Below are positions 1-56,621 of a stretch of DNA of 56,621 bases, piece by piece; within the stretch, counting starts at the first letter, position 1, and every line of letters starts with the position of its first letter. Made by a program: the position numbers and the translations under genes. Under the pieces are notes generated by a model. The model saw only the letters and a list, made by a program, of their open reading frames with translations. It was not told the DNA's origin and did not search any database. The DNA lies in assembly GCA_903826205.1 (NCBI GenBank), contig CAIKDP010000007.1:1-56621 (forward strand). Reading direction: 5' to 3'. This DNA comes from Akkermansiaceae bacterium. Lineage in GTDB: Bacteria; Verrucomicrobiota; Verrucomicrobiia; Verrucomicrobiales; Akkermansiaceae.

Positions 1-1985
1 ACGGGCACCAGCGCGGATTGGCGGTTGAGCAGCGCCAGTCCTAACAACAATAGCACCATCAGCAAACCGACACCGAAGACGGGCGACGGGTTGGCGATCG
101 GCAGTTGCACGATGGCCAGAATCAGCAGGGCAAAGGGCAGGGCGCCCGAGAACATCGGCAGGACCTCCGCCATTTGCCGGTCGAGGGTGGGTTTGCCTTC
201 CGCACCGCCATTTGCCAGCGCGGGTTTGCCAAGCAACCATTTGCCGGCCACGGAGAAAACCGCGGCGAAGCCGGTGATGATGAACAGGAACGGTGACAGG
301 GAATGAATTGGCAGCGGCGCATGCAACAGCCACGCGGCGGCCAGTACGAGTGTGAGGACCAGCGAACCGAACACCGGCAGGATCGAGCCGGTGCTGACAG
401 CCAGCACAATCACTAACAAATCGATCAGCAGGACCGCCGGCCAGACCAGCAGCGAGGATCCGGGCAGATGGAGGATCGGCAGCAACACCAGCAACAGGGT
501 GAGAGGCGCCGACCAGGGCCAGATTTTTGTCGGCACCATGGCCGGGCTTGCGGGAATTTGGCGGGTCAGCAGCACGGGAGCCACCGCATGCAGCGCGCCA
601 AACACCAGATACGCCGCCAGCGTGATGCCGAGCCGTTCCGGATTCAAGTAGCCGTCCGTCCAGACCGCCAGATGCAGAAACGTCAGCAGGGCGTTGGCCA
701 CCTGCGCGGCCATCAGCCGGGGGCGCAGCCAAACCAGCGCCAGCACCGCCAGGTTTTCTAACATGATGAACCCGTACAGCAGGGGCATGCGGGTGGCCAC
801 CGCGGTGAACCCCAGCATGATGTAGGCAAACAGCAGCGACACCGCGCACAGGCCAAACGCCGATCCCGCGGCGTGGAGTTGCGGTTCCTCGCGGCGCTTT
901 TCCAGCCAGGCCGCGGCGAGAAACAACGCGTTGTAGAAAACCAGGATGCCCATCGGAATGAAGATTTTCGAACCCACGGCATAGTGGCCGTGAACGAAGA
1001 ACTTGTCGAACCAAGCGGCCTGCATCAGCACCGTGCCAACGGCTGCGGCAGTGACCAGAAAGCCCCAGCGACGGTGCCGGGAAACCGCGATCAACCCGAT
1101 GACCAGCAAACCGATGTAGCTGAACAGGCCGAGCGGATTGTCCCTGCCGGTTTGCACCAGAATGGGAGTTAGAAAACCGCCGAGCATGCCGAGCACCGCC
1201 ACCACCAGCGCGTTGAGCCGCACCGCGGCCAGGAATGCCACCACCGTGATGAGTGTCATCAGGGCGAAGGTTGGGAGCGGTCCGAATGCCTCCAAATGGT
1301 AGAGCGCGTGTGCCGCAAAGGTGACACCATAGAGAATCAGCACGGCCGTGGCGCAAAACGCCTGCGCCAACACCTGATAGGCGGCCTTGCGGTGCAAGGC
1401 CAGCCCGCCGACTAACAAACCGGTGCCCGTCACAAAGCCGAGCGCAACCCGCACCGCCGGCGGGATCAGGTTGTTTTCAAAGGCATATTTCACAAAGAAG
1501 ATGACGCCGAAGAACATCGCCATACCGCCCAGCCAGGCAAACAACTTCACGCCCATGAACTGCTCCAGCGAAAACGGGACTGTGGGTTCTTGGAAGGCGG
1601 GTGGCGCGGGTTCTTGGGGCGCGGCGGCGGGCTGAGGAAGCTGTGGCGGCGTGGTGACCGGTGGAGGCGTGAGAGTGAATAGAGGTGCCAGCGGGTGAAC
1701 GGCCATTTCGTCAGACCAGTCCGACTGGTCCGACTGGTCCGACTGGTCCGACTGGTCCGACTGGTCCGGAATCTCCGCCTGCGGCATGGGCTCTTGCGGG
1801 ACTCCGGAGGCCCGCTGCCGCCGCAGTTCCAGCTGCAAGCCGCGCAGTTCGTTTTCCAGGTCGCGCAGGTAGGCCTGGGTTTCCTTGGCTTGAGTTCTGG
1901 CAAATGACGCCATGACCAGCGCGATGATCGGTCCGCCGATGAGCCACAGCAAAAGCACCAACGCTAACAGAATTTCGCCTCCCAT
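1..1985 (-). CDS. DUF2339 family multi-pass membrane protein (3' end beyond the window)
   Basis: The reading frame stays open from an ATG at 1985 to the left edge, giving at least 661 codons. It starts with a membrane segment, followed by a short charged coiled region (LENELRGLQLELRRQ), a run of Asp-Gln-Ser repeats, a Pro/Ala-rich linker, and then many hydrophobic segments typical of DUF2339. The start of the membrane core (GGMAMFFGVIFFVKYAFENN) is the part of this family I recognise. The function of the family is not known; a role in the envelope is inference. The start has no Shine-Dalgarno site. The C-terminus lies outside the window. Confidence 0.8.
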   Translation of the reverse strand, partial: MGGEILLALVLLLWLIGGPIIALVMASFARTQAKETQAYLRDLENELRGLQLELRRQRASGVPQEPMPQAEIPDQSDQSDQSDQSDQSDWSDEMAVHPLAPLFTLTPPPVTTPPQLPQPAAAPQEPAPPAFQEPTVPFSLEQFMGVKLFAWLGGMAMFFGVIFFVKYAFENNLIPPAVRVALGFVTGTGLLVGGLALHRKAAYQVLAQAFCATAVLILYGVTFAAHALYHLEAFGPLPTFALMTLITVVAFLAAVRLNALVVAVLGMLGGFLTPILVQTGRDNPLGLFSYIGLLVIGLIAVSRHRRWGFLVTAAAVGTVLMQAAWFDKFFVHGHYAVGSKIFIPMGILVFYNALFLAAAWLEKRREEPQLHAAGSAFGLCAVSLLFAYIMLGFTAVATRMPLLYGFIMLENLAVLALVWLRPRLMAAQVANALLTFLHLAVWTDGYLNPERLGITLAAYLVFGALHAVAPVLLTRQIPASPAMVPTKIWPWSAPLTLLLVLLPILHLPGSSLLVWPAVLLIDLLVIVLAVSTGSILPVFGSLVLTLVLAAAWLLHAPLPIHSLSPFLFIITGFAAVFSVAGKWLLGKPALANGGAEGKPTLDRQMAEVLPMFSGALPFALLILAIVQLPIANPSPVFGVGLLMVLLLLGLALLNRQSALVP
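1719..1768 (-). repeat. 9-bp tandem repeat inside the DUF2339 gene
   Basis: About 5.5 perfect copies of the unit GTCCGACTG (plus strand). Because the period is a multiple of three, the repeat keeps the frame and encodes Asp-Gln-Ser five times in the linker before the membrane core. Its phase and shape resemble the 9-bp units of the intergenic composite element at 15428-15463. Confidence 0.9.
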
Positions 1986-2075
1986 AGGTGTGTTTGGATT
2001 CTTCTTCCGAAGTTAGAATGCCAAATTCCCCGGGCCGTGGCGAATCATTTTTTCAGGCGTTGCGCGCGAATGCAC

Positions 2076-3035
2076 CTACATCACCCCGTTGGCGCAGTTG
2101 CATTCGCCGCTGCCGCTGAGGGCGTTGATCAGGTTGGTGAGGGACTTCATGGCCTGGCGCGGGACGCTCTCATAGGTGCGGGAGCCGATGTGCGGGGTGA
2201 TCACACAGTTGGGCGCGGCTAACAGCGGATGATCCGCAGGCGGCGGCTCGCAATCGAGCACGTCCGCGCCGTAACCCCCGATTTTGCCGCTGTGCAAGGC
2301 TGCGACCACATCCGCGGATTCCACGATTTCTCCGCGGGCGCAGTTGATGATGACCACGCCGTCTTTCATCGTGGCGATTTTTTCCCGGCGGATCATGCCG
2401 CGGGTCTCGGCGGATAGAAAACAATGCAGCGACACCACATCGGCGCGCACCAGCACCTCATCCATGGTGGCACAGCGTGTCACGGCGTGGGTGGCGGCAA
2501 ACGCCTCGTCCCAGTGGGGGTCGCAGCCGAGGACCTCCATGCCGAAGGCGCGGGCGCGGATGGCCACCTCCTTGCCAATGCGGCCGAGGCCGATGATACC
2601 GAGGGTCTTGCCGAGGATCTCGTGGCCGGTGAGGCGCAGCCATTCGCCATGGCGTGCGGCGGCGGCGGTGGCGACGATTTGCTTGGTCAGGCCTAACAAT
2701 AACCCGAACGTGTGCTCGGCCACCGTGGTGTGGTTGACGCCCGGGGTGAAGAGGACCGGAATTTTGAGTTCCCGGGTGGCGGGCAGGTCGATCTTGTCGA
2801 GGCCGATACCGTATTTGGATATGACCTTGAGGCGTGGCAGGGATTTTTCCAGCACGGCGCGGGTGATGGCGTCGTCACCGCAGAGCAACGCGTCGAAGTC
2901 GCCGGCGAGTTCGAGCATGCGGGCCTCGCCAAGCGGGCCGCGCTCGCGCACGATGTCCCATCCTTGGGCGTCCATCAGAGCGTGGTGCGGGCCGGGGGTG
3001 TCTTGATAGCTGCAGGTGGTGAGGAGAATGCGCAT
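2076..3035 (-). CDS. D-isomer 2-hydroxyacid dehydrogenase (phosphoglycerate dehydrogenase-like)
   Basis: A 319-residue NAD-dependent dehydrogenase. The cofactor domain carries the Rossmann fingerprint GIIGLGRIGKEVA. The catalytic Arg is in INCARGEIVE and the catalytic His in ITPHIGSRTYE. It lacks the C-terminal ACT or ASB regulatory domains of full-length SerA, so it is either a short phosphoglycerate dehydrogenase or a related glyoxylate/hydroxypyruvate-type reductase; the substrate cannot be fixed from sequence. The frame is open upstream to 3245, but that extension runs into a palindromic repeat and has no dehydrogenase character, so the ATG at 3035 (MRILLTTCSYQ) is chosen. Confidence 0.85.
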   Translation of the reverse strand: MRILLTTCSYQDTPGPHHALMDAQGWDIVRERGPLGEARMLELAGDFDALLCGDDAITRAVLEKSLPRLKVISKYGIGLDKIDLPATRELKIPVLFTPGVNHTTVAEHTFGLLLGLTKQIVATAAAARHGEWLRLTGHEILGKTLGIIGLGRIGKEVAIRARAFGMEVLGCDPHWDEAFAATHAVTRCATMDEVLVRADVVSLHCFLSAETRGMIRREKIATMKDGVVIINCARGEIVESADVVAALHSGKIGGYGADVLDCEPPPADHPLLAAPNCVITPHIGSRTYESVPRQAMKSLTNLINALSGSGECNCANGVM

Positions 3036-3213
3036 GGGTGATGGGGGGCGCACGATTGCAGCAGATCGGAGGCCAGACACAAGAGCGGAGATGGCGCGTG
3101 GTCTTCTTTGACTGATATGCGTGGCTGCCCGCATGGCATCCATATCACGGACCGGTATCCACGCGCCAGTAATGTCCGCCTGAAGAGACTCTTTTCCACT
3201 TGCAGCCTTGCCA

Positions 3214-3261
3214 CCGTCGCGACAATCCCATGTCCGATCGGACACGGGATTGTCGCGACGG
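3214..3261. repeat. 48-bp near-perfect palindrome, CGCGACA family
   Basis: Two 23-nt arms around a central AT, with one mismatch (3230 against 3245). The arms begin CCGTCGCGACAATCCC and the centre is TGTCCGATCGGACA. The outer CGCGACAAT and the central GTCCGATCGGAC are shared with the palindrome at 25143-25184. It would form a strong hairpin or cruciform. No T-run follows on either strand, so a simple terminator is unlikely. Confidence 0.9.
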
Positions 3262-3338
3262 ATAGGGCAAGTTAGGTGGGTCTAAATGCCTGGGTTTGAG
3301 TGAAATTGCACTGGTTGTGCTTCGTTCGCTTGTTCCGC

Positions 3339-3378
3339 CGCGACAAATTTGCGGACGATCGTCAATCCGGATGTCGCG
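3339..3378. repeat. Diverged palindrome, CGCGACA family
   Basis: The ends are CGCGACA and TGTCGCG and the centre is GACGATCGTC. The two 8-bp spacers between ends and centre are equal in length but no longer complementary. The layout matches the intact members at 3214 and 25143, so this looks like a decayed copy. Confidence 0.6.
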
Positions 3379-3545
3379 ACCGGGCGGGGTGGGTTATGGG
3401 GCAAGTGGTTGGATGTGGGCTGACTTCCGGCATTACTGGATTGATTGCTTTCGCCGCTGCGGTCAAGGGGCGGACGAGAAACCGCTGAGCGCCGCTATCA
3501 ACTTTGCGGGGTGGACGGGGCGGGAAACATGCACTAGGGTCGCGC

Positions 3546-4529
3546 GTGCTTGAGTGGTTTGGCCATGGCCGGTTTCCCGTGTATCTCGCGCCAATGGCGG
3601 GAGTGACGGATGTTATTTTCCGCGGGCTGTGCAAGGAACTGGGAGCGGACGTGATGGTCACCGAGTTTGTGTCGGCGGAGGGGATTTTGCAGGCGGACGC
3701 ACGGACGCGCAAATACACCGAGTTTGTGGAGTCACAGCGGCCGGTGGGGGTGCAATTGTTCGGGGCCGACGGCCAACGCATGGGCGAGGCCGCCAAAAAA
3801 ATCATCGATTGGAAACGCCCGGATTTCATTGACCTTAACTTCGGATGTCCGGTCAACAAGGTGGTGGCGAAAAATGGCGGGTCGTCATTGTTGAAGGATG
3901 CGTCCTTGGTGGCGGCGGTGGCGGCCGGGGTTGTTAGGGCAGTGGGCGGGCAGGTGCCGGTGACGGCGAAGATGCGGATTGGCTGGGACGCGAAGAGCAT
4001 CAATGCGGTGGAGGTGGCCAGGACACTGGAGGATTGCGGCGTGCGAGTGATTGCAGTGCACGGGCGCACCCGCTCACAGGGCTATGGTGGCGAGGCCTCT
4101 TGGGACGTCATTGATGCGGTGGCGCGGGCGGTGACGGTGCCGGTGATTGGCAATGGTGACATAGCCAGCGGCGCGGATGTGGCGCGGCGCCAGCGCGAGA
4201 CGGCGGTGTCCGGAGTGATGATCGGTCGCGCAGCGATGGGCAACCCGTGGGTGTTCCGCGAGGCCAAGCACTTTTTGGCAAGCGGCGGATCGCAGCCGCC
4301 GGCATTGTTAGAAGAACGCTGGCACCTGGTCGTGCGCCATTGCCGGCTCGCGGTGGAGAGCGGCCGCCACGGTAACGAACGCCAGACACTCACCTCCATG
4401 CGCACCCGCCTCATGGCCTATTGCAAGGGCTTTCCAGGTGCCAAGGAATTGCGGCAGAAGCTATGCCATGTCGAATCGGTCGGGGAGATCGAGGCGATGG
4501 CCGCGGGTTCCATCGGGGATGGAGGATAG
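3546..4529 (+). CDS. dusB: tRNA-dihydrouridine synthase (DusB-like)
   Basis: A 327-residue FMN enzyme that reduces uridines in the tRNA D-loop using NADPH. The N-terminus has the flavin-binding start YLAPMAGVTDVIFR. The active-site segment DLNFGCPVNKVVAKNGGSSLL holds the catalytic Cys, followed by the tRNA-binding HGRTRSQGYGGEASW and VPVIGNGDI. Length and motifs fit the DusB group. The frame extends upstream to a TTG at 3504; a GTG at 3546 gives a start close to the conserved region and is preferred, without a Shine-Dalgarno site. A 27-bp tandem repeat begins 13 bp after the stop. Confidence 0.87.
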   Translation: MLEWFGHGRFPVYLAPMAGVTDVIFRGLCKELGADVMVTEFVSAEGILQADARTRKYTEFVESQRPVGVQLFGADGQRMGEAAKKIIDWKRPDFIDLNFGCPVNKVVAKNGGSSLLKDASLVAAVAAGVVRAVGGQVPVTAKMRIGWDAKSINAVEVARTLEDCGVRVIAVHGRTRSQGYGGEASWDVIDAVARAVTVPVIGNGDIASGADVARRQRETAVSGVMIGRAAMGNPWVFREAKHFLASGGSQPPALLEERWHLVVRHCRLAVESGRHGNERQTLTSMRTRLMAYCKGFPGAKELRQKLCHVESVGEIEAMAAGSIGDGG

Positions 4530-4542
4530 GGGATAGGGGCAC

Positions 4543-4674
4543 TGCGGCTGGAAGCCACAGGTACATTGCTGCGGCTGGAAGCCACAGGTACATTGCTGCG
4601 GCTGGAAGCCACAGGTACATTGCTGCGGCTGGAAGCCACAGGTACATTATTGCGGCTGGAAGCCGCAGGTACCT
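4543..4674. repeat. 27-bp tandem repeat, about five copies
   Basis: Four perfect copies start at 4543, 4570, 4597 and 4624, and a partial, slightly changed fifth starts at 4651. The unit contains CTGCGGCTGGAAGCCACAG, whose TGGCTTCCAGCC-like core is partly self-complementary. The same 19 bases occur once in the opposite orientation at 33044-33066. The array fills the gap between two convergent genes and ends at the stop codon of the minus-strand gene. Confidence 0.95.
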
Positions 4675-5546
4675 CACGGTTTGCGGGCGGGTTTTCTGCG
4701 GGCGTTTCTTTCTGCTTCCTCCTCTTGGGCTTTGCCGCGAGCCTCGATGGTGGTTTTGGTGGCGGTATCCAATTCCGCTAGGACGCCGACGTTGGTTTTG
4801 CTGCGGCGCAAGATCACGGTTTGGAGGTAGCCGGAACGGGACCCGTCATTGGAGGTGAAGAACGACGCCTCGCTTTTCAACACGACGAGTTGCACCTGCT
4901 CATCCTCCTTGACGCTGGCGAGGTTGTTTTCCTGTTCCACCCACTCGCCCTCTTTTTGATAGGCAAGTTCATAAATGACTTCCTGGTTTTTGGGTTCGAC
5001 CACGACGGCTTCTTTGGGTTTCAGCTTGCTGGTGGTGGTGTTGTTGCAACGCAGGGCAATGAAGTCGGGGCTGAGGTTGTGGATGCGCAGGCGGCCAAAG
5101 GGGAGCTTGGTCGGGTCGTCGTCGAGAACATGGGCGAGAAAGGTGCCTCCGACGGCAGGGGCTAACAGCACGGTGACATGTTTGGACCCGCCCGGCAAGA
5201 GGGCCAGGGCGACCAGATTGGGATTGTCTTTTCTTCTGGCGAGGAGTTCGGCGGGGATTTGGGCGGTGGCGTCCGCGGCGGCTTGCGGCGCGGTGCCCGA
5301 AACTTGCGAGATTTCCAGCACGCACGGACCCGTGTAGGCAAGCGGCTTGGAATAGCGGAAGGCGAGGGCGGTCACCGGTTCGCCGCCACGGCCTGCCTTG
5401 AGTGACAGGCCGGGGATGCTTTCTCCCCATGCCACCAAGTCGATTTTCATCGACACCTGATCGGCGGTCGATGGCGCGGCGGCGGCCGTGGCGGGGCACA
5501 GGCCGACGACGATGGGAACAACCAACAAGAATAAGTTAGATTTCAT
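4674..5546 (-). CDS. Secreted protein of unknown function
   Basis: A 290-residue protein with a clear signal peptide (MKSNLFLLVVPIVVGLCPATAAAA). The rest is a soluble, beta-rich-looking domain with no motif I recognise, ending in a basic tail (ARRKPARKP). Its ATG lies 11 bp inside the 3' end of the upstream Verru_Chthon A gene, so the two are probably translated from one transcript and may work together at the cell surface. The frame is open further upstream, but that part is only the shadow of the overlapping gene. Confidence 0.75.
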   Translation of the reverse strand: MKSNLFLLVVPIVVGLCPATAAAAPSTADQVSMKIDLVAWGESIPGLSLKAGRGGEPVTALAFRYSKPLAYTGPCVLEISQVSGTAPQAAADATAQIPAELLARRKDNPNLVALALLPGGSKHVTVLLAPAVGGTFLAHVLDDDPTKLPFGRLRIHNLSPDFIALRCNNTTTSKLKPKEAVVVEPKNQEVIYELAYQKEGEWVEQENNLASVKEDEQVQLVVLKSEASFFTSNDGSRSGYLQTVILRRSKTNVGVLAELDTATKTTIEARGKAQEEEAERNARRKPARKP

Positions 5547-8500
5547 TTTCCGAGAGCCAGCAGAAGGAGACAATTTCAAAGCGACGGCCGAAGAGTTTGT
5601 TGAGAGCGCTGAGGTCGGTGGCGCGCTCGGTGGCCGCATCGCTGGGGTCGACGTAGGACGGGACCCGTTGGACGACGCTTTCGCACCAGGCTTTGGCCAG
5701 GACGGTCTTGCCATCGGGCGAGAGGGCTTCGCCATAGGCGCGGATGCGGAAGGTGTCGGAGCGCACGGCGACCGCGGAGCCGATGACTTGCAACACATCG
5801 GCTTGGGTGATCCAGCCGGGAATGCCGGTGGAGCGGAACCCTTGCTCTGCGGTGAACTGGGTGTCCGTGAGCATGTTGCGGTCGGCGTGAATCGTGGCCA
5901 TGGCCCCCGGATTCAAATCCTTCGATTGGGGGGCCCACACTGGGAAGCCGTCGTCGGTGGTGCCGAAGTAGTCGCCATTGCCGCGGGTGCCCCACATGTC
6001 GGCCTTGGGCGCATTCTGATCCATCTGGAGTTTCACCTTGTCATCATTGACGACGAGGCCCTTGGCGAAGGCGGATTTCTTGCCATCGGGCGAGATATTG
6101 ACGCCGCTCAGGTCGAGGGCGCTTTGCAGGGCGCCGCAGCGGCCGAACATATGGGTGGTGGCGGTCTTGGCACTGATGTCCACCAACGCCCGGTTCACGA
6201 AGTGGGCGAGAGAGACGAACGGCCCGCGCTGGCGCACTTGTTTGACGAGTTCATCGGCGACGGCGTCGATTTGGGTGGGGGTGAGCCGGCGATACCCGGA
6301 GAACGAGTCGTCGGCCGTGCCGGTGGGGATGGTCGTGTTAGGGCTGCGTTGCTCCAAGCTGCGGGGAAACATCGCGTTGGCCGTGGAGGCCGTGGACGGG
6401 TCCGCCGGATGCTTGAGGAAGCGGCTGCCGGCGAGCAGAGCTTTCCAAGCGTCCTTGCTCGTGGAATTGACGTTGAAGGATCCTTTCATCAGCAGGTGGC
6501 CGGCAGCCTTGACCGGATCGCTCAAACTGGCATCGTCGGCGGCCTTGTCGATAAGGGTGACGCTGGGGTTCAAGGGGCCGGGGATGGAAGAGTCCTCGCC
6601 GATGGTGGAGAAATAGAAGGTGTCCCAGAGCGCGCAATTGAGCAGGTAGGCGATGTCATAGTAAGTGACGGTGGTTTTGGTGGAGGTTGGCTGGCCGCCG
6701 GTGACGATGTAGTTATCGCGCGTCTGGCTGATGAGTTTGCGCTTCACAAACGGGGTGGCGTAGGAATTGCCGACGGCATTGCCGGGTTGCTGGCTGATGC
6801 TGACGAATTCGTCATCCGCAGTGAGATCGACGTGTTGGAGCTGGGCAAGCGAGACGAAGGCTTTCGGGTAGGTGAAAAGGATGGTCTTTTTGGTGTTGCC
6901 GACCGGGGAGCGGCCCCATGCCAAGGGCGAAACGGCGAGGTTGCGGGTGAAACCGGTGCCGGTCTCACCGCCCGGCGGATTGAATGGCAGTGTGGCCAGG
7001 CTGTCCGTGCTTTCCATGAAATAGGGTGGCGGATCGTAACAGGTGATGGGTTTGCCAAAACGCACCGCCTGCAAGTTGAAGTCGGTGAAGGTGCGCAGCG
7101 TGGAGTTGCGGGTCCCTATCAAGTCCGGAGTGGGCATCAGCGAGGCGTAGTCGGCACCCGGCTGGCTGATCTGAAAGCTGTAAAGGTGCAAGGGAAACGG
7201 CTGCGTCATGGTGGTGGGCGTGTTGCTATCGACCCCCCGCTGGACCGAAGCAAAAAAGGCATTATCCAGTTCGAAGCGCTCAAGCCGGCGCAGCGGTGTG
7301 GTGCTGGGGGCTCCGGCGAGGCGGAGTTCGGCGGTGGGTTGGCTGGTGGTCCAGCTTTCGCGCACATCCAAGCCCCTGCCACCGCCGTTGGGGGTGTTGT
7401 CTTCGAGGATGAGGCAATTGTTGAAATTGGCGGGTGAACTCGAGGCGTAGGGCACGAGATTGACCTTGATCGGATTAAGGTCGTTGGCAGGTCGCTGCAC
7501 CTGGCTGCCGAGGGTATAGGCTTTGGCCTCGCCCGGGGCGAGCTCGCCCTTGGGTATGAGGAAAGCCGCCTTGTTGAAGACGCCCGGCTCATTGGTTCGG
7601 CCAAGGTATCCGGAGCGTCCGGCTGCATCCCAGATCCGGCTTGAGTTACCCGTTTGGACCGGGGTTTCATCGATGATTTCGAGTTCCAAATTGGTTTTCC
7701 ATTCCAGCGTGTAAGGGTACGGGTTGCCCAGGGCGACGGCGATTTTGGCGCAGGGGTTGAGTTTGTAACTGCCGGTGTCGATGGAGACCATCTTGACGCC
7801 CATGAGCAATCGCAGATCCACAATCATGGGGGCGATGGTGATGTCGGTGCTCTTGGTGGCGGCTTTGACGGTGAGCCTGCTGGTACTGGCGGTGGTTTTC
7901 GCTTGGGTGTAAAACGCCCTCAACACATCCCATTTCGGGCCCTTGATCTTGGGTGCCACGGTGAGTGGGATGATGTTGGTGTTTTGCTTGGGCGCATTGG
8001 TAAAGCCGGCCTGTGCCGATGTGGGAAAGCCTTTCGCCAGATAGGCGGTCAGATCCAGCCGCAGCCCCCCCTGTATCGCGTCGGCCATCACCCCGAAACT
8101 ATCCGTGGTGGCGGTGTGAAACAGTGCCACCGGCTCCCCTGCGGAGGATATCAGGGAAGGGTTCAGAATCTCGCCTTCCGCCAAGGTCACCACATGGTTG
8201 AGCAAGGCGTGGCGCGGTGAATCGGGCGTCGGGTAGCTGGTCAACGGGGTGACCACTTCCCAACCCGCACGCTGGGATGCCAAGGTCTGATAGGTCGCGT
8301 TTTCCGCAGCGGGTGCGGGCGCAGCGCGGTTGAAGCGGGCTTTGACTCCCTCGTCGCCGATCCACCAGGCGTAGCGGCCGGGCGAATCGCCGCCGTGGGG
8401 GTTGGGCACGGTGACCCCCACCATGGGCGCGGTCACGTAATTGTCGATGGTGCTCGCGGACGGGGCACCCACCGAGTGGGTGCCGACCAGAACCACGGCG

Positions 8501-9087
8501 GTGGTTTTGTCGGGCACTTGACCATCCGATGAGAGGGCGACGCTGGTGGAAGCCGGGGTGTAGGCCTGCGGGGTGGAGTTATCGAGTTCGTTGCCGCTGA
8601 TGAGCCACTGGACACCGGTGGCGCTGGGGGTTTTGGTGTAGATGAGGGAGGCGGGAGCGCTGGTGGTGACGGTGTTCCAGACGCCGGTCCAATAGCGGGT
8701 CCCGGGTCTCATCACCGAGAGACCATTGGAGATGGCATTTAGGGATTTCTCGTTTCTGGGGGTTTCCCCGGCTTTGAGGCGGATGCCGCCGGTGCCGCCC
8801 GCAAAGTCCGCAGGTGCAGTCACCCGTTGGTCGTGGCCGGCCGCCTTTTGCAGTTGGCCCAAGGCCATGATCATGGCCAGCCGCGCGTTGCTCCGTGCCA
8901 AGGCCATCGCATTGCCCTGTGAGGCGGTGCGCAGGGCCACGCTGGAGAGCGACAACAGCCCGACCGCCAACAGGGTCAGCAGGATCATCAGGGCGAGTGT
9001 GACCACCAAGGCAAACCCCTGAGCTTTCAATACCCTGCGGCCGGGCAGGGTAAAAAATCTTGCAGACTTCGGGGTGCTCGTGAGCAT
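5536..9087 (-). CDS. Verru_Chthon cassette protein A-type large pseudopilin-like protein
   Basis: A very large protein (1183 residues) with a type IV pilin-like N-terminus: basic residues, GFALVVTLALMILLTLLAVGLLSLSSVALRT, then a helix rich in Ala and Arg. This architecture matches the TIGR02600 family described from Verrucomicrobium and Chthoniobacter, where it heads a four-gene cassette with three smaller pilin-like proteins (B, C, D). Here none of the smaller partners is adjacent; the only partner is the overlapping secreted protein downstream. The bulk is extracytoplasmic in character, with many Ser, Thr and Pro. An in-frame start exists at 9189, but the ATG at 9087 gives a normal leader. 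Role in secretion or surface assembly is inference from the pilin-like head. Confidence 0.75.
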   Translation of the reverse strand: MLTSTPKSARFFTLPGRRVLKAQGFALVVTLALMILLTLLAVGLLSLSSVALRTASQGNAMALARSNARLAMIMALGQLQKAAGHDQRVTAPADFAGGTGGIRLKAGETPRNEKSLNAISNGLSVMRPGTRYWTGVWNTVTTSAPASLIYTKTPSATGVQWLISGNELDNSTPQAYTPASTSVALSSDGQVPDKTTAVVLVGTHSVGAPSASTIDNYVTAPMVGVTVPNPHGGDSPGRYAWWIGDEGVKARFNRAAPAPAAENATYQTLASQRAGWEVVTPLTSYPTPDSPRHALLNHVVTLAEGEILNPSLISSAGEPVALFHTATTDSFGVMADAIQGGLRLDLTAYLAKGFPTSAQAGFTNAPKQNTNIIPLTVAPKIKGPKWDVLRAFYTQAKTTASTSRLTVKAATKSTDITIAPMIVDLRLLMGVKMVSIDTGSYKLNPCAKIAVALGNPYPYTLEWKTNLELEIIDETPVQTGNSSRIWDAAGRSGYLGRTNEPGVFNKAAFLIPKGELAPGEAKAYTLGSQVQRPANDLNPIKVNLVPYASSSPANFNNCLILEDNTPNGGGRGLDVRESWTTSQPTAELRLAGAPSTTPLRRLERFELDNAFFASVQRGVDSNTPTTMTQPFPLHLYSFQISQPGADYASLMPTPDLIGTRNSTLRTFTDFNLQAVRFGKPITCYDPPPYFMESTDSLATLPFNPPGGETGTGFTRNLAVSPLAWGRSPVGNTKKTILFTYPKAFVSLAQLQHVDLTADDEFVSISQQPGNAVGNSYATPFVKRKLISQTRDNYIVTGGQPTSTKTTVTYYDIAYLLNCALWDTFYFSTIGEDSSIPGPLNPSVTLIDKAADDASLSDPVKAAGHLLMKGSFNVNSTSKDAWKALLAGSRFLKHPADPSTASTANAMFPRSLEQRSPNTTIPTGTADDSFSGYRRLTPTQIDAVADELVKQVRQRGPFVSLAHFVNRALVDISAKTATTHMFGRCGALQSALDLSGVNISPDGKKSAFAKGLVVNDDKVKLQMDQNAPKADMWGTRGNGDYFGTTDDGFPVWAPQSKDLNPGAMATIHADRNMLTDTQFTAEQGFRSTGIPGWITQADVLQVIGSAVAVRSDTFRIRAYGEALSPDGKTVLAKAWCESVVQRVPSYVDPSDAATERATDLSALNKLFGRRFEIVSFCWLSENEI

Positions 9088-9215
9088 ACTTTGTGGATAC
9101 AGAGTGTGGGTGCCAGGCCGGAAATGCAACACGGAAATACTCGTGCGGGCTGGTTTTTTGGGCGGATGGCTTTGCTTAACCCGCTTCACTGCTTTGGGGT
9201 GAGCTCCAGGCCCCT

Positions 9216-9250
9216 GTAAAAAACCCTGCCCGGCTCGGCCGGGCAGGGTT
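9216..9250 (-). terminator. Rho-independent terminator after the RRM protein gene
   Basis: A perfect 13-bp stem (9222-9234 with 9238-9250, AACCCTGCCCGGC) and a 3-nt loop. On the minus strand it is followed by a run of T. It lies 31 bp past the stop of the RRM gene and separates it from the Verru_Chthon A gene. Confidence 0.9.
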
Positions 9251-9281
9251 GATTGTGGATTCGGTGAACCGTAACTATATG

Positions 9282-10289
9282 TTAGATCGGATCGGGTTTG
9301 GCTTCCGTGGTGGCGTCGGTAGCGGTTTGAGGCGCGGCCGGGGCCACCGAGTCGGTGTCTGGTGCCGCTGGTTCCGCGATGTCCGGCGCGACCTCGACCC
9401 TCGCTTCATGAACCGTTGCGGGTTCAATGATGGTGGTGATTTCGGCGCTGGCTTCGAGGCTTTCGGCGGTGACGACCGGGGCCGCGGCAGCGACGACGGG
9501 AGTCGGGCGGGGGCGGCGCTCTTGGCGCTCCTCGCGTTCGTCCTTGTCTTCACGTTCGTCCTGGCCTTTGGACTGGGCACCGGAAACGGTCAGCTTGCGA
9601 CCCATGAACGGCTGGTCGTGAAGCACCTCGACGGCACGCTTGGCCTCGTCCATGTGGAGCATCTCCACAAAACCGAATCCTTTTGAGCGATGGGTGCTGC
9701 GGTTGTACACAATCTCGACATTACGCACGCCACCAATCCCTTTGAAGAGCTCTTGGAGGTCGTTTTCAGTGACATCGTAGGACAGGTTGCCGACATAAAC
9801 CCGCGGGGATTCCACGCTATCGCGGTTGCCACCGCGGCTGCGTTCGTTGCCGCGCGCCGGGCCTTGGTCGGCGTCCCGCTCACGGCTGCGCTCGCGGCGC
9901 GGGCCGGTGGGGGGCGCTTCGCCTTCGCTGGTGCGGAGGTTGCGGGTGTTGGATTTGACTTTGGAATCGGCCGCAGGTTTGGCTGCGTCGGGCTGGCGTG
10001 TCGGCCGTTGGCCCGGACGGGCCGGGGCTTTGTAAAGGCCGATGAGTTGGAGCAGTTTCTGCCACCACGTGAGTTTGACTGGGGCATACTTGCGGAGTGG
10101 CGCGATAATTTGACCACCCGGAGTGTTGGAGCTGCGATTCGGTCCTTGGCCGCGTTTGTCACGGTCGTAGTTGGAGTCGCGGTCTTGGCCCCGGCTGTGT
10201 TGGTTGTTGTTGCGTCGGTTTTGGCCACCGCGTGAGCGACGGCGTTTATTGTCTCCCTGATTTTGGGAGTGGGGTGTTGCATTCGACAT
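9282..10289 (-). CDS. RNA-binding protein with one RRM domain and disordered flanks
   Basis: A 335-residue protein with a single RNA recognition motif at about residues 163-238. RNP2 is VYVGNLSY and RNP1 is KGFGFVEM, both with the aromatic residues that stack on RNA bases. About 160 residues of Arg/Asn/Gln/Gly-rich sequence precede it (RRRSRGGQNRRNNNQ and similar), and about 100 acidic then Ala/Pro-rich residues follow. Most bacterial RRM proteins are only 80-150 residues, so the long low-complexity arms are unusual. A strong terminator follows, suggesting a single-gene transcript. Likely a cytoplasmic RNA chaperone or regulator; the target is unknown. Confidence 0.85.
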   Translation of the reverse strand: MSNATPHSQNQGDNKRRRSRGGQNRRNNNQHSRGQDRDSNYDRDKRGQGPNRSSNTPGGQIIAPLRKYAPVKLTWWQKLLQLIGLYKAPARPGQRPTRQPDAAKPAADSKVKSNTRNLRTSEGEAPPTGPRRERSRERDADQGPARGNERSRGGNRDSVESPRVYVGNLSYDVTENDLQELFKGIGGVRNVEIVYNRSTHRSKGFGFVEMLHMDEAKRAVEVLHDQPFMGRKLTVSGAQSKGQDEREDKDEREERQERRPRPTPVVAAAAPVVTAESLEASAEITTIIEPATVHEARVEVAPDIAEPAAPDTDSVAPAAPQTATDATTEAKPDPI

Positions 10290-10686
10290 GGTTTAGCATG
10301 GTTGTCGTTGTTTCGGGCGGCCCGGCGCGGCGGACGGCGAGGTCCGGCGATGCTGGAATGGACCAGCGTGCTGACCGACCCCACTCCGACGGCCGGCTTT
10401 TTGGTGCCGGGGTGAGGCTCCGCTACGGTACGGACCGGACATCACCAAGGTCGGAGCGGATCGGCTTGCGCCGCCGCCCGTTTGAGACAGAAGATTCCGT
10501 TTTCCGTGCCGCCATCCGGGAGTGGTCACCCGTGGTCGGGTAGAAATCGGAAGGCACTGGGCCGGATGCGGGCATCGGAGGATTGGAGGATCCTGCTCGA
10601 GACGGAGCATGAAGACCGCTTCCGACTTTGGCAAGGACGGAATCAGGAACTTGCCAAATTTGCCGCCGGGGTCCGGGCGGGTGGCG
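10290..10686. other. 397-bp gap upstream of the RRM protein gene
   Basis: Lies between the 3' end of argH and the start of the RRM gene. Open frames here have no protein character and I see no clear repeat. The length allows a long 5' leader, which would be plausible for an RNA-binding protein, but no defined structure or promoter can be called. Confidence 0.4.
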
Positions 10687-12048
10687 CTATCCTAGGCCTG
10701 GAATTTCCCGCCAGCGCTGGATTTCCGCCTGCACATTGGCAATCGAGGGAGCTCCCGGATTGCGGCGGGCAGCCAGCGCTCGGTCGAGCGAAAAGACCGC
10801 GGCGGCGTCAGCGCCAAACGCCGGGTCAAGTGCGGGGAAATCGAGCTGATCGAGCGGAGTGCCACTGCGGAGGGCCTCGGCGACGGCCTTGCCGACCAGT
10901 TCATGGGCATGGCGAAACGGGATGCCCGACTTCACGAGGTGGTCGGCCAGGTCGGTGGCGAGGAGCATCGGGTCGGCGGCGGCGCGGCGGCAATTGTCCT
11001 CGCGCAGTTCCATGGCGGTGATCATCTCGGTGTTGACGGCGAGGACCAGTCGCAGGGTGTCCACGGAATCAAAGAGCGGGGGTTTGTCTTCCTGGAGGTC
11101 GCGGTTGTAGGTGAGCGGCAGGCCTTTGATGGCCACCAGCAGGTTCATCAGGTTGCCGACCAGACGGCCGGTCTTGCCGCGGGTGAGTTCACACACATCC
11201 GGGTTTTTCTTTTGCGGCATGAGGGAGGAGCCGGTGGTGTGGGCGTCGGAAAGGGCGGCGAAGGCGAACTCGCTGGTGCACCACAGGATGAGGTCCTCAC
11301 TGAGGCGCGAGAGGTGCGTGCCGCACAGGGCAATGGCAAATAAGGTCTCGGCGATGTAATCGCGATCGGCGATGGCATCCATCGAGTTGTGGGTGATGCT
11401 GTCAAAGCCGAGTTCGGCGGCGATGGCGTGGCGGTCGAGGTTGATGGTGGAGCCGGCGAGCGCGCCGGACCCAAGCGGCGACACGTTGAGGCGCTTGCGG
11501 CAATCGGCGAGCCGGCCCTTGTCGCGTTCCAACATTTCGACGTAGGCCAGGAAATGGTGGCCTGCGGTGACCGGTTGGCCGCGCTGGAGGTGGGTGTACC
11601 CGGGAATCACGGTGGCGGCATAGCGCGTGGCACGGTCTAACAAAGATCGTTGCAAGCCGCAGAGTGCGGTGATCAGGCCGTCGATCTCGCCGCGGCAATA
11701 GAGGCGGGTGTCGGTGGCGACCTGGTCGTTGCGCGAGCGGGCGGTGTGGAGCTTGGCACCCGGCGGGCCGATGCGGCGGGTCAATTCCGCCTCGATGTTC
11801 ATGTGGATGTCCTCGAGTGAGGTCTTGAATTCGAAGGTGCCGGCACGGATGTCGGCCTCGATCCCGTGCAGGCCGCCTTCGATGGCGGCAAACTCGTCGG
11901 CGCTCAGCAGGCCGGCGGCGAGTTGGCCGCGGGCATGCGCGATGGAGCCGGCGATGTCATGGGCAAACAGGCGCCAGTCATAGGAGATGGACTCGCCGAA
12001 TTGTTGGACGAGGGACGATGTGTCCTGGGAGAAGCGGCCTTTCCACAT
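10687..12048 (-). CDS. argH: Argininosuccinate lyase
   Basis: Catalyses the last step of arginine synthesis, splitting argininosuccinate into arginine and fumarate. The protein has 453 residues, normal for the family. It carries the fumarase/lyase-superfamily signature GSSLMPQKKNP at residues 273-283 (flexible loop with the catalytic Ser), the HTARSRNDQV substrate-binding segment near residue 101, and the TGHHFL/GYTHLQRGQP region holding the catalytic His area. No other arginine gene is in the window. The start ATG is preceded by CTAACAAACGCC with no Shine-Dalgarno site. Confidence 0.97.
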   Translation of the reverse strand: MWKGRFSQDTSSLVQQFGESISYDWRLFAHDIAGSIAHARGQLAAGLLSADEFAAIEGGLHGIEADIRAGTFEFKTSLEDIHMNIEAELTRRIGPPGAKLHTARSRNDQVATDTRLYCRGEIDGLITALCGLQRSLLDRATRYAATVIPGYTHLQRGQPVTAGHHFLAYVEMLERDKGRLADCRKRLNVSPLGSGALAGSTINLDRHAIAAELGFDSITHNSMDAIADRDYIAETLFAIALCGTHLSRLSEDLILWCTSEFAFAALSDAHTTGSSLMPQKKNPDVCELTRGKTGRLVGNLMNLLVAIKGLPLTYNRDLQEDKPPLFDSVDTLRLVLAVNTEMITAMELREDNCRRAAADPMLLATDLADHLVKSGIPFRHAHELVGKAVAEALRSGTPLDQLDFPALDPAFGADAAAVFSLDRALAARRNPGAPSIANVQAEIQRWREIPGLG

Positions 12049-12072
12049 GGCGTTTGTTAGGGGGTGAGGTTC

Positions 12073-12516
12073 TCAGCGACCGCCGTCGATCTTGGCGAGC
12101 TTTTCATTCTCGAAGCTCAGCGAAACTGTGCCGCCGCCCGAGCTCGCCCCGGCAGGGGCTTTGCAGGAGAGTACCCAGCGATCCATTTTGTAGAGTTCAC
12201 CGGTCGGGGGGGAATCCAGCTCCTGCACAAACCATCCGGCGTCCGGGTGGCTCTCGATCTGGGCCATGACCTCGGCTTTGGTCATGCCAAGGCGCAGGGT
12301 GGCCCCACCAAAGACGATCTCCTTCCCAGCGGCCGTGGTGCCGGCCGCTGGTGCTGCCGGCTTTGCCGGCGGCGGGGGTTCCGCCAGACATGTGGCCGGC
12401 AGCAGCAGCACCGCGACGGCCGGCATGAATGTTAGAAAACGGCGGCCGTGGTGCCGGTGCGGGTTGGCGAGTGGGGTGGAGGTCGCAAGGCGGCGGGGCG
12501 GGGGGGATGAGTGCAT
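12073..12516 (-). CDS. Small exported protein, BamE/SmpA-like fold suspected
   Basis: 147 residues from the ATG at 12516, or about 118 if the internal MPAVAVLLLPATCLA is the true leader. The mature part begins with a Pro/Ala linker. It then has GATLRLGMTKAEVMAQIE, which resembles the opening helix of BamE/SmpA-like domains, and ends in strands (VSLSFENEKLAKIDGG) like that fold. The leader has a Cys at PATC, but the lipobox is poor. It sits 24 bp downstream of argH on the same strand. The function is unknown; the fold call is inference from two short stretches. Confidence 0.55.
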   Translation of the reverse strand: MHSSPPPRRLATSTPLANPHRHHGRRFLTFMPAVAVLLLPATCLAEPPPPAKPAAPAAGTTAAGKEIVFGGATLRLGMTKAEVMAQIESHPDAGWFVQELDSPPTGELYKMDRWVLSCKAPAGASSGGGTVSLSFENEKLAKIDGGR

Positions 12517-12726
12517 AAGAGAGTTTGTTCTCCGCTCAGCTTGCCCGGCCGTGTCGCAATGCCAAGCCAATTGTTACGGCAGCTTCGCCATCGGGATATC
12601 TTCTGGGAATTCGTTGCGCGGTAACTTGGTCTGTAGCGAGCCGCCGATAGGCGCGCCGTCTTCGTTGCCAAGCCATTTCGATAAAACGAGCTAGACAAGC
12701 TAGAATATTTGCCGTAGCCTGCCCGT

Positions 12727-12972
12727 GTGGAAACGACATGGCCGATTCAAGATGCAAAAAACCGTCTCAGCGAATTGCTCGAGGTTGTTCGCAGGAGTGG
12801 TGCCCAGACCATTACGCGGCATGGCAAGCCGGTTGCAGTTGTGGTTTCCGCAGAGACTTACGCGCGGCTTCAGCCTCAGGAAAAGCTGGTGGACATTCTG
12901 CGGGATTGCCCGGTGAAGGGCTGGGATCTCGAACGTGACGCCACCCCAGCCCGCGATCTCGGTTTTCAATAA
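12727..12972 (+). CDS. Phd/YefM-family antitoxin
   Basis: An 81-residue protein from a GTG at 12727. The N-terminal half is the DNA-binding Phd/YefM fold: WPIQDAKNRLSELLEVVRRSGAQTITRHGKPVAVVVSAETY. The C-terminal tail should bind and mask the toxin. The cognate PIN toxin gene starts 7 bp downstream but is truncated, so this antitoxin is probably an orphan. Antitoxins of this family usually repress their own promoter; a candidate site upstream is not obvious. Confidence 0.88.
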   Translation: METTWPIQDAKNRLSELLEVVRRSGAQTITRHGKPVAVVVSAETYARLQPQEKLVDILRDCPVKGWDLERDATPARDLGFQ

Positions 12973-12978
12973 GCCGCC

Positions 12979-13137
12979 ATGTCCTATCTCGTTGACGCGA
13001 ATGTCTTGTGTGAGTCCTCCAAGCCACACCCCGATGCCGCGGTGCTCAAGTGGCTCGCCGACCATGATGCGGAACTTTATCTCTCCGCCTTAGCCCTTGG
13101 CGAAATGCTCATGGGGAATGCAACTCCTCCACCGTGA
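12979..13137 (+). pseudogene. Truncated PIN-domain (VapC-like) toxin
   Basis: Only 52 codons remain of a family that normally has 125-145. The N-terminus is intact and typical: MSYLVDANVLCES with the first catalytic Asp, and LYLSALALGEMLMG containing the second acidic residue. After that the similarity stops abruptly and a chance stop codon follows. The later acidic residues needed for metal binding and RNase activity are missing, so the product should be inactive. The break lies where the plus-strand frame runs into the DUF1080 remnant on the other strand. Confidence 0.85.
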
Positions 13138-13443
13138 TGTCCTTGTAGGAAACTTCCGCCACCGCGCCGCCGTGGATTTGCAGACCGATCAAGCCGGACT
13201 GCGGGATGTCCGCGTCCGGTTCGGTGTAGTCGATGGTCTGCAGCCCGTTGATCGAAAGCCGGATGCGTTTGCCCTCACAGCGGATCTCGTAATCGTTCCA
13301 AGTTTCGCGTTTCAAGACCTTGTTGATCTCCGCCATGTTGGATGGCGCGAGCGTTTGGTTGCGGCGGGATTCGTCATAGAGGCTGCCCCAGTATGACGGG
13401 TCGCCGAGGTCGGCTTGATAGCCGATCATCTCATTGGCTTGTG
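13109..13443 (-). pseudogene. C-terminal remnant of a DUF1080 (3-keto-disaccharide hydrolase-type) protein
   Basis: About 111 codons match the C-terminal half of DUF1080 proteins: MIGYQADLGDPSYWGSLYDE, then WNDYEIRCEGKRIRLSINGLQTIDYTE and GLIGLQIHGG, ending with the family's final strand. The signal peptide and N-terminal half of the jelly-roll domain are missing. The upstream break is exactly at the waaA stop codon (13444). An internal ATG at 13429 exists, but the product would be half a domain without export signal. Intact relatives are secreted glycan-binding or hydrolytic proteins. Confidence 0.8.
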
Positions 13444-14811
13444 TTAGGCCTGCATGAGCAGGCTGACGATGCGGCGGGTGGCGCCGTGGTGGCGCATGAG
13501 AAGTTCGCTGGCGCGGGCAGTGGCGGCGCGGGCTGCGGCCGGGTCGAGGGCGCGGCGGATGGCGGAGATCAAGCCGTCCTGGTCGAGGGCAAGGAAGATG
13601 GCCTTGGCGGCAAGCAGGCGGGAGGCGAGCGGCTCGAAATTTTCCATATGGGGGCCGAAGATCACGGGCTTGTCGGCGAGAATCGCCTCGCACGGGTTTT
13701 GGCCGCCGGTGGCCAGGAAGCTCTTGCCGATGATGACGACGTCGGCGTGGGCCGTCCAATCGCGCAACTCACCGGTGGTGTCGATGACCAGGCTGGCGGC
13801 TGATGGATTTGTTAGATCGGCGCTGCTACCATGGGTGGGCCGCCCGTGCCCCTCTTGATTCTCATAAGTCCCATGGCTCCCATCGGCCGCATTCGCCTGC
13901 TGCAAAGTGGAGCGCAAAACCACCTTGAAGCCGCTGCGTTCGAGGTCGGCTTTGACTTGGGCGCGGCGTTCGGCGTGGCGGGGGGCGATGAGGATGAGGG
14001 CGTCGGGCACGGCATCGCGGATGGCGCTGGCGATCCATGGTTCTTCGCCGGCGTGGGTGCTGGCGGCAAGAATGACCGGGCGGGCGGGGCCGGGGCCAGC
14101 CACGGCATCGAGCAACGCTTGAAAATCGGGCCGGCGGGTCGGTGGCTGACCGCTGCCAGGGTCGATTTTCAAGCTGCCGGTGACGTGGATTTTATCCGCG
14201 GCCACGCCGAGATGCTGCCAGATGGCGGTATCCTCCGGGTCTTGGATGGCGAGCGCGTCGAGCATGCCAAACACCGGGCGCACCCACGCGGCAAAGCGCC
14301 GGTAGCGGGCCGCGGATCGCGGCGAGAGTCGCGCATTGACGAGGCTGACAGGAAGCTTGTGCCGGCGGCAGGCCACTAACAAATTCGGCCATGCCTCACC
14401 CTCGATGAGGATGATTTGGGTGGGTGCAAAATGCCTGAGGTAGCGGCGGACCATGCCGGGGAAATCCAACGGAACGTAGGTGACGCGGACGTTGGTGAGC
14501 TGGGCGGTGGTGGCCACGGCGTGGCCGGTGGCCGTGCCGGTGGCCAATACGAAGGGTTGTTCAGGCGCGCTGATACGCCATTCGCGGATGAGCTTGAGGG
14601 CCAGCATCGCCTCGCCAACGCTCACGGCGTGGAGGTGAATGGCGCCGCGGGGTTCGTCCTGGAGTGGGGTGGCGTAGAGGGCGACCCGTTCGCCGAGCCG
14701 GGTGCCGAAGCCACCCCGGCGCAACATTTTGACGATCCACCCGGGAAACGCCGCCAGAAACAGCAGCGGCAGCAACAGCCGGTAGATCGCAAGCCCGAAA
14801 AACAATCGCAT
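13444..14811 (-). CDS. waaA: 3-deoxy-D-manno-octulosonic acid (Kdo) transferase
   Basis: Transfers Kdo from CMP-Kdo to lipid A at the inner membrane, the first step of LPS core assembly, showing that the cell makes LPS. The protein has 455 residues, longer than the usual 420-430. An N-terminal membrane anchor is followed by a GT-B fold: HAVSVGEAMLALKLI, ILIEGEAWPNLL, and C-terminal IGKSFLATGGQNPCEAI. The extra length is a roughly 36-residue low-complexity insertion at about residues 303-338, built from repeat DNA and placed just before the conserved LVIDTTGELRDW. The gene is followed 12 bp upstream by rsmD on the same strand. The stop codon TAA is part of a CTAACA motif. Confidence 0.93.
   Translation of the reverse strand: MRLFFGLAIYRLLLPLLFLAAFPGWIVKMLRRGGFGTRLGERVALYATPLQDEPRGAIHLHAVSVGEAMLALKLIREWRISAPEQPFVLATGTATGHAVATTAQLTNVRVTYVPLDFPGMVRRYLRHFAPTQIILIEGEAWPNLLVACRRHKLPVSLVNARLSPRSAARYRRFAAWVRPVFGMLDALAIQDPEDTAIWQHLGVAADKIHVTGSLKIDPGSGQPPTRRPDFQALLDAVAGPGPARPVILAASTHAGEEPWIASAIRDAVPDALILIAPRHAERRAQVKADLERSGFKVVLRSTLQQANAADGSHGTYENQEGHGRPTHGSSADLTNPSAASLVIDTTGELRDWTAHADVVIIGKSFLATGGQNPCEAILADKPVIFGPHMENFEPLASRLLAAKAIFLALDQDGLISAIRRALDPAAARAATARASELLMRHHGATRRIVSLLMQA
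13798..13905 (-). repeat. In-frame repeat-derived insertion within waaA
   Basis: This segment encodes Gln/Gly/His/Asn-rich sequence that interrupts the WaaA C-terminal domain. At 13859-13886 it contains three 9-bp units of the form YTCYCATRR, the same kind as in the intergenic composite elements at 15428-15463 and 22420-22447. A TTTGTTAG motif is also present. The insertion keeps the reading frame, so the enzyme may stay active with a surface loop added. Confidence 0.65.
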
Positions 14812-14822
14812 CGCGCAGGAGG

Positions 14823-15380
14823 CTAGGCGGAAATGACCGGCGCGTAAAGCAGGATGGCGCTGCCGCCGTATTCGCGTCGGTCAACCAACGACCACGCGTC
14901 GGCCGCCGGGCTCGGTTGGTGGGCGGCCACTTCCGCGATGAACCAGCCATCGGCGGCGAGCCGGGGACGCAACAACTCACCTGCCAGCAAGGTGCCGATT
15001 GCGTCATGATCACCGGGTTGTTTCAGATAGGGAGGGTCGGCGAAAATCAGATCATAGGTGGCCACCTCGCGGCGCAGATAGGCACTGACCTCGGCGCGCA
15101 CCACGCGCCCCCCGTCCAGCCGCGATTTTGTCAGGTTTTCGGAGATCACTTGGGCGGCCTGGCGGTGCTCATCCACAAACACGCAGGAAGCGGCACCACG
15201 GCTGAGCGCTTCCAACCCGAGGGCGCCGGATCCGGCAAACAGATCCAGCACGCGGGCGTTGTCCACCCGCTCGCCAAGGATGGAGAAGACGGCCTGGCGG
15301 ACAAAATCGGTGGTGGGACGGGCCACCGCCGAGGGGACCTTGATGGCGAGCCGCCCGGCTGTTCCGGCAATGATGCGCAT
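14823..15380 (-). CDS. rsmD: 16S rRNA (guanine-966 N2)-methyltransferase
   Basis: 185 residues, the standard size. MRIIAGTAGRLAIKVP is the typical RsmD start. The SAM-binding motif is VLDLFAGSGALGLEALSRGA, with an acidic residue at the end of the next strand (VFVDEH), and the catalytic motif is FADPPY. It methylates G966 of 16S rRNA in the 30S subunit. The gene lies 12 bp upstream of waaA and probably shares its transcript. Upstream, the whole gap to the AsmA-like gene is a composite repeat whose TCTAACTCTTCCCCCC end touches the ATG. Confidence 0.95.
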   Translation of the reverse strand: MRIIAGTAGRLAIKVPSAVARPTTDFVRQAVFSILGERVDNARVLDLFAGSGALGLEALSRGAASCVFVDEHRQAAQVISENLTKSRLDGGRVVRAEVSAYLRREVATYDLIFADPPYLKQPGDHDAIGTLLAGELLRPRLAADGWFIAEVAAHQPSPAADAWSLVDRREYGGSAILLYAPVISA

Positions 15381-15503
15381 GGGGGGAAGAGTTAGAGGTT
15401 GTTAGTTAGAGGTTATTGGGGGGTGAAGAATGAGACGAATGAGACGAATGAGACCTATGGGACAAATAACTGATAACACTTCTCCTGCCGTCTTGCGTCT
15501 TCA
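15381..15503 (-). repeat. Composite intergenic element filling the AsmA-like/rsmD gap
   Basis: Read on the minus strand, the modules are TGAAGACGCAAGACG (which supplies the stop TGA of the AsmA-like gene), TTATCAGTTAT, GTCCCATAGG and three copies of the 9-bp GTCTCATTC, AATAACCTCTAACTAACAACC, and TCTAACTCTTCCCCCC directly before the rsmD ATG. The same modules occur in the same order and orientation at 22336-22494. Confidence 0.9.
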
Positions 15504-16928
15504 TGGGGGTGGCACGATGGGTCCGTTTTGGCCGAGCCGGAATTGGAGGTCCTTGCATGTGCCAAACGCCTCAAGGTCAAAACCAGCGCGTTGTGGCGTG
15601 CTCATGGGTGTTAGATTGGCTGCCGGGTCGCTGTGGGGAAAGAAGCGCTTGACGATGCCCACGGTGGTATCGGGTGCGGCGATGAGACGGAGCACCCCGG
15701 CGGCCCGACCGTCGACCAGCAGCGTGGCATTGCCTAACAGCGAAAGGTCGTCGCCGATGAGGCGGGCGTCCACGCAGGAAAGCATGTTGCCGCGCAAGAC
15801 AATGGCGCAACTGCCGCGGTCGAACACGGTATGGTGTTCGCCCTGTTGGATGGTGATGGCGCTGACCTCGGCAAAGCCCTCGCCCTGCCAGGTGCCGGGT
15901 GCCAGCAGCAGCCCGCGGAAACGACTGAAGGCGGCCACCTGCGCCGCCTTGGCCATGCCGTCGCCGGGAAGGGCGAGGGGGGTGGGGGATTGGTTGGGCA
16001 GTTGCGCTTCCAGTTGCAGCGGCAGCCCGTCAAGGAACGCCAGCTTGCCGGCTAACAGGAGCTTGAGCCCGTGGATCGGAGTCTCCACCGGGTTGAGTGA
16101 CAGCACCGGGAATTGCCATCTCAGCGGGGCGGCAAAACCGCTGAGCAAGGGCTCGCCGTGGGCCTTGAGATTGGCCAGATGCAACGAGGAACTGGCCGCC
16201 TCTCCGGCGACCGGCAGGTCTGTCGTGAGGTCGTCGATTTCCAGCAGGGGCACTGCGGATCCGGCCGCAACAAGCCGGAACGAGCCATGGCGGAGATGCA
16301 CCCATTTTGTCGGACGCGGCGGGCCGGGCGGTGGCTTTGGCTGGTGGGCGGGGGGGGGCTTGCCCCCCTCCGCGCCAGGGGTTTCAGGGGCAGGCGGACC
16401 TGCCGCCATCTCACCGGACGTGGCTGGCTGCGTGGGCGCGATTTGGGGGGGCGCTTCGCTTGACGGCGGATGGGCGGCCAGCGATGGTTGACTCGCTTGC
16501 ACCGCAGGCGCCTGCCGGGCCAGATACGACAGCATCTCAACCGACACGACGAGGTGGGGCGATTCGATATCCGCGGCAAGCAGTTCAAAGCGTCCGCGCA
16601 ATAAGGAACGCCACACCGGGGTGAGTCGTATTGAGGCAATGGACAGCAAGGGGTCCGCAATGGCGGGGCGCAATTCAGCGGGTTGGGAGACCTCGATGTC
16701 GCGCAGTGTCAAGCCGTGCCACGGGGACCATGAGGCACCACCCATGCGGGCTTTCAGCCCGATGCGTTGGCTGAGTTTAGCGGCGATTCGATCGCGCCCC
16801 CACGGACTGGTGAGACAGAGATTGCTCAATGCGAGTGCCAGGAGTGGCAGCAGGCAGATCCCTAACAGCCACCCTTTCCAGCGCCTGAAGCCCCGGCGAT
16901 TTGCGCCAACTGGGGCCGCCTGGTTCAT
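15501..16928 (-). CDS. AsmA-like membrane-anchored protein
   Basis: 475 residues. A basic N-terminus and a single membrane segment (WLLGICLLPLLALALSNLCL) are followed by TSPWGRDRIAAKLSQRIGLKARMGGASWSPWHGLTLRDIEV, the pattern of AsmA-type proteins in which the opening helix is followed by a beta-rich domain. A Pro/Ala-rich linker (around residues 155-205) separates two beta-rich parts. AsmA-like proteins act in the periplasm in lipid transport or outer membrane homeostasis; here the specific role is unknown. Its stop codon lies in the first module of the composite element. It is the upstream partner of rsmD and waaA. Confidence 0.65.
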   Translation of the reverse strand: MNQAAPVGANRRGFRRWKGWLLGICLLPLLALALSNLCLTSPWGRDRIAAKLSQRIGLKARMGGASWSPWHGLTLRDIEVSQPAELRPAIADPLLSIASIRLTPVWRSLLRGRFELLAADIESPHLVVSVEMLSYLARQAPAVQASQPSLAAHPPSSEAPPQIAPTQPATSGEMAAGPPAPETPGAEGGKPPPAHQPKPPPGPPRPTKWVHLRHGSFRLVAAGSAVPLLEIDDLTTDLPVAGEAASSSLHLANLKAHGEPLLSGFAAPLRWQFPVLSLNPVETPIHGLKLLLAGKLAFLDGLPLQLEAQLPNQSPTPLALPGDGMAKAAQVAAFSRFRGLLLAPGTWQGEGFAEVSAITIQQGEHHTVFDRGSCAIVLRGNMLSCVDARLIGDDLSLLGNATLLVDGRAAGVLRLIAAPDTTVGIVKRFFPHSDPAANLTPMSTPQRAGFDLEAFGTCKDLQFRLGQNGPIVPPP

Positions 16929-16940
16929 GGCTTGTTTGCC

Positions 16941-17747
16941 TTAGCGCTTGGGCGCGGGCTTGGGCTTGGGCGCGGGCTTGGGACTAGGTGGGGTGGGCTC
17001 CGTGGAATCGCCTGGCTCGGTGCGGCCGGCCTTTGGGGGGGGCAGCTTGAGGTATCCGGCTTTGCCGAGAACGAAGCGCACGGCCACGCTCTTGTCGACG
17101 ATGCGGGTGCCCTCGCTGGAAACCTCTTGGAACCGATAGACCACGAGACCGTACTTGTTGCCCTCAAAGCGACCCAAGGCGATGTTCTCCTTGGTTTTGC
17201 CGAGGGAGGTCTCCTCTTCAAATTTCCATTCATTGCCGGACCAGGCGCCGAGGATGCTATCGGCATCGGCCTTGATATCGTCGATGCGTTTGAGTTCACC
17301 GTTAGGCGAGCTGAAGTTGTCGTCTTTTTCGTGATAGCGAAGGTTGGCGATGCTGCTGGCCGAGCCAGTGGCGACGAGAGTCCAGGCGCCGCCGAGTGTC
17401 TCCCGCAACAGCAGATTCACTTCTTCCAGCGGCTTGAATTCACGCTTGCTCCAGAGTTTGCGGTACTCGTCGTATTCTTCCTTGGTGAGGCCGATTTTGT
17501 CATGAAACGGCAGGGGCACGCCCGGCTTCGCTTGCGCGGAGAATTCCTTGAACCACTTCGGGTCCTGACGGGCTGCCGCCTCGACTTTGGCAACATACTT
17601 ATCGATCTCGGGTGGGGGCAGCACGATCCCGACTTGGGCGGACACGGGAATGTCTTTCTCCAGCAAGCCGGCGAAGATCTTGGGGGTTTCCGCGGCGGAA
17701 ACAACTGAAACAAGCGCGCTGGCCAATAATGGGAAATGGAATTTCAT
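16941..17747 (-). CDS. Secreted protein with basic Pro/Lys-rich tail, function unknown
   Basis: 268 residues with signal peptide MKFHFPLLASALVSVVSAAE. A soluble domain of about 220 residues follows, with no recognised motif. The end is a Pro/Lys tail (PSPKPAPKPKPAPKR) that could interact with peptidoglycan or the membrane surface. It lies 12 bp upstream of the AsmA-like gene on the same strand, so it is probably co-transcribed with it. The ATG at 17747 is chosen because it gives the signal peptide; the frame is open further upstream without protein character. Confidence 0.7.
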   Translation of the reverse strand: MKFHFPLLASALVSVVSAAETPKIFAGLLEKDIPVSAQVGIVLPPPEIDKYVAKVEAAARQDPKWFKEFSAQAKPGVPLPFHDKIGLTKEEYDEYRKLWSKREFKPLEEVNLLLRETLGGAWTLVATGSASSIANLRYHEKDDNFSSPNGELKRIDDIKADADSILGAWSGNEWKFEEETSLGKTKENIALGRFEGNKYGLVVYRFQEVSSEGTRIVDKSVAVRFVLGKAGYLKLPPPKAGRTEPGDSTEPTPPSPKPAPKPKPAPKR

Positions 17748-17820
17748 GAATGGTGGGACGGGTGGCGGGAAAGATGGCTGGTATGGAGTGGAATTCAAGC
17801 GGCAATGCGCGGCGGAACGA

Positions 17821-20040
17821 TTATTGGGGTTCACCCTTGGGAAAAATCCCGGCGAGGGATGTTTCCTGCTGCTTATCCATCCACAGTTCCAGCGCCGCCT
17901 GCATCGGCGCGAGCACTTCAGGACGCGCCGCCGCCAGATCTTGCTCGCCGTGCGGGTCCGCCGCCAGATGGAACAAGCCAAAATGGCGCGGCCCTTGCCG
18001 CGTGGGGGTGCAGACCAATTTCCAATCGCGGGTGCGCAGGCAGCGTTGTTTGGCCTGTACCAGGCGCTCGCGGTATTTTTCCTTGAGCACGAATTGATAA
18101 TTGAAGGTTTTGTCGATGCCGGTGAGTTCGTCCATGGGCGGCAGTGGCGGACGCTCCACCCCAGCCACCTTGAATTGGATGAAGGGAAACCCCGTCTCGC
18201 CATAAAACGGCCGGGTCTCCGGCGTGGCGCCGCCTTTCAGCCAAGCGGCGAAGCTTTGGCCTTCCCATGCGGCCGGCTTCGCCACGCCCACCCAATCGGC
18301 AAGCGTCGGCATCACATCGATCATGCGCACGGTTTCCTCGATGACACGTGGTGCCAACCCCGGAATATGCACGATCATGGGCACCCGGTTGGCTTGGCCG
18401 CCGCCGTTGAAGGTCAGTCCGTGGCCAAGCGTCACGCCCGGTTCATAGAGGTCATCGCCGTGGTCGGCGGTGATGATGACGATCGTGTTGTCGTCCAATC
18501 CGTCGCGCTTGAGTGCCGCCAGCACCCGGCCCACGCAATCGTCAAACTGCCGCGTGCAGCCGTCGTAGAGGGCGCGGATTTGCGCCACTTCCGGCGGCGG
18601 CAGGGCTTTCCATTTGGATTCCAGATCGGTGCCGCCGATAAAGGCGTCGATGTCAAAATCCACACCGTTTTTGTTGCGGCCGCGGTACGCGGGATCGCTG
18701 AAGAGGCTGCAGTAGGGTTCCTGACTGCGATAGGGCAGATGGTTGCAGGAAAAAAACACATGCCAGAAAAACGGCCGCGGTGACTTGGCCGCCTTGGCCA
18801 GGCGTTCTTCCACACGCCCGGTGACCACCTCCGGCGTGACAAACTGCGCAAACGATTTGAGCTGCGGAAAGAGTTGGTATCCCAGCGCGTTGTCGAAAAA
18901 CAACGGCACCACAAAGTGCGCCATGACCACCGCCTGACTCATGTAGATCTTGAAATTGTCAAACGTGGAAACCGATATGTCCTCAAAGCCCAGCGGCAGC
19001 ACCTCATAGTAGCCGGCGCACCAATCGCCGATGGCGGCGGTGTCGTAGCCGTTCTCATGCAGGATTTTCGCCATCGGCACCACCTGGCGGCTCGTGTGAT
19101 CCACGGTTTTCCGGTCCGGATACATCTGGCGGATGCCGTGGGTCTGCGGGTATTGGGAGGCCATCAGCGACACTCCCGACTCCATGGTGGAGGCAATCGG
19201 CGCATAGCAACTGGCGAAGCGGATGGAGCGGGACGCCAGTTCATCAATCTGCGGCGAAACCCCGGCGGCCGCCGCGCCTGCCGTCCGCGCCGGGCGGTAT
19301 CCGGCGCAGCCGAGTTTGTCGCCACGCAAGGAATCCGACGCGAGTATCAGGATGTTGGGTGGTTTGCCTTGGGTCATCCCGCCGGCGGGTCCGCCGTGTG
19401 GCCGCAGCGCCATGCCGCAGCCCACTCCCGCAACCACCAACACACCGGCCACCAGCCAACCCTTGCGCCCGCGCCGCTGGACTTGCCAAAACAGCGTGGC
19501 GCCCAGCACCAGCAACGGCAGCACCGTGAACAGCCCGTAATACGTCGCCGGCTTGGCCGCCTCCGGGAGTCTTTCTAACATGCGGAAATACCAACTCCCG
19601 AAACTCTCGGCGTTGAGAAAATAGGGACGGGTATCCAGCAGGCGCAGCGTGCAGTAGCCTTGCACGAGGGCGCCCAGCAGTACGCCGCGCAGTGCGACCG
19701 CCCAAAAACCCCGGTGTTTCGAGCAGGCGGTCCACCATGCCACCATGGGCTGCAACAAATACGCCCCGACCAGTGTCAGAATGGCATAGGCCAGAACCAT
19801 TTGCAGGTTCTGCCTAACGAGAAACCCGAGATACTCATCCCGCGCGAGGGCGCTGAACTTGTTTTCCATGCCGCCCGCCTGGTGCGCCAGACGCCACAGG
19901 GACGCCGCGTATTGATAGACAAAAAACCCGGCGACCCCGGTCATTACCGGTAGATAGCGGGCGGCCGGCCCGGCTGTTCGGGCCGCTTCAGCAGGTGGGG
20001 TTTGTGGGCTCAACGCGCCGACTCTTGCAGGATCAGTCAT
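17821..20040 (-). CDS. Membrane-bound sulfatase / alkaline phosphatase superfamily enzyme (LtaS-like layout)
   Basis: 739 residues: about five N-terminal membrane segments (residues 30-220), then a large extracytoplasmic domain. The metal-binding opening NILILASDSLRGDKLG places the first Asp near residue 236. Later metal residues appear in TADHGDDLYEPGVTLGHG. The nucleophile region reads CYAPIASTMESGVSLMASQYPQTHG, so the sulfatase C/S-x-P-x-R motif is absent and a Ser/Thr near residue 284 is the likely nucleophile. That fits phosphoglycerol or phosphoethanolamine transferases more than sulfatases. The start is set by 5-bp spacing from the preceding gene. Substrate unknown; a role in modifying envelope lipids or glycans is inference. 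Confidence 0.75.
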   Translation of the reverse strand: MTDPARVGALSPQTPPAEAARTAGPAARYLPVMTGVAGFFVYQYAASLWRLAHQAGGMENKFSALARDEYLGFLVRQNLQMVLAYAILTLVGAYLLQPMVAWWTACSKHRGFWAVALRGVLLGALVQGYCTLRLLDTRPYFLNAESFGSWYFRMLERLPEAAKPATYYGLFTVLPLLVLGATLFWQVQRRGRKGWLVAGVLVVAGVGCGMALRPHGGPAGGMTQGKPPNILILASDSLRGDKLGCAGYRPARTAGAAAAGVSPQIDELASRSIRFASCYAPIASTMESGVSLMASQYPQTHGIRQMYPDRKTVDHTSRQVVPMAKILHENGYDTAAIGDWCAGYYEVLPLGFEDISVSTFDNFKIYMSQAVVMAHFVVPLFFDNALGYQLFPQLKSFAQFVTPEVVTGRVEERLAKAAKSPRPFFWHVFFSCNHLPYRSQEPYCSLFSDPAYRGRNKNGVDFDIDAFIGGTDLESKWKALPPPEVAQIRALYDGCTRQFDDCVGRVLAALKRDGLDDNTIVIITADHGDDLYEPGVTLGHGLTFNGGGQANRVPMIVHIPGLAPRVIEETVRMIDVMPTLADWVGVAKPAAWEGQSFAAWLKGGATPETRPFYGETGFPFIQFKVAGVERPPLPPMDELTGIDKTFNYQFVLKEKYRERLVQAKQRCLRTRDWKLVCTPTRQGPRHFGLFHLAADPHGEQDLAAARPEVLAPMQAALELWMDKQQETSLAGIFPKGEPQ

Positions 20041-20045
20041 GGGAA

Positions 20046-21152
20046 TCAAGAGCCGGAATCCGGAGGGTCCTCGTAAATCCACCGCGGGCTCAACACTTTC
20101 TCGATGAGCACGCCGCGCCGCGATTGCACGTCGGGTGGAACTTTCAGCTGCAAGATCACGGCGGCCTGGGGTGTCGCGCTTTTTCCAATCAGCGCCAGCA
20201 GGGTTGTTGCCACCTGCCCCCCCCGCGGGGTATAGCCGAAAAGCGTTTCCTCCCCGTTGCGCGTCGTCAACCGGAACGACGCCCAGCGGTTGGAATCTGT
20301 AAACTCATGGCTGTAAAAATGATCCTCTTCCACCACCAGCCGGAAATCCATCGGTGATCCCGGCGCTCGTTGCTTGGCGTAGTCATCCCATGGCATGGGT
20401 TGGTAAATCACCGCCGCTTCCCAATCCACCAGCAGACTCCCGTCCTCCGTCTCCTCCAGCACAAATTCCTTGGTATTGCCGTCACCCAGCACCACGGGCA
20501 ACTCCCAGAAATTGCGCTTGCTGTCCATCTCGGTCCCGCGGATGGTCGCAACCCTGGCAAACCCTAACGGTTTGAACGGGTGCTGCGCATAGTATTGTTC
20601 CATCAAGGGATGGACCCGCGCCGGATGGCGCACCATCGGCAGCAGTGCCTGCAGCGAGGTGGCTTCACAGTACGCCTTTACCGTCGCCTCCATGCGTTGG
20701 AGCAGGCGTTCCATCTCCCGATCCTTCTCCGCGCTTTGATTGGCCGCTTGCACTGCTTCCTGATGCGCGCCCGCCACCAGCGGCTCCGCTTCCTGGACGT
20801 GGGTGACCGACCAGATAACCGCCCCGGTCAGAAGCAGTCCGAGCAAGGCGAACCACCCCCATGGCACGGGCTCACGTTGGGCCGAGACACGGCCCCAGGC
20901 ATCTTCACCTGTAACTGGCGCCGCCGGCTCCGGCACCCGCAACAGTTCCGGCCCCGGTTCATGCGTCCGCCGGCTGTCCATGGCCGCCACTGCTGGGATT
21001 TCCAGACGCTCCACCAGGCGGTGGTGAGCGGTCGGCGCCTCGGGAATCAAACGCACCGGCTGTGGCTCGCTACCCAGACGAATGACCGCCAGTTCGGGCA
21101 CCGGATCGTCATCGACCGGCCTCACCTCCATCGGCTTTCTCACTCGCGGCAT
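20046..21152 (-). CDS. Single-pass membrane protein of unknown function
   Basis: 368 residues. About 95 N-terminal residues are rich in Pro, Glu and Arg and should be cytoplasmic. One membrane segment follows (WFALLGLLLTGAVIWSVTHV), then a coiled-coil-prone stretch (HQEAVQAANQSAEKDREMERLLQRMEATVKAYC) and a C-terminal domain of about 200 residues. No family recognised. It ends 5 bp before the membrane sulfatase/phosphatase-superfamily gene, so the two very likely form an operon and may form a complex. It is divergent from the MGDG-synthase-like gene across a 77-bp gap. Confidence 0.65.
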   Translation of the reverse strand: MPRVRKPMEVRPVDDDPVPELAVIRLGSEPQPVRLIPEAPTAHHRLVERLEIPAVAAMDSRRTHEPGPELLRVPEPAAPVTGEDAWGRVSAQREPVPWGWFALLGLLLTGAVIWSVTHVQEAEPLVAGAHQEAVQAANQSAEKDREMERLLQRMEATVKAYCEATSLQALLPMVRHPARVHPLMEQYYAQHPFKPLGFARVATIRGTEMDSKRNFWELPVVLGDGNTKEFVLEETEDGSLLVDWEAAVIYQPMPWDDYAKQRAPGSPMDFRLVVEEDHFYSHEFTDSNRWASFRLTTRNGEETLFGYTPRGGQVATTLLALIGKSATPQAAVILQLKVPPDVQSRRGVLIEKVLSPRWIYEDPPDSGS

Positions 21153-21229
21153 GCTCGCCCAAGATTAGCCCAAAATGGCCATCGACGCAATGCCGCAATC
21201 CGCCTAAAGTCCCGCCGAGACCACCCGCC

Positions 21230-22366
21230 ATGCCGAATCCTTCGCGTTTGCTCATTCTGACCGCCGCCTTCGGCGAGGGACACAATAGCGCCGCGAGAAA
21301 TCTCGCCCTTGCCCTCACCGCCGCCGGGGCCGAAACCCGCGTTTGTGACCCTTGCCTGCTCGGCACGCCATGGGTCACGCAGGTCCTCAGCCGGCTCTAC
21401 CGCTTCGCCACGGATTATCTCCCGCACGTTTGGAAGTATATCTATGATTCCATCGACCGCATTGATTTGAGCCGCACCGGCACCTTCATGTCACGCAAGC
21501 CCCAGCGCCTGCTGGCCACGCTCATCGACGATTATCAACCCACCGCCATCGTCAGCACCTATCCGCTTTACCCCTACCTGCTGCAGCGCATTTTCCACGA
21601 CACCGGCAAACATCTCCCGGTTTTCACCGTGGTCACCGACTCCATGGAAATCAACTCCGCCTGGCTGCGTGCTCCCAGTGATTGCTGGCTGGTCACCGAC
21701 CCTGCCACGCGCCAGGCGATGATCCGCAGCCAACTCCCTGCCGAACGCATCATCGACACCGGGTTTCCCGTCAATCCGGAGTTTGCCAGAATCACCCCGC
21801 TCGATGCGGCGGATCCTTGTGAACCCTTTCGCGTCTTGTTTTTTCCCACGGCCCGGCACCAAACCTTCGTCGCCAATGCGGCTGCCATCCTCGACGCCTC
21901 ACCGGCCGTGCGCCTCACCTTGGGCCTCGGGAAAAATGTCAAACTCCTGCATGCCGCCGCCCGCAAGCTCCAACAAGCCTATCCGCGCCGCGTCCGCATC
22001 ATGGGTTGGACCCGCCGCATCCCCCACCTCCTCACCCATCACCACCTCGTCGTTGGCAAGGCCGGGGGGGCCACCGTCCACGAGGCGATCGCCGCCCATT
22101 GCCCGATGCTCATCCACCACCTTGTGCCTGGCCAGGAGGAAGGCAATCTGCGTCTGCTCGAAGCGATCGGCAGCGGCAGCCTCGCCGCCACCCCCGCCAT
22201 TCTCACCGCCAAACTCAGGGCCATCCTCACCGGTCATGCGGCCTCCTGGCGGTCGATGAAACACGCCCTCGCCAGCCACAACCGCAATGCCGGCGCCATC
22301 GTCGCCGCCCGCTTTATCCTGGAAAAGACAGATAACTTGAAGACACAAGATGCAAGAGAAGAGTGA
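21230..22366 (+). CDS. MGDG synthase-type glycosyltransferase (GT28-like)
   Basis: 378 residues of a GT-B glycosyltransferase related to monogalactosyldiacylglycerol synthase and UgtP/MurG. The N-terminal segment LLILTAAFGEGHNSAARNLALAL is the family's acceptor-lipid motif. The C-terminal sugar-nucleotide site is VVGKAGGATVHEAIAAHCPMLIHHLVPGQEEGN. It probably transfers a hexose to diacylglycerol at the inner face of the membrane. The last codons (NLKTQDAREE then TGA) lie in the first module of a composite repeat, so the repeat has supplied the C-terminus. Divergent neighbours on the left are membrane proteins that could act on the same lipids. Confidence 0.85.
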   Translation: MPNPSRLLILTAAFGEGHNSAARNLALALTAAGAETRVCDPCLLGTPWVTQVLSRLYRFATDYLPHVWKYIYDSIDRIDLSRTGTFMSRKPQRLLATLIDDYQPTAIVSTYPLYPYLLQRIFHDTGKHLPVFTVVTDSMEINSAWLRAPSDCWLVTDPATRQAMIRSQLPAERIIDTGFPVNPEFARITPLDAADPCEPFRVLFFPTARHQTFVANAAAILDASPAVRLTLGLGKNVKLLHAAARKLQQAYPRRVRIMGWTRRIPHLLTHHHLVVGKAGGATVHEAIAAHCPMLIHHLVPGQEEGNLRLLEAIGSGSLAATPAILTAKLRAILTGHAASWRSMKHALASHNRNAGAIVAARFILEKTDNLKTQDAREE

Positions 22367-22494
22367 TCAGTTATCAGTTATCAGTTATCAGTTATCAGTT
22401 ATCAGTTATCAGTTATCAGTCCCATAGGTCCCATCAGTCTCATTCTTCCTCTTCCAATAACCCATAACTGATAACTTCTAACTCTTCCTCCCCC
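22336..22494 (+). repeat. Composite intergenic element filling the gap before the HAD gene
   Basis: The modules in order are TTGAAGACACAAGATG (inside the 3' end of the upstream gene), GAGAAGAGTGATCAG, seven perfect TTATCAG units (22371-22419), TCCCATAGGTCCCATCAGTCTCATTC, CAATAACCCATAACTGATAAC, and TCTAACTCTTCCTCCCCC, which touches the ATG at 22495. CAGTTATCAG can pair with the downstream CTGATAAC. It matches the element at 15381-15503 module by module. Confidence 0.92.
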
Positions 22495-23115
22495 ATGACC
22501 TTCCTCATTGATATCGGCCGCGTCTTGCTGGACTTTGATTTTGAGTCCCTGCTGGGCCGCTTGCTGCCGCCGGATACCGCGGCGCCCCTGCAACGCCTGG
22601 CTATAATGTTAGCTCGTAAGGATGACTTTGAAACCGGTGCCCTCGATCCGGAATCCTTCATCGAATGGGCCTTGGAGGTGCTTGGCAGCACTGCCAGCCC
22701 CGACGCGTTCCGCCACGCCTGGCGACACATCTTCACCCCCAACCTGCCAATGTGGCAAACCGTCCGCGAACTCGCCGCCGCCGGTCACCGGCTCATTCTC
22801 TTTTCCAACACCAACGCCATTCACTGCCCGTGGGCGTTTGAGTATTACCCTCAATTTTCCCTCTTCCATGCCGCCGTCCTGTCTTATGAGGTCGGGGCCG
22901 TCAAGCCCGACCCCGCGATCTATCAGTACGCCATCGATACCTATCAACTCGATCCCGCCACCACCCTCTACATCGACGATCTGGCGGACAACATTGCCAC
23001 GGGCCGCGCCCACGGCTTCCATTGCTTCCAATACGATCTGGCAGATCATCCCGCCTTCCTGCAGTGGCTGCGCCAGGAAAGGGTTGCTATAGCTCCACCA
23101 ACCGGCCGGTCCTGA
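22495..23115 (+). CDS. HAD-superfamily hydrolase (subfamily IA-like)
   Basis: 206 residues. Motif I is LIDIGRVLLDFD, with the nucleophile Asp and a Gly in place of the usual second Asp, as in YihX-type enzymes. Motif II is LFSNTN, motif III the Lys in GAVKPDPAIY, and motif IV YIDDLADNI. The helical cap lies between motifs I and II. It probably hydrolyses a sugar phosphate or similar small phosphate. Its last 29 bp overlap, tail to tail, the Gfo/Idh gene on the opposite strand. Confidence 0.88.
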   Translation: MTFLIDIGRVLLDFDFESLLGRLLPPDTAAPLQRLAIMLARKDDFETGALDPESFIEWALEVLGSTASPDAFRHAWRHIFTPNLPMWQTVRELAAAGHRLILFSNTNAIHCPWAFEYYPQFSLFHAAVLSYEVGAVKPDPAIYQYAIDTYQLDPATTLYIDDLADNIATGRAHGFHCFQYDLADHPAFLQWLRQERVAIAPPTGRS

Positions 23116-24109
23116 CCGACTCGTCTTCGGCTTCGCAGATCTCCACGGCGCTGGCACCGTCGTGCGCGGTGACGATGGCGGGCGCCTGGTGCCCGGCGAT
23201 GCACTTGAGCATGTAGCTGAGTTCCCCCAGATAGCCATCGCCGGGTTCGACGGTGAGGGCGCGCGGCGCCTGGCCTTTCTCAAACAGACGCAAGCCTTCG
23301 CTGGCGTGCCTGCTGTTGAAGTCCAGCGTGGCGTTCTCGAAGATGACGGTGAATGCCATTTCAAATCCCTGGCCGTCGCCCATCAACCAACTTCCTTCCG
23401 CGGACACCGCCGCTCCACAGGCCACCTGATATTGCGCCATCACATGGTCAATCGCCCCGCTGTAATGCGACACCCCTTGCGCAAACACCGCCTGCGGCCG
23501 CCCAAAACAAAATTGCACAAAGTCCGCGTCGTGGATGTGCAGATCCAGGATGGCTCCGCCGGATTTCGCGCCGTCAAAAAAATGTTCCCGCCCCCAGGCC
23601 GGCGGCTCGGACACGCGGCGGAAGCGCGCCGCCAGCACCCGGCCGTAGGTCATCTCATCGATGGCTTGTTTGAGCCGCACATACTCGGGCCAGAAGCGGA
23701 TGCACATGGCCGGCATGAAATATCCCTGGGCGGTGGCCGCCACCTCGGCGATCTCGCGCGCGGCGGCGGCGGTGCGCGCCAGCGGTTTCTCACAGATGAC
23801 GTGCTTGCCGGCCTTGAGCGCGGCGATCGCCAGTTGCGGGTGCGCCAGCGTCGGTACACAGATATCTATCAGGTCGATGGCCGGGTCCGCCAACAGTTCG
23901 TCCAGATGGCGGGTCGCTTTCACCCGGGTCATGTCGAAGGTCAGGCGGTCATCGCTGCCGATGTTGCCGCCGGTAGCGTCTAACACGCCATCGAGCGGCA
24001 GGCGCACGGCATCACAGAGCGCCGCGATGCGGGCGTTGGGGAGATTGCGGTAGGCCTTGAGGTGGGTGATGCCCATGCAGCCCAGGCCGACAACGGCGAC
24101 GTTGATCAT
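23087..24109 (-). CDS. Gfo/Idh/MocA-family oxidoreductase
   Basis: 340 residues. The NAD(P)-binding fingerprint is VAVVGLGCMGITHLKAYRN at the N-terminus, and the family EKP motif is in VICEKPLART. The C-terminal alpha/beta substrate domain has a His-containing segment DLHIHDADFVQF expected at the active site. It oxidises or reduces a sugar or inositol derivative. It overlaps the sugar isomerase gene by 4 bp (ATGA), so the two are translationally coupled and likely work in one sugar pathway. The frame continues upstream to 24253, but the ATG at 24109 fits the fingerprint and the coupling. Confidence 0.9.
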   Translation of the reverse strand: MINVAVVGLGCMGITHLKAYRNLPNARIAALCDAVRLPLDGVLDATGGNIGSDDRLTFDMTRVKATRHLDELLADPAIDLIDICVPTLAHPQLAIAALKAGKHVICEKPLARTAAAAREIAEVAATAQGYFMPAMCIRFWPEYVRLKQAIDEMTYGRVLAARFRRVSEPPAWGREHFFDGAKSGGAILDLHIHDADFVQFCFGRPQAVFAQGVSHYSGAIDHVMAQYQVACGAAVSAEGSWLMGDGQGFEMAFTVIFENATLDFNSRHASEGLRLFEKGQAPRALTVEPGDGYLGELSYMLKCIAGHQAPAIVTAHDGASAVEICEAEDESVRTGRLVEL

Positions 24110-24969
24110 GATTTTGGTTGTGGTTCTAACAGATTCTGGACAAACTTCCGGCCGGCGGCAATGTCGGCACCACGCGGGCTGCCGGCTTCGCGCTCGAAGC
24201 AGTAGTAACCGCCAAAGCCAATCTCGGCCATGGTGACGAAGAACGCGGGCCAATCCACCTGGCCGGTGCCGACGGGAACCTCCTCACCCCAGGTGCCGGG
24301 CACTTGGGTGACCTTGGCGTCCTTGAGGTGGCAGGACTTCACGCGGTGGCCGATGGTGCGGAGTGCGGCGATGGGATCGCCGTTGTTGTAGAGCAGCATG
24401 TTGGCCGGGTCGAAGTTGACCGCCACGTTCGGTTCGGCGAGCTGATCGAGGAAGGATACCAGCGACTCCGCGGATTCCTGCCCGGTCTCACAGCACAGCG
24501 TGAGACCGTGGTCGGCGAACAACCGCGCCACCTGGCGCATCCGCCCGAGCATTTTTTCGAATGCCGGGTCGCTCGTTTCGTGTGGCAAAAATCCGGCGTG
24601 TGTCATCACGATGTCCAGTCCCAATTGTCGGGCATTGCTGGCGGTTAGCTGGAGGTTATCCCAATTTCGGGCCCAAGTGCCATCGGGCACCAAGCCGCCG
24701 GTGCGGCGGATGGTTTCCAGCGAGGTGTAGTCCTCGCCCACCGTGCGAAACATCCCCGAAACCGCACGGATGCCCGCATCCGCTAACACCGCGGGCAGAT
24801 CGCCCCACACCGCCGGATTCTCCCGCAGCGGATCCAGGTCGAGTTGCGTGAGCGGTAGCCCGATGTCTGACAATTGGCGCACCAGCCCCGCCGGATCAAC
24901 GGGGCGCAACGACCAGCTGCACACCGCCAGGCGGGATAGTACGGAGGAAGCGGATTCTGGCTGGGTCAT
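24106..24969 (-). CDS. Sugar phosphate isomerase/epimerase (xylose isomerase-like TIM barrel)
   Basis: 287 residues of the AP-endonuclease-2/xylose isomerase-like barrel. Metal-binding positions expected for the family are visible: Glu in CCETGQES, Asp and Asn in NFDPANMLLYN, His in SCHLKDAK, and Glu in CFEREAG. Members act as inositol, keto-sugar or hydroxypyruvate isomerases. It is the first gene of a two-gene unit with the Gfo/Idh oxidoreductase, a pairing seen often in inositol and 3-keto-sugar metabolism; the exact substrate is not set by sequence. Confidence 0.85.
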   Translation of the reverse strand: MTQPESASSVLSRLAVCSWSLRPVDPAGLVRQLSDIGLPLTQLDLDPLRENPAVWGDLPAVLADAGIRAVSGMFRTVGEDYTSLETIRRTGGLVPDGTWARNWDNLQLTASNARQLGLDIVMTHAGFLPHETSDPAFEKMLGRMRQVARLFADHGLTLCCETGQESAESLVSFLDQLAEPNVAVNFDPANMLLYNNGDPIAALRTIGHRVKSCHLKDAKVTQVPGTWGEEVPVGTGQVDWPAFFVTMAEIGFGGYYCFEREAGSPRGADIAAGRKFVQNLLEPQPKS

Positions 24970-25272
24970 GGAAAAAGGGTGTGTTTGTTAGGAGCCGCCC
25001 CGGCGCGATGCTTGTTGAGAATGCGGGGGTGAAACTTCCCCCATGCCTAGGCGACTACTCCCCCGTTGGCAAGCCCTTTGATCTCCGCGGCAGCCGAACC
25101 TGTTGGACATGGCCCGCGAACTCGCCCCCGTTACTTCTGCACCGCGACAATCGGATGGTCCGATCGGACCATCCGATTGTCGCGCCCTGATGCCCGATCT
25201 CCTGGATTCCTGGCGCTCTCATTGCCCCTCCTCATGCAGGCAACCCTATCCTTCGGGAGATTGTTAGGTATC
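24970..25272. other. 303-bp gap with a perfect palindrome
   Basis: Separates the 5' end of the sugar isomerase gene and the 3' end of the VWA gene. Apart from the 42-bp palindrome at 25143-25184 and two TGTTAG motifs (near 24985 and 25262), I see no gene or clear promoter. Confidence 0.5.
25143..25184. repeat. 42-bp perfect palindrome, CGCGACA family
   Basis: Two identical 20-nt arms (CGCGACAATCGGATGGTCCG and its complement) around a central AT, with no mismatch. Ends and centre match the palindrome at 3214-3261, while the inner arm sequence differs but is still complementary, showing that both arms changed together. Confidence 0.95.
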
Positions 25273-27429
25273 TCACGCCAGTCCCCGGTCGCGGCGCAAC
25301 CACCACTCGCCGCACAGGCATCCTAACAGAATTACCGCGATCAACGGGTGGTTCCAGACATCGGTGACGACCTCGCGTTCGGTTAGATGGCTGGGCTTGG
25401 GAAGGCTTTTCAGCCACTTGTCGCCTTGGCCGCGCGCGAAACAGGCGCCGCCGCTTTGTTTGGCGATGGCATGCAGCAACTCGGCATCGGGCGCTTCGCC
25501 GCGCCGTTCCTCGGGTGAGGCGGCCACCGCGATGCGGGTGATGGCCCGCGCCTCGCCGCCGTCCCATGCGGCTTGGGCCGCCACTTCGTAAACGCCGGTG
25601 GCGGCCGTTTCGATCTCACCGCGGAAGCCGCTGACCCTGCGGCCGTCCGGGTTGCGCCACACGGCGGCTTGCAGCGCCATCTGCTTGTTAGATCCGGTTG
25701 GGTCCTTGACGGTGGCCTCGAGTGTTGTGAAGGGGGCCGCGCCCTTGCCGATCCACTCGGCTTGCACGACGGCCTTGTCGTCTTGCCGATAGAACGGATG
25801 CTCCGAGGTCAGCTCGATGCGTCCGCCGCTTTGCAAGCCCTCTTGATCGGGAGTCAACCAATCTAACAATTGTCCCCAGAACGTGTCGTAGGCGGAAAGT
25901 TTGCCGGTCCACCCCGGGGCGGCCACGCGCCAGCGCCAGAGCGTGTCGCTGAGGACCACTGCGACGCGTCCCGCGCCCTGTTGTTTGACTACGACCAGCG
26001 GGTGCGCCTGACCGTTGGCGATGACTTCCATCAGGACCTGGGCGTTGCTGGCCACGCCGGTGGCGGAGTTGGCGCCTTGCAAGGCCGGAAAGTCTTTCAC
26101 CGCTTCAAACAACGGCCCAAACACCGGATGCCGCAAGCCCGCATCGGTCAGCCGCACGCCGAATCGCCCGTCGTGATGCGGCGCTGGGGTCGGTACCGGC
26201 AGCACCCGGCCAAGTGCGGCGGCGGCCAACGGTGACCCTAACAAGTTAGGACCGCCCAGAACCGCGAGTCCGCCGCCCTTGCCCGCATAGTCGGCAAGCG
26301 CCTGCCATTGGGCTGGATTGAGCGCCTCGGGACTCACGTCGGCCAGCACCACGGCGGAGCGGGAGGCGAGGGCCGCGGCGCTCAGATCGAGCGTATCCTT
26401 GGCGGCACTGCTGCCGTCGCCGAGGCTGGCCCAGCGACCGTCCTGCCAGCGGGCGTAGCTGTCGAGGCGGACGTTGCGGTCGGTTGTTAGAGCGCGGCGC
26501 AGGAACTTGCCCTCGAAGCCGAGGGTGTTGGTTAGCAAGAGCACGCTGCGGCCTTCCTGGCGGACCGCCACCACGAACGGTTGGGCTTTTGCGGAGGCAT
26601 CCGCCGCCGGATCGGCGACCCGCACTTCATAGGCATAAGTGCCGGGGCGCTCCGGCTTGAGCGGCAGCAGCGCCTCCAACACTTCGCCGCGGCGGTTGAA
26701 GCGCACGCGTTTGTCCGCCACTTTGCGGCCCTCTCTCCACAGTTCCACGGGAATGTCCTTGCCGTTCACGCCCCAGCCTTGCAGCACGACCCGCACGCTG
26801 GTTTCCGCACCGGCGGCCGGTCGGCGCGGGGGTTCGACCTGCCACACCGTCACCCGTGCCGCCGCGGGGGCGGTTCCCGGGGCTTCCACGTCCAGCACCC
26901 AACAGGGCAAATCCAAAGTCACCGGCGGGCCGCCGCCGGTGTCCAAGCCGTCGGAGATGAGGACGACTCCCGCCGCATCCTCGCGGCCATGGCGCCGTGC
27001 CCACTCGGCGAGGGCTTGGTTGATGTTGGACTCGGTGCCGTTGAAGGTGATCTCGCCTGGCACGGTTTCTGACAAACCATGGGCGATCGAGAAATAGCGG
27101 AGGTCGCAGGTATCGCGGGCCTCGCGGAACGCGGCGGACTCCAGCCACTCGCGGGCCAGGGTGGCACGCGGTGCCGAGGCCGGCCCGTCGTTCATGCTTT
27201 GCGAGCCATCGACCAACACGCCGATCAGCGGGCGCATGGCCACGGCTTCGCGCCGCCGGAATTGGGGTTGGAGCAGCACCACGGCTAACAACAATGTGGA
27301 ACCGCCGCGCAAGCCGGCCAGCCACGCGGCACGCCGCCGGTCCGGATCATGGCGCAAGCCAAAGAACGTCCATCCGGTGATTCCTAACACACCTGCCGCC
27401 AGCACCCAGAATATCAGGTTGGGGGTCAT
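25273..27429 (-). CDS. VWA-domain membrane protein with glutamine amidotransferase-like part
   Basis: 718 residues. Two N-terminal membrane segments are followed by a von Willebrand factor A domain with an intact MIDAS start, VDGSQS (Asp-74). Middle beta-sandwich regions follow, then a segment near residues 410-620 (LGFEGKFLRRALTTDRNV, LAVLGGPNLLGSPLAAAALGRVLPV) resembling putative glutamine amidotransferase domains of these clusters. A C-terminal membrane segment closes it. The start ATG overlaps the stop of the preceding BatA-like gene by 4 bp. Unusually for this window, GGAAGGAG lies 9 nt before the ATG. Last gene of the DUF4159-DUF58-BatA-VWA cluster; probably an envelope stress or assembly complex, by analogy with Bat loci. 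Confidence 0.8.
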   Translation of the reverse strand: MTPNLIFWVLAAGVLGITGWTFFGLRHDPDRRRAAWLAGLRGGSTLLLAVVLLQPQFRRREAVAMRPLIGVLVDGSQSMNDGPASAPRATLAREWLESAAFREARDTCDLRYFSIAHGLSETVPGEITFNGTESNINQALAEWARRHGREDAAGVVLISDGLDTGGGPPVTLDLPCWVLDVEAPGTAPAAARVTVWQVEPPRRPAAGAETSVRVVLQGWGVNGKDIPVELWREGRKVADKRVRFNRRGEVLEALLPLKPERPGTYAYEVRVADPAADASAKAQPFVVAVRQEGRSVLLLTNTLGFEGKFLRRALTTDRNVRLDSYARWQDGRWASLGDGSSAAKDTLDLSAAALASRSAVVLADVSPEALNPAQWQALADYAGKGGGLAVLGGPNLLGSPLAAAALGRVLPVPTPAPHHDGRFGVRLTDAGLRHPVFGPLFEAVKDFPALQGANSATGVASNAQVLMEVIANGQAHPLVVVKQQGAGRVAVVLSDTLWRWRVAAPGWTGKLSAYDTFWGQLLDWLTPDQEGLQSGGRIELTSEHPFYRQDDKAVVQAEWIGKGAAPFTTLEATVKDPTGSNKQMALQAAVWRNPDGRRVSGFRGEIETAATGVYEVAAQAAWDGGEARAITRIAVAASPEERRGEAPDAELLHAIAKQSGGACFARGQGDKWLKSLPKPSHLTEREVVTDVWNHPLIAVILLGCLCGEWWLRRDRGLA

Positions 27430-29519
27430 GCGCCGATTCTCCTTCCTGGCATGTGTGCCCTGAAGCGCGGCCCGTCCGCCACCGGTGTGGTGCCGCCCGC
27501 GGCCGCCTCGCGCCGCTTGGCCGCCCACACGCTGGCCCATCCCTCTGTTAGAAAAACCAGCGCCGCTGCCGCCAATACCCACGGCCACAGCGGCACCTCC
27601 CGGCGGCTGGCCTCCCGCAACTCGCGGATTCCCTGGGTGCCGGCCACCACCCGCCCCGGCAACATGGCCTGCAACTTCGCCGCATCCAGCGCCCGCAAAT
27701 CGGACTCCGCGCGGCGGACGTTCACCGCACAGCGCCAGCGCGTGCTGCCATCCTTGGCAAGCGCATCGAAGATGCCACTGTGCAGCGCCCGCGTCGCCGG
27801 ATTGCCGTCGCCTGCGGCGGGCCATGCGGCGTCACCGGCGAACTTTGCTAGATCGGGCCATGCCTCACCAACCCAACTGGCGGTGGTGGTTTGCATGGCA
27901 AGTTCCTTGGAGCGGGTCAATTGTTGGACCAGCGGCACAAAGGCCGGGGACAGCGGCAGATCGCCCCATGAGCGGTCGGCGCTGGCATTGAGCCACAGCA
28001 CCCGGCCATTGCCGTGGGGGACTTCCACCAGCATGGGAAACTCGCCCGCCAGTGTGGCCAACACTTTTCCCCCGGCGCTTGGCACACTCCGTCTAACTGT
28101 TTTTTGGGGCAGGGGAGGAAATGCCGTCTGCTCGCTCCAAACCCCGTCGAACAATGGATGCGCCGGCACCAGCAGGCGGGTGGCGATGCGCCCCGCAGGC
28201 AGGCTGATTTCCTCGCCCTCCGCCACCGGCCAGGTCTTGGGCAACGGCTCGGGAGGCACGTCGGCCGTGACCACCACCGTGCCACCCGCCTCTGCCCACG
28301 CCAGCGCCTTTGCCCAGCCCGCGTCGTCCGCCACCGCCCCGCCCGTGAACCATACCGCATCGAGGCCATCGGTCGCCTGCTTGCCCCAGGCATCCGACTC
28401 GATAGCCACCACCTTGCCGGCCCCACCGGCAGTCATGGCTTTTGTTAGAAAAAACGACGCCCGCATGCCGCCGCCCATGCCGCCGCGGCGATCGACCACC
28501 ACGGCATTGAACGCCCGGCGCACCGGCAGCGCGAAACACCAGCGGTCGTCGCAGGCCAGTGCGTCACCCGCGAGTGCCAGCTCGCCCGCCAGAACCGGTC
28601 CAACATTCACCGGCACAGGCAGAGCCAGCGGCAGTTCGAGCGAGCCGCCGGCGGGAATCTCCACCGGCTTGCGCAACAGCACCTGACCACCGATCCTGCA
28701 TTCTAACAAATCGTTCACCGCCGCGTCGCCGTGATTCACCAACCGTGCCGTGCCGGTCAGCAGCGCGCCCTCGCGCACCGCCTTGCCGTCCCACTCCACC
28801 GCGGCTACACATATGTTAGACGAGCGCAAGGCATCCGGTGCCAGCACCACCAGGCCCAGATCGCCACGGTTCCAGACGCGGCGGAAGAACCCCTCGGCGG
28901 GCCAGTCCCAGGCGGCCGCCTGGTTATCGGTGATGACCACCAACTCCTTGCGGCCGACGCCGCGCGTGGCAGCCCATTCGCGGGCCGCGTTGAAAACCGG
29001 CGCCAGGCCCGATGCGCCTTCCGAGGCGCTCACCGCCTCCAGTTTCTGGAACAAATGGCCACGATTGGCGATGGGCACCGGCACCGGTTGCTCCAGCTTG
29101 TCTGTCAGAACCCATAACGCCACCGTGTCCGAGCGGTCGAGACCCTCGATCCACTCGCGGGCCAGGCGTTTGGCGGCATCGAGCCGGGTGCCGCCGGGCC
29201 CGCGCCAACCCATACTGGCGGTGGCGTCGATGATCACCACGGATTCCACCGCGCGGCCTGCGCCAAACCATGTGCTGTTAGAGCGCAGGACCGGGCGCGC
29301 GAAGGCGAGGGCGAGCAGAGCCACCAGCAGGAGGCGCAGCAGGAGCAAGCCGAGGTCTTCCACCCGGACCTGGCGTTTCATCCGCGCCGCCGCCAGCTTC
29401 AAATACCGCAGCGAGGGAAATTCCTGCGGCGTCTGCCGCCGCTTGCGCCGCAAATGCAGCCACAGCGGCACCGCCAGAACGGCGGCACAGGCTAACAAAA
29501 GTGGCGAGAGGAGGCCCAT
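27426..29519 (-). CDS. BatA-like membrane protein (aerotolerance regulator N-terminal domain, VWA)
   Basis: 697 residues. The N-terminus (MGLLSPLLLACAAVLAVPLW, then LHLRRKRRQTPQEFPSLRYL) is the BatA/aerotolerance-regulator N-terminal domain with two membrane segments. A VWA-like domain starts at about residue 92. Its MIDAS reads DATAS (Asp-98), with Thr where Ser is usual, so metal binding may be altered. A long extracytoplasmic region and a final membrane segment (WPWVLAAAALVFLTEGWASVW) follow. It lies 3 bp from the DUF58 gene and overlaps the VWA gene by 4 bp, so all are one operon. Confidence 0.85.
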   Translation of the reverse strand: MGLLSPLLLACAAVLAVPLWLHLRRKRRQTPQEFPSLRYLKLAAARMKRQVRVEDLGLLLLRLLLVALLALAFARPVLRSNSTWFGAGRAVESVVIIDATASMGWRGPGGTRLDAAKRLAREWIEGLDRSDTVALWVLTDKLEQPVPVPIANRGHLFQKLEAVSASEGASGLAPVFNAAREWAATRGVGRKELVVITDNQAAAWDWPAEGFFRRVWNRGDLGLVVLAPDALRSSNICVAAVEWDGKAVREGALLTGTARLVNHGDAAVNDLLECRIGGQVLLRKPVEIPAGGSLELPLALPVPVNVGPVLAGELALAGDALACDDRWCFALPVRRAFNAVVVDRRGGMGGGMRASFFLTKAMTAGGAGKVVAIESDAWGKQATDGLDAVWFTGGAVADDAGWAKALAWAEAGGTVVVTADVPPEPLPKTWPVAEGEEISLPAGRIATRLLVPAHPLFDGVWSEQTAFPPLPQKTVRRSVPSAGGKVLATLAGEFPMLVEVPHGNGRVLWLNASADRSWGDLPLSPAFVPLVQQLTRSKELAMQTTTASWVGEAWPDLAKFAGDAAWPAAGDGNPATRALHSGIFDALAKDGSTRWRCAVNVRRAESDLRALDAAKLQAMLPGRVVAGTQGIRELREASRREVPLWPWVLAAAALVFLTEGWASVWAAKRREAAAGGTTPVADGPRFRAHMPGRRIGA

Positions 29520-29522
29520 ATG

Positions 29523-30422
29523 TCACGCGCCGAGGCGCTTGCGGTCGGCTAACAATTCAGTGAGGAAGACGGAGGGTGGGCGGTCGGTGGTGGCGATGCG
29601 GTAGTCCACATGCAAGGCGCCGCAACGGGCGCGGAAGCCATCGATGGCGGCGCCGATGGCCTCGCGGTAGGCGCGGCGGACCAGGGCGGCATCGGCCTCG
29701 AGGCGTTCACCGGTCTCCATGTCGATGAAGTCGGACACGCCGTCAAAGGGCAGCGAGAGTTCCGCCGGGTCGAGCACGTGGACGAGCACCACGTCGTGGC
29801 CGCGCCGCCGGAAATGCGCCAACGCGCGGAACACCGCCTCGGGCGCGTCCAACAAATCGGACAACATCAGCACCAGGCCGCGGCGGGCCATGCCCTCGGC
29901 GAGGGCTTCCAGGGCCTTGCCGGTGTCGGTGCGACCGGACGCTTGGTGGGAGCCGAGGGCTTCGAGAAAATTCCTGACATGGCGGTTGCCGCCCTTGGCC
30001 GGCAGCCAGTGGCGGACATGGTCGTCGTAGATGACGAGGCCGAAGGAATCCTGCTGGTGGTGTGCCAGATAGGCCGCGGCGGCGGCCAGTTCGCGGGCGA
30101 ATTCAAACTTGCTGCTCAGGCCGGAATGGCGGAAGGCCATCGACGCCGAGGCATCGAGCACGAGGTGGACGCGCAGGCTGGTTTCCTCTTGGAATTGCTT
30201 GATGAAATACCGCTCGCTGCGGCCGAACAACTTCCAATCAAGGTGGCGCAGGCTGTCGCCCTGGACGTAGTCGCGGTGGTCGCGGAACTCGACGCTGGCG
30301 CCCTTGAGCACGCTCGAATGGCGGCCGGCGCGCCCACCCTCCGCCGTCCAGCGCGACCCGAGCACGAGGTGGTCGAGCCGCCGCATCGTCTCGGCTGATA
30401 GAAAGTCGCTGAAGCCGGCCAT
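29523..30422 (-). CDS. DUF58 domain-containing protein
   Basis: 299 residues. The DUF58 core is visible: VEFRDHRDYVQGDSLRHLDWKLFGRSERYFIKQFQEE, followed by a VWA-like fold with a full MIDAS start LVLDASASM (Asp-90). In Bat-type loci DUF58 proteins normally follow a MoxR AAA+ ATPase that remodels the VWA partners, but none is next to this cluster. No membrane segment is visible, so the protein is probably cytoplasmic or peripheral. The gap to the DUF4159 gene is largely a 7-bp tandem repeat. Confidence 0.9.
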   Translation of the reverse strand: MAGFSDFLSAETMRRLDHLVLGSRWTAEGGRAGRHSSVLKGASVEFRDHRDYVQGDSLRHLDWKLFGRSERYFIKQFQEETSLRVHLVLDASASMAFRHSGLSSKFEFARELAAAAAYLAHHQQDSFGLVIYDDHVRHWLPAKGGNRHVRNFLEALGSHQASGRTDTGKALEALAEGMARRGLVLMLSDLLDAPEAVFRALAHFRRRGHDVVLVHVLDPAELSLPFDGVSDFIDMETGERLEADAALVRRAYREAIGAAIDGFRARCGALHVDYRIATTDRPPSVFLTELLADRKRLGA

Positions 30423-30427
30423 GCTGG

Positions 30428-30455
30428 AATTTGAGATTTGAAATTTGAAATTTGA
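30428..30455. repeat. 7-bp tandem repeat, four copies
   Basis: Four units of ATTTGAR/ATTTGAT occupy most of the 44-bp gap between the DUF4159 and DUF58 genes. Like the TTATCAG array at 22371, it is a 7-bp-period AT-rich filler in an otherwise GC-rich sequence. Confidence 0.85.
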
Positions 30456-30466
30456 TATGGCCCGCT

Positions 30467-31957
30467 CTACCTAACGAGTGCGTGGAAGAGGATGTTGACG
30501 CCGAGGGCGGTGGAGTCGGCGGCTTCATAACCGATGGCGTAGGGTGCGGGTGCCTGTTCCCAACCAGCGGACAAATCCCGCGGGCAATAGATCACGGCGG
30601 TGGCGCCATTGATCTCGGCGGCGAACAATTCGGGGGTGGTGGTGGCGCGCTTGTCGAGTTGCGCGGCGAGCGCCGGGCGGACCTTGACCGTGCCGACCTC
30701 GTTAGGTTGGTGGAGCAGCGAGGCGGTGGCGGGGACGGGCAGCAGCGGGTGGTCCGGCAGCACCTTGGCCATTTCGGCGCGGAAGGCGCTGTCAAAGGTG
30801 GAGCGCCCGTCACCGGCCTCGGCGAACAGGACGCCGCCTTTCATCAAGAACTGCCGCAGGTTGGCGCGCTCGTTTTCACCCAGAGTGAAATCCGTGGTTC
30901 CTGTCAGATAGAGCATGGGGGTTTCAAACATCGATGCATCGGTCAGGACCACCTCCCGCCATTCAAAGGACACCGGCGCGCCGGTGGCTTCATTGAACTT
31001 GCGCAGCAACATCGGCATCGCCGCGGGCCGGGTCTTCCACGGACCCGCATGCGCAATCCATCCGATGCGCAGGCTGCCCGCCTTGCTGCCGCCGGCATCC
31101 GCGAGTTCCACGCTCTTGCCCGCGCTGCGGCCGGCTTCCTGCATGGCCGTCACATAGGAAAGAATGTTGGCACCGAGCCGCCGTGCGTCCGCATCCTCGT
31201 AGCCCCAACTGTCGTGGCGGTTTTTCTCCCAGCCCATCGCGATGTCAAAGCGCGAGATGATGATGGCCGTGCGGTTGTCGATGTCCACTCCGTCGATCCA
31301 CGGGAAGTTGTCGCTGACCACACCGTCGCGGATCGCCCGCTCGCGGTATTTCACCTGCTTGATCTCGTTGTATGCGCGGAACAACGGGTGGTCAAGGCGC
31401 AGCCGATAGACCGGGCTTTCCGGCAGGATTTGTTGGGCCGCCTCGACCGCGGATTGATAGAAATCGGGGTGGCCGACCAGCGCGTTGAAGATGACGGTGC
31501 CGCCGTTGCGCAGATACTCGCGCAAGCGGGTGGCCTCCTTGGGTTCGAGCTTGAACGGCTTGTAGCCGGACCGATAGAGCACCGGGTTTTCGCGCGGGTT
31601 GGTGGAGATTTCCGCCCAGGTCTTGATGTTGGACGTGAAACTTGCCCCCATCTCGCCGCTCATCCATTCCAACAGTTTTTTCAAATCGTGCGGCGTGCGC
31701 GCCCAGTCCTCGGCATCGTTGGTGCGGATCTTGGTGAGCAACACCGGCGGTTGCGGCGGGTTTTTGCGCTCCTGGCGTTTTTGCGGCACCACCGGATAGG
31801 GCAGGGGAGGCATGCCCTCTGACGACGAGACCTGGGCCGGTGGCGGCTTCGGCTGCTCCATGGGCGGGGGGTCCGGCGGTTTGGGCGCGGCCACGGCCAG
31901 CACCGGGAGAATCACCAACATAATGGCCGGGTGAGTTGTCATGGCTGGAATGATCAT
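30467..31957 (-). CDS. Exported protein with two DUF4159 domains
   Basis: 496 residues, or 491 from the second ATG at 31942. A hydrophobic leader (MLVILPVLAVAA) and a Pro-rich linker are followed by two copies of the DUF4159 fold, about residues 70-280 and 290-495. Both copies have the pattern of a 'sheet-and-glycine' core (LREYLRNGGTVIFNAL; LRQFLMKGGVLFAEAG) and end with a GYEDADARRLGANILSYV / GYEAADSTALGVNILFHAL helix. DUF4159 proteins are regular members of Bat-like clusters; function unknown. First gene of the four-gene operon. Confidence 0.82.
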   Translation of the reverse strand: MIIPAMTTHPAIMLVILPVLAVAAPKPPDPPPMEQPKPPPAQVSSSEGMPPLPYPVVPQKRQERKNPPQPPVLLTKIRTNDAEDWARTPHDLKKLLEWMSGEMGASFTSNIKTWAEISTNPRENPVLYRSGYKPFKLEPKEATRLREYLRNGGTVIFNALVGHPDFYQSAVEAAQQILPESPVYRLRLDHPLFRAYNEIKQVKYRERAIRDGVVSDNFPWIDGVDIDNRTAIIISRFDIAMGWEKNRHDSWGYEDADARRLGANILSYVTAMQEAGRSAGKSVELADAGGSKAGSLRIGWIAHAGPWKTRPAAMPMLLRKFNEATGAPVSFEWREVVLTDASMFETPMLYLTGTTDFTLGENERANLRQFLMKGGVLFAEAGDGRSTFDSAFRAEMAKVLPDHPLLPVPATASLLHQPNEVGTVKVRPALAAQLDKRATTTPELFAAEINGATAVIYCPRDLSAGWEQAPAPYAIGYEAADSTALGVNILFHALVR

Positions 31958-32033
31958 GCGTTGCCTGCCAAAAAACGGAAGCCCGAAGATTTAGTGGTTG
32001 TGGAGCAGGTGCCCGATACCCTAAACCACCGGC

Positions 32034-32987
32034 ATGCCAAACGCGACCCCAATCCCGTCCACTCCCTCCTTGTTTGACCTCTCCGGAAAAAAGGCCCTTG
32101 TCACCGGCGGTGCCGTCGGCATCGGCCGTGGCTATGCCATTGCGCTCGCGTCCGCGGGTGCGGACGTCGCCATCGTCGATATCGACGACAAGGTCGGCCC
32201 CATCACTGCCAAGGAAATCCAGGCCATGGGCCGCGACAGTGTCTATATCCATTGCGATGTGACCAAAGCCGATCAAGTCCAGGCGATGGTGGACGCCGTC
32301 GTGGCACGCTTCGGCCGGCTCGACATCGCCGTCAATAACGCCGGCATCGCCATTCTCGGCGCCGACGCCACGCTGGAGCAAAAAGACTGGGACAAGGTCA
32401 TCGCCGTCAATCTCACCGGCGCGTTTCTGTGCTGCCAGGCCGAGGCCCGCCAGATGATCGCCCAACAAGCCGGCGGCAAAATCATCAACACCGCCAGCAT
32501 GTCCGCCACCATCGCCAATTGCAACGCATCCTATGACGCGTCCAAGGCCGGCATCGTCCACATGACCAAGACCCTCGCCGCCGAGTGGGGCACCTACAAC
32601 ATCAATGTGAATTGCATCAGCCCCAGCTACATCCTCAGCCCGATGCACGCATCCACTCCCACCGTGGTCCGCCAGCGCATCCGTGACCTCACTCCGTTAG
32701 GTTATGTCGAGCGCCCCGAGGACCTGTTTGGACCGGTCGTCTTCCTCGCATCGGATGCCAGCAACTACGTCACCGGCCACGACCTGATGGTCGATGGCGG
32801 CCACACCCTCAACGCCTGGCTCGTCCCGCTCGGCCGCGCGTTGCCCCCGCGCGTCTCGCCCGCTCAGGAAATCGTCCAACTCAAGCACGACCTAACAGCC
32901 ATGGGACTGCCCTTTGACGCCGACGGCATCAATCCCGACCTCCACCCCGAAATCGCCGACGTCTTCAAGGCCGCGTTCAATTTGTAG
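32034..32987 (+). CDS. Short-chain dehydrogenase/reductase
   Basis: 317 residues. Classical SDR signs: cofactor loop TGGAVGIGRGYA, acidic residue after the second strand (IVDID) suggesting NAD rather than NADP, NNAG, catalytic Ser in NTASMSA, and YDASK holding the Tyr and Lys. The C-terminal 60 residues extend past the usual 250-residue core. It lies in a region with a DeoC-type aldolase and FGGY kinase and probably oxidises a sugar or polyol, for example to a keto-sugar for the kinase; this is inferred from context only. The 5' end is divergent from the DUF4159 operon. Confidence 0.88.
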   Translation: MPNATPIPSTPSLFDLSGKKALVTGGAVGIGRGYAIALASAGADVAIVDIDDKVGPITAKEIQAMGRDSVYIHCDVTKADQVQAMVDAVVARFGRLDIAVNNAGIAILGADATLEQKDWDKVIAVNLTGAFLCCQAEARQMIAQQAGGKIINTASMSATIANCNASYDASKAGIVHMTKTLAAEWGTYNINVNCISPSYILSPMHASTPTVVRQRIRDLTPLGYVERPEDLFGPVVFLASDASNYVTGHDLMVDGGHTLNAWLVPLGRALPPRVSPAQEIVQLKHDLTAMGLPFDADGINPDLHPEIADVFKAAFNL

Positions 32988-33040
32988 AGGTCACGGAAAC
33001 GCCGCGGTTGGTTTTTAGTGGCTGCGGCGTCCCGTCGCAA

Positions 33041-33066
33041 GCTGTAGCTGTGGCTTCCAGCCGCAG
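33041..33066 (-). repeat. Single copy of the CTGCGGCTGGAAGCCACAG repeat
   Basis: On the minus strand, 19 bases are identical to the core of the 27-bp tandem unit at 4543-4674, followed by CTACAGC. It lies in the short gap between the convergent SDR and SIMPL genes, the same kind of location as the tandem array. Confidence 0.85.
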
Positions 33067-33104
33067 GGCGCATGGATCGCGGATTGGGGATCGCAGGTTG
33101 CCGC

Positions 33105-33917
33105 TCACTTCACCTCATACTCGGCGTGGACGATGGTGATGATGTCCTTCTCACAGGAAGAGGTGTCATTATTGCCTTCGTTGGAGGTGCCGGTGGAGTT
33201 GGCGGCGTTGATGTTGATGATGCCCATGTCGGCATAAACCAACTTGCCGACGCTGGTGTTGCCAGCCGAGCCGAGGATATTGTCGGCGCGGCTGCGGGCA
33301 TCCTTGGCGGCTTCGGCGAGCATCTCGAGCTTGAGTTCACCAAGCCGCGTGTAGTAATAACTGGGGGCGTGGGATGTCACGTCGACGCCCTGTTCTAGCA
33401 AGGTGGTGATCTCCCGCGAGGCTTTCTCGATGAGCGCGACATTGGCCGAACTCACCGTGATCAGCTGGGTTGCGTGAAAGCCTTTGGGCACCCTTTTTTC
33501 AGAGCGCAGCGCCACGGTGGTTCCCGGCAGCACTTTGTCCTCCTGCACTGTCTCAAACACTTCGGTGACAGAGGCGGACCGGGCTTGGATCTCCTCCACC
33601 TTGAGGCCTTCCGCCTTGAGGAAAGCGACCGCCTTGTCGGTGCCGCTCTTCAGCGCCATGTAGGCAGCCGTGCGCTCCGGAGCCGTGGCCTCAACCATGG
33701 CGGACCATTGAATCAGGTCGGAAACGATCCGTTTGCGCGCCGAGCCGGTGATGCGGATGTTGTTTTTGTCCGGACGCTTGCGCAGCTCTTTCCACGTGCT
33801 TGCCGCTATGAAAGTGGACGCCACCACGCCAAGGGAAACCGCAACGGCTGCGGCGAACGGCAGCAGGTGGATTTTGTAGGTAAACTTCTGCGGCTGGGCT
33901 GAGGTGTCGTTGCTCAT
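33105..33917 (-). CDS. SIMPL (DUF541) domain-containing protein
   Basis: 270 residues. One N-terminal membrane segment (LLPFAAAVAVSLGVVASTFIAAS) is followed by the SIMPL domain: IRITGSARKRIVSDLIQWSAMVEA, the central helices, and the C-terminal DAR segment KLEMLAEAAKDARSRADNI. The family forms periplasmic oligomers of uncertain function, in some cases linked to oxidative stress or outer membrane integrity. The neighbours give no functional hint. Confidence 0.88.
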   Translation of the reverse strand: MSNDTSAQPQKFTYKIHLLPFAAAVAVSLGVVASTFIAASTWKELRKRPDKNNIRITGSARKRIVSDLIQWSAMVEATAPERTAAYMALKSGTDKAVAFLKAEGLKVEEIQARSASVTEVFETVQEDKVLPGTTVALRSEKRVPKGFHATQLITVSSANVALIEKASREITTLLEQGVDVTSHAPSYYYTRLGELKLEMLAEAAKDARSRADNILGSAGNTSVGKLVYADMGIININAANSTGTSNEGNNDTSSCEKDIITIVHAEYEVK

Positions 33918-33981
33918 GGTCGGAATAAATGAATTATCTAAGACGCGGATGCATAAGAGGACAGCCGGAGCCGGCTTACAA

Positions 33982-34014
33982 GGAAAATCGAATTCACGGG
34001 AAAATCGAATTCAC
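33982..34014. repeat. 16-bp direct repeat upstream of deoC
   Basis: GGAAAATCGAATTCAC occurs twice (33982-33997 and 33999-34014), 1 nt apart. It lies about 80 bp before the deoC start, in the divergent SIMPL/deoC gap. It may be a protein-binding site or another short filler repeat. Confidence 0.8.
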
Positions 34015-34091
34015 CTGCGCTTCTTCGCATTCCGCGCATTCTCTGCTTGCTCTGCCGGCGGCTCCTCAGTCATTACTCTTCCCGCCACCCC

Positions 34092-34790
34092 ATGAACCTA
34101 ACATCCAAAGACCTCGCCCGCCTGATCGACCTTAGCTCCGTGCGCGCCGAGTGCGACGAAACCGAAATCCGCGATCTCGCCGCCACCGCCCGCGACTTGG
34201 GCGTGGTCTGCGTTTTCGCGCTGCCTTGCTACACGCGCTTGCTCAAGTCACTGCTTGCGGACGCCCCTCACATCGGTATCGGCGGCGTCGTGGGCTTTCC
34301 CTCCGGGGCTCATGTCACATCCATCAAGGTGGCCGAAGTCAAACAACAACTCGCCGACGGTGCCACCGAACTCGATATGGTCATTAATGTCGGGCTGCTG
34401 CGCAGCGGCAATTATCAGGCGGTACGCGAGGATATCCGCGCCGTTGTGGAAGCCGCCGACGGCGTGCCCGTCAAGGTCATCCTCGAATGCCACTGGCTCA
34501 CGCCGGAGCAGATCCGCCTCGCCAGCGAACTTTGTGTCGAGGCCGGTGCCGCCTGGGTCAAGACCGGCACCGGTTGGGCTCCCACCGGTGCCACCCTCGA
34601 TAATCTGGCCATCATCCGCGATGCCGTGGGCGGACGCGCCGGAATCAAGGCGTCCGGTGGCGTGCGCGATTTGGCCACCGTCGTGGCAATGTATCGCCTC
34701 GGCGTGCGCCGCTTCGGCATTGGCACCACCAGTGGCATCCGCATTCTGGCGGATTGCGCCGCGCTTCCTGCAGGGGTGGAGGTGTCCTGA
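34092..34790 (+). CDS. deoC: Deoxyribose-phosphate aldolase (DeoC family)
   Basis: 232 residues. A class I aldolase barrel with the Schiff-base Lys in AAWVKTGTGW and the second Lys in GIKASGGVRD. The phosphate loop GIGTTSGIRI is present. Acidic residue of the catalytic network is in TELDMVINVG. The N-terminus IDLSSVRAECDETEI departs from the common IDHT, so its substrate may be a related deoxy-sugar phosphate rather than deoxyribose 5-phosphate. It lies 89 bp before an FGGY sugar kinase; a kinase-aldolase pair suggests a sugar degradation route. The ATG at 34092 is chosen over an upstream frame extension. Confidence 0.88.
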   Translation: MNLTSKDLARLIDLSSVRAECDETEIRDLAATARDLGVVCVFALPCYTRLLKSLLADAPHIGIGGVVGFPSGAHVTSIKVAEVKQQLADGATELDMVINVGLLRSGNYQAVREDIRAVVEAADGVPVKVILECHWLTPEQIRLASELCVEAGAAWVKTGTGWAPTGATLDNLAIIRDAVGGRAGIKASGGVRDLATVVAMYRLGVRRFGIGTTSGIRILADCAALPAGVEVS

Positions 34791-34850
34791 ATCCATGGCC
34801 AAACAAGCCGAAGAACGAGTTGCGCCGTGTCATCTTCGCTGTCCTGACGA

Positions 34851-34879
34851 CCTCTAACTGATAACATCTAACTCTCCCC
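34851..34879 (+). repeat. Partial composite intergenic element before the FGGY kinase gene
   Basis: The sequence CCTCTAACTGATAACATC followed by TAACTCTCCCC touches the ATG at 34880. It equals the last two modules of the elements at 15381 and 22336, placed at the same position relative to the start codon; the earlier modules are absent. Confidence 0.8.
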
Positions 34880-36412
34880 ATGCCCAGCAGCATTATCGCC
34901 TACGATCTCGGCACCGGCGGAATCAAAGCCTCGCTTTATGATTCCGATGGCCAGCGGCTCACCTCCGTATTCGTTGGCTACGATACTTCCTACCCTCAGG
35001 CATCGTGGCATGAACAGCGCCCGGAGGATTGGTGGTCGGTGCTGGTTTCCGCCACGCGCCAACTCCTTGTGTGCCCATGCGCCGACGCCTCATCCATCCA
35101 GTGCCTCGCTATCTCAGGCCACAGCCTTGGCTGCGTCCCGCTGGATAAGGATGGGCACCTGTTATGCGACGCCACCCCGATCTGGTCCGACCGCCGCGCC
35201 GAGGCCCAAACGGTGCCATTTTTCAACAAGGTCGATCCCGCACAATGGTATCTGACCACAGGCAATGGCTTTCCCGCCGCTCACTACACGGTCTTCAAGG
35301 CCCTCTGGTATCGCGATCACATGCCCGATCTATTCCGCAGGATCGACAAGATCGTGGGTACCAAGGATTACCTCAACTTCCGCCTCACAGGGAAGATCCG
35401 CACCGACTTCTCCTACGCCTCAGGCTGCGGCGTCTATGACCTGCTCCAATGGGACTACGCTCCCACACTCGTTGATGCCAGTGGCCTGCCCCGCGAGATC
35501 TGGCCGGATATCTCTCCGTCCGCCTCGGTCCTCGGCGAGTTGACGCCTGCCGCTGCTGCAGCGCTCGGCCTGCCGTGCACTGTCAAGGTCGCCTGCGGCG
35601 GAGTGGACAATTCCTGCATGGCCTTGGGTGCCCGCAACATCGCCGAAGGGCGCACCTATGCCTCGCTGGGTTCGTCCGCGTGGATCGCCGTCACCTCCGC
35701 CACGCCGTTGTTAGATCAGCGCGTCAAACCCTATGTCTTCACCCATGTGATGCCCGGCCTGTTCAACTCGGCCGTCGCCATTTTTTCTTCCGGCTCTTCT
35801 TTCAAATGGGTCTGCCAGCAAATGTGTCAGGACCTTCTCGCCCAGGCCGCGCGCGACAACCTCGACGTCTATGACCTGATGTCCGGACTTGCCGCGTCCT
35901 CACCCGCTGGCGCGCGCGGCGCCATCTTCAATCCCAGCCTTGCCGGAGGTTCTTCGCTCGATCTTAGCCCGCTCATCCGCGGGGCCTTCCTCGGCCTCGA
36001 TCTGGGTCATACCCGCGCCGACCTCATCCGCGCCGCCATGGAAGGCATTGCGCTTAATTTGCGCCTCGCTCTCGACGAACTTCGCAAGCTCTGCCGCGTC
36101 TGCGATCAGATGGTGGTCGTCGGCGGCAGCAGCAAAAGTGCACTTTGGCGACAGATCTTCGCCGATGCCTTTGACCTCTCAATCCTCCAAACCAATGTCG
36201 GCCAGGACGCCGGTTCGCTCGGTGCCGCCGCTCTCGCGGCCGTGTCCGCGGGACTGTGGAATGATTTTTCCCCGATTGATAGGATCCACCGCATCGAAGC
36301 CACCGCCGAGCCCGACCCTGCCACCCGCCTGACCTATCAAAATTTGCTGCCGGCTTTCCGGCGTGTGTCCCATCTGCTAGCCGACGTTTCCCAAAATCCC
36401 CAACCTGCTTGA
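34880..36412 (+). CDS. FGGY-family carbohydrate kinase (xylulokinase-like)
   Basis: 510 residues, the usual size. The phosphate-1 motif is AYDLGTGGIKASLYDSDG. The catalytic-base region is GGVDNSCMALGA. The adenosine motif is VVVGGSSKSALWRQIFADAF. Such kinases phosphorylate ketoses or polyols before aldol cleavage. Together with the DeoC-type aldolase upstream it likely forms a degradation route for a pentose or deoxy-hexose; the sugar cannot be named. The start is set by a partial composite repeat ending at the ATG. Confidence 0.88.
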   Translation: MPSSIIAYDLGTGGIKASLYDSDGQRLTSVFVGYDTSYPQASWHEQRPEDWWSVLVSATRQLLVCPCADASSIQCLAISGHSLGCVPLDKDGHLLCDATPIWSDRRAEAQTVPFFNKVDPAQWYLTTGNGFPAAHYTVFKALWYRDHMPDLFRRIDKIVGTKDYLNFRLTGKIRTDFSYASGCGVYDLLQWDYAPTLVDASGLPREIWPDISPSASVLGELTPAAAAALGLPCTVKVACGGVDNSCMALGARNIAEGRTYASLGSSAWIAVTSATPLLDQRVKPYVFTHVMPGLFNSAVAIFSSGSSFKWVCQQMCQDLLAQAARDNLDVYDLMSGLAASSPAGARGAIFNPSLAGGSSLDLSPLIRGAFLGLDLGHTRADLIRAAMEGIALNLRLALDELRKLCRVCDQMVVVGGSSKSALWRQIFADAFDLSILQTNVGQDAGSLGAAALAAVSAGLWNDFSPIDRIHRIEATAEPDPATRLTYQNLLPAFRRVSHLLADVSQNPQPA

Positions 36413-36429
36413 ACCCGGATTCCACACCC

Positions 36430-37866
36430 ATGAAAACCAACACTCCCGCCCATCATCGCCTCGCAAGCCAACTGGTTTTGTTAGCCTCCGCCCTTCTAAC
36501 CGCCATGCCGGCCGTGGCGGACGTGCGGCTGCCGAAGATTTTCACCGACAACATGATGTTGCAACGAGGATTGCCAGTGCGGGTCTGGGGTTGGGCTGAA
36601 GCTGGCGAGACGGTGAGCGTGACCTTGGCAGGGAAAGCCGCCTTGACCAAGGCCGACGACAAGGGTCAGTGGAGGCTCGAATTGCCGGCGATGAGGGCGG
36701 GCGAAAACCTCGAATTGAAGGTCAAGGGCAAGAACCAACTGAATTTGAAGAACATCCTGATCGGCGACATCTGGGTTTGCTCAGGCCAATCCAACATGGA
36801 GTGGTCGCTCGGCCAGTGCCTGGGGGCGGCCGATGATATCAAAGCCGCGGATTTTCCCAAGATCCGCCGCATCAAGATCAACCGGGTGCAGGTTGCCAAG
36901 CCGGAAGCGGATGCCCCGACCGCTGGCCCCTGGGAAGTGTGCTCACCGACCACGGCGGGCGGTTTCACTGCCGTGGGGTTTTATTTTGCACGCGAGATTT
37001 TGCAAAAAGCCAAGGTCCCAATCGGCATTATCGACAGCAACTGGGGCGGTACCCGGATTGAGCCTTGGATAGCCCCTGAAAACCCCGAAGTGGAGGCCCA
37101 ACTCAACGGCGGCTTGAGCGGCATCTATAACGCGATGATTCATCCCATCGTGCCGCTCCCAATCAAGGGTGCGCTGTGGTATCAGGGTGAGTCCAATGGC
37201 GAAGAGGGCGACACCTACTATGACAAGATGAAGTCCTTGATTGGCGGTTGGCGCAAGCAGTGGAAGCAGGGGGATTTCCCGTTCTATTTCGTGCAACTCG
37301 CCAGTTTCCAAGCGGTGTCTGAAGATCCAGCCGGCGGCAATGGCTGGGCCAAACTCCGTGAGGCTCAAACCAAGTCGCTCACTCTTCCTAACACCGGCAT
37401 GGCGGTCATCCTCGATACCGTGCCGCTTGCCGAGCGCGATGACATTCATCCGAAAAATAAATATGATGTGGGACTGCGCCTCGCCCGTTGGGCACTCGCG
37501 CGGGACTACGGACAAAAACAACTTGTGGCCTCAGGCCCCTTGTTCAAGCTTCTCAAGATCGACGGCGACAAGGCGCGGTTGGCATTCGATCATGTCGGCA
37601 CGGGCCTGATGGTTGGCAAAAAGGAGGGCCGTTCCCCGGTTGTCGAGGACAGGCAGGGGAAACTCAGGCGCTTCGCGATCGCCGGTGCCGATAAAAAATG
37701 GTTTTGGGCCGATGCTGTGATCGTTAATAACACCATTACGGTTTCCTCGCCTGAAGTGAAGGAGCCAGTCGCCGTGCGTTATGCCTACCAGATGAATCCG
37801 GACGGTGCCAACCTCTATAACCGCGATGGGCTCCCTGCCTCGCCATTCCGTACCGACGCTTGGTGA
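36430..37866 (+). CDS. Sialate O-acetylesterase
   Basis: 478 residues with an N-terminal signal peptide (LASQLVLLASALLTAMPAVA). The SGNH-type catalytic blocks are visible: GDIWVCSGQSNMEW with the nucleophile Ser, GALWYQGESN, and the Asp/His pair in DDIHPKNKYDVG. It removes acetyl esters from sialic acids or from other glycans outside the cell or in the periplasm. It starts 17 bp after the kinase gene and is probably in the same transcript. In Verrucomicrobiota and Planctomycetota such esterases often act on plant or algal polysaccharides rather than sialic acid. Confidence 0.9.
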   Translation: MKTNTPAHHRLASQLVLLASALLTAMPAVADVRLPKIFTDNMMLQRGLPVRVWGWAEAGETVSVTLAGKAALTKADDKGQWRLELPAMRAGENLELKVKGKNQLNLKNILIGDIWVCSGQSNMEWSLGQCLGAADDIKAADFPKIRRIKINRVQVAKPEADAPTAGPWEVCSPTTAGGFTAVGFYFAREILQKAKVPIGIIDSNWGGTRIEPWIAPENPEVEAQLNGGLSGIYNAMIHPIVPLPIKGALWYQGESNGEEGDTYYDKMKSLIGGWRKQWKQGDFPFYFVQLASFQAVSEDPAGGNGWAKLREAQTKSLTLPNTGMAVILDTVPLAERDDIHPKNKYDVGLRLARWALARDYGQKQLVASGPLFKLLKIDGDKARLAFDHVGTGLMVGKKEGRSPVVEDRQGKLRRFAIAGADKKWFWADAVIVNNTITVSSPEVKEPVAVRYAYQMNPDGANLYNRDGLPASPFRTDAW

Positions 37867-37936
37867 TTCGCCGGCTGAAAGATCGCATCTGCGCAATCGG
37901 TAGAGGAATCCTCGCCCTGCAAGCCCTGATATCCGT

Positions 37937-40399
37937 ATGAAAATCCTGCCGCGCCACACCGCATCACTCCGTGCTTCTGCTTGTTCATTATCCGCCGTTG
38001 CCGGACTTGGGTTGATGGTTTTGTTAGGCAATGCGCGATTGGATGCCGCGAAAGGACCGGTCGCCCCGCTCGATCTAACCAAAGACACGCCGGCCAGCAC
38101 GAAGAACAGTTACAACCTCGGGCCGACCGGGGCGCTGGGCTGGATGCAGGTGGAGTCCGGAATGACCGAGAACAGCCGGCAGATCCTTATCACGGCGGTC
38201 GAAAAGGGCTCGCCTGCCGCGGGAAAGTTGGAAGTGGGGGACGTGGTTCTGGGAGTGTTTGGCAAGCCGTTTGCGGATGATGCGCGCAAGGGCCTCGGAC
38301 AGGCAATCGGGCAAGCCGAGACCGAGGCCGCCCGGGGCATACTGCCACTCACGGTGTGGCGCAAAGGCAAGACGCAAACCATTGAGCTCAAGTTGCAGGT
38401 GATGGGCAGCTACAGCGCCACCTCGCCCTACAACTGTCCCAAGGCGAAGAAGATTCTCGAGCAGGGGCTGGCTGTGATGGTCAAGGATCTAGGCAAGGAC
38501 AACGGTCTTCACACCAATGAACTGGCGTTGTTAGCAGCCGGCCGGCCAGAGGATCGTGAGATGCTGAGCAAGAGCGCCCACGCGGTGGCCGCCAGCACGC
38601 CTGATGTTGATGCCCTGTGGCGGGAATCGGACCATGGTGGCATGCGCACGTGGCATCATGGGTATAACAACCTGTTTCTTTGTGAATATTTTCTCGCCAC
38701 GGGTGATAAGGCGGTGCTGCCGGCCATCCGCGCCTACAGCACCACGATTGCCCGGGGGCAGGGGGTTTTCGGCACCTGGGGGCACGGTTATGTTCCACCT
38801 AACGAGACCGGCCAATTGCACGGTCCGGTGCCGCCCTACGGTCCGGTCAATGCCACCGGCCTGCCTTGCTTCATCTCACTGGTGTTGGCCGCCAAGTGCG
38901 GCATCGATGAGCCCGAACTCAAACCCGCCATTGAGCGGGCCTGCAAGTTTTTCGGCTACTACGCAGGCAAGGGCGCGATTCCCTACGGTGAGCATCGGCC
39001 GGGTGCCTGCCACGATGATAATGGCAAGACTTCCATGGCGGCGATGGCCTTTGCTTTGCAAGGCAAACCGGTCGAGACACGGTTTTTTTCCAAGATGGTC
39101 ACTGCCTCCTATGAATCGCGCGAATGGGGCCACACCGGAAATGGTTTCAGTTACCTGTGGGGACCGATAGCCGCCAATTCCGGCGGACCGCACGCCATGG
39201 CCGCATTCATGAAAGAACTACGCTGGTATTACGACCTCGCGCGACGCTGGGATGGGTCCTTTGTCAATGTCGAGACCGGCGGCGGGGTCGCCAGCAGTTA
39301 TCATGGCATTCTCGGTGCCACCGGGTCCTATCTGCTCGGTTATGCCGCGCCCTTGAAAAAGACTTACCTAACCGGTCGTGACGCCCATCAGGAGAGCTGG
39401 CTGAGCGAGGCCGATATCACGGAAGCCATCGCCGCCGAGCGCGTGTTTGGCGATGATGCCTATGCCAGGCGCAGCATTCCAAGATTGTTGGATGGATTGG
39501 GATCATGGTCTCCGCTGGAGCGGGCCCGGGCGGCAGAGGAACTCGGCAAGCGCAAGGATGAGGTTCTGCCTAATTTGATAGAAATGGCGCGAGGCAAGAA
39601 TCCCAACGCGCGGCTCGGGGCGGTCGCCGCCCTCGGCCAGCTCAGGGCACGTGCCGTTCCCGCGCTTGACACGCTGGCCAAGTTGCTCGCCGCCGACGAC
39701 CGCTGGCTGCGCGTGCAAACGGCCGAGGCGCTGCGGACTATCGGGGCGGACGCGAGGGCGGTGTTGCCGCAGATGCTCAAAGCCGCGACGGTCAAGGATG
39801 AGACCGATCCGATGGAATTCGGCGTTGGCGCGCTGGCCTACGCGCTGTTTTATCCGGGCGGGGCATACGGGCCCAAAGGTCTCTTGGCTAGCAACATCAA
39901 GGACATTCCAAAGGAGCAGCTCTATCCGGTCATTCGCATGATTGCCGCCAATCCGGACTCCGCCGCACGCGGATGTTTGAAATCCAGCTATGCACTTTTC
40001 ACTGAGGACGACCTCAAGGCGCTGGCGCCGGAGGTGGTGGCCAGCATTGAGCAGATGGCGAGCGCCAACACGATGTTTTCCAAAGGAGTGCGCCTTGCCG
40101 GCATCCAGGCGATGGCCCGCCTGAACATTGAGGAAGGCATCCCGCTGACCCTCATGATGATGAACCTCAAGGACTGGGGGAAAGGCTATATCATCCAGAC
40201 CTCCCTCGATGTGCTCAAACAATACCGCGGTGCCGCCAAGTCCGCGTTGCCAGAATTGAAGAAAATGGAAGTCGATTTCCGCAACATGAAAAAGGAGCAT
40301 GACAAGCTCGTCGAGGTGATTGCGCTCATCGAGAACGACAACAATCCGCCCCAACTCATCAGTTTGAAAGAGTCGTTGAAGCGCCGCAGCCAGCCATGA
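37937..40399 (+). CDS. Secreted PDZ - alpha-barrel - HEAT-repeat protein (DUF6288-type)
   Basis: 820 residues. A signal peptide is followed by a PDZ-like domain (LITAVEKGSPAAGKLEVGDVVLGVFGKPF, about residues 70-160). A long alpha-rich central domain follows with conserved aromatic and Gly motifs (MRTWHHGYNNLFLCEYF, GTWGHGYVPPNE, EWGHTGNGFSYLWGPI), as in alpha/alpha-barrel enzymes. The C-terminus has HEAT-like helical repeats (ARLGAVAALGQLRARAVPALDTLAKLL). The order matches the DUF6288 proteins common in Verrucomicrobiota and Planctomycetota, of unknown function. It lies between the acetylesterase and an arylsulfatase, suggesting a role in glycan processing. Confidence 0.78.
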   Translation: MKILPRHTASLRASACSLSAVAGLGLMVLLGNARLDAAKGPVAPLDLTKDTPASTKNSYNLGPTGALGWMQVESGMTENSRQILITAVEKGSPAAGKLEVGDVVLGVFGKPFADDARKGLGQAIGQAETEAARGILPLTVWRKGKTQTIELKLQVMGSYSATSPYNCPKAKKILEQGLAVMVKDLGKDNGLHTNELALLAAGRPEDREMLSKSAHAVAASTPDVDALWRESDHGGMRTWHHGYNNLFLCEYFLATGDKAVLPAIRAYSTTIARGQGVFGTWGHGYVPPNETGQLHGPVPPYGPVNATGLPCFISLVLAAKCGIDEPELKPAIERACKFFGYYAGKGAIPYGEHRPGACHDDNGKTSMAAMAFALQGKPVETRFFSKMVTASYESREWGHTGNGFSYLWGPIAANSGGPHAMAAFMKELRWYYDLARRWDGSFVNVETGGGVASSYHGILGATGSYLLGYAAPLKKTYLTGRDAHQESWLSEADITEAIAAERVFGDDAYARRSIPRLLDGLGSWSPLERARAAEELGKRKDEVLPNLIEMARGKNPNARLGAVAALGQLRARAVPALDTLAKLLAADDRWLRVQTAEALRTIGADARAVLPQMLKAATVKDETDPMEFGVGALAYALFYPGGAYGPKGLLASNIKDIPKEQLYPVIRMIAANPDSAARGCLKSSYALFTEDDLKALAPEVVASIEQMASANTMFSKGVRLAGIQAMARLNIEEGIPLTLMMMNLKDWGKGYIIQTSLDVLKQYRGAAKSALPELKKMEVDFRNMKKEHDKLVEVIALIENDNNPPQLISLKESLKRRSQP

Positions 40400-40435
40400 T
40401 TTACAGGATGGAACCCGGGTCATAATCTAACATAA

Positions 40436-41791
40436 ATGAAAAATATGCATTCCTATGTGGTCGTCGCCTTGTCGGCCGGCGCCTTGATCCCATCGCTGCG
40501 TGCGGTCGGCGCTGAGCCGGCAACCGTGCCCGCAAGCCGTCCAAACATCATCCTCTGCATGACGGATGACCAAGGGTGGGGTGACGTCAGTTACAACGGA
40601 CTCAAGAAGATACAGACGCCCAACCTTGACGCCTTGGCGGCGGCGGGTGTGCGCTTCAACCGCTTTTACGCGCAGCAGAGTTGTTCCCCGACGCGGGCCA
40701 GCGTGATGACCGGGCGTCATCCGAATCGCATGGGTTTGTTCTGGCCGGGAATAAAGCTGCGCAAGCAGGAACTGACCCTTGCACAGGCGGTCAAGCAGGT
40801 GGGTTATGCCACCGGCCACTTTGGCAAATGGCACCTCAACGGGGTGGCCGGCCCGGGCAAGGTGATTCCGGATTCCGATCCGCTCTCACCGCGCAATTGC
40901 GGCTTCGACGAGTCGTTTTCCGTATCGAACTATTTTGAGACCGACTGGACATTCGGCCACAACGGGGTGCCGGAAAAAGCCGCGGGCGATGGTTCGGATG
41001 TCATTGTGGACCGGGCGCTCAAGTTCATCGGCACGGCGACCGAACAGAACAAGCCATTCCTTGCGGTGATTTGGTTTGGCAGTCCGCACGCACCGTGCAA
41101 TCCCACTCCCGAGGATCTCAAGGCGGCTGGCGGCTCCGGGTATTATGGGGAAATGTTGGGCGTGGACCGCAGCATGGGCACCCTGCGCGCCGGCCTCGCC
41201 AAGCTCGGCATCGCCGACAACACGATGCTGTGGTTTTCCAGCGACAACGGCGGCTGGATCGACCCCGCCAAGCCCGATGCTCTGGGCAACAGTGTCGACC
41301 TGCGCGGGCGCAAGGGCGACATGTTAGAAGGCGGCATCCGCGTGCCCGGGTTGATTGTATGGCCGGCGCGGATCAAGCAACCGGCAGTGACGGAGATTCC
41401 CGCCGGCGTGGTGGACATTTTCCCGACCATCGTCGACCTGCTGCAAATCAAAGTTGAGCATCCGGTGCCGCTGGACGGAATCAGCCTGCTTCCATTGTTA
41501 GATGGACGAATGAAGGCGCGGCCGCAACCGTTAGGGTTCTGGCAGTTCGATGAAGAGCAACCGGAGATATCCACCAATTCCGGCCCGTCTGCATGGAGTG
41601 ACAACCAATACAAGCTCGTCAAATCCGCGCCGAATCACTGGGAACTCTACGACATGACGGTTGACCGCGGGGAAAAGTACAACCTTGCCGGCGAGCATGC
41701 CGATGTCATGAAGCGCATGAAGGCCGAGTTGGAGGCCTGGCAGTTGTCAGTCATCCGCAGCTACAAGGGTGAGGACTATCCTGGGAAGTGA
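40436..41791 (+). CDS. Arylsulfatase-type sulfatase with formylglycine motif
   Basis: 451 residues with a signal peptide ending near AVGA. The N-terminal metal site is NIILCMTDDQGWGD. The sulfatase signature CSPTRASVMTGRHP carries the Cys at residue 83 that is converted to formylglycine. KWHLNG and SSDNGGW hold further active-site residues. It removes sulfate from a sulfated sugar or similar ester in the periplasm. No formylglycine-generating enzyme or anaerobic maturase is in the window. Last gene of the plus-strand group starting with deoC. Confidence 0.92.
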   Translation: MKNMHSYVVVALSAGALIPSLRAVGAEPATVPASRPNIILCMTDDQGWGDVSYNGLKKIQTPNLDALAAAGVRFNRFYAQQSCSPTRASVMTGRHPNRMGLFWPGIKLRKQELTLAQAVKQVGYATGHFGKWHLNGVAGPGKVIPDSDPLSPRNCGFDESFSVSNYFETDWTFGHNGVPEKAAGDGSDVIVDRALKFIGTATEQNKPFLAVIWFGSPHAPCNPTPEDLKAAGGSGYYGEMLGVDRSMGTLRAGLAKLGIADNTMLWFSSDNGGWIDPAKPDALGNSVDLRGRKGDMLEGGIRVPGLIVWPARIKQPAVTEIPAGVVDIFPTIVDLLQIKVEHPVPLDGISLLPLLDGRMKARPQPLGFWQFDEEQPEISTNSGPSAWSDNQYKLVKSAPNHWELYDMTVDRGEKYNLAGEHADVMKRMKAELEAWQLSVIRSYKGEDYPGK

Positions 41792-41832
41792 GCCGGCGTC
41801 CGCTGTGGAGCGGATATTCAGCCGCGCGGGGT

Positions 41833-43242
41833 TCACTCATGGCGGAGAGCCTCGATGGGATCAAGCCGCGAGGCCTTCCAGGCAGGGTAAAAGCCGAAGA
41901 CAATGCCGACAGCGCCTGCGACCAGCACTGAGATTGCGATTGCCGGCAGTGAGATTTCCGTTGGCCAATGTTGGATTTCGCGGACGAGGATGGATGATCC
42001 GCGGCCGACGCCAATGCCGAGCGCTCCGCCTGCGAGGCACAACAAGAACGCTTCCAGGAGGAACTGCCGCAGGATGTGATGGCGGCGGGCACCCACGGCC
42101 ATGCGCAGCCCGATCTCGCGGGTCCTCTCGGTAACCGAGACGAGCATGATGTTCATGATCCCCACGCCGCCCACGGCGAGCGAAATGGCTGCCACGACCA
42201 GCAACAAGGTGCCCATCAATTCAGACGTTTTCGCCGAAGTGCGGGCGATCTCGGTCATATCAAGGATTTTGAAGTCATCTTCATCCCCCTCGTCAAGGTG
42301 ATGTCGCTCGCGCAGGAGTGAGGTGATCTGTTTGATGGCAATAGGCACTTGCTCGGCGTTGGCGGCCTTGGCCTGAATCATGTCGATGTTCATCTGTCCC
42401 ACCGGCTGTGGCCGGTTGATCAGGCGCATGGCCGACACTTGGGGATAGAGTGGGGTGGGGGAGGGATACAGATTGTGTGTGGAAAAGCCCGCCGGAGTGG
42501 AGGTGGTGGTGACCGATCTGGATCCCCCGGCACTGAGGCCGTTGATGCGGTACTTGATAGTTGTCCAAGGGGCGATGATCACGTCGTCCTGGTCCTGGCC
42601 CGTCATGTCCGCGCCACGTCGACCTAACACCCCGACCACCCGGAAGGGAACGCTGCGGATACGGATCATTTTGCCGATTGGCGATTCGTCCGCAAACAAT
42701 TCCCGCTGCACCGTGGTACCTATCAAACAGACGGCGTTACTCGCGCTGACGTCGGCATCGGTGAAGCAGGCGCCATCTTCCAAGTCCCAGTCCCGCGTGG
42801 CCAGATAGCCCGGAGTGGTGCCCGTCAGGCGTTGCGGCGACCAGTTGCGTTTGCCGTAAGCCACCTGGGCCTGGGACCAGACCAAGGGCACGACCACGGT
42901 GACAGCAGGGCAATGTCTGGCGATCGCGTCGACGTCGCCGGGTTGGAGTGTTTGGAAGGTCCCGGCGCCTTGGCTCACGCCATTTCTGCTAGCCGCGGCG
43001 GGGAAAATGGGGATTTTGTGGGCGCCCATGCTGGCGATGGTCTTGGCAATGGCGGCCTTTGAGCCGCGGCCGATTTCGGTCATGGCGATGACGGCTGCCA
43101 CCCCGATGATAACCCCCAGCACGGTGAGGGCGGAACGCATCTTGTGGCGCCGCATATTGCCCAAGGCCGTATGCAACGTGGGCGGAACCAAGGTGCGGAC
43201 GGTGATCCATAGGGGGGTGGCATGCGTGCGCACTGCTTTCAT
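41833..43242 (-). CDS. MacB/FtsX-type ABC transporter permease
   Basis: 469 residues. One N-terminal membrane segment (MRSALTVLGVIIGVAAVIAM) with the typical following helix (MTEIGRGSKAAIAKTIASMGA), a large periplasmic domain of about 220 residues, then three membrane segments ending with the FtsX domain (EIGLRMAVGARRHHILRQFLLEAFLLCLAGG). Tripartite MacB-like systems also need an ATPase and usually an HlyD-type adaptor; neither is adjacent, so the partners are elsewhere or lost. The substrate could be a lipoprotein, peptide or toxic compound. Confidence 0.88.
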   Translation of the reverse strand: MKAVRTHATPLWITVRTLVPPTLHTALGNMRRHKMRSALTVLGVIIGVAAVIAMTEIGRGSKAAIAKTIASMGAHKIPIFPAAASRNGVSQGAGTFQTLQPGDVDAIARHCPAVTVVVPLVWSQAQVAYGKRNWSPQRLTGTTPGYLATRDWDLEDGACFTDADVSASNAVCLIGTTVQRELFADESPIGKMIRIRSVPFRVVGVLGRRGADMTGQDQDDVIIAPWTTIKYRINGLSAGGSRSVTTTSTPAGFSTHNLYPSPTPLYPQVSAMRLINRPQPVGQMNIDMIQAKAANAEQVPIAIKQITSLLRERHHLDEGDEDDFKILDMTEIARTSAKTSELMGTLLLVVAAISLAVGGVGIMNIMLVSVTERTREIGLRMAVGARRHHILRQFLLEAFLLCLAGGALGIGVGRGSSILVREIQHWPTEISLPAIAISVLVAGAVGIVFGFYPAWKASRLDPIEALRHE

Positions 43243-43417
43243 GGGGAGAGACCATTTGCCTCAATGGCTGCACACATACGGACCCGGCATGGCCATTCTC
43301 GCAGGGAAAATGACGGCTCATCCTGGAGATGGCGCTTGCCGCTTGCGCGCGCAGCCATGGCGGGTGGTCATTACCCGCCCTCAATGGCCAGGAAGGCCCA
43401 GCCAGCCATCATTCACC

Positions 43418-44233
43418 TCAAGGCTTGGCTTTCAATCCCAGCGCCCACTCGATACCGCCGAGGATATGCTGTTGATAGGCCTTGCTGATCTCAATGGAGT
43501 TCTTGCGGTCCTTCAACTCCGGGTCGGTATCGATAAGGTCTTCGCGGTGTCCCAGCGAGGTGTAGAATATTTTGCCAGTGCCAAACGGTTTGCTCCAGGT
43601 CACCGGAAAATGGCCCGGGGCCTTGTTCTGCGGATGCTTGTCGAGAATGAGCAGGTCGTGCACTTTCGCGGGATCGTAGTTTTTGAACTCGTAGATTTCC
43701 TCCAGCGCAATCGTCCAGGTCTTGCCCAGATGCGCGTTGGCCGGGTGCTGCGGGTCTTCGTTGAGGCACTCCACGCCCACCTGCGCGCCGTGCCCCTTGA
43801 ATTCGCCGCCGAGCATCTGGGCATATTCCGGCCATTTGTGGAACGTGTCGCTCGCCGAGTGAATCCCGATGAACGCGTGGCCGGCCTTGAGCCAGTCCAC
43901 CAGGCCCTGCGGGTCGGGGATCGGCAAATCCCCCGTGGTGCTCGCAAAGACCACTCCATCATAATTTTTCAACGATTCCGGTGACAGCTTCTGCAGCGCG
44001 TCCTTGAGCGCTTGCTGCCAGACCGGGTCACCTTGCCTGCCCGGTGGTTGGTGCACATAGTCCACTGTGAACTCGCCGCTTTGTTGGCCCAGTTGCGCAA
44101 GCACTTTTTCCAGATTCGGAATCGAACTATGTCGAAATCCGGTCGTGGTGGTGACCACCAGCAGGTTTTTCGGCGCAGCCGAGAGCGGGGTCGCCGTGAG
44201 CGCGGCCATCAGAAGGGAGGGGAGGAGTTTCAT
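43418..44233 (-). CDS. ThuA-like domain protein, secreted
   Basis: 271 residues with signal peptide MKLLPSLLMAALTATPLSAA. The body is the class-I glutamine-amidotransferase-like ThuA fold: LLVVTTTTGFRHSSIPNLEKVL, YDGVVFASTTGDLPI, and AFIGIHSASDTFHKWPEYAQMLGGEFKGHG. The family is named from trehalose utilisation and is abundant in Verrucomicrobiota and Planctomycetota next to sugar enzymes. The enzymatic role is not established. A short hairpin (GGCGGGT/ACCCGCC near 43365-43380) lies between this gene and the permease, without a T-run. Confidence 0.85.
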   Translation of the reverse strand: MKLLPSLLMAALTATPLSAAPKNLLVVTTTTGFRHSSIPNLEKVLAQLGQQSGEFTVDYVHQPPGRQGDPVWQQALKDALQKLSPESLKNYDGVVFASTTGDLPIPDPQGLVDWLKAGHAFIGIHSASDTFHKWPEYAQMLGGEFKGHGAQVGVECLNEDPQHPANAHLGKTWTIALEEIYEFKNYDPAKVHDLLILDKHPQNKAPGHFPVTWSKPFGTGKIFYTSLGHREDLIDTDPELKDRKNSIEISKAYQQHILGGIEWALGLKAKP

Positions 44234-44415
44234 TGTTATTTGTTAGGAATTTACGGGAGCCGGGCGGTGAGGTGACCCCGTGGGGGAAGCCACGACCCTG
44301 CCGGCCGGGAATCTGCCTGTTGATCCGGAAAAAGCAAGAAACAAAGTTCCGAAATACATGGAGGAAAGATCAAATATTTTGCAACCCTTCCCTTGTTGAG
44401 GGGTTCCCCTGCCGT

Positions 44416-44850
44416 ATGAAATCACTCAAACTGACCCTGAGTATCGCCACTGCGGTGCTCTTCGCCCTGCCGTCCACCACTTTTGCCGAGGAGTCACCCG
44501 CCGGCGCCAATCCGCCCCCCGCCGATGGCGCGGCGCGGCCTGCAGGCCCCGGTCACGGACGGCGCATGGACCCGGAGGCCCGGCTCAAATTCATGACCGA
44601 GAAACTCGGACTCGATGCCGACCAACAGGCCAAGATCAAGGCGATTTATGAGAAGAACGCCCCCAAGTTCAAGGAGCTCATGGCCAAGGGGCGCGAAAGT
44701 CTCACTGATGCGGACAAGACGGCGATGCGCGACTTGTTCAAATCGCAAGCCGAGGAAGTTGCCGCCATCCTCACACCTGAGCAAAAGGAAAAGCTCAAGG
44801 AAATGCGCCCCCCGGGACGCGGCGAAGCCAAGCCAGGTGACGCCAAGTAA
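44416..44850 (+). CDS. Small secreted Spy/CpxP-like protein
   Basis: 144 residues. Signal peptide MKSLKLTLSIATAVLFALPSTTFA, a Pro/Ala/Gly-rich linker, then a helical domain with two LTxxQ-like motifs: LGLDADQQAKIKAIYE and ILTPEQKEKLKEM. This matches the periplasmic Spy/CpxP/LTxxQ group, which chaperones unfolded proteins or senses envelope stress. The frame is open further upstream without protein character; the ATG at 44416 gives the signal peptide. A strong terminator follows. Confidence 0.75.
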   Translation: MKSLKLTLSIATAVLFALPSTTFAEESPAGANPPPADGAARPAGPGHGRRMDPEARLKFMTEKLGLDADQQAKIKAIYEKNAPKFKELMAKGRESLTDADKTAMRDLFKSQAEEVAAILTPEQKEKLKEMRPPGRGEAKPGDAK

Positions 44851-44876
44851 TCCACACTTTCAAACCACACACCAAG

Positions 44877-44914
44877 AGGGCGGGAGGCATTTGCTTCCCG
44901 CCCTTTGTTATTTT
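44877..44914. terminator. Bidirectional intrinsic terminator
   Basis: Stem GGGCGGGA(G) at 44878-44887 with CTTCCCGCCC at 44894-44903, an ATTTG-type loop, then TTTGTTATTTT on the plus strand. It terminates the Spy-like gene and lies 11 bp from the stop of the convergent small minus-strand gene. Confidence 0.9.
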
Positions 44915-44924
44915 CGCTGTGGGC

Positions 44925-45185
44925 TTATGCCTGCTCGAGCAGCTTTTCCACCTTGCGGGTGGTCGTGGCTGTGTGCTTGCCGTTGACCCGCTTGGCTCCG
45001 TCGAGGATCTCTTTCACGCTGGCCAAAGCCACCTGCGCTGCCGCGAAGGATTTCTTCTCATCACCGAATTTCTTGTCAGAGAAATACTTGGTGAATACCG
45101 CTCCCGCGCGGCTGACGGACAGGCGCCAGCCTTGGAATGCGGAGGTTTCGTAGGTGAAGCGTGTCAGATTTTTGATGGATTTCAT
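44925..45185 (-). CDS. Very small AP2-like DNA-binding protein candidate
   Basis: 86 residues. The segment FQGWRLSVSRAGAVFTKYFSDKKFGDEKKSFAAAQVALASVKEIL resembles the three-strand-plus-helix AP2/integrase-type DNA-binding domain: a Trp-Arg strand, a strand ending in aromatic-Lys-Tyr-Phe, and an Ala-rich helix. A basic C-terminal tail follows. Bacterial AP2 domains are usually linked to endonucleases or integrases; a free-standing one is unusual. The family call rests on pattern only and could be wrong. Confidence 0.55.
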   Translation of the reverse strand: MKSIKNLTRFTYETSAFQGWRLSVSRAGAVFTKYFSDKKFGDEKKSFAAAQVALASVKEILDGAKRVNGKHTATTTRKVEKLLEQA

Positions 45186-45329
45186 GGCAGTTTGATATTG
45201 GGGTTAGAGTTAGTCTCTCGCCTTCTCTACGCCTATCTGCGGCAATTGCAAGAATATTCTGAGTTCTGTTTGTGACTAACCCGGGCTTGCCAGACGGGTT
45301 CAGGGCTGATATCCGCAGCGGCCTCAACG

Positions 45330-45584
45330 ATGCCAGATGCAACCCTCCACACCAGCGGGCCGGTGATTGAACGGCTGGGCCCGGTTCTCTATCGGACCGC
45401 GCTGCCTAACGGCAAGATCATCCTGGCGCACCTGTCGAAGCGGTTGGCGGATGCGGGTGCCCTGTATGAGCCAGGCCAGCGGGTGGTGATGGAGCTCACC
45501 CCCTACGATTTCGACCAGGCGCGCATCCTCGGTGAGGCTGGGGCCTTATTTGCCGATGCAGAAGCGGCTGAAGATCACACCTAG
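45330..45584 (+). CDS. infA: IF-1-like S1-fold protein (translation initiation factor IF-1 family)
   Basis: 84 residues. The OB-fold pattern of IF-1 is clear: GPVIERLGPVLYRTALPNGKIILAHLSKRL, then PGQRVVMELTPYDFDQARIL. IF-1 binds the A site of the 30S subunit during initiation. The C-terminal tail and several substitutions differ from the typical housekeeping IF-1 (PGDKV..ELSPYDL..GRI), so it may be a second, divergent copy. Its last 39 bp overlap the 3' end of mnmE on the opposite strand. Confidence 0.8.
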   Translation: MPDATLHTSGPVIERLGPVLYRTALPNGKIILAHLSKRLADAGALYEPGQRVVMELTPYDFDQARILGEAGALFADAEAAEDHT

Positions 45585-46901
45585 CAAGTCTTCGGTATCG
45601 ACGCGGCCGGCGATTTCGCCGAGGGCATCGAGGGCTTCGCGGAGGTCAATGGCGGCGAGGGCGGGGTCGTTGGAGGGGATTTCAAGCAGGGCGAGGGCGG
45701 CGAGCAAGGCGCTGCGGGCGGTGCACAGGCAGGCTTGGTGGCGGGTGTTGATGGCGATGGCGTGTTCGCCCCAATCCGTCTCATTGAAGTGGAGGATGTC
45801 GCGGATGGCGTCGGCCAGTTGCTCGAAGCCGGCACCGCTGGCGCAGGAGATGCGGACGGCCTCGGCGGCGTGCCACGACGGATGTTCGCCGAGGTCGGAT
45901 TTATTGAGGATGAACAGGCGCTTGCCACAGGTGGCGGGCAGGAGCAGGGCGGCCGGGCGCGGCTGGCTGGCGTCCGCCAGTTCTAACAACAGGTCGGCGA
46001 GTTCGATTTGGCGCTCGGTGCGTTGGATGCCGGCGGCTTCGATCGGGTCGCCCGCCTGGCGGACGCCGGCGGTATCAACGAGGCGCAGCGGGATGTCATG
46101 AAGGCTGACGATTTCCTCGAGGGTATCGCGGGTGGTGCCGGGCAAGTCACTGACGATGGCCCGCTCGAAGCCGAGCAGTTGGTTGAGCAGGCTGGACTTG
46201 CCGACGTTAGGCGCGCCGCAAATCACGGTGCGGGCGCCCTCGCGCAGGACCCGGCCCTGGTCGGCGGTGGCGAGGAGGGAATCGAGGGTGCTTAGGACCG
46301 AGCGGACGTTGGCACGCAGGCTGTCGGCGGATTCCGGTTGGATGTCCTCTTCGGGGAAATCAATCCAAGCTTCGAGATGGGCGAGGGTTTCGAGCACTAG
46401 GTTGCGTGCCCCGGTGGTGCGCTGGCCGAGGGTGCCCTCAAGTTGGCTGCGGGCGGCCCGCAGGGCCAGGCGGGTCTGGGCGGCGATCAGGTCCATGACG
46501 CCCTCCGCCTGGGTGAGATCGAGCTTGCCGTTGAGAAACGCGCGCTGGGTGAACTCGCCGGGTCCGGCGGGCCCGGCACCACAGGCGAGCAGGCGAGCCA
46601 GCACCTGGCGGGTCACCAGCATTCCGCCGTGGCCGCTGAACTCGACACAATCCTCCCCGGTGAAGCTGTTAGGGGCGCGGAAAACCACCATCAGCCCGTC
46701 ATCCAGCACGTTTTCCGCCGCGTCCAGGATGTGGCAGCGGTGGGCGCTGCGCGGACTCATCAGGGAGGCCCGGCCGGCGGTGGCAAGGTCGGCCACCGCG
46801 ATGGCCGCCGGCCCGGAAATCCGCACTAACGAAACCGCGCCGACCCCGGCGGGGGTGGCGACGGCGGCGATGGTGGTGGGCTGGCTGGGGGAGGGGCTCA
46901 A
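45546..46901 (-). CDS. mnmE: tRNA uridine-5-carboxymethylaminomethyl modification GTPase MnmE
   Basis: 451 residues from a TTG at 46901; the frame continues to a GTG at 46958 through sequence that looks like an intergenic repeat (CTCTGCGTTCTCTGCGG). The N-terminal folate-binding domain begins with TIAAVATPAGVGAVSLVRISG. The inserted GTPase domain has G1 GAPNVGKSSLLNQLLG, G3 in LVDTAGVR, G4 LNKSDLG. The C-terminal motif FCIGK ends the protein. With MnmG it modifies the wobble uridine of several tRNAs. No mnmG is nearby. Confidence 0.95.
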   Translation of the reverse strand: MSPSPSQPTTIAAVATPAGVGAVSLVRISGPAAIAVADLATAGRASLMSPRSAHRCHILDAAENVLDDGLMVVFRAPNSFTGEDCVEFSGHGGMLVTRQVLARLLACGAGPAGPGEFTQRAFLNGKLDLTQAEGVMDLIAAQTRLALRAARSQLEGTLGQRTTGARNLVLETLAHLEAWIDFPEEDIQPESADSLRANVRSVLSTLDSLLATADQGRVLREGARTVICGAPNVGKSSLLNQLLGFERAIVSDLPGTTRDTLEEIVSLHDIPLRLVDTAGVRQAGDPIEAAGIQRTERQIELADLLLELADASQPRPAALLLPATCGKRLFILNKSDLGEHPSWHAAEAVRISCASGAGFEQLADAIRDILHFNETDWGEHAIAINTRHQACLCTARSALLAALALLEIPSNDPALAAIDLREALDALGEIAGRVDTEDLLGVIFSRFCIGK

Positions 46902-47079
46902 TGCGGATATATTTGTTAGGAAGAGGGGGGTTCTAACCGCAGAGAACGCAGAGATCACAGAGACGTTTTTCCAAACTCTCTTAAATGTGCCCTATGTGAT
47001 CTTTGGGATCTTTGTGGTTAAATCCAAATGATTCAGCCATGAATTCCGTGGTGAAGAGGCAGTTGCAAACGAACCAGCT

Positions 47080-48183
47080 TTAGAGTGGCGCGCTTGCCAG
47101 CACGGAGTCCAACACGGCGAGGCAACGGGCGTTTTGGGCGGGGGTGCCCATGGAGATGCGCACCCAGCCTGGGAGCTTGTAGCTGCGCATGGCACGCACG
47201 ATCACGCCTTGTTGGAGCATCTCGCGGAACACGCGGTCACCGTCACCCACCTCAATGAGCAGGAAATTGGCCACGCTCGGGACGAAATGGATGCCACGGG
47301 CGCGCAGGGCGTCCTGATAGAAGGCCAAGCCCTCGCGGTTGACCGCGCGGGTGAGCTCGATGTGGTCGGCGTCCGCCAGCGCGGCGAGGGCGCCGGCCTG
47401 GCCGATCGCATTGACGTTGAACGGTTGCCGGGCCTTTTGCAACAGCGCGACCAGTGGCTTGGAGGCCAGTCCGTAGCCCACGCGCAAGGCCGCCAGCCCG
47501 TGGATTTTCGAGCAGGTGCGCAGCACGCAGATGTTTCTGCCTTCACGGACGAATTTCAGCGTGTCGAGCGGCACATCGAGAAATTCAAAATACGCTTCGT
47601 CAAAGACGACCACGACATGTTCGGGCACGCGTGCCATGAAGCGGTCGATGGCCTCCTGACCCACCATGGTGCCGGTCGGATTGTTAGGGTTGGCGATGAA
47701 CAACAGCCGCGTGCGCGGGGTGATCGCATCCGCCATGGCCTCCAGATCGTGGACAAAACCCGGGTCAGGCACTTCCACATAGCGGGCCCCGAACAAAGTG
47801 GCCATCAGCTTGTACACCACGAAGGCGTGCTCGGCGGCGATCAATTCCGCCTCGCGATTGAGAAAGGTGTGGCACAGCAGTTCGATGATCTCGTTAGAGC
47901 CGTTGCCCAGAACCACGTGGTCGAGCTCCAGGTCGAGGGTTTGGGCGATGGCGTGGCGCAGCCGGTAACCCGCGCCATCGGGGTAAATATGGGCCTCGTC
48001 GAGGGCGGTCTGCATGGCGAGTTTGGCCTTGGGCGACGGGCCGAGCGGGTTTTCGTTGGAGGCCACTTTGACGATGGCGGCGGGATCCAGGCCCAGCTCG
48101 CGGGCGGTTTCATCAATCGGCTTTCCCGGCTCGTAAGCCACGAGATCGCACACAAAGCGGTTGGCGTATTGATCAATCGTCAT
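47080..48183 (-). CDS. hisC: Histidinol-phosphate aminotransferase
   Basis: 367 residues of a class I/II PLP aminotransferase. VASNENPLGPSPKAKLAMQ is the HisC-type start. The cofactor-binding blocks are NPNNPTGTM and VVVFDEAYFEF, and the Schiff-base Lys is in RTCSKIHGLAALRVGYG. The Arg binding the substrate phosphate or carboxylate is in GWVRISMGTP. It converts imidazole-acetol phosphate to histidinol phosphate; closely related enzymes act on aromatic amino acids. No other his gene is in the window. The ATG at 48183 is chosen over an upstream extension to 48231. Confidence 0.92.
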   Translation of the reverse strand: MTIDQYANRFVCDLVAYEPGKPIDETARELGLDPAAIVKVASNENPLGPSPKAKLAMQTALDEAHIYPDGAGYRLRHAIAQTLDLELDHVVLGNGSNEIIELLCHTFLNREAELIAAEHAFVVYKLMATLFGARYVEVPDPGFVHDLEAMADAITPRTRLLFIANPNNPTGTMVGQEAIDRFMARVPEHVVVVFDEAYFEFLDVPLDTLKFVREGRNICVLRTCSKIHGLAALRVGYGLASKPLVALLQKARQPFNVNAIGQAGALAALADADHIELTRAVNREGLAFYQDALRARGIHFVPSVANFLLIEVGDGDRVFREMLQQGVIVRAMRSYKLPGWVRISMGTPAQNARCLAVLDSVLASAPL

Positions 48184-48309
48184 GTCAGGGGCGACATTAG
48201 GAGGCCTCACCCCCCTGTCAAGACTGTGCAAGCGGGGTGTGCCTTGAAGATTTCCGAACTATTGCTCGACCCACCGGATTGGCCCGTTATACTTCGCCAA
48301 CATCCTCCC

Positions 48310-48873
48310 ATGAGTCTCCTGTTTTTCAAACGTGTTCTGGCCAACCCCATCCGCGTGGGCTACCTCGTGCCAAGCTCTCCTTTCCTGACGCGTAAAACCG
48401 CCGGCCGCATCGATTTCTCCAAACCCCGGGTGGTCGTTGAACTTGGTCCTGGCGAAGGCTGTCATACCCGCCAAATCGTCCGCCGCATGAACCCGGGATC
48501 CAAGCTCGTTCTCATCGAGCTGGACGCGCATTTCGCCGAGCATCTGCAAAAACAATTTGCCCATGACACGCGGGTGACCGTGGTGAATGGCGACGCTTTG
48601 TATCTGCCGGAGACCTTGGAGGAGTTGGGTTGTTTGAATCCGGACTACATTGTCTCCGGCATTCCCTTCACCATCATGGAGCGCCAGCTCAGGGAACAGT
48701 TGCTGGCCAGCATTGCCCGTGCAATGGGCCCCGACAGCATTTTTATCACCTATCAATTTTCCCTGCAGCTTTCCGAGCACGAGTTGTTCGATCTCAAACG
48801 CAGCGAACACTGCCTCTTCAACGTGCCGCCGCTCAATGTGATCGAGCTCAAAAAATCCGCCGCCGCGGTGTGA
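48310..48873 (+). CDS. Class I SAM-dependent methyltransferase (PmtA / rRNA dimethylase-like)
   Basis: 187 residues. The start MSLLFFKRVLANPIRVGYLVPSSPFLTRKTA resembles the phospholipid N-methyltransferase/KsgA-like group, and the SAM motif is VVELGPGEGCHTRQIVRRM. The acidic residue after strand 2 is in VLIELDAHF and motif IV is YIVSGIPFTIM. PmtA-type enzymes make phosphatidylcholine from phosphatidylethanolamine; an rRNA adenine methylase role is possible but less likely because of the short length. The long open frame upstream lies in the shadow of hisC, so the ATG at 48310 is used. Confidence 0.75.
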   Translation: MSLLFFKRVLANPIRVGYLVPSSPFLTRKTAGRIDFSKPRVVVELGPGEGCHTRQIVRRMNPGSKLVLIELDAHFAEHLQKQFAHDTRVTVVNGDALYLPETLEELGCLNPDYIVSGIPFTIMERQLREQLLASIARAMGPDSIFITYQFSLQLSEHELFDLKRSEHCLFNVPPLNVIELKKSAAAV

Positions 48874-48878
48874 TGGAC

Positions 48879-50108
48879 TCAATGCTTGACGACGACCTTG
48901 GCGCCCTTGGTCTGGCCGATCTTGGCTAACAGATTTTCGAACCACGGGGTGTCGATGTCAAACGGCTTGCCGCCCTTGATGCGTTCGAACTCGATGGCCC
49001 GCAGCACGTTGTGGCGCTGCTCGTCATGGCCGATGACCCCGCCCTCGCGGCGCATCGCGCATTCCACGGCCAGGTCCACGCAGCCCTTGATGAGACGCTG
49101 GTCGGCCAGATTGGCGGCGGCGGCACGGCTGTAGTAACCGCTTTTTTGAATCAGGGTTTTTTCCGCACCGAGCTTGGCGGCAAACTCCTTGCCGAAGTAA
49201 GCGCCCGGGTTGATGGCATCGAGCTTGATATGGCCGAAGGCATCGCGCGGGACGGTTTGGCTGGCGGCTTCCATCGCCCGCACAATGTCATCCACGCCGG
49301 CCCCTTCGGAGATGAAGATGTTGACGTTGTCGATCTCGTCCATGAGCTTGTGCAGGCGCGCGGCCTCCGCCTCGAAGTCGACGGCCATCTCCGGCACATA
49401 GACCGCGTGCACCGAGAAGCGTTCCTTGGTCAGGCCCAGTTCGGGCAACCAGTCCTGGCGCTCCAACGACTCCTGGTAATGGCGGGCGGTGGCGGCCGTG
49501 AGCCAACCGCAGTTGCGCCCCATCACTTCGTGGACGATGAGCATGCGCGGGTTGGCGTTGTGCTCGGCCACCACGTTGGCAAAATTGTTGGATCCGTGCT
49601 CGGCGGCCGTCCAGGCACCCAGGCTCTGGCGGATCGGATAGACATCATTGTCGATGGTTTTCGGCAAACCGATGACAGTCAGGTTGTATTTGTTGGTTTC
49701 AAGGAACTTGGCCAACTCGGCAGCGGTGGTGTTGGTGTCGTCGCCGCCGATGGTGTGCAACACATCCACGCCATCCCTGACCAACTGCTCGGTGGCGACT
49801 TTTTGCGGGTCCTCGCCCTCCTTGACCAAGCCGCGTTTGACGCAGTCCTTGACGTTGGTGAGTTTGACGCGGCTGTTGCCGATGGGGCTGCCGCCGTAGC
49901 GATGGAGGATGCCGGCGTTTTCGCGGATGGCGGGCGTGACCGTAATGCTGTCACCTAACAAAAGCCCCTTGTAGCCGCCGCGGTAACAAATGATCTCGAT
50001 CGTGGGATCGATCTCGGTATAGCGCTCGATGAGGGCGCCAATGGCGCTGGATAAACAGGGGGCAAGCCCCCCGGCGGTCAAAATGGCGACTTTTTTCGGT
50101 TTGATCAT
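48879..50108 (-). CDS. pfp: 6-phosphofructokinase, pyrophosphate-type
   Basis: 409 residues. KVAILTAGGLAPCLSSAIGAL is the N-terminal binding loop. The donor-binding motif reads GGDDTNTTAAELA (Gly-121 to Asp-124), with Asp at the position where ATP-dependent enzymes have Gly; Asp there is the known mark of PPi use. The catalytic loop is PKTIDNDV, and MGRNCGWLTA binds fructose 6-phosphate. It performs the third step of glycolysis, reversibly if PPi-dependent. Convergent with the methyltransferase gene 5 bp away. Confidence 0.9.
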   Translation of the reverse strand: MIKPKKVAILTAGGLAPCLSSAIGALIERYTEIDPTIEIICYRGGYKGLLLGDSITVTPAIRENAGILHRYGGSPIGNSRVKLTNVKDCVKRGLVKEGEDPQKVATEQLVRDGVDVLHTIGGDDTNTTAAELAKFLETNKYNLTVIGLPKTIDNDVYPIRQSLGAWTAAEHGSNNFANVVAEHNANPRMLIVHEVMGRNCGWLTAATARHYQESLERQDWLPELGLTKERFSVHAVYVPEMAVDFEAEAARLHKLMDEIDNVNIFISEGAGVDDIVRAMEAASQTVPRDAFGHIKLDAINPGAYFGKEFAAKLGAEKTLIQKSGYYSRAAAANLADQRLIKGCVDLAVECAMRREGGVIGHDEQRHNVLRAIEFERIKGGKPFDIDTPWFENLLAKIGQTKGAKVVVKH

Positions 50109-50445
50109 GGTGAAAAATGTGTTAGTTGTGGAAATTTCCTATGGCGGGCTGGAAAACGGCGCTCAGGTAGTGGCCACCCGCCTCGCTGGCAAGTCTATTT
50201 TCCTTCCGCATGACGACACGAATGTCGTCACTCCCTACGGCTTGTGGCTAAGGAGCCACCACATTCCTGTGGTGGGGGCGGAAGAATCGTGCAGGCGTGA
50301 ACGTCGGGGGCTGCTAACGAGCCGCCGTTCCACCCCGACGACACGAATGTCGTCGCTCCTTATCCGCCGTCCCGACGACACGAATGTCGTCGCTCCTTAT
50401 CCGCCGTCCCGACGACGCGCATGTCGTCGCGCCTCAAGCATGGAC
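50109..50445. other. 337-bp gap, largely hairpin repeats
   Basis: The space between the pfp start and the ychF stop. Besides the hairpin array (50211-50429) it has a short AT-rich stretch next to pfp that may hold its promoter. No gene is visible. Confidence 0.6.
50211..50429. repeat. Array of GACGACA hairpin repeats
   Basis: Units of the form CGACGACACGAATGTCGTCG (stem GACGACA/TGTCGTC, loop CGAA; UUCG when read from the other strand) lie at 50211-50230 (with TGACGAC ends), 50336-50355, 50373-50392 and 50410-50429. The last three are spaced exactly 37 bp apart, with a nearly identical CTCCTTATCCGCCGTCCC between them. A variant with CCACCACA/TGTGGTGG and loop TTCC lies at 50256-50275. Together they occupy most of the pfp/ychF gap. 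Confidence 0.93.
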
Positions 50446-51561
50446 TCATACGTTGAACCGGAACTCAATCACATCGCCGTCCTTGACGACGTATTCCTTG
50501 CCTTCGATGCGGACTTTGCCGGCCACCTTGGCCGCGGCTTTGGTGCCGGCGGCAACCAGGTCGTCGTAGTGGACGACCTCCGCGGCGATGAAGCCGCGCT
50601 CGAAATCGGTGTGGATGACGCCGGCGGCGGCGGGAGCCTTGTCGCCGGCGATGATGGTCCAGGCGCGGGTTTCCTGCACTCCGGTGGTTAGATACGTGCG
50701 CAGGCCGAGCAAATGATAGACCGCGCCGATCAGTCCGGAGACCCCGGAATCCGTCACCCCCATATCGGCGAGAAACTCCGCGGCATCCTCCGGCGGCATC
50801 TCGCTGAGTTCCTCCTCGATGCGGGCGGAGACGACCACGGCTTCCGAGCCACTGTGCACGGCGGCATACGCGCGGACCTTCGCCACCTGCGGGTGCGCAT
50901 CCGGTGCCGCGAGGGCGCTCGCCAATTCATTTTCAGCCACATTGCAGGCGTAAATCGTGCGCTTGGCGGACAGCAGGAAAAAATCACGGACCAGCACCTT
51001 GTCCTCGTCGCTGAAATCCAGGGTGAGCGCCGGCCTGCCCGCATCGAGATGGGGCAGGATGATGTCGATCAATTCGACCTCGCGCTTGGCCTCCTTGTCG
51101 CCGCCCTTGGATTTTTTTTCACGGGAAACCCGGCGTTTCTCGAGTGCCGCCATGTCGGCGAGAATCAACTCGGCGTTGATGATCTCGATGTCGCGGACCG
51201 GATCAACCGTGCCGAGTTCATGGATGATGTCGTCATTATCAAAGCAGCGGACGACTTGGACGATGGCGTCGGTTTCGCGGATGGTGGCCAGAAATTGGTT
51301 GCCGAGGCCGGCACCTTCGGAGGCACCCTTGACGAGGCCGGCGATATCGACGATCTCGATGGCGGTGGGGACCAGCTTGTGGGAGCCGGAGATTTTCGAG
51401 AGCACGGCGAGCCGCGGGTCCGGCACGCTGACGATGCCGACGTTCGGATCGATGGTGCAAAACGGATAGTTGGCCGCCTCCGCCTTGCGGGTGCGGGTGA
51501 TGGCATTGAAGAGTGTCGATTTCCCGACGTTGGGCAGTCCTACGATTCCAGCTTTGAGCAT
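50446..51561 (-). CDS. ychF: Redox-regulated ATPase YchF
   Basis: 371 residues, standard length. The P-loop is AGIVGLPNVGKSTLFNAITR at the N-terminus, with DIAGLVKGASEGAGLGNQFL as switch region. ACNVAENE replaces the guanine-specific NKxD, which explains the family's preference for ATP. The C-terminal TGS domain ends with AEVVHYDDLVAAG and VVKDGDVIEFRFNV. YchF binds ribosomes and affects the oxidative stress response. Confidence 0.96.
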   Translation of the reverse strand: MLKAGIVGLPNVGKSTLFNAITRTRKAEAANYPFCTIDPNVGIVSVPDPRLAVLSKISGSHKLVPTAIEIVDIAGLVKGASEGAGLGNQFLATIRETDAIVQVVRCFDNDDIIHELGTVDPVRDIEIINAELILADMAALEKRRVSREKKSKGGDKEAKREVELIDIILPHLDAGRPALTLDFSDEDKVLVRDFFLLSAKRTIYACNVAENELASALAAPDAHPQVAKVRAYAAVHSGSEAVVVSARIEEELSEMPPEDAAEFLADMGVTDSGVSGLIGAVYHLLGLRTYLTTGVQETRAWTIIAGDKAPAAAGVIHTDFERGFIAAEVVHYDDLVAAGTKAAAKVAGKVRIEGKEYVVKDGDVIEFRFNV

Positions 51562-51642
51562 TGCGGCGGAAACGTGGAGTCCAGGCGCTGCGCTGACGAG
51601 AAAAAAGTTTCAGGAAGTCAGGGGAAAACCACCTCCCGCGAC

Positions 51643-52635
51643 CTATGGCAACAGCGGTTTTAACCCAATCCACTGGATGCCCCAGAAAATGATCCACGGC
51701 AGGGACAGCAAGCTGCCCACTGTGGTGGCAAGCACCACTTGCACGGCTATGGCCGGCCGGCCACCGTAGAGCCTGGCTATCATGATCGGCGTCAGCGCCG
51801 CTGGCATCGCCGCTTGCACGACGAGCACCTGGCGCAATTCCTGCACCAGCGGGAGGTATTTGGCGGCCATCAGGATGACCGCCGGGGCCAACATGAGCCG
51901 CACCACCAGCGAACCGGCAATGATTCGCAGGGACGGTTTGTTGGTTTCCGTCAGCCCGACCATGGTGGCCCCTGTGATCAGGATGGCCACCGGAAACGCC
52001 CCCACGCCGAGCAGGTTGATAACCTTGCGCAGCGGGCCGACGAGATGCAGGTCCAGGCCGAGAGCCACCAGCGACAAGCCGACGAGTACGGCCACCATCG
52101 GGCCATTCAACAGCTTGCGCCACGGAACTCCGCGCTCGCCGCTCATGACCATGACCCCCACCGACCAAATGGCGGCTTCCACCCCGATGTTGTGGACAAA
52201 AAGCATGGCACAGGCGCTGCTACCCCATAGGATTTCCAAGACCGGAATGGCGGTGAAGCCGAAGTTCTGGCAGCCGGCGGAGAGACTGAAGGTGCGCATG
52301 CCCGAGCCGCGCTCCAAGCCAATGAGGCGGGCCACCCCCCAGGCGATCACCAGTCCGCACAGGAGCAGGCCGAAACCCAGTCCGATGCCCCAGATGACGA
52401 CCGAGCCGCTGCGCAACACCTCGGCCCCGAGGATTTTATCGAGGATGAAACACGGCAACATGACCGAATAAATCAGCCGCATCACCCCGGCATCATGCTC
52501 ATGCCGCAACACACCGGTCTTGCGCATCAGCGCGCCCGCCACCATCAGCAGATAGACCGGCAACACCGAGATGATGACTGCACCAGGGGAAATCACTGGC
52601 AAAGCGTCTGGGCAGGCCCCGTCGCGGGCAAGCAC
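51643..52635 (-). CDS. AEC-family transporter (auxin efflux carrier-like)
   Basis: 330 residues with about ten hydrophobic segments. The start SVLPVYLLMVAGALMRKTG and the central LSAGCQNFGFTAIPVLE are typical of AEC permeases of bacteria, followed by GATMVGL and PAVILMAAKYLPLV. Such carriers move malonate, malate or other small organic acids; the substrate here is unknown. It starts 7 bp before the LysM lipoprotein gene's end on the same strand and may be co-transcribed. Confidence 0.85.
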   Translation of the reverse strand: MLARDGACPDALPVISPGAVIISVLPVYLLMVAGALMRKTGVLRHEHDAGVMRLIYSVMLPCFILDKILGAEVLRSGSVVIWGIGLGFGLLLCGLVIAWGVARLIGLERGSGMRTFSLSAGCQNFGFTAIPVLEILWGSSACAMLFVHNIGVEAAIWSVGVMVMSGERGVPWRKLLNGPMVAVLVGLSLVALGLDLHLVGPLRKVINLLGVGAFPVAILITGATMVGLTETNKPSLRIIAGSLVVRLMLAPAVILMAAKYLPLVQELRQVLVVQAAMPAALTPIMIARLYGGRPAIAVQVVLATTVGSLLSLPWIIFWGIQWIGLKPLLP

Positions 52636-52642
52636 ATAATCA

Positions 52643-53245
52643 TCATTTGCGGCGCGGAATCACCAGCGTCCTGCCATCTCGAATCATGTCACCGGTTAGA
52701 CCATTGGCCTTCTTCAGCGCCGTCACCGTGGTGCCGTGGCTCGATGCGATGCTGGAAAGCGAGTCGCCAGCCTTGACCGTGTGGCGCCCGGCCGTGGAAC
52801 TGGAAGTGGACTTGGTCTTGGCCGTGCTGGACTTGGACTTCGGCTTGGTACTGGTTATGACCTCACGCTCCGAGTCCGATCTGGAGGTGCTCCTGGCCTG
52901 CGCCGCCGACGCGTGAGCTTTCGACTTGGGGGTGGTTCCTGCCACGGTCCGCCTGGTGGTGGGCCGTGACCTGGCCACTTCGTAGGTAGCCGTGGCGGCG
53001 CTGCCGCTTGCCAGCGGGACCGAGTGGTCCGGGGGTTGTTCGTTTTTAGCGAACTTCGGCGGATCACCATCGACCTCTTTGGGGGTGTAAGAGCGCCATT
53101 TGGAGGGATCGTTCGCCCAAGCCTCCACATAATTCCCATTGCTGTCAAAGGGGCCCACATTGGTAGCCTGCTTGCCAGGAACCTGACAACTATTGAGTGC
53201 GAAAAGGAGCGTAAGGAGACTCAAACTGAGGAGGACCGGCTTCAT
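52643..53245 (-). CDS. LysM-domain lipoprotein
   Basis: 200 residues. A signal peptide with a good lipobox (LLFALNSC, Cys-20) is followed by a low-complexity Ser/Thr/Lys/Arg linker (about residues 75-150) and a C-terminal LysM domain, HTVKAGDSLSSIASSHGTTVTALKKANGL, ending IRDGRTLVIPRRK. LysM binds peptidoglycan, so the protein probably links the outer membrane to the cell wall or carries a wall-related function. It lies upstream of the AEC transporter on the same strand. Confidence 0.88.
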   Translation of the reverse strand: MKPVLLSLSLLTLLFALNSCQVPGKQATNVGPFDSNGNYVEAWANDPSKWRSYTPKEVDGDPPKFAKNEQPPDHSVPLASGSAATATYEVARSRPTTRRTVAGTTPKSKAHASAAQARSTSRSDSEREVITSTKPKSKSSTAKTKSTSSSTAGRHTVKAGDSLSSIASSHGTTVTALKKANGLTGDMIRDGRTLVIPRRK

Positions 53246-53375
53246 GGCGGAATTATACCCAAGGGCCGCGGTTTTGCAAAACTTTGTTAAGGATTACGAA
53301 TTTTTTGCATCCGCCACATGCATTTTGCCTTGCATTGTGCGACGGTGGCTGCCTCAAATCGCGCGCCGCAAGGAA

Positions 53376-53448
53376 GGGGCATTAGCTCAGTTGGTAGAGC
53401 GTCTCGTTCGCAATGAGAAGGTCAGGAGTTCGAATCTCCTATGCTCCA
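53376..53448 (+). tRNA. tRNA-Ala (anticodon CGC)
   Basis: 73-nt cloverleaf: acceptor stem GGGGCAT/ATGCTCC, D-arm GCTC AGTTGGTAGA GCG, anticodon loop TTCGCAA giving CGC, and T-arm AGGAG TTCGAAT CTCCT. The discriminator base is A and CCA is not encoded, so it must be added after transcription. It reads GCG alanine codons. Confidence 0.95.
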
Positions 53449-53651
53449 CTTCCCCGGGGTTGCGGGAAAGTCCCTTGGTTCGGTTTAGCGACTGACACGA
53501 TGATCAACGTGATCAGCAGCAGTCCGGCCAGAAACGGACCCAGCAGGAAGACCGCAAACAGGACATTGAGTATATGGTTGTTCTTGAAATGATAGGTTTC
53601 TATTCGGAGAAAGCGGAATCCCAGACCTATCCGATTGCCTCCATGCGACAA
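53439..53651 (-). CDS. Possible small membrane protein, maybe a gene remnant
   Basis: 70 codons from a TTG, ending inside the 3' end of the tRNA on the opposite strand. It contains one strong membrane segment (VLFAVFLLGPFLAGLLLITLIIVSV). The same frame stays open upstream to about 53745 with protein-like sequence (NCISGVVVTDNSHEIARGRIRL) but without a good start, so this may be the tail of a broken gene. No family recognised. Confidence 0.35.
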   Translation of the reverse strand: MSHGGNRIGLGFRFLRIETYHFKNNHILNVLFAVFLLGPFLAGLLLITLIIVSVAKPNQGTFPQPRGSGA

Positions 53652-53778
53652 ACGTATCCTTCCACGGGCAATTTCGTGGCTGTTGTCGGTAACAACAACT
53701 CCGCTGATACAGTTGCGGGCATCGACGTGCGGTCTTGAAGTCGGCCTTGATCGTCATCCGAAGCGTCAACCGGCATTC

Positions 53779-54012
53779 TCACGCATGCAGGATGTTTCGC
53801 AACCGTTGGTGCAGCACCGGGCCGATCTCCCTTGAGAAAGTGACCCTGCCATCACCGGCCATCCAGATCTCCGCGCGCGACACTCCGGCCTCAGCCAGGC
53901 AAGCGCCCAAAGCGTCAAGCCGGTGACGCTCGACCTTGCCGCGCACCGCCTGACACCGGCCATGCGCAAATGCGATGGCTGTCACTGACAACAGGCGTGA
54001 TAGAAATTTCAT
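53779..54012 (-). CDS. Small exported protein, possibly DUF3634-like
   Basis: 77 residues. A short leader (MKFLSRLLSVTAIAFA) is followed by a compact domain with the ending GDGRVTFSREIGPVLHQRLRNILHA. A basic GKV strand, a helix, an isoleucine-rich strand and a final 'FSR...QRLRN' helix recall the DUF3634 group. The match rests on pattern only. The ATG lies 26 bp after the stop of the larger secreted protein gene upstream on the same strand. Confidence 0.5.
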   Translation of the reverse strand: MKFLSRLLSVTAIAFAHGRCQAVRGKVERHRLDALGACLAEAGVSRAEIWMAGDGRVTFSREIGPVLHQRLRNILHA

Positions 54013-54038
54013 GGATCGCCGGCACCCTCCATCCAGCC

Positions 54039-55598
54039 CTAACGTGAGGTGATCACGATTTGGCGGGCGGCGTCACGGCGGATGTGCAGGACTCCCGGCA
54101 CGCCATGATACTCGCCGTAGGTCCATGCCGCGGGCGGCAGATCCTTGCCGTCGGCCAGGATCTTGGTGGGTTTGAAGGTGATGCGCAGGACCTCGGTGCC
54201 GCGTGGTTCAAAGGTGGTGTATTCGATCTGACCGGCTTGATAGGTCACCTTCTTGATGACGGAATCGGAGCCGAGGATATGGTCGGCATCCGCCGGGGCC
54301 ATGTCCGGCAGTTCGGTCATGCCGTCCTGGATGTGGCACATGTAGTCGAAGTACGAGTCGGTGAACCACGGGTGATTATAGCCGATGCCGGTGTAGTTCA
54401 CGGCGGCCTCACCCTGCGAGAACTTGTCGTAGAACGAATAGGTCACGAGGGCATAGGAGGCGCGCGCTTCCTCCCGGTCATTCGGATCCTGCGACAGCGC
54501 ATACCATTTGGCGACAATCGACGCATAACGGGCGGTGTGGCTGCTCATTTCCTGGAAACAAATGTCCTGTTCCTTGATGCTGGTGGCGCCAAACCGCTTG
54601 GATTTGCCGAAGCGGTCTTTGACAAAGGCGAGCAAGCCGGCCACGTGACGTTTGTAATCGGGGTCCATCTCCGGATGCCGCAGCATGAAGCGCGCGGTTT
54701 CCATGGGGGTTTGCTGGTTGCAGTTGTTGAAATTGGTGACCATGTCCTCGTAGTAGCCAGTCCAGCGGTTGTTCTTGACCGGGTACTCCAGCACCCACTG
54801 CCAGAGCTTGTCACGTGTCGCCTGATAGGATCCCTGCGCGGTTTCCCCAAGATGGATCAGCTCGTCGAGCAGCAGCACCGGCGCGAGCATGTCCGACGTG
54901 TAGGGGTCGATGACTTCCCCGGTCTTGAGATTGACGCGGAAGGGCAGGGGCGACTGGGTTTCGCTGCCCGCCCCCACATGGGCGATGATGGTGGCCGCGA
55001 TCCCGCGCGCGGCTTTCAAATATTTCTCATCCCCGGTCAACTTGTAGAATTTCAGATAGGCCACACCGGTGAGGCAGATCTTGTCCGGCTCACTCCTCTC
55101 GTCGGTGTATTCGCCGTCTGCGCTGTCGTCCTGGGTGGGCGGCACATTCTGCCAGGCCCAGCCCGTGGGCGAATGGTAGTTGAGCACGCGGTCGAGGATC
55201 CGCTTGACCGGCGGGAGGGCGTCCGCATCACCGGTGTAGGCGTAGTATCTAACCAGCGTTTCCACCGCCCAATAGGCATGACTGCCCTGGCAATTCTGGT
55301 TGCGCATGAATTCCCCCTTGACGGAAAACTTGGACGTCACCAGATACCATGGATCATCCCCGAACTTGGTCGGCACGGTGGGACACTGCTTGATGAAGTT
55401 CATGCTCCACTTGAGCACCTTGTCATAATCGGTCCAGGGCAGCAGCCGGCCGTCCTTGTCCAGCACGACCTCGTGGTCCCGCAACTTGCCCGCCGCAGCG
55501 GCGGTGCCACTCACCATCGCCAGGGCACCCAGTGCCGCCATTAATAAACTCGAAAGTGGTTTGATGCTTCGTTTGCTTGGGGTTGATAGAGAGTGCAT
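54039..55598 (-). CDS. Secreted protein with alpha/alpha-barrel (six-hairpin glycosidase-like) character
   Basis: 519 residues with signal peptide (SLLMAALGALAMVSGTAAAA). The body consists of helix pairs with aromatic residues typical of alpha/alpha-toroid enzymes: GSHAYWAVETLVRYYAYTGD, CLTGVAYLKFYKLTGDEKYLKAARGIA, and ARYASIVAKWYALSQD. A beta-rich C-terminal part ends with HIRRDAARQIVITSR. Families with this fold include polysaccharide lyases and unsaturated glucuronyl hydrolases; the catalytic residues cannot be assigned. Probably involved in polysaccharide breakdown outside the cell. Confidence 0.65.
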   Translation of the reverse strand: MHSLSTPSKRSIKPLSSLLMAALGALAMVSGTAAAAGKLRDHEVVLDKDGRLLPWTDYDKVLKWSMNFIKQCPTVPTKFGDDPWYLVTSKFSVKGEFMRNQNCQGSHAYWAVETLVRYYAYTGDADALPPVKRILDRVLNYHSPTGWAWQNVPPTQDDSADGEYTDERSEPDKICLTGVAYLKFYKLTGDEKYLKAARGIAATIIAHVGAGSETQSPLPFRVNLKTGEVIDPYTSDMLAPVLLLDELIHLGETAQGSYQATRDKLWQWVLEYPVKNNRWTGYYEDMVTNFNNCNQQTPMETARFMLRHPEMDPDYKRHVAGLLAFVKDRFGKSKRFGATSIKEQDICFQEMSSHTARYASIVAKWYALSQDPNDREEARASYALVTYSFYDKFSQGEAAVNYTGIGYNHPWFTDSYFDYMCHIQDGMTELPDMAPADADHILGSDSVIKKVTYQAGQIEYTTFEPRGTEVLRITFKPTKILADGKDLPPAAWTYGEYHGVPGVLHIRRDAARQIVITSR

Positions 55599-56482
55599 GT
55601 TTTTTTGGGGGGATGGGCCGCGACCGGGAAATCCAAGGGATGTTTGCGGAAGCGGTCGTGGAGGGGATTTGTAGACCAGGGTTGGCAGGCGGTCAAGCGT
55701 GGGCTGGGCTGGTGTCGGCGCTGGTTCAAAACTGGATTTTTTGCTGGTATGGCCGAGAATCGGGGATCATGCCAATACAAAATACCATGAAACATCCCAT
55801 CATGGAGACGTGGCAAGGTTTCCCTTTAATCCTTTATCCCAATGCCCTTTTTCTTCGGGGAGCGCCGCCATCCTGGCGGCAGTATTTGGCATCTTGCCAA
55901 ATCCTCTTCGGAGGTGGACGTCGATTGCAGAATGCACGCCATGGACCAAGAGTCTCCGGCAAGATGCCGGAGACAGCCGCCAAGATGGCGGCGCTCCCCA
56001 CCGACGCAGGTGGTCGAATTCTTTCGTAAGAACATGAAGCCAGCCGGAGTTGGAGCGCCGATCATACTGGTGAAGTGGTATGCCTACACCAAATGGGTGT
56101 TAGAGCGGGTGGCGGGTTTTCCGAAGAAGCGTGTGTGAGTCGGGCGGATGCGGCAGCACGTGAGAAGTAAGCGCCGTGCCCGAGCCCGCCTCGACCCTGT
56201 CTTGCGCCTGGGTGCTGGCAGCCGGGTTGATGTTGCGTAGCCGCAGGCGTCCAGCCCACATCTCCGGAGCCGCGGTTGGCTTAGCACAAATCTCTAACTT
56301 TCATGCTGGCAGCCAACCGGCAATCCAGGGCTTTAAAAAGAAAGAATTAACGTTATTTTGTCAGGAATATGCTTGACGCGATGAGATGTTTGGCTGAAAA
56401 ACCTCTTCAGGAGCCGGAGGGCTTTTTTAAAAAGCAAGATATCCGGAGATCCGTCGCCACTGAGAAGTTGATATATTGACCC
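55599..56482. other. 884-bp gap, repeat-rich, no clear gene
   Basis: Contains the inverted repeat 55857-55999 and a stretch near 56220-56265 with GTAGCCGCAGGCGTCCAGCC, another likely short repeat. The AT-rich stretch 56330-56480 (TTAACGTTATTTTG, then GATATATTGACCC before the ATG) is a plausible promoter region for the last gene. Short open frames look random. Confidence 0.5.
55857..55999. repeat. 143-bp inverted repeat of paired hairpins
   Basis: The outer arms 55857-55880 and 55976-55999 (GGGGAGCGCCGCCATC and so on) are reverse complements with one mismatch. Each arm is itself a hairpin (GCCGCCAAGATGGCGGC). Inside each half lies a second small hairpin (TTGGCATCTTGCCAA; TCTCCGGCAAGATGCCGGAGA). 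Two copies of one unit thus face each other. Confidence 0.92.
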
Positions 56483-56621
56483 ATGAAATCCATCTGCCAA
56501 ATCCTTGTGTGCCTGCTGGCTGCGGTGTCGCCGGCACTCGCGTTTCCGCCCGCGCCGTATTACACGCTTTACGGGATCGTGCGCGATCAGGTGGGGCAGA
56601 CGGTCACGGGCCAAGGGGCGG
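56483..56621 (+). CDS. N-terminus of a secreted protein (runs off the right edge)
   Basis: 46 codons are visible. Signal peptide MKSICQILVCLLAAVSPALA is followed by FPPAPYYTLYGIVRDQVGQTV, a short opening that resembles the start of large surface proteins with Gly/Pro beta-repeats, but the family cannot be assigned from this part. Confidence 0.7.
   Translation, partial: MKSICQILVCLLAAVSPALAFPPAPYYTLYGIVRDQVGQTVTGQGA

Follow-up and report, generated by a model that had tools for sequence, protein, structure and literature searches.

Heptad arrays of fixed polarity fill gaps between genes and recur as a frame of variable content

Introduction

The gap between a gene for an MGDG-synthase-type glycosyltransferase and the downstream gene for a HAD hydrolase is occupied by an ordered series of short repeat modules, and a second gap of the same stretch of DNA (56,621 nt, hereafter the window), between a DUF748/AsmA-like gene and rsmD, holds the same modules in the same order. 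The original prediction saw in them two copies of one dispersed composite that fills gaps exactly and whose halves can pair. This raises the question of which unit actually recurs between genes, in this genome and in others, and of what such a unit might do there.

Anatomy of the two composites

On the coding strand, copy 1 (22338-22494, plus strand) reads TGAAGACACAAGATGCAAGAGAAGAGTGA, seven GTTATCA heptads, three GTCYCATNN nonamers, CTTCCTCTT, CCAATAACCCATAACTGATAACTTCTAAC, TCTTCCTCCCCC and ATG, and copy 2 (15381-15503, minus strand) keeps to this order but has two GTTA units, four nonamers and CCAATAACCTCTAACTAACAACCTCTAACTCTTCCCCCC (Table 1). The two composites and their identical module order are therefore present in the sequence as predicted. 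Indeed, (i) copy 1 supplies the final codons and the stop of the upstream gene, TGA 22364-22366 ending the glycosyltransferase ORF (21230-22366), and copy 2 contains TGA 15501-15503, which ends the AsmA/DUF748-like ORF, and (ii) the other end touches the next start codon, copy 1 stopping directly before ATG 22495 and copy 2 abutting the rsmD ATG at 15380; for copy 1 both points had been claimed from the first reading. The identity of the seven units in the left arm of copy 1 suggests that this arm was lengthened by slippage.

Motif counts of the copies exceeded those of shuffled sequences (TTATCAG: 11 matches versus 1.7 expected), and searching the genome with copy 1 by blastn recovered copy 2 at E 1e-14, with 77 matches in more than 20 separate places. 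No Rfam family reached its gathering score for the element, the sole match in the window being a tRNA (53376-53448). An intrinsic transcription terminator was rejected on direct reading, there being no T run and the right arm being followed by CTCTTCCCCC and the ATG.

Other repeats occur elsewhere in the window. A 44-nt gap (30423-30466, minus strand) is taken up by an array of a different word, TCAAATN, again in four units. The convergent gap 4542-4672 consists of a 27-bp direct repeat in 4.9 copies (CTGCGGCTGGAAGCCACAGGTACATTG), to which CTGCGGCTTCCAGCCGC palindromes in other gaps of the genome are related, and a 37-bp repeat in 2.7 copies, with the palindrome CGACGACACGAATGTCGTCG within it, lies at 50334-50434, a further single copy being found near 50212.

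Table 1. Repeat features in the intergenic gaps of the window.
Feature	Position	Strand	Basis or remark
Copy 1, 5' module TGAAGACACAAGATGCAAGAGAAGAGTGA, last codons and TGA of the glycosyltransferase	22338..22366	+	direct reading; ORF 21230-22366
Copy 1, left arm, seven identical GTTATCA heptads	22370..22418	+	direct reading, motif counts
Copy 1, loop filler, three GTCYCATNN nonamers	22419..22448	+	repeat family of its own, spread over many phyla
Copy 1, right arm, CCAA and four TAACNNN heptads (heptads 22458-22482)	22454..22482	+	direct reading
Copy 1, G-free end TCTTCCTCCCCC, directly 5' of ATG 22495	22483..22494	+	direct reading
Copy 2, 5' module TGAAGACGCAAGA, its TGA being the stop of the DUF748/AsmA-like ORF	15491..15503	-	direct reading
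Copy 2, left arm, two GTTANNN heptads	15464..15477	-	direct reading
Copy 2, loop filler, four GTCYCATNN nonamers	15425..15463	-	direct reading
Copy 2, right arm, CCAA and four heptads, one with CAAC in place of TAAC	15391..15419	-	direct reading
Copy 2, G-free end TCTTCCCCCC, directly 5' of the rsmD ATG (15380)	15381..15390	-	direct reading
Third gap, three TAACNNN heptads forming a right arm without a left one, ATG 34880 following after 7 nt	34855..34872	+	
Fourth gap, four TCAAATN heptads, no left arm, 6 nt before ATG 30422	30428..30455	-	

A heptad frame recurs, not the composite

The idea of one dispersed composite holds in so far as many copies exist, but only the GTTA/TAAC heptad frame recurs among them, the other modules changing from gap to gap. 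The frame consists of a stop codon, (GTTANNN)n, a spacer, (NNNTAAC)n and an ATG; a listing of 28 array gaps of the genome shows it accompanied by extra modules that vary. This variable filler comprises the 9-bp GTCYCAT block, GAAGAC/GTCTTCT units and the C-rich end. A single conserved composite was rejected, since the modules outside the frame differ both between gaps and between sister species. The GTCYCAT nonamers were likewise rejected as a part of the element, since they form a separate repeat family that occurs in many phyla without clear polarity. Arrays of GTCYYATNN nonamers were seen in gaps of many unrelated lineages, such as Rikenellaceae, Prevotellaceae, Planctomycetes and Patescibacteria (L096, L105, L118, L133, L145, L162 and other loci), some of them as inverted pairs.

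Dispersal of the composite as a unit, as had been supposed, finds no support either, the same two gaps being nearly empty or filled with other words in sister species. The rsmD gap of relatives at 86% protein identity contains GTCTTCT arrays of differing length in otherwise similar sequence, and in most of the genus this gap holds a few bases only. The HAD gap measures about 17 bases in one sister at 86% identity and 4-10 in others, and in several species it carries unrelated heptamers, again pyrimidine-rich toward the ATG. Since the corresponding gaps of sister species do without the element, none of the copies is essential by itself, and because gap content is young and replaceable, a generic function or process is suggested rather than gene-specific regulation. 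The first interpretation is correct in outline and was attached to the wrong unit.

Placement relative to genes

Genome statistics were obtained from 852 kb of sampled stretches, part of them chosen via blast matches to copy 1, with genes called by a simple hexamer model; the sampling bias affects the number of arrays per genome, and placement relative to genes should stay unaffected. Gaps in this sample showed periodicities of 7 (z 21) and 9 (z 9), and TAAC ranked first when all words recurring at distance 7 in co-directional gaps were counted without bias. Arrays of TAACNNN with at least two units were absent from the inside of genes in the sampled stretches. Forward TAACNNN arrays ended at a median of 15 nt from the start codon, and the reverse (GTTANNN) arrays hugged the upstream stop in 13 of 13 cases. 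Among the gaps examined in this genome, arrays occupied 27 of 285 co-directional ones, as against 2 of 76 divergent and 1 of 55 convergent ones (p 0.007). The elements of eight further genomes comprised 16 co-directional, five convergent and no divergent cases, and they reached from a few bases after the stop to a few bases before the start. Virus-classed contigs gave 29 usual-polarity elements with both neighbours called, all 29 of them co-directional.

The element makes up 61-97% of its gap, with medians of 7 nt between the stop and the first GTTA and of 14 nt between the last TAAC and the start, so that the exact gap filling first noticed in the two composites is a general property; several gaps contain one arm only. 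Further copies thus exist, and their placement is strongly non-random relative to genes, which was the check proposed with the original prediction.

Polarity and spread

The pattern GTTANNNGTTA-N(25-55)-TAACNNNTAAC was found in 17 of the 190 genomes of the order, and the reverse polarity in none of the 190. Phylum-wide, 32 of 388 genomes carry the element in the usual polarity. Among virus-classed contigs, 21 stretches had the usual polarity and two the opposite one, both exceptions being mostly AATTGTT-type repeats. Virus-classed contigs (L408, 4271-5425; also L414, L415 and L416) have the element in three successive gaps, each time upstream of a normal Shine-Dalgarno site. In the reversed control, four genomes from one genus of the same order (G081, G084, G106 and G123) showed left arms of CAATNNN and right arms of ATTGNNN; these arrays are another word with fixed polarity.

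Unit number and word constraint

An arm usually has at most four units, with a mode at four and a sharp drop at five. Indeed, arrays of the pooled sets that had reached two units stopped there with a chance of 0.18, those that had reached three with a chance of 0.28 and those that had reached four with a chance of 0.77 (p 5e-8); the peak at four was weaker in G075 and in the phylum-wide loci, where five or more units were rare too. TAAC was intact in 94% of the interior array units, and adjacent NNN triplets of 3-4-unit arrays were identical in 4 of 43 and 6 of 86 cases, versus 3.8 and 4.1 expected if they were independent. The constraint lies on TAAC, whereas the NNN letters vary almost freely. 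Arrays of at least five units, to which the left arm of copy 1 belongs, are homogeneous in part, a pattern expected from slippage, and pure arrays of seven to ten identical units are present in the genome. In its native form the element repeats one constant word at a fixed spacing of 7 nt, the letters in between being free; slippage is superimposed on this. An all-frame stop cassette (TAA in three frames) found no support as an explanation, the C of TAAC being as constant as the TAA.

Folding potential

Array gaps had a mean folding z, relative to shuffles, of -2.9, versus -0.8 for other gaps; elements of other genomes reached -4.9, and those of virus-classed contigs -6.0. Copy 1 reached z -7.7 without its 5' module and -2.5 with it; copy 2 folded no better than its shuffles. 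Computed folding pairs the arms in heptad register in most elements and so bears out the proposal that the two halves can pair. Because GTTA always pairs with TAAC, the constant words alone guarantee this register. When right arms were exchanged among the elements of one genome, some being truncated to two units, the NNN letters paired no better with the other arm of their own element than with that of a different one (p 0.62). A precise stem held by compensatory change is not supported, since this swap leaves pairing undiminished, and the NNN letters are not under selection for pairing.

Translation starts

Shine-Dalgarno-like sequences precede 6-7% of the starts in this genome, versus 20% in the reverse-complement control, and none of 24 array genes has one. 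Akkermansia and some other Verrucomicrobia have been reported to be Shine-Dalgarno-scarce (PMC10783764), which matches the genome if it is placed there. Bases -8 to -1 before the ATG are 43% C genome-wide, and the C-rich run is thus partly a genome-wide trait. A G-free end before the ATG is found in 83% of array genes versus 27% of all genes. In some of the virus-classed contigs the right arm is followed by a normal Shine-Dalgarno site ahead of the ATG; replacement of the Shine-Dalgarno sequence as the sole role of the element is weakened by these contigs, which have both. TATAAT-like hexamers, looked at with TAAC as a possible -10 box in mind, are very rare upstream of genes.

Comparison with known heptameric repeats

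Two families of heptameric repeats resemble the frame. MacGregor (2015) described TAACTGA intergenic direct repeats in Beggiatoaceae, Cyanobacteria and some Bacteroidetes (PMC4679880). Like the arrays studied here, these repeats are intergenic, mostly point to a start codon within a few bases, have no Shine-Dalgarno site, and form short arrays with related 7-mers between the units; a minority of the repeats point back to a stop (PMC4679880). TAACTGA is also the commonest unit here, 14 tandem TGATAAC pairs were counted in the genome versus none in the reversed control, and start-directed arrays without a Shine-Dalgarno sequence were likewise found (median 15 nt; 0 of 24). In contrast, TAACTGA is not favoured over related heptamers here, TGA being one of many NNN triplets; the word is TAAC with a free NNN, arms lie on both sides of the gap, arrays stop at four and polarity is kept over 190 genomes. 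Related heptamers are rare in MacGregor's genome, and a two-armed element was not described there (PMC4679880).

Rehm (2015) reported GGGAATC / GGGGA(C/T)T heptamer repeats in Xanthomonas and Nostoc (PMC4692102). These share with the TAAC arrays the seven-base unit, the four-unit preference, the inverted pairs, the variation of length and sequence between related species, the position on the coding strand just after stops and on the non-coding strand just before starts, and the scarcity between divergent genes (PMC4692102); the four-unit preference, the strand placement at stops and starts and the divergent scarcity were each recovered here. Unlike TAAC, the word of Rehm is G-rich and could form G-quadruplexes, an ability to which the preference for four units was linked (PMC4692102). 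The core word of the present units (GTTANNN/TAACNNN) has no G-runs for G-quadruplexes. Since TAAC arrays cannot form quadruplexes and follow these rules all the same, quadruplexes do not explain the preference for four units in general. This comparison of TAAC with G-rich repeats is made in the present analysis and is in neither paper.

Proposed mechanism and alternatives

Since the arrays are absent from genes, nearly absent from divergent gaps, placed at stops and starts, and able to fold, they would best fit an RNA linking co-transcribed genes. What the computation establishes is the layout of the frame, its polarity and unit number, the constraint on TAAC, the classes of gap, the potential to fold and the fast turnover. 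The mechanism that we infer, favoured tentatively, is a weak intercistronic hairpin over the next start region, which the ribosome opens as it finishes the upstream gene. The element would presumably be transcribed along with its neighbouring genes, and its GUUA clamps would pair with UAAC clamps every seven nucleotides into a weak hairpin masking the region just 5' of the downstream start codon. On terminating at the upstream stop, a ribosome would halt some 7 nt or less from the left arm and would loosen it; opening would free the G-free, TAAC-containing stretch for initiation of the next gene, giving translational coupling or insulation, and the hairpin may additionally set message stability. 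On this reading, the intercistronic hairpin, with its heptad-spaced clamps, probably acts on translation or stability of the downstream message. The chief difficulties of the hairpin are the convergent gaps, which have no downstream start to couple, the one-sided arrays and the lack of NNN covariation.

Polymerase slippage, giving rise to tandem heptads, and template switching at quasi-palindromes, carrying them over to the opposite arm, could alternatively have produced neutral heptameric simple-sequence repeats that survive only where no gene or promoter is broken. Heptamers are generally over-represented and slippage has already been proposed for them (cited in PMC4679880; PMC4692102); the pure arrays of seven to ten identical units, copy 1 left arm included, the differing contents of one gap among sister species and the other heptamers and the nonamer in neighbouring gaps fit the same origin. 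This is nevertheless somewhat unlikely, since neutral slippage predicts geometric unit numbers, similar adjacent units, decay at all seven positions and both polarities, whereas a sharp stop at four, independent NNN (the slippage pattern being seen only in arrays of at least five units), a TAAC 94% intact and no reversed case in 190 genomes were observed. The constant word, the free spacer letters and the fixed 7-nt spacing would also suit a putative binding-site array, in which a protein reads one UAAC (or TAAC) per seven nucleotides and marks starts that lack a Shine-Dalgarno sequence; the right arm is G-free and near the start, and Shine-Dalgarno sequences are rare in the genome and absent from array genes. 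MacGregor proposed an OB-fold protein for TAACTGA, such as ribosomal protein S1, with four RNA-binding domains, or a cold-shock protein, which binds heptamers (PMC4679880). Such an array is considered unlikely: left arms and convergent gaps carry the complement and not the word in the sense strand, and in part of the virus-classed contigs a normal Shine-Dalgarno site intervenes between right arm and ATG. We know of no protein that binds TAAC heptads.

A mobile or REP/BIME-like palindromic element, or an integron attC site, is highly improbable. REP/BIME sequences are short palindromic, transcribed, extragenic and dispersed, and are spared from divergent gaps; the present element is similarly dispersed, gap-located, inverted, present or absent in orthologous gaps and found in co-directional and convergent gaps. 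Unlike REP/BIME, it has heptad-periodic arms, and its copies have no shared palindromic consensus, spacer and NNN differing within a genome whose elements share little beyond the heptad words; no insertion duplication or mobility gene was identified in a non-exhaustive search. The attC site is an imperfect hairpin between a stop and the next start, with a 7-bp core containing AAC/GTT, but it has a single core per side, RYYYAAC on the left and GTTRRRY on the right, and this polarity, opposite to that of the element, is absent in the 190 genomes.

Significance

The analysis points to the heptad frame as an intergenic control element that had not been described before, and away from chance repeat DNA. 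Intergenic repeats of seven bases have long been on record with no function assigned to them; their strict polarity, the halt at four units and the pattern of a constant word with a free spacer turn them from junk repeats into a testable element, for which neither slippage nor G-quadruplexes alone account. It is conceivable, if doubtful, that one kind of undescribed system operates in many bacterial lineages, reading or writing a short word at intervals of seven bases in four-unit arms that flank the gap, the word being lineage-specific (TAAC here, GGGAATC in Xanthomonas) and the spacing, unit number, polarity and avoidance of divergent gaps being constant. If this were true, the quadruplex explanation would be a special case, and one trans-acting factor or one array-making mechanism would lie behind the rule. 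If the hairpin does act on the coupling of operon genes, it would be a widespread and easily evolved control of expression, also where Shine-Dalgarno sequences are hardly used.
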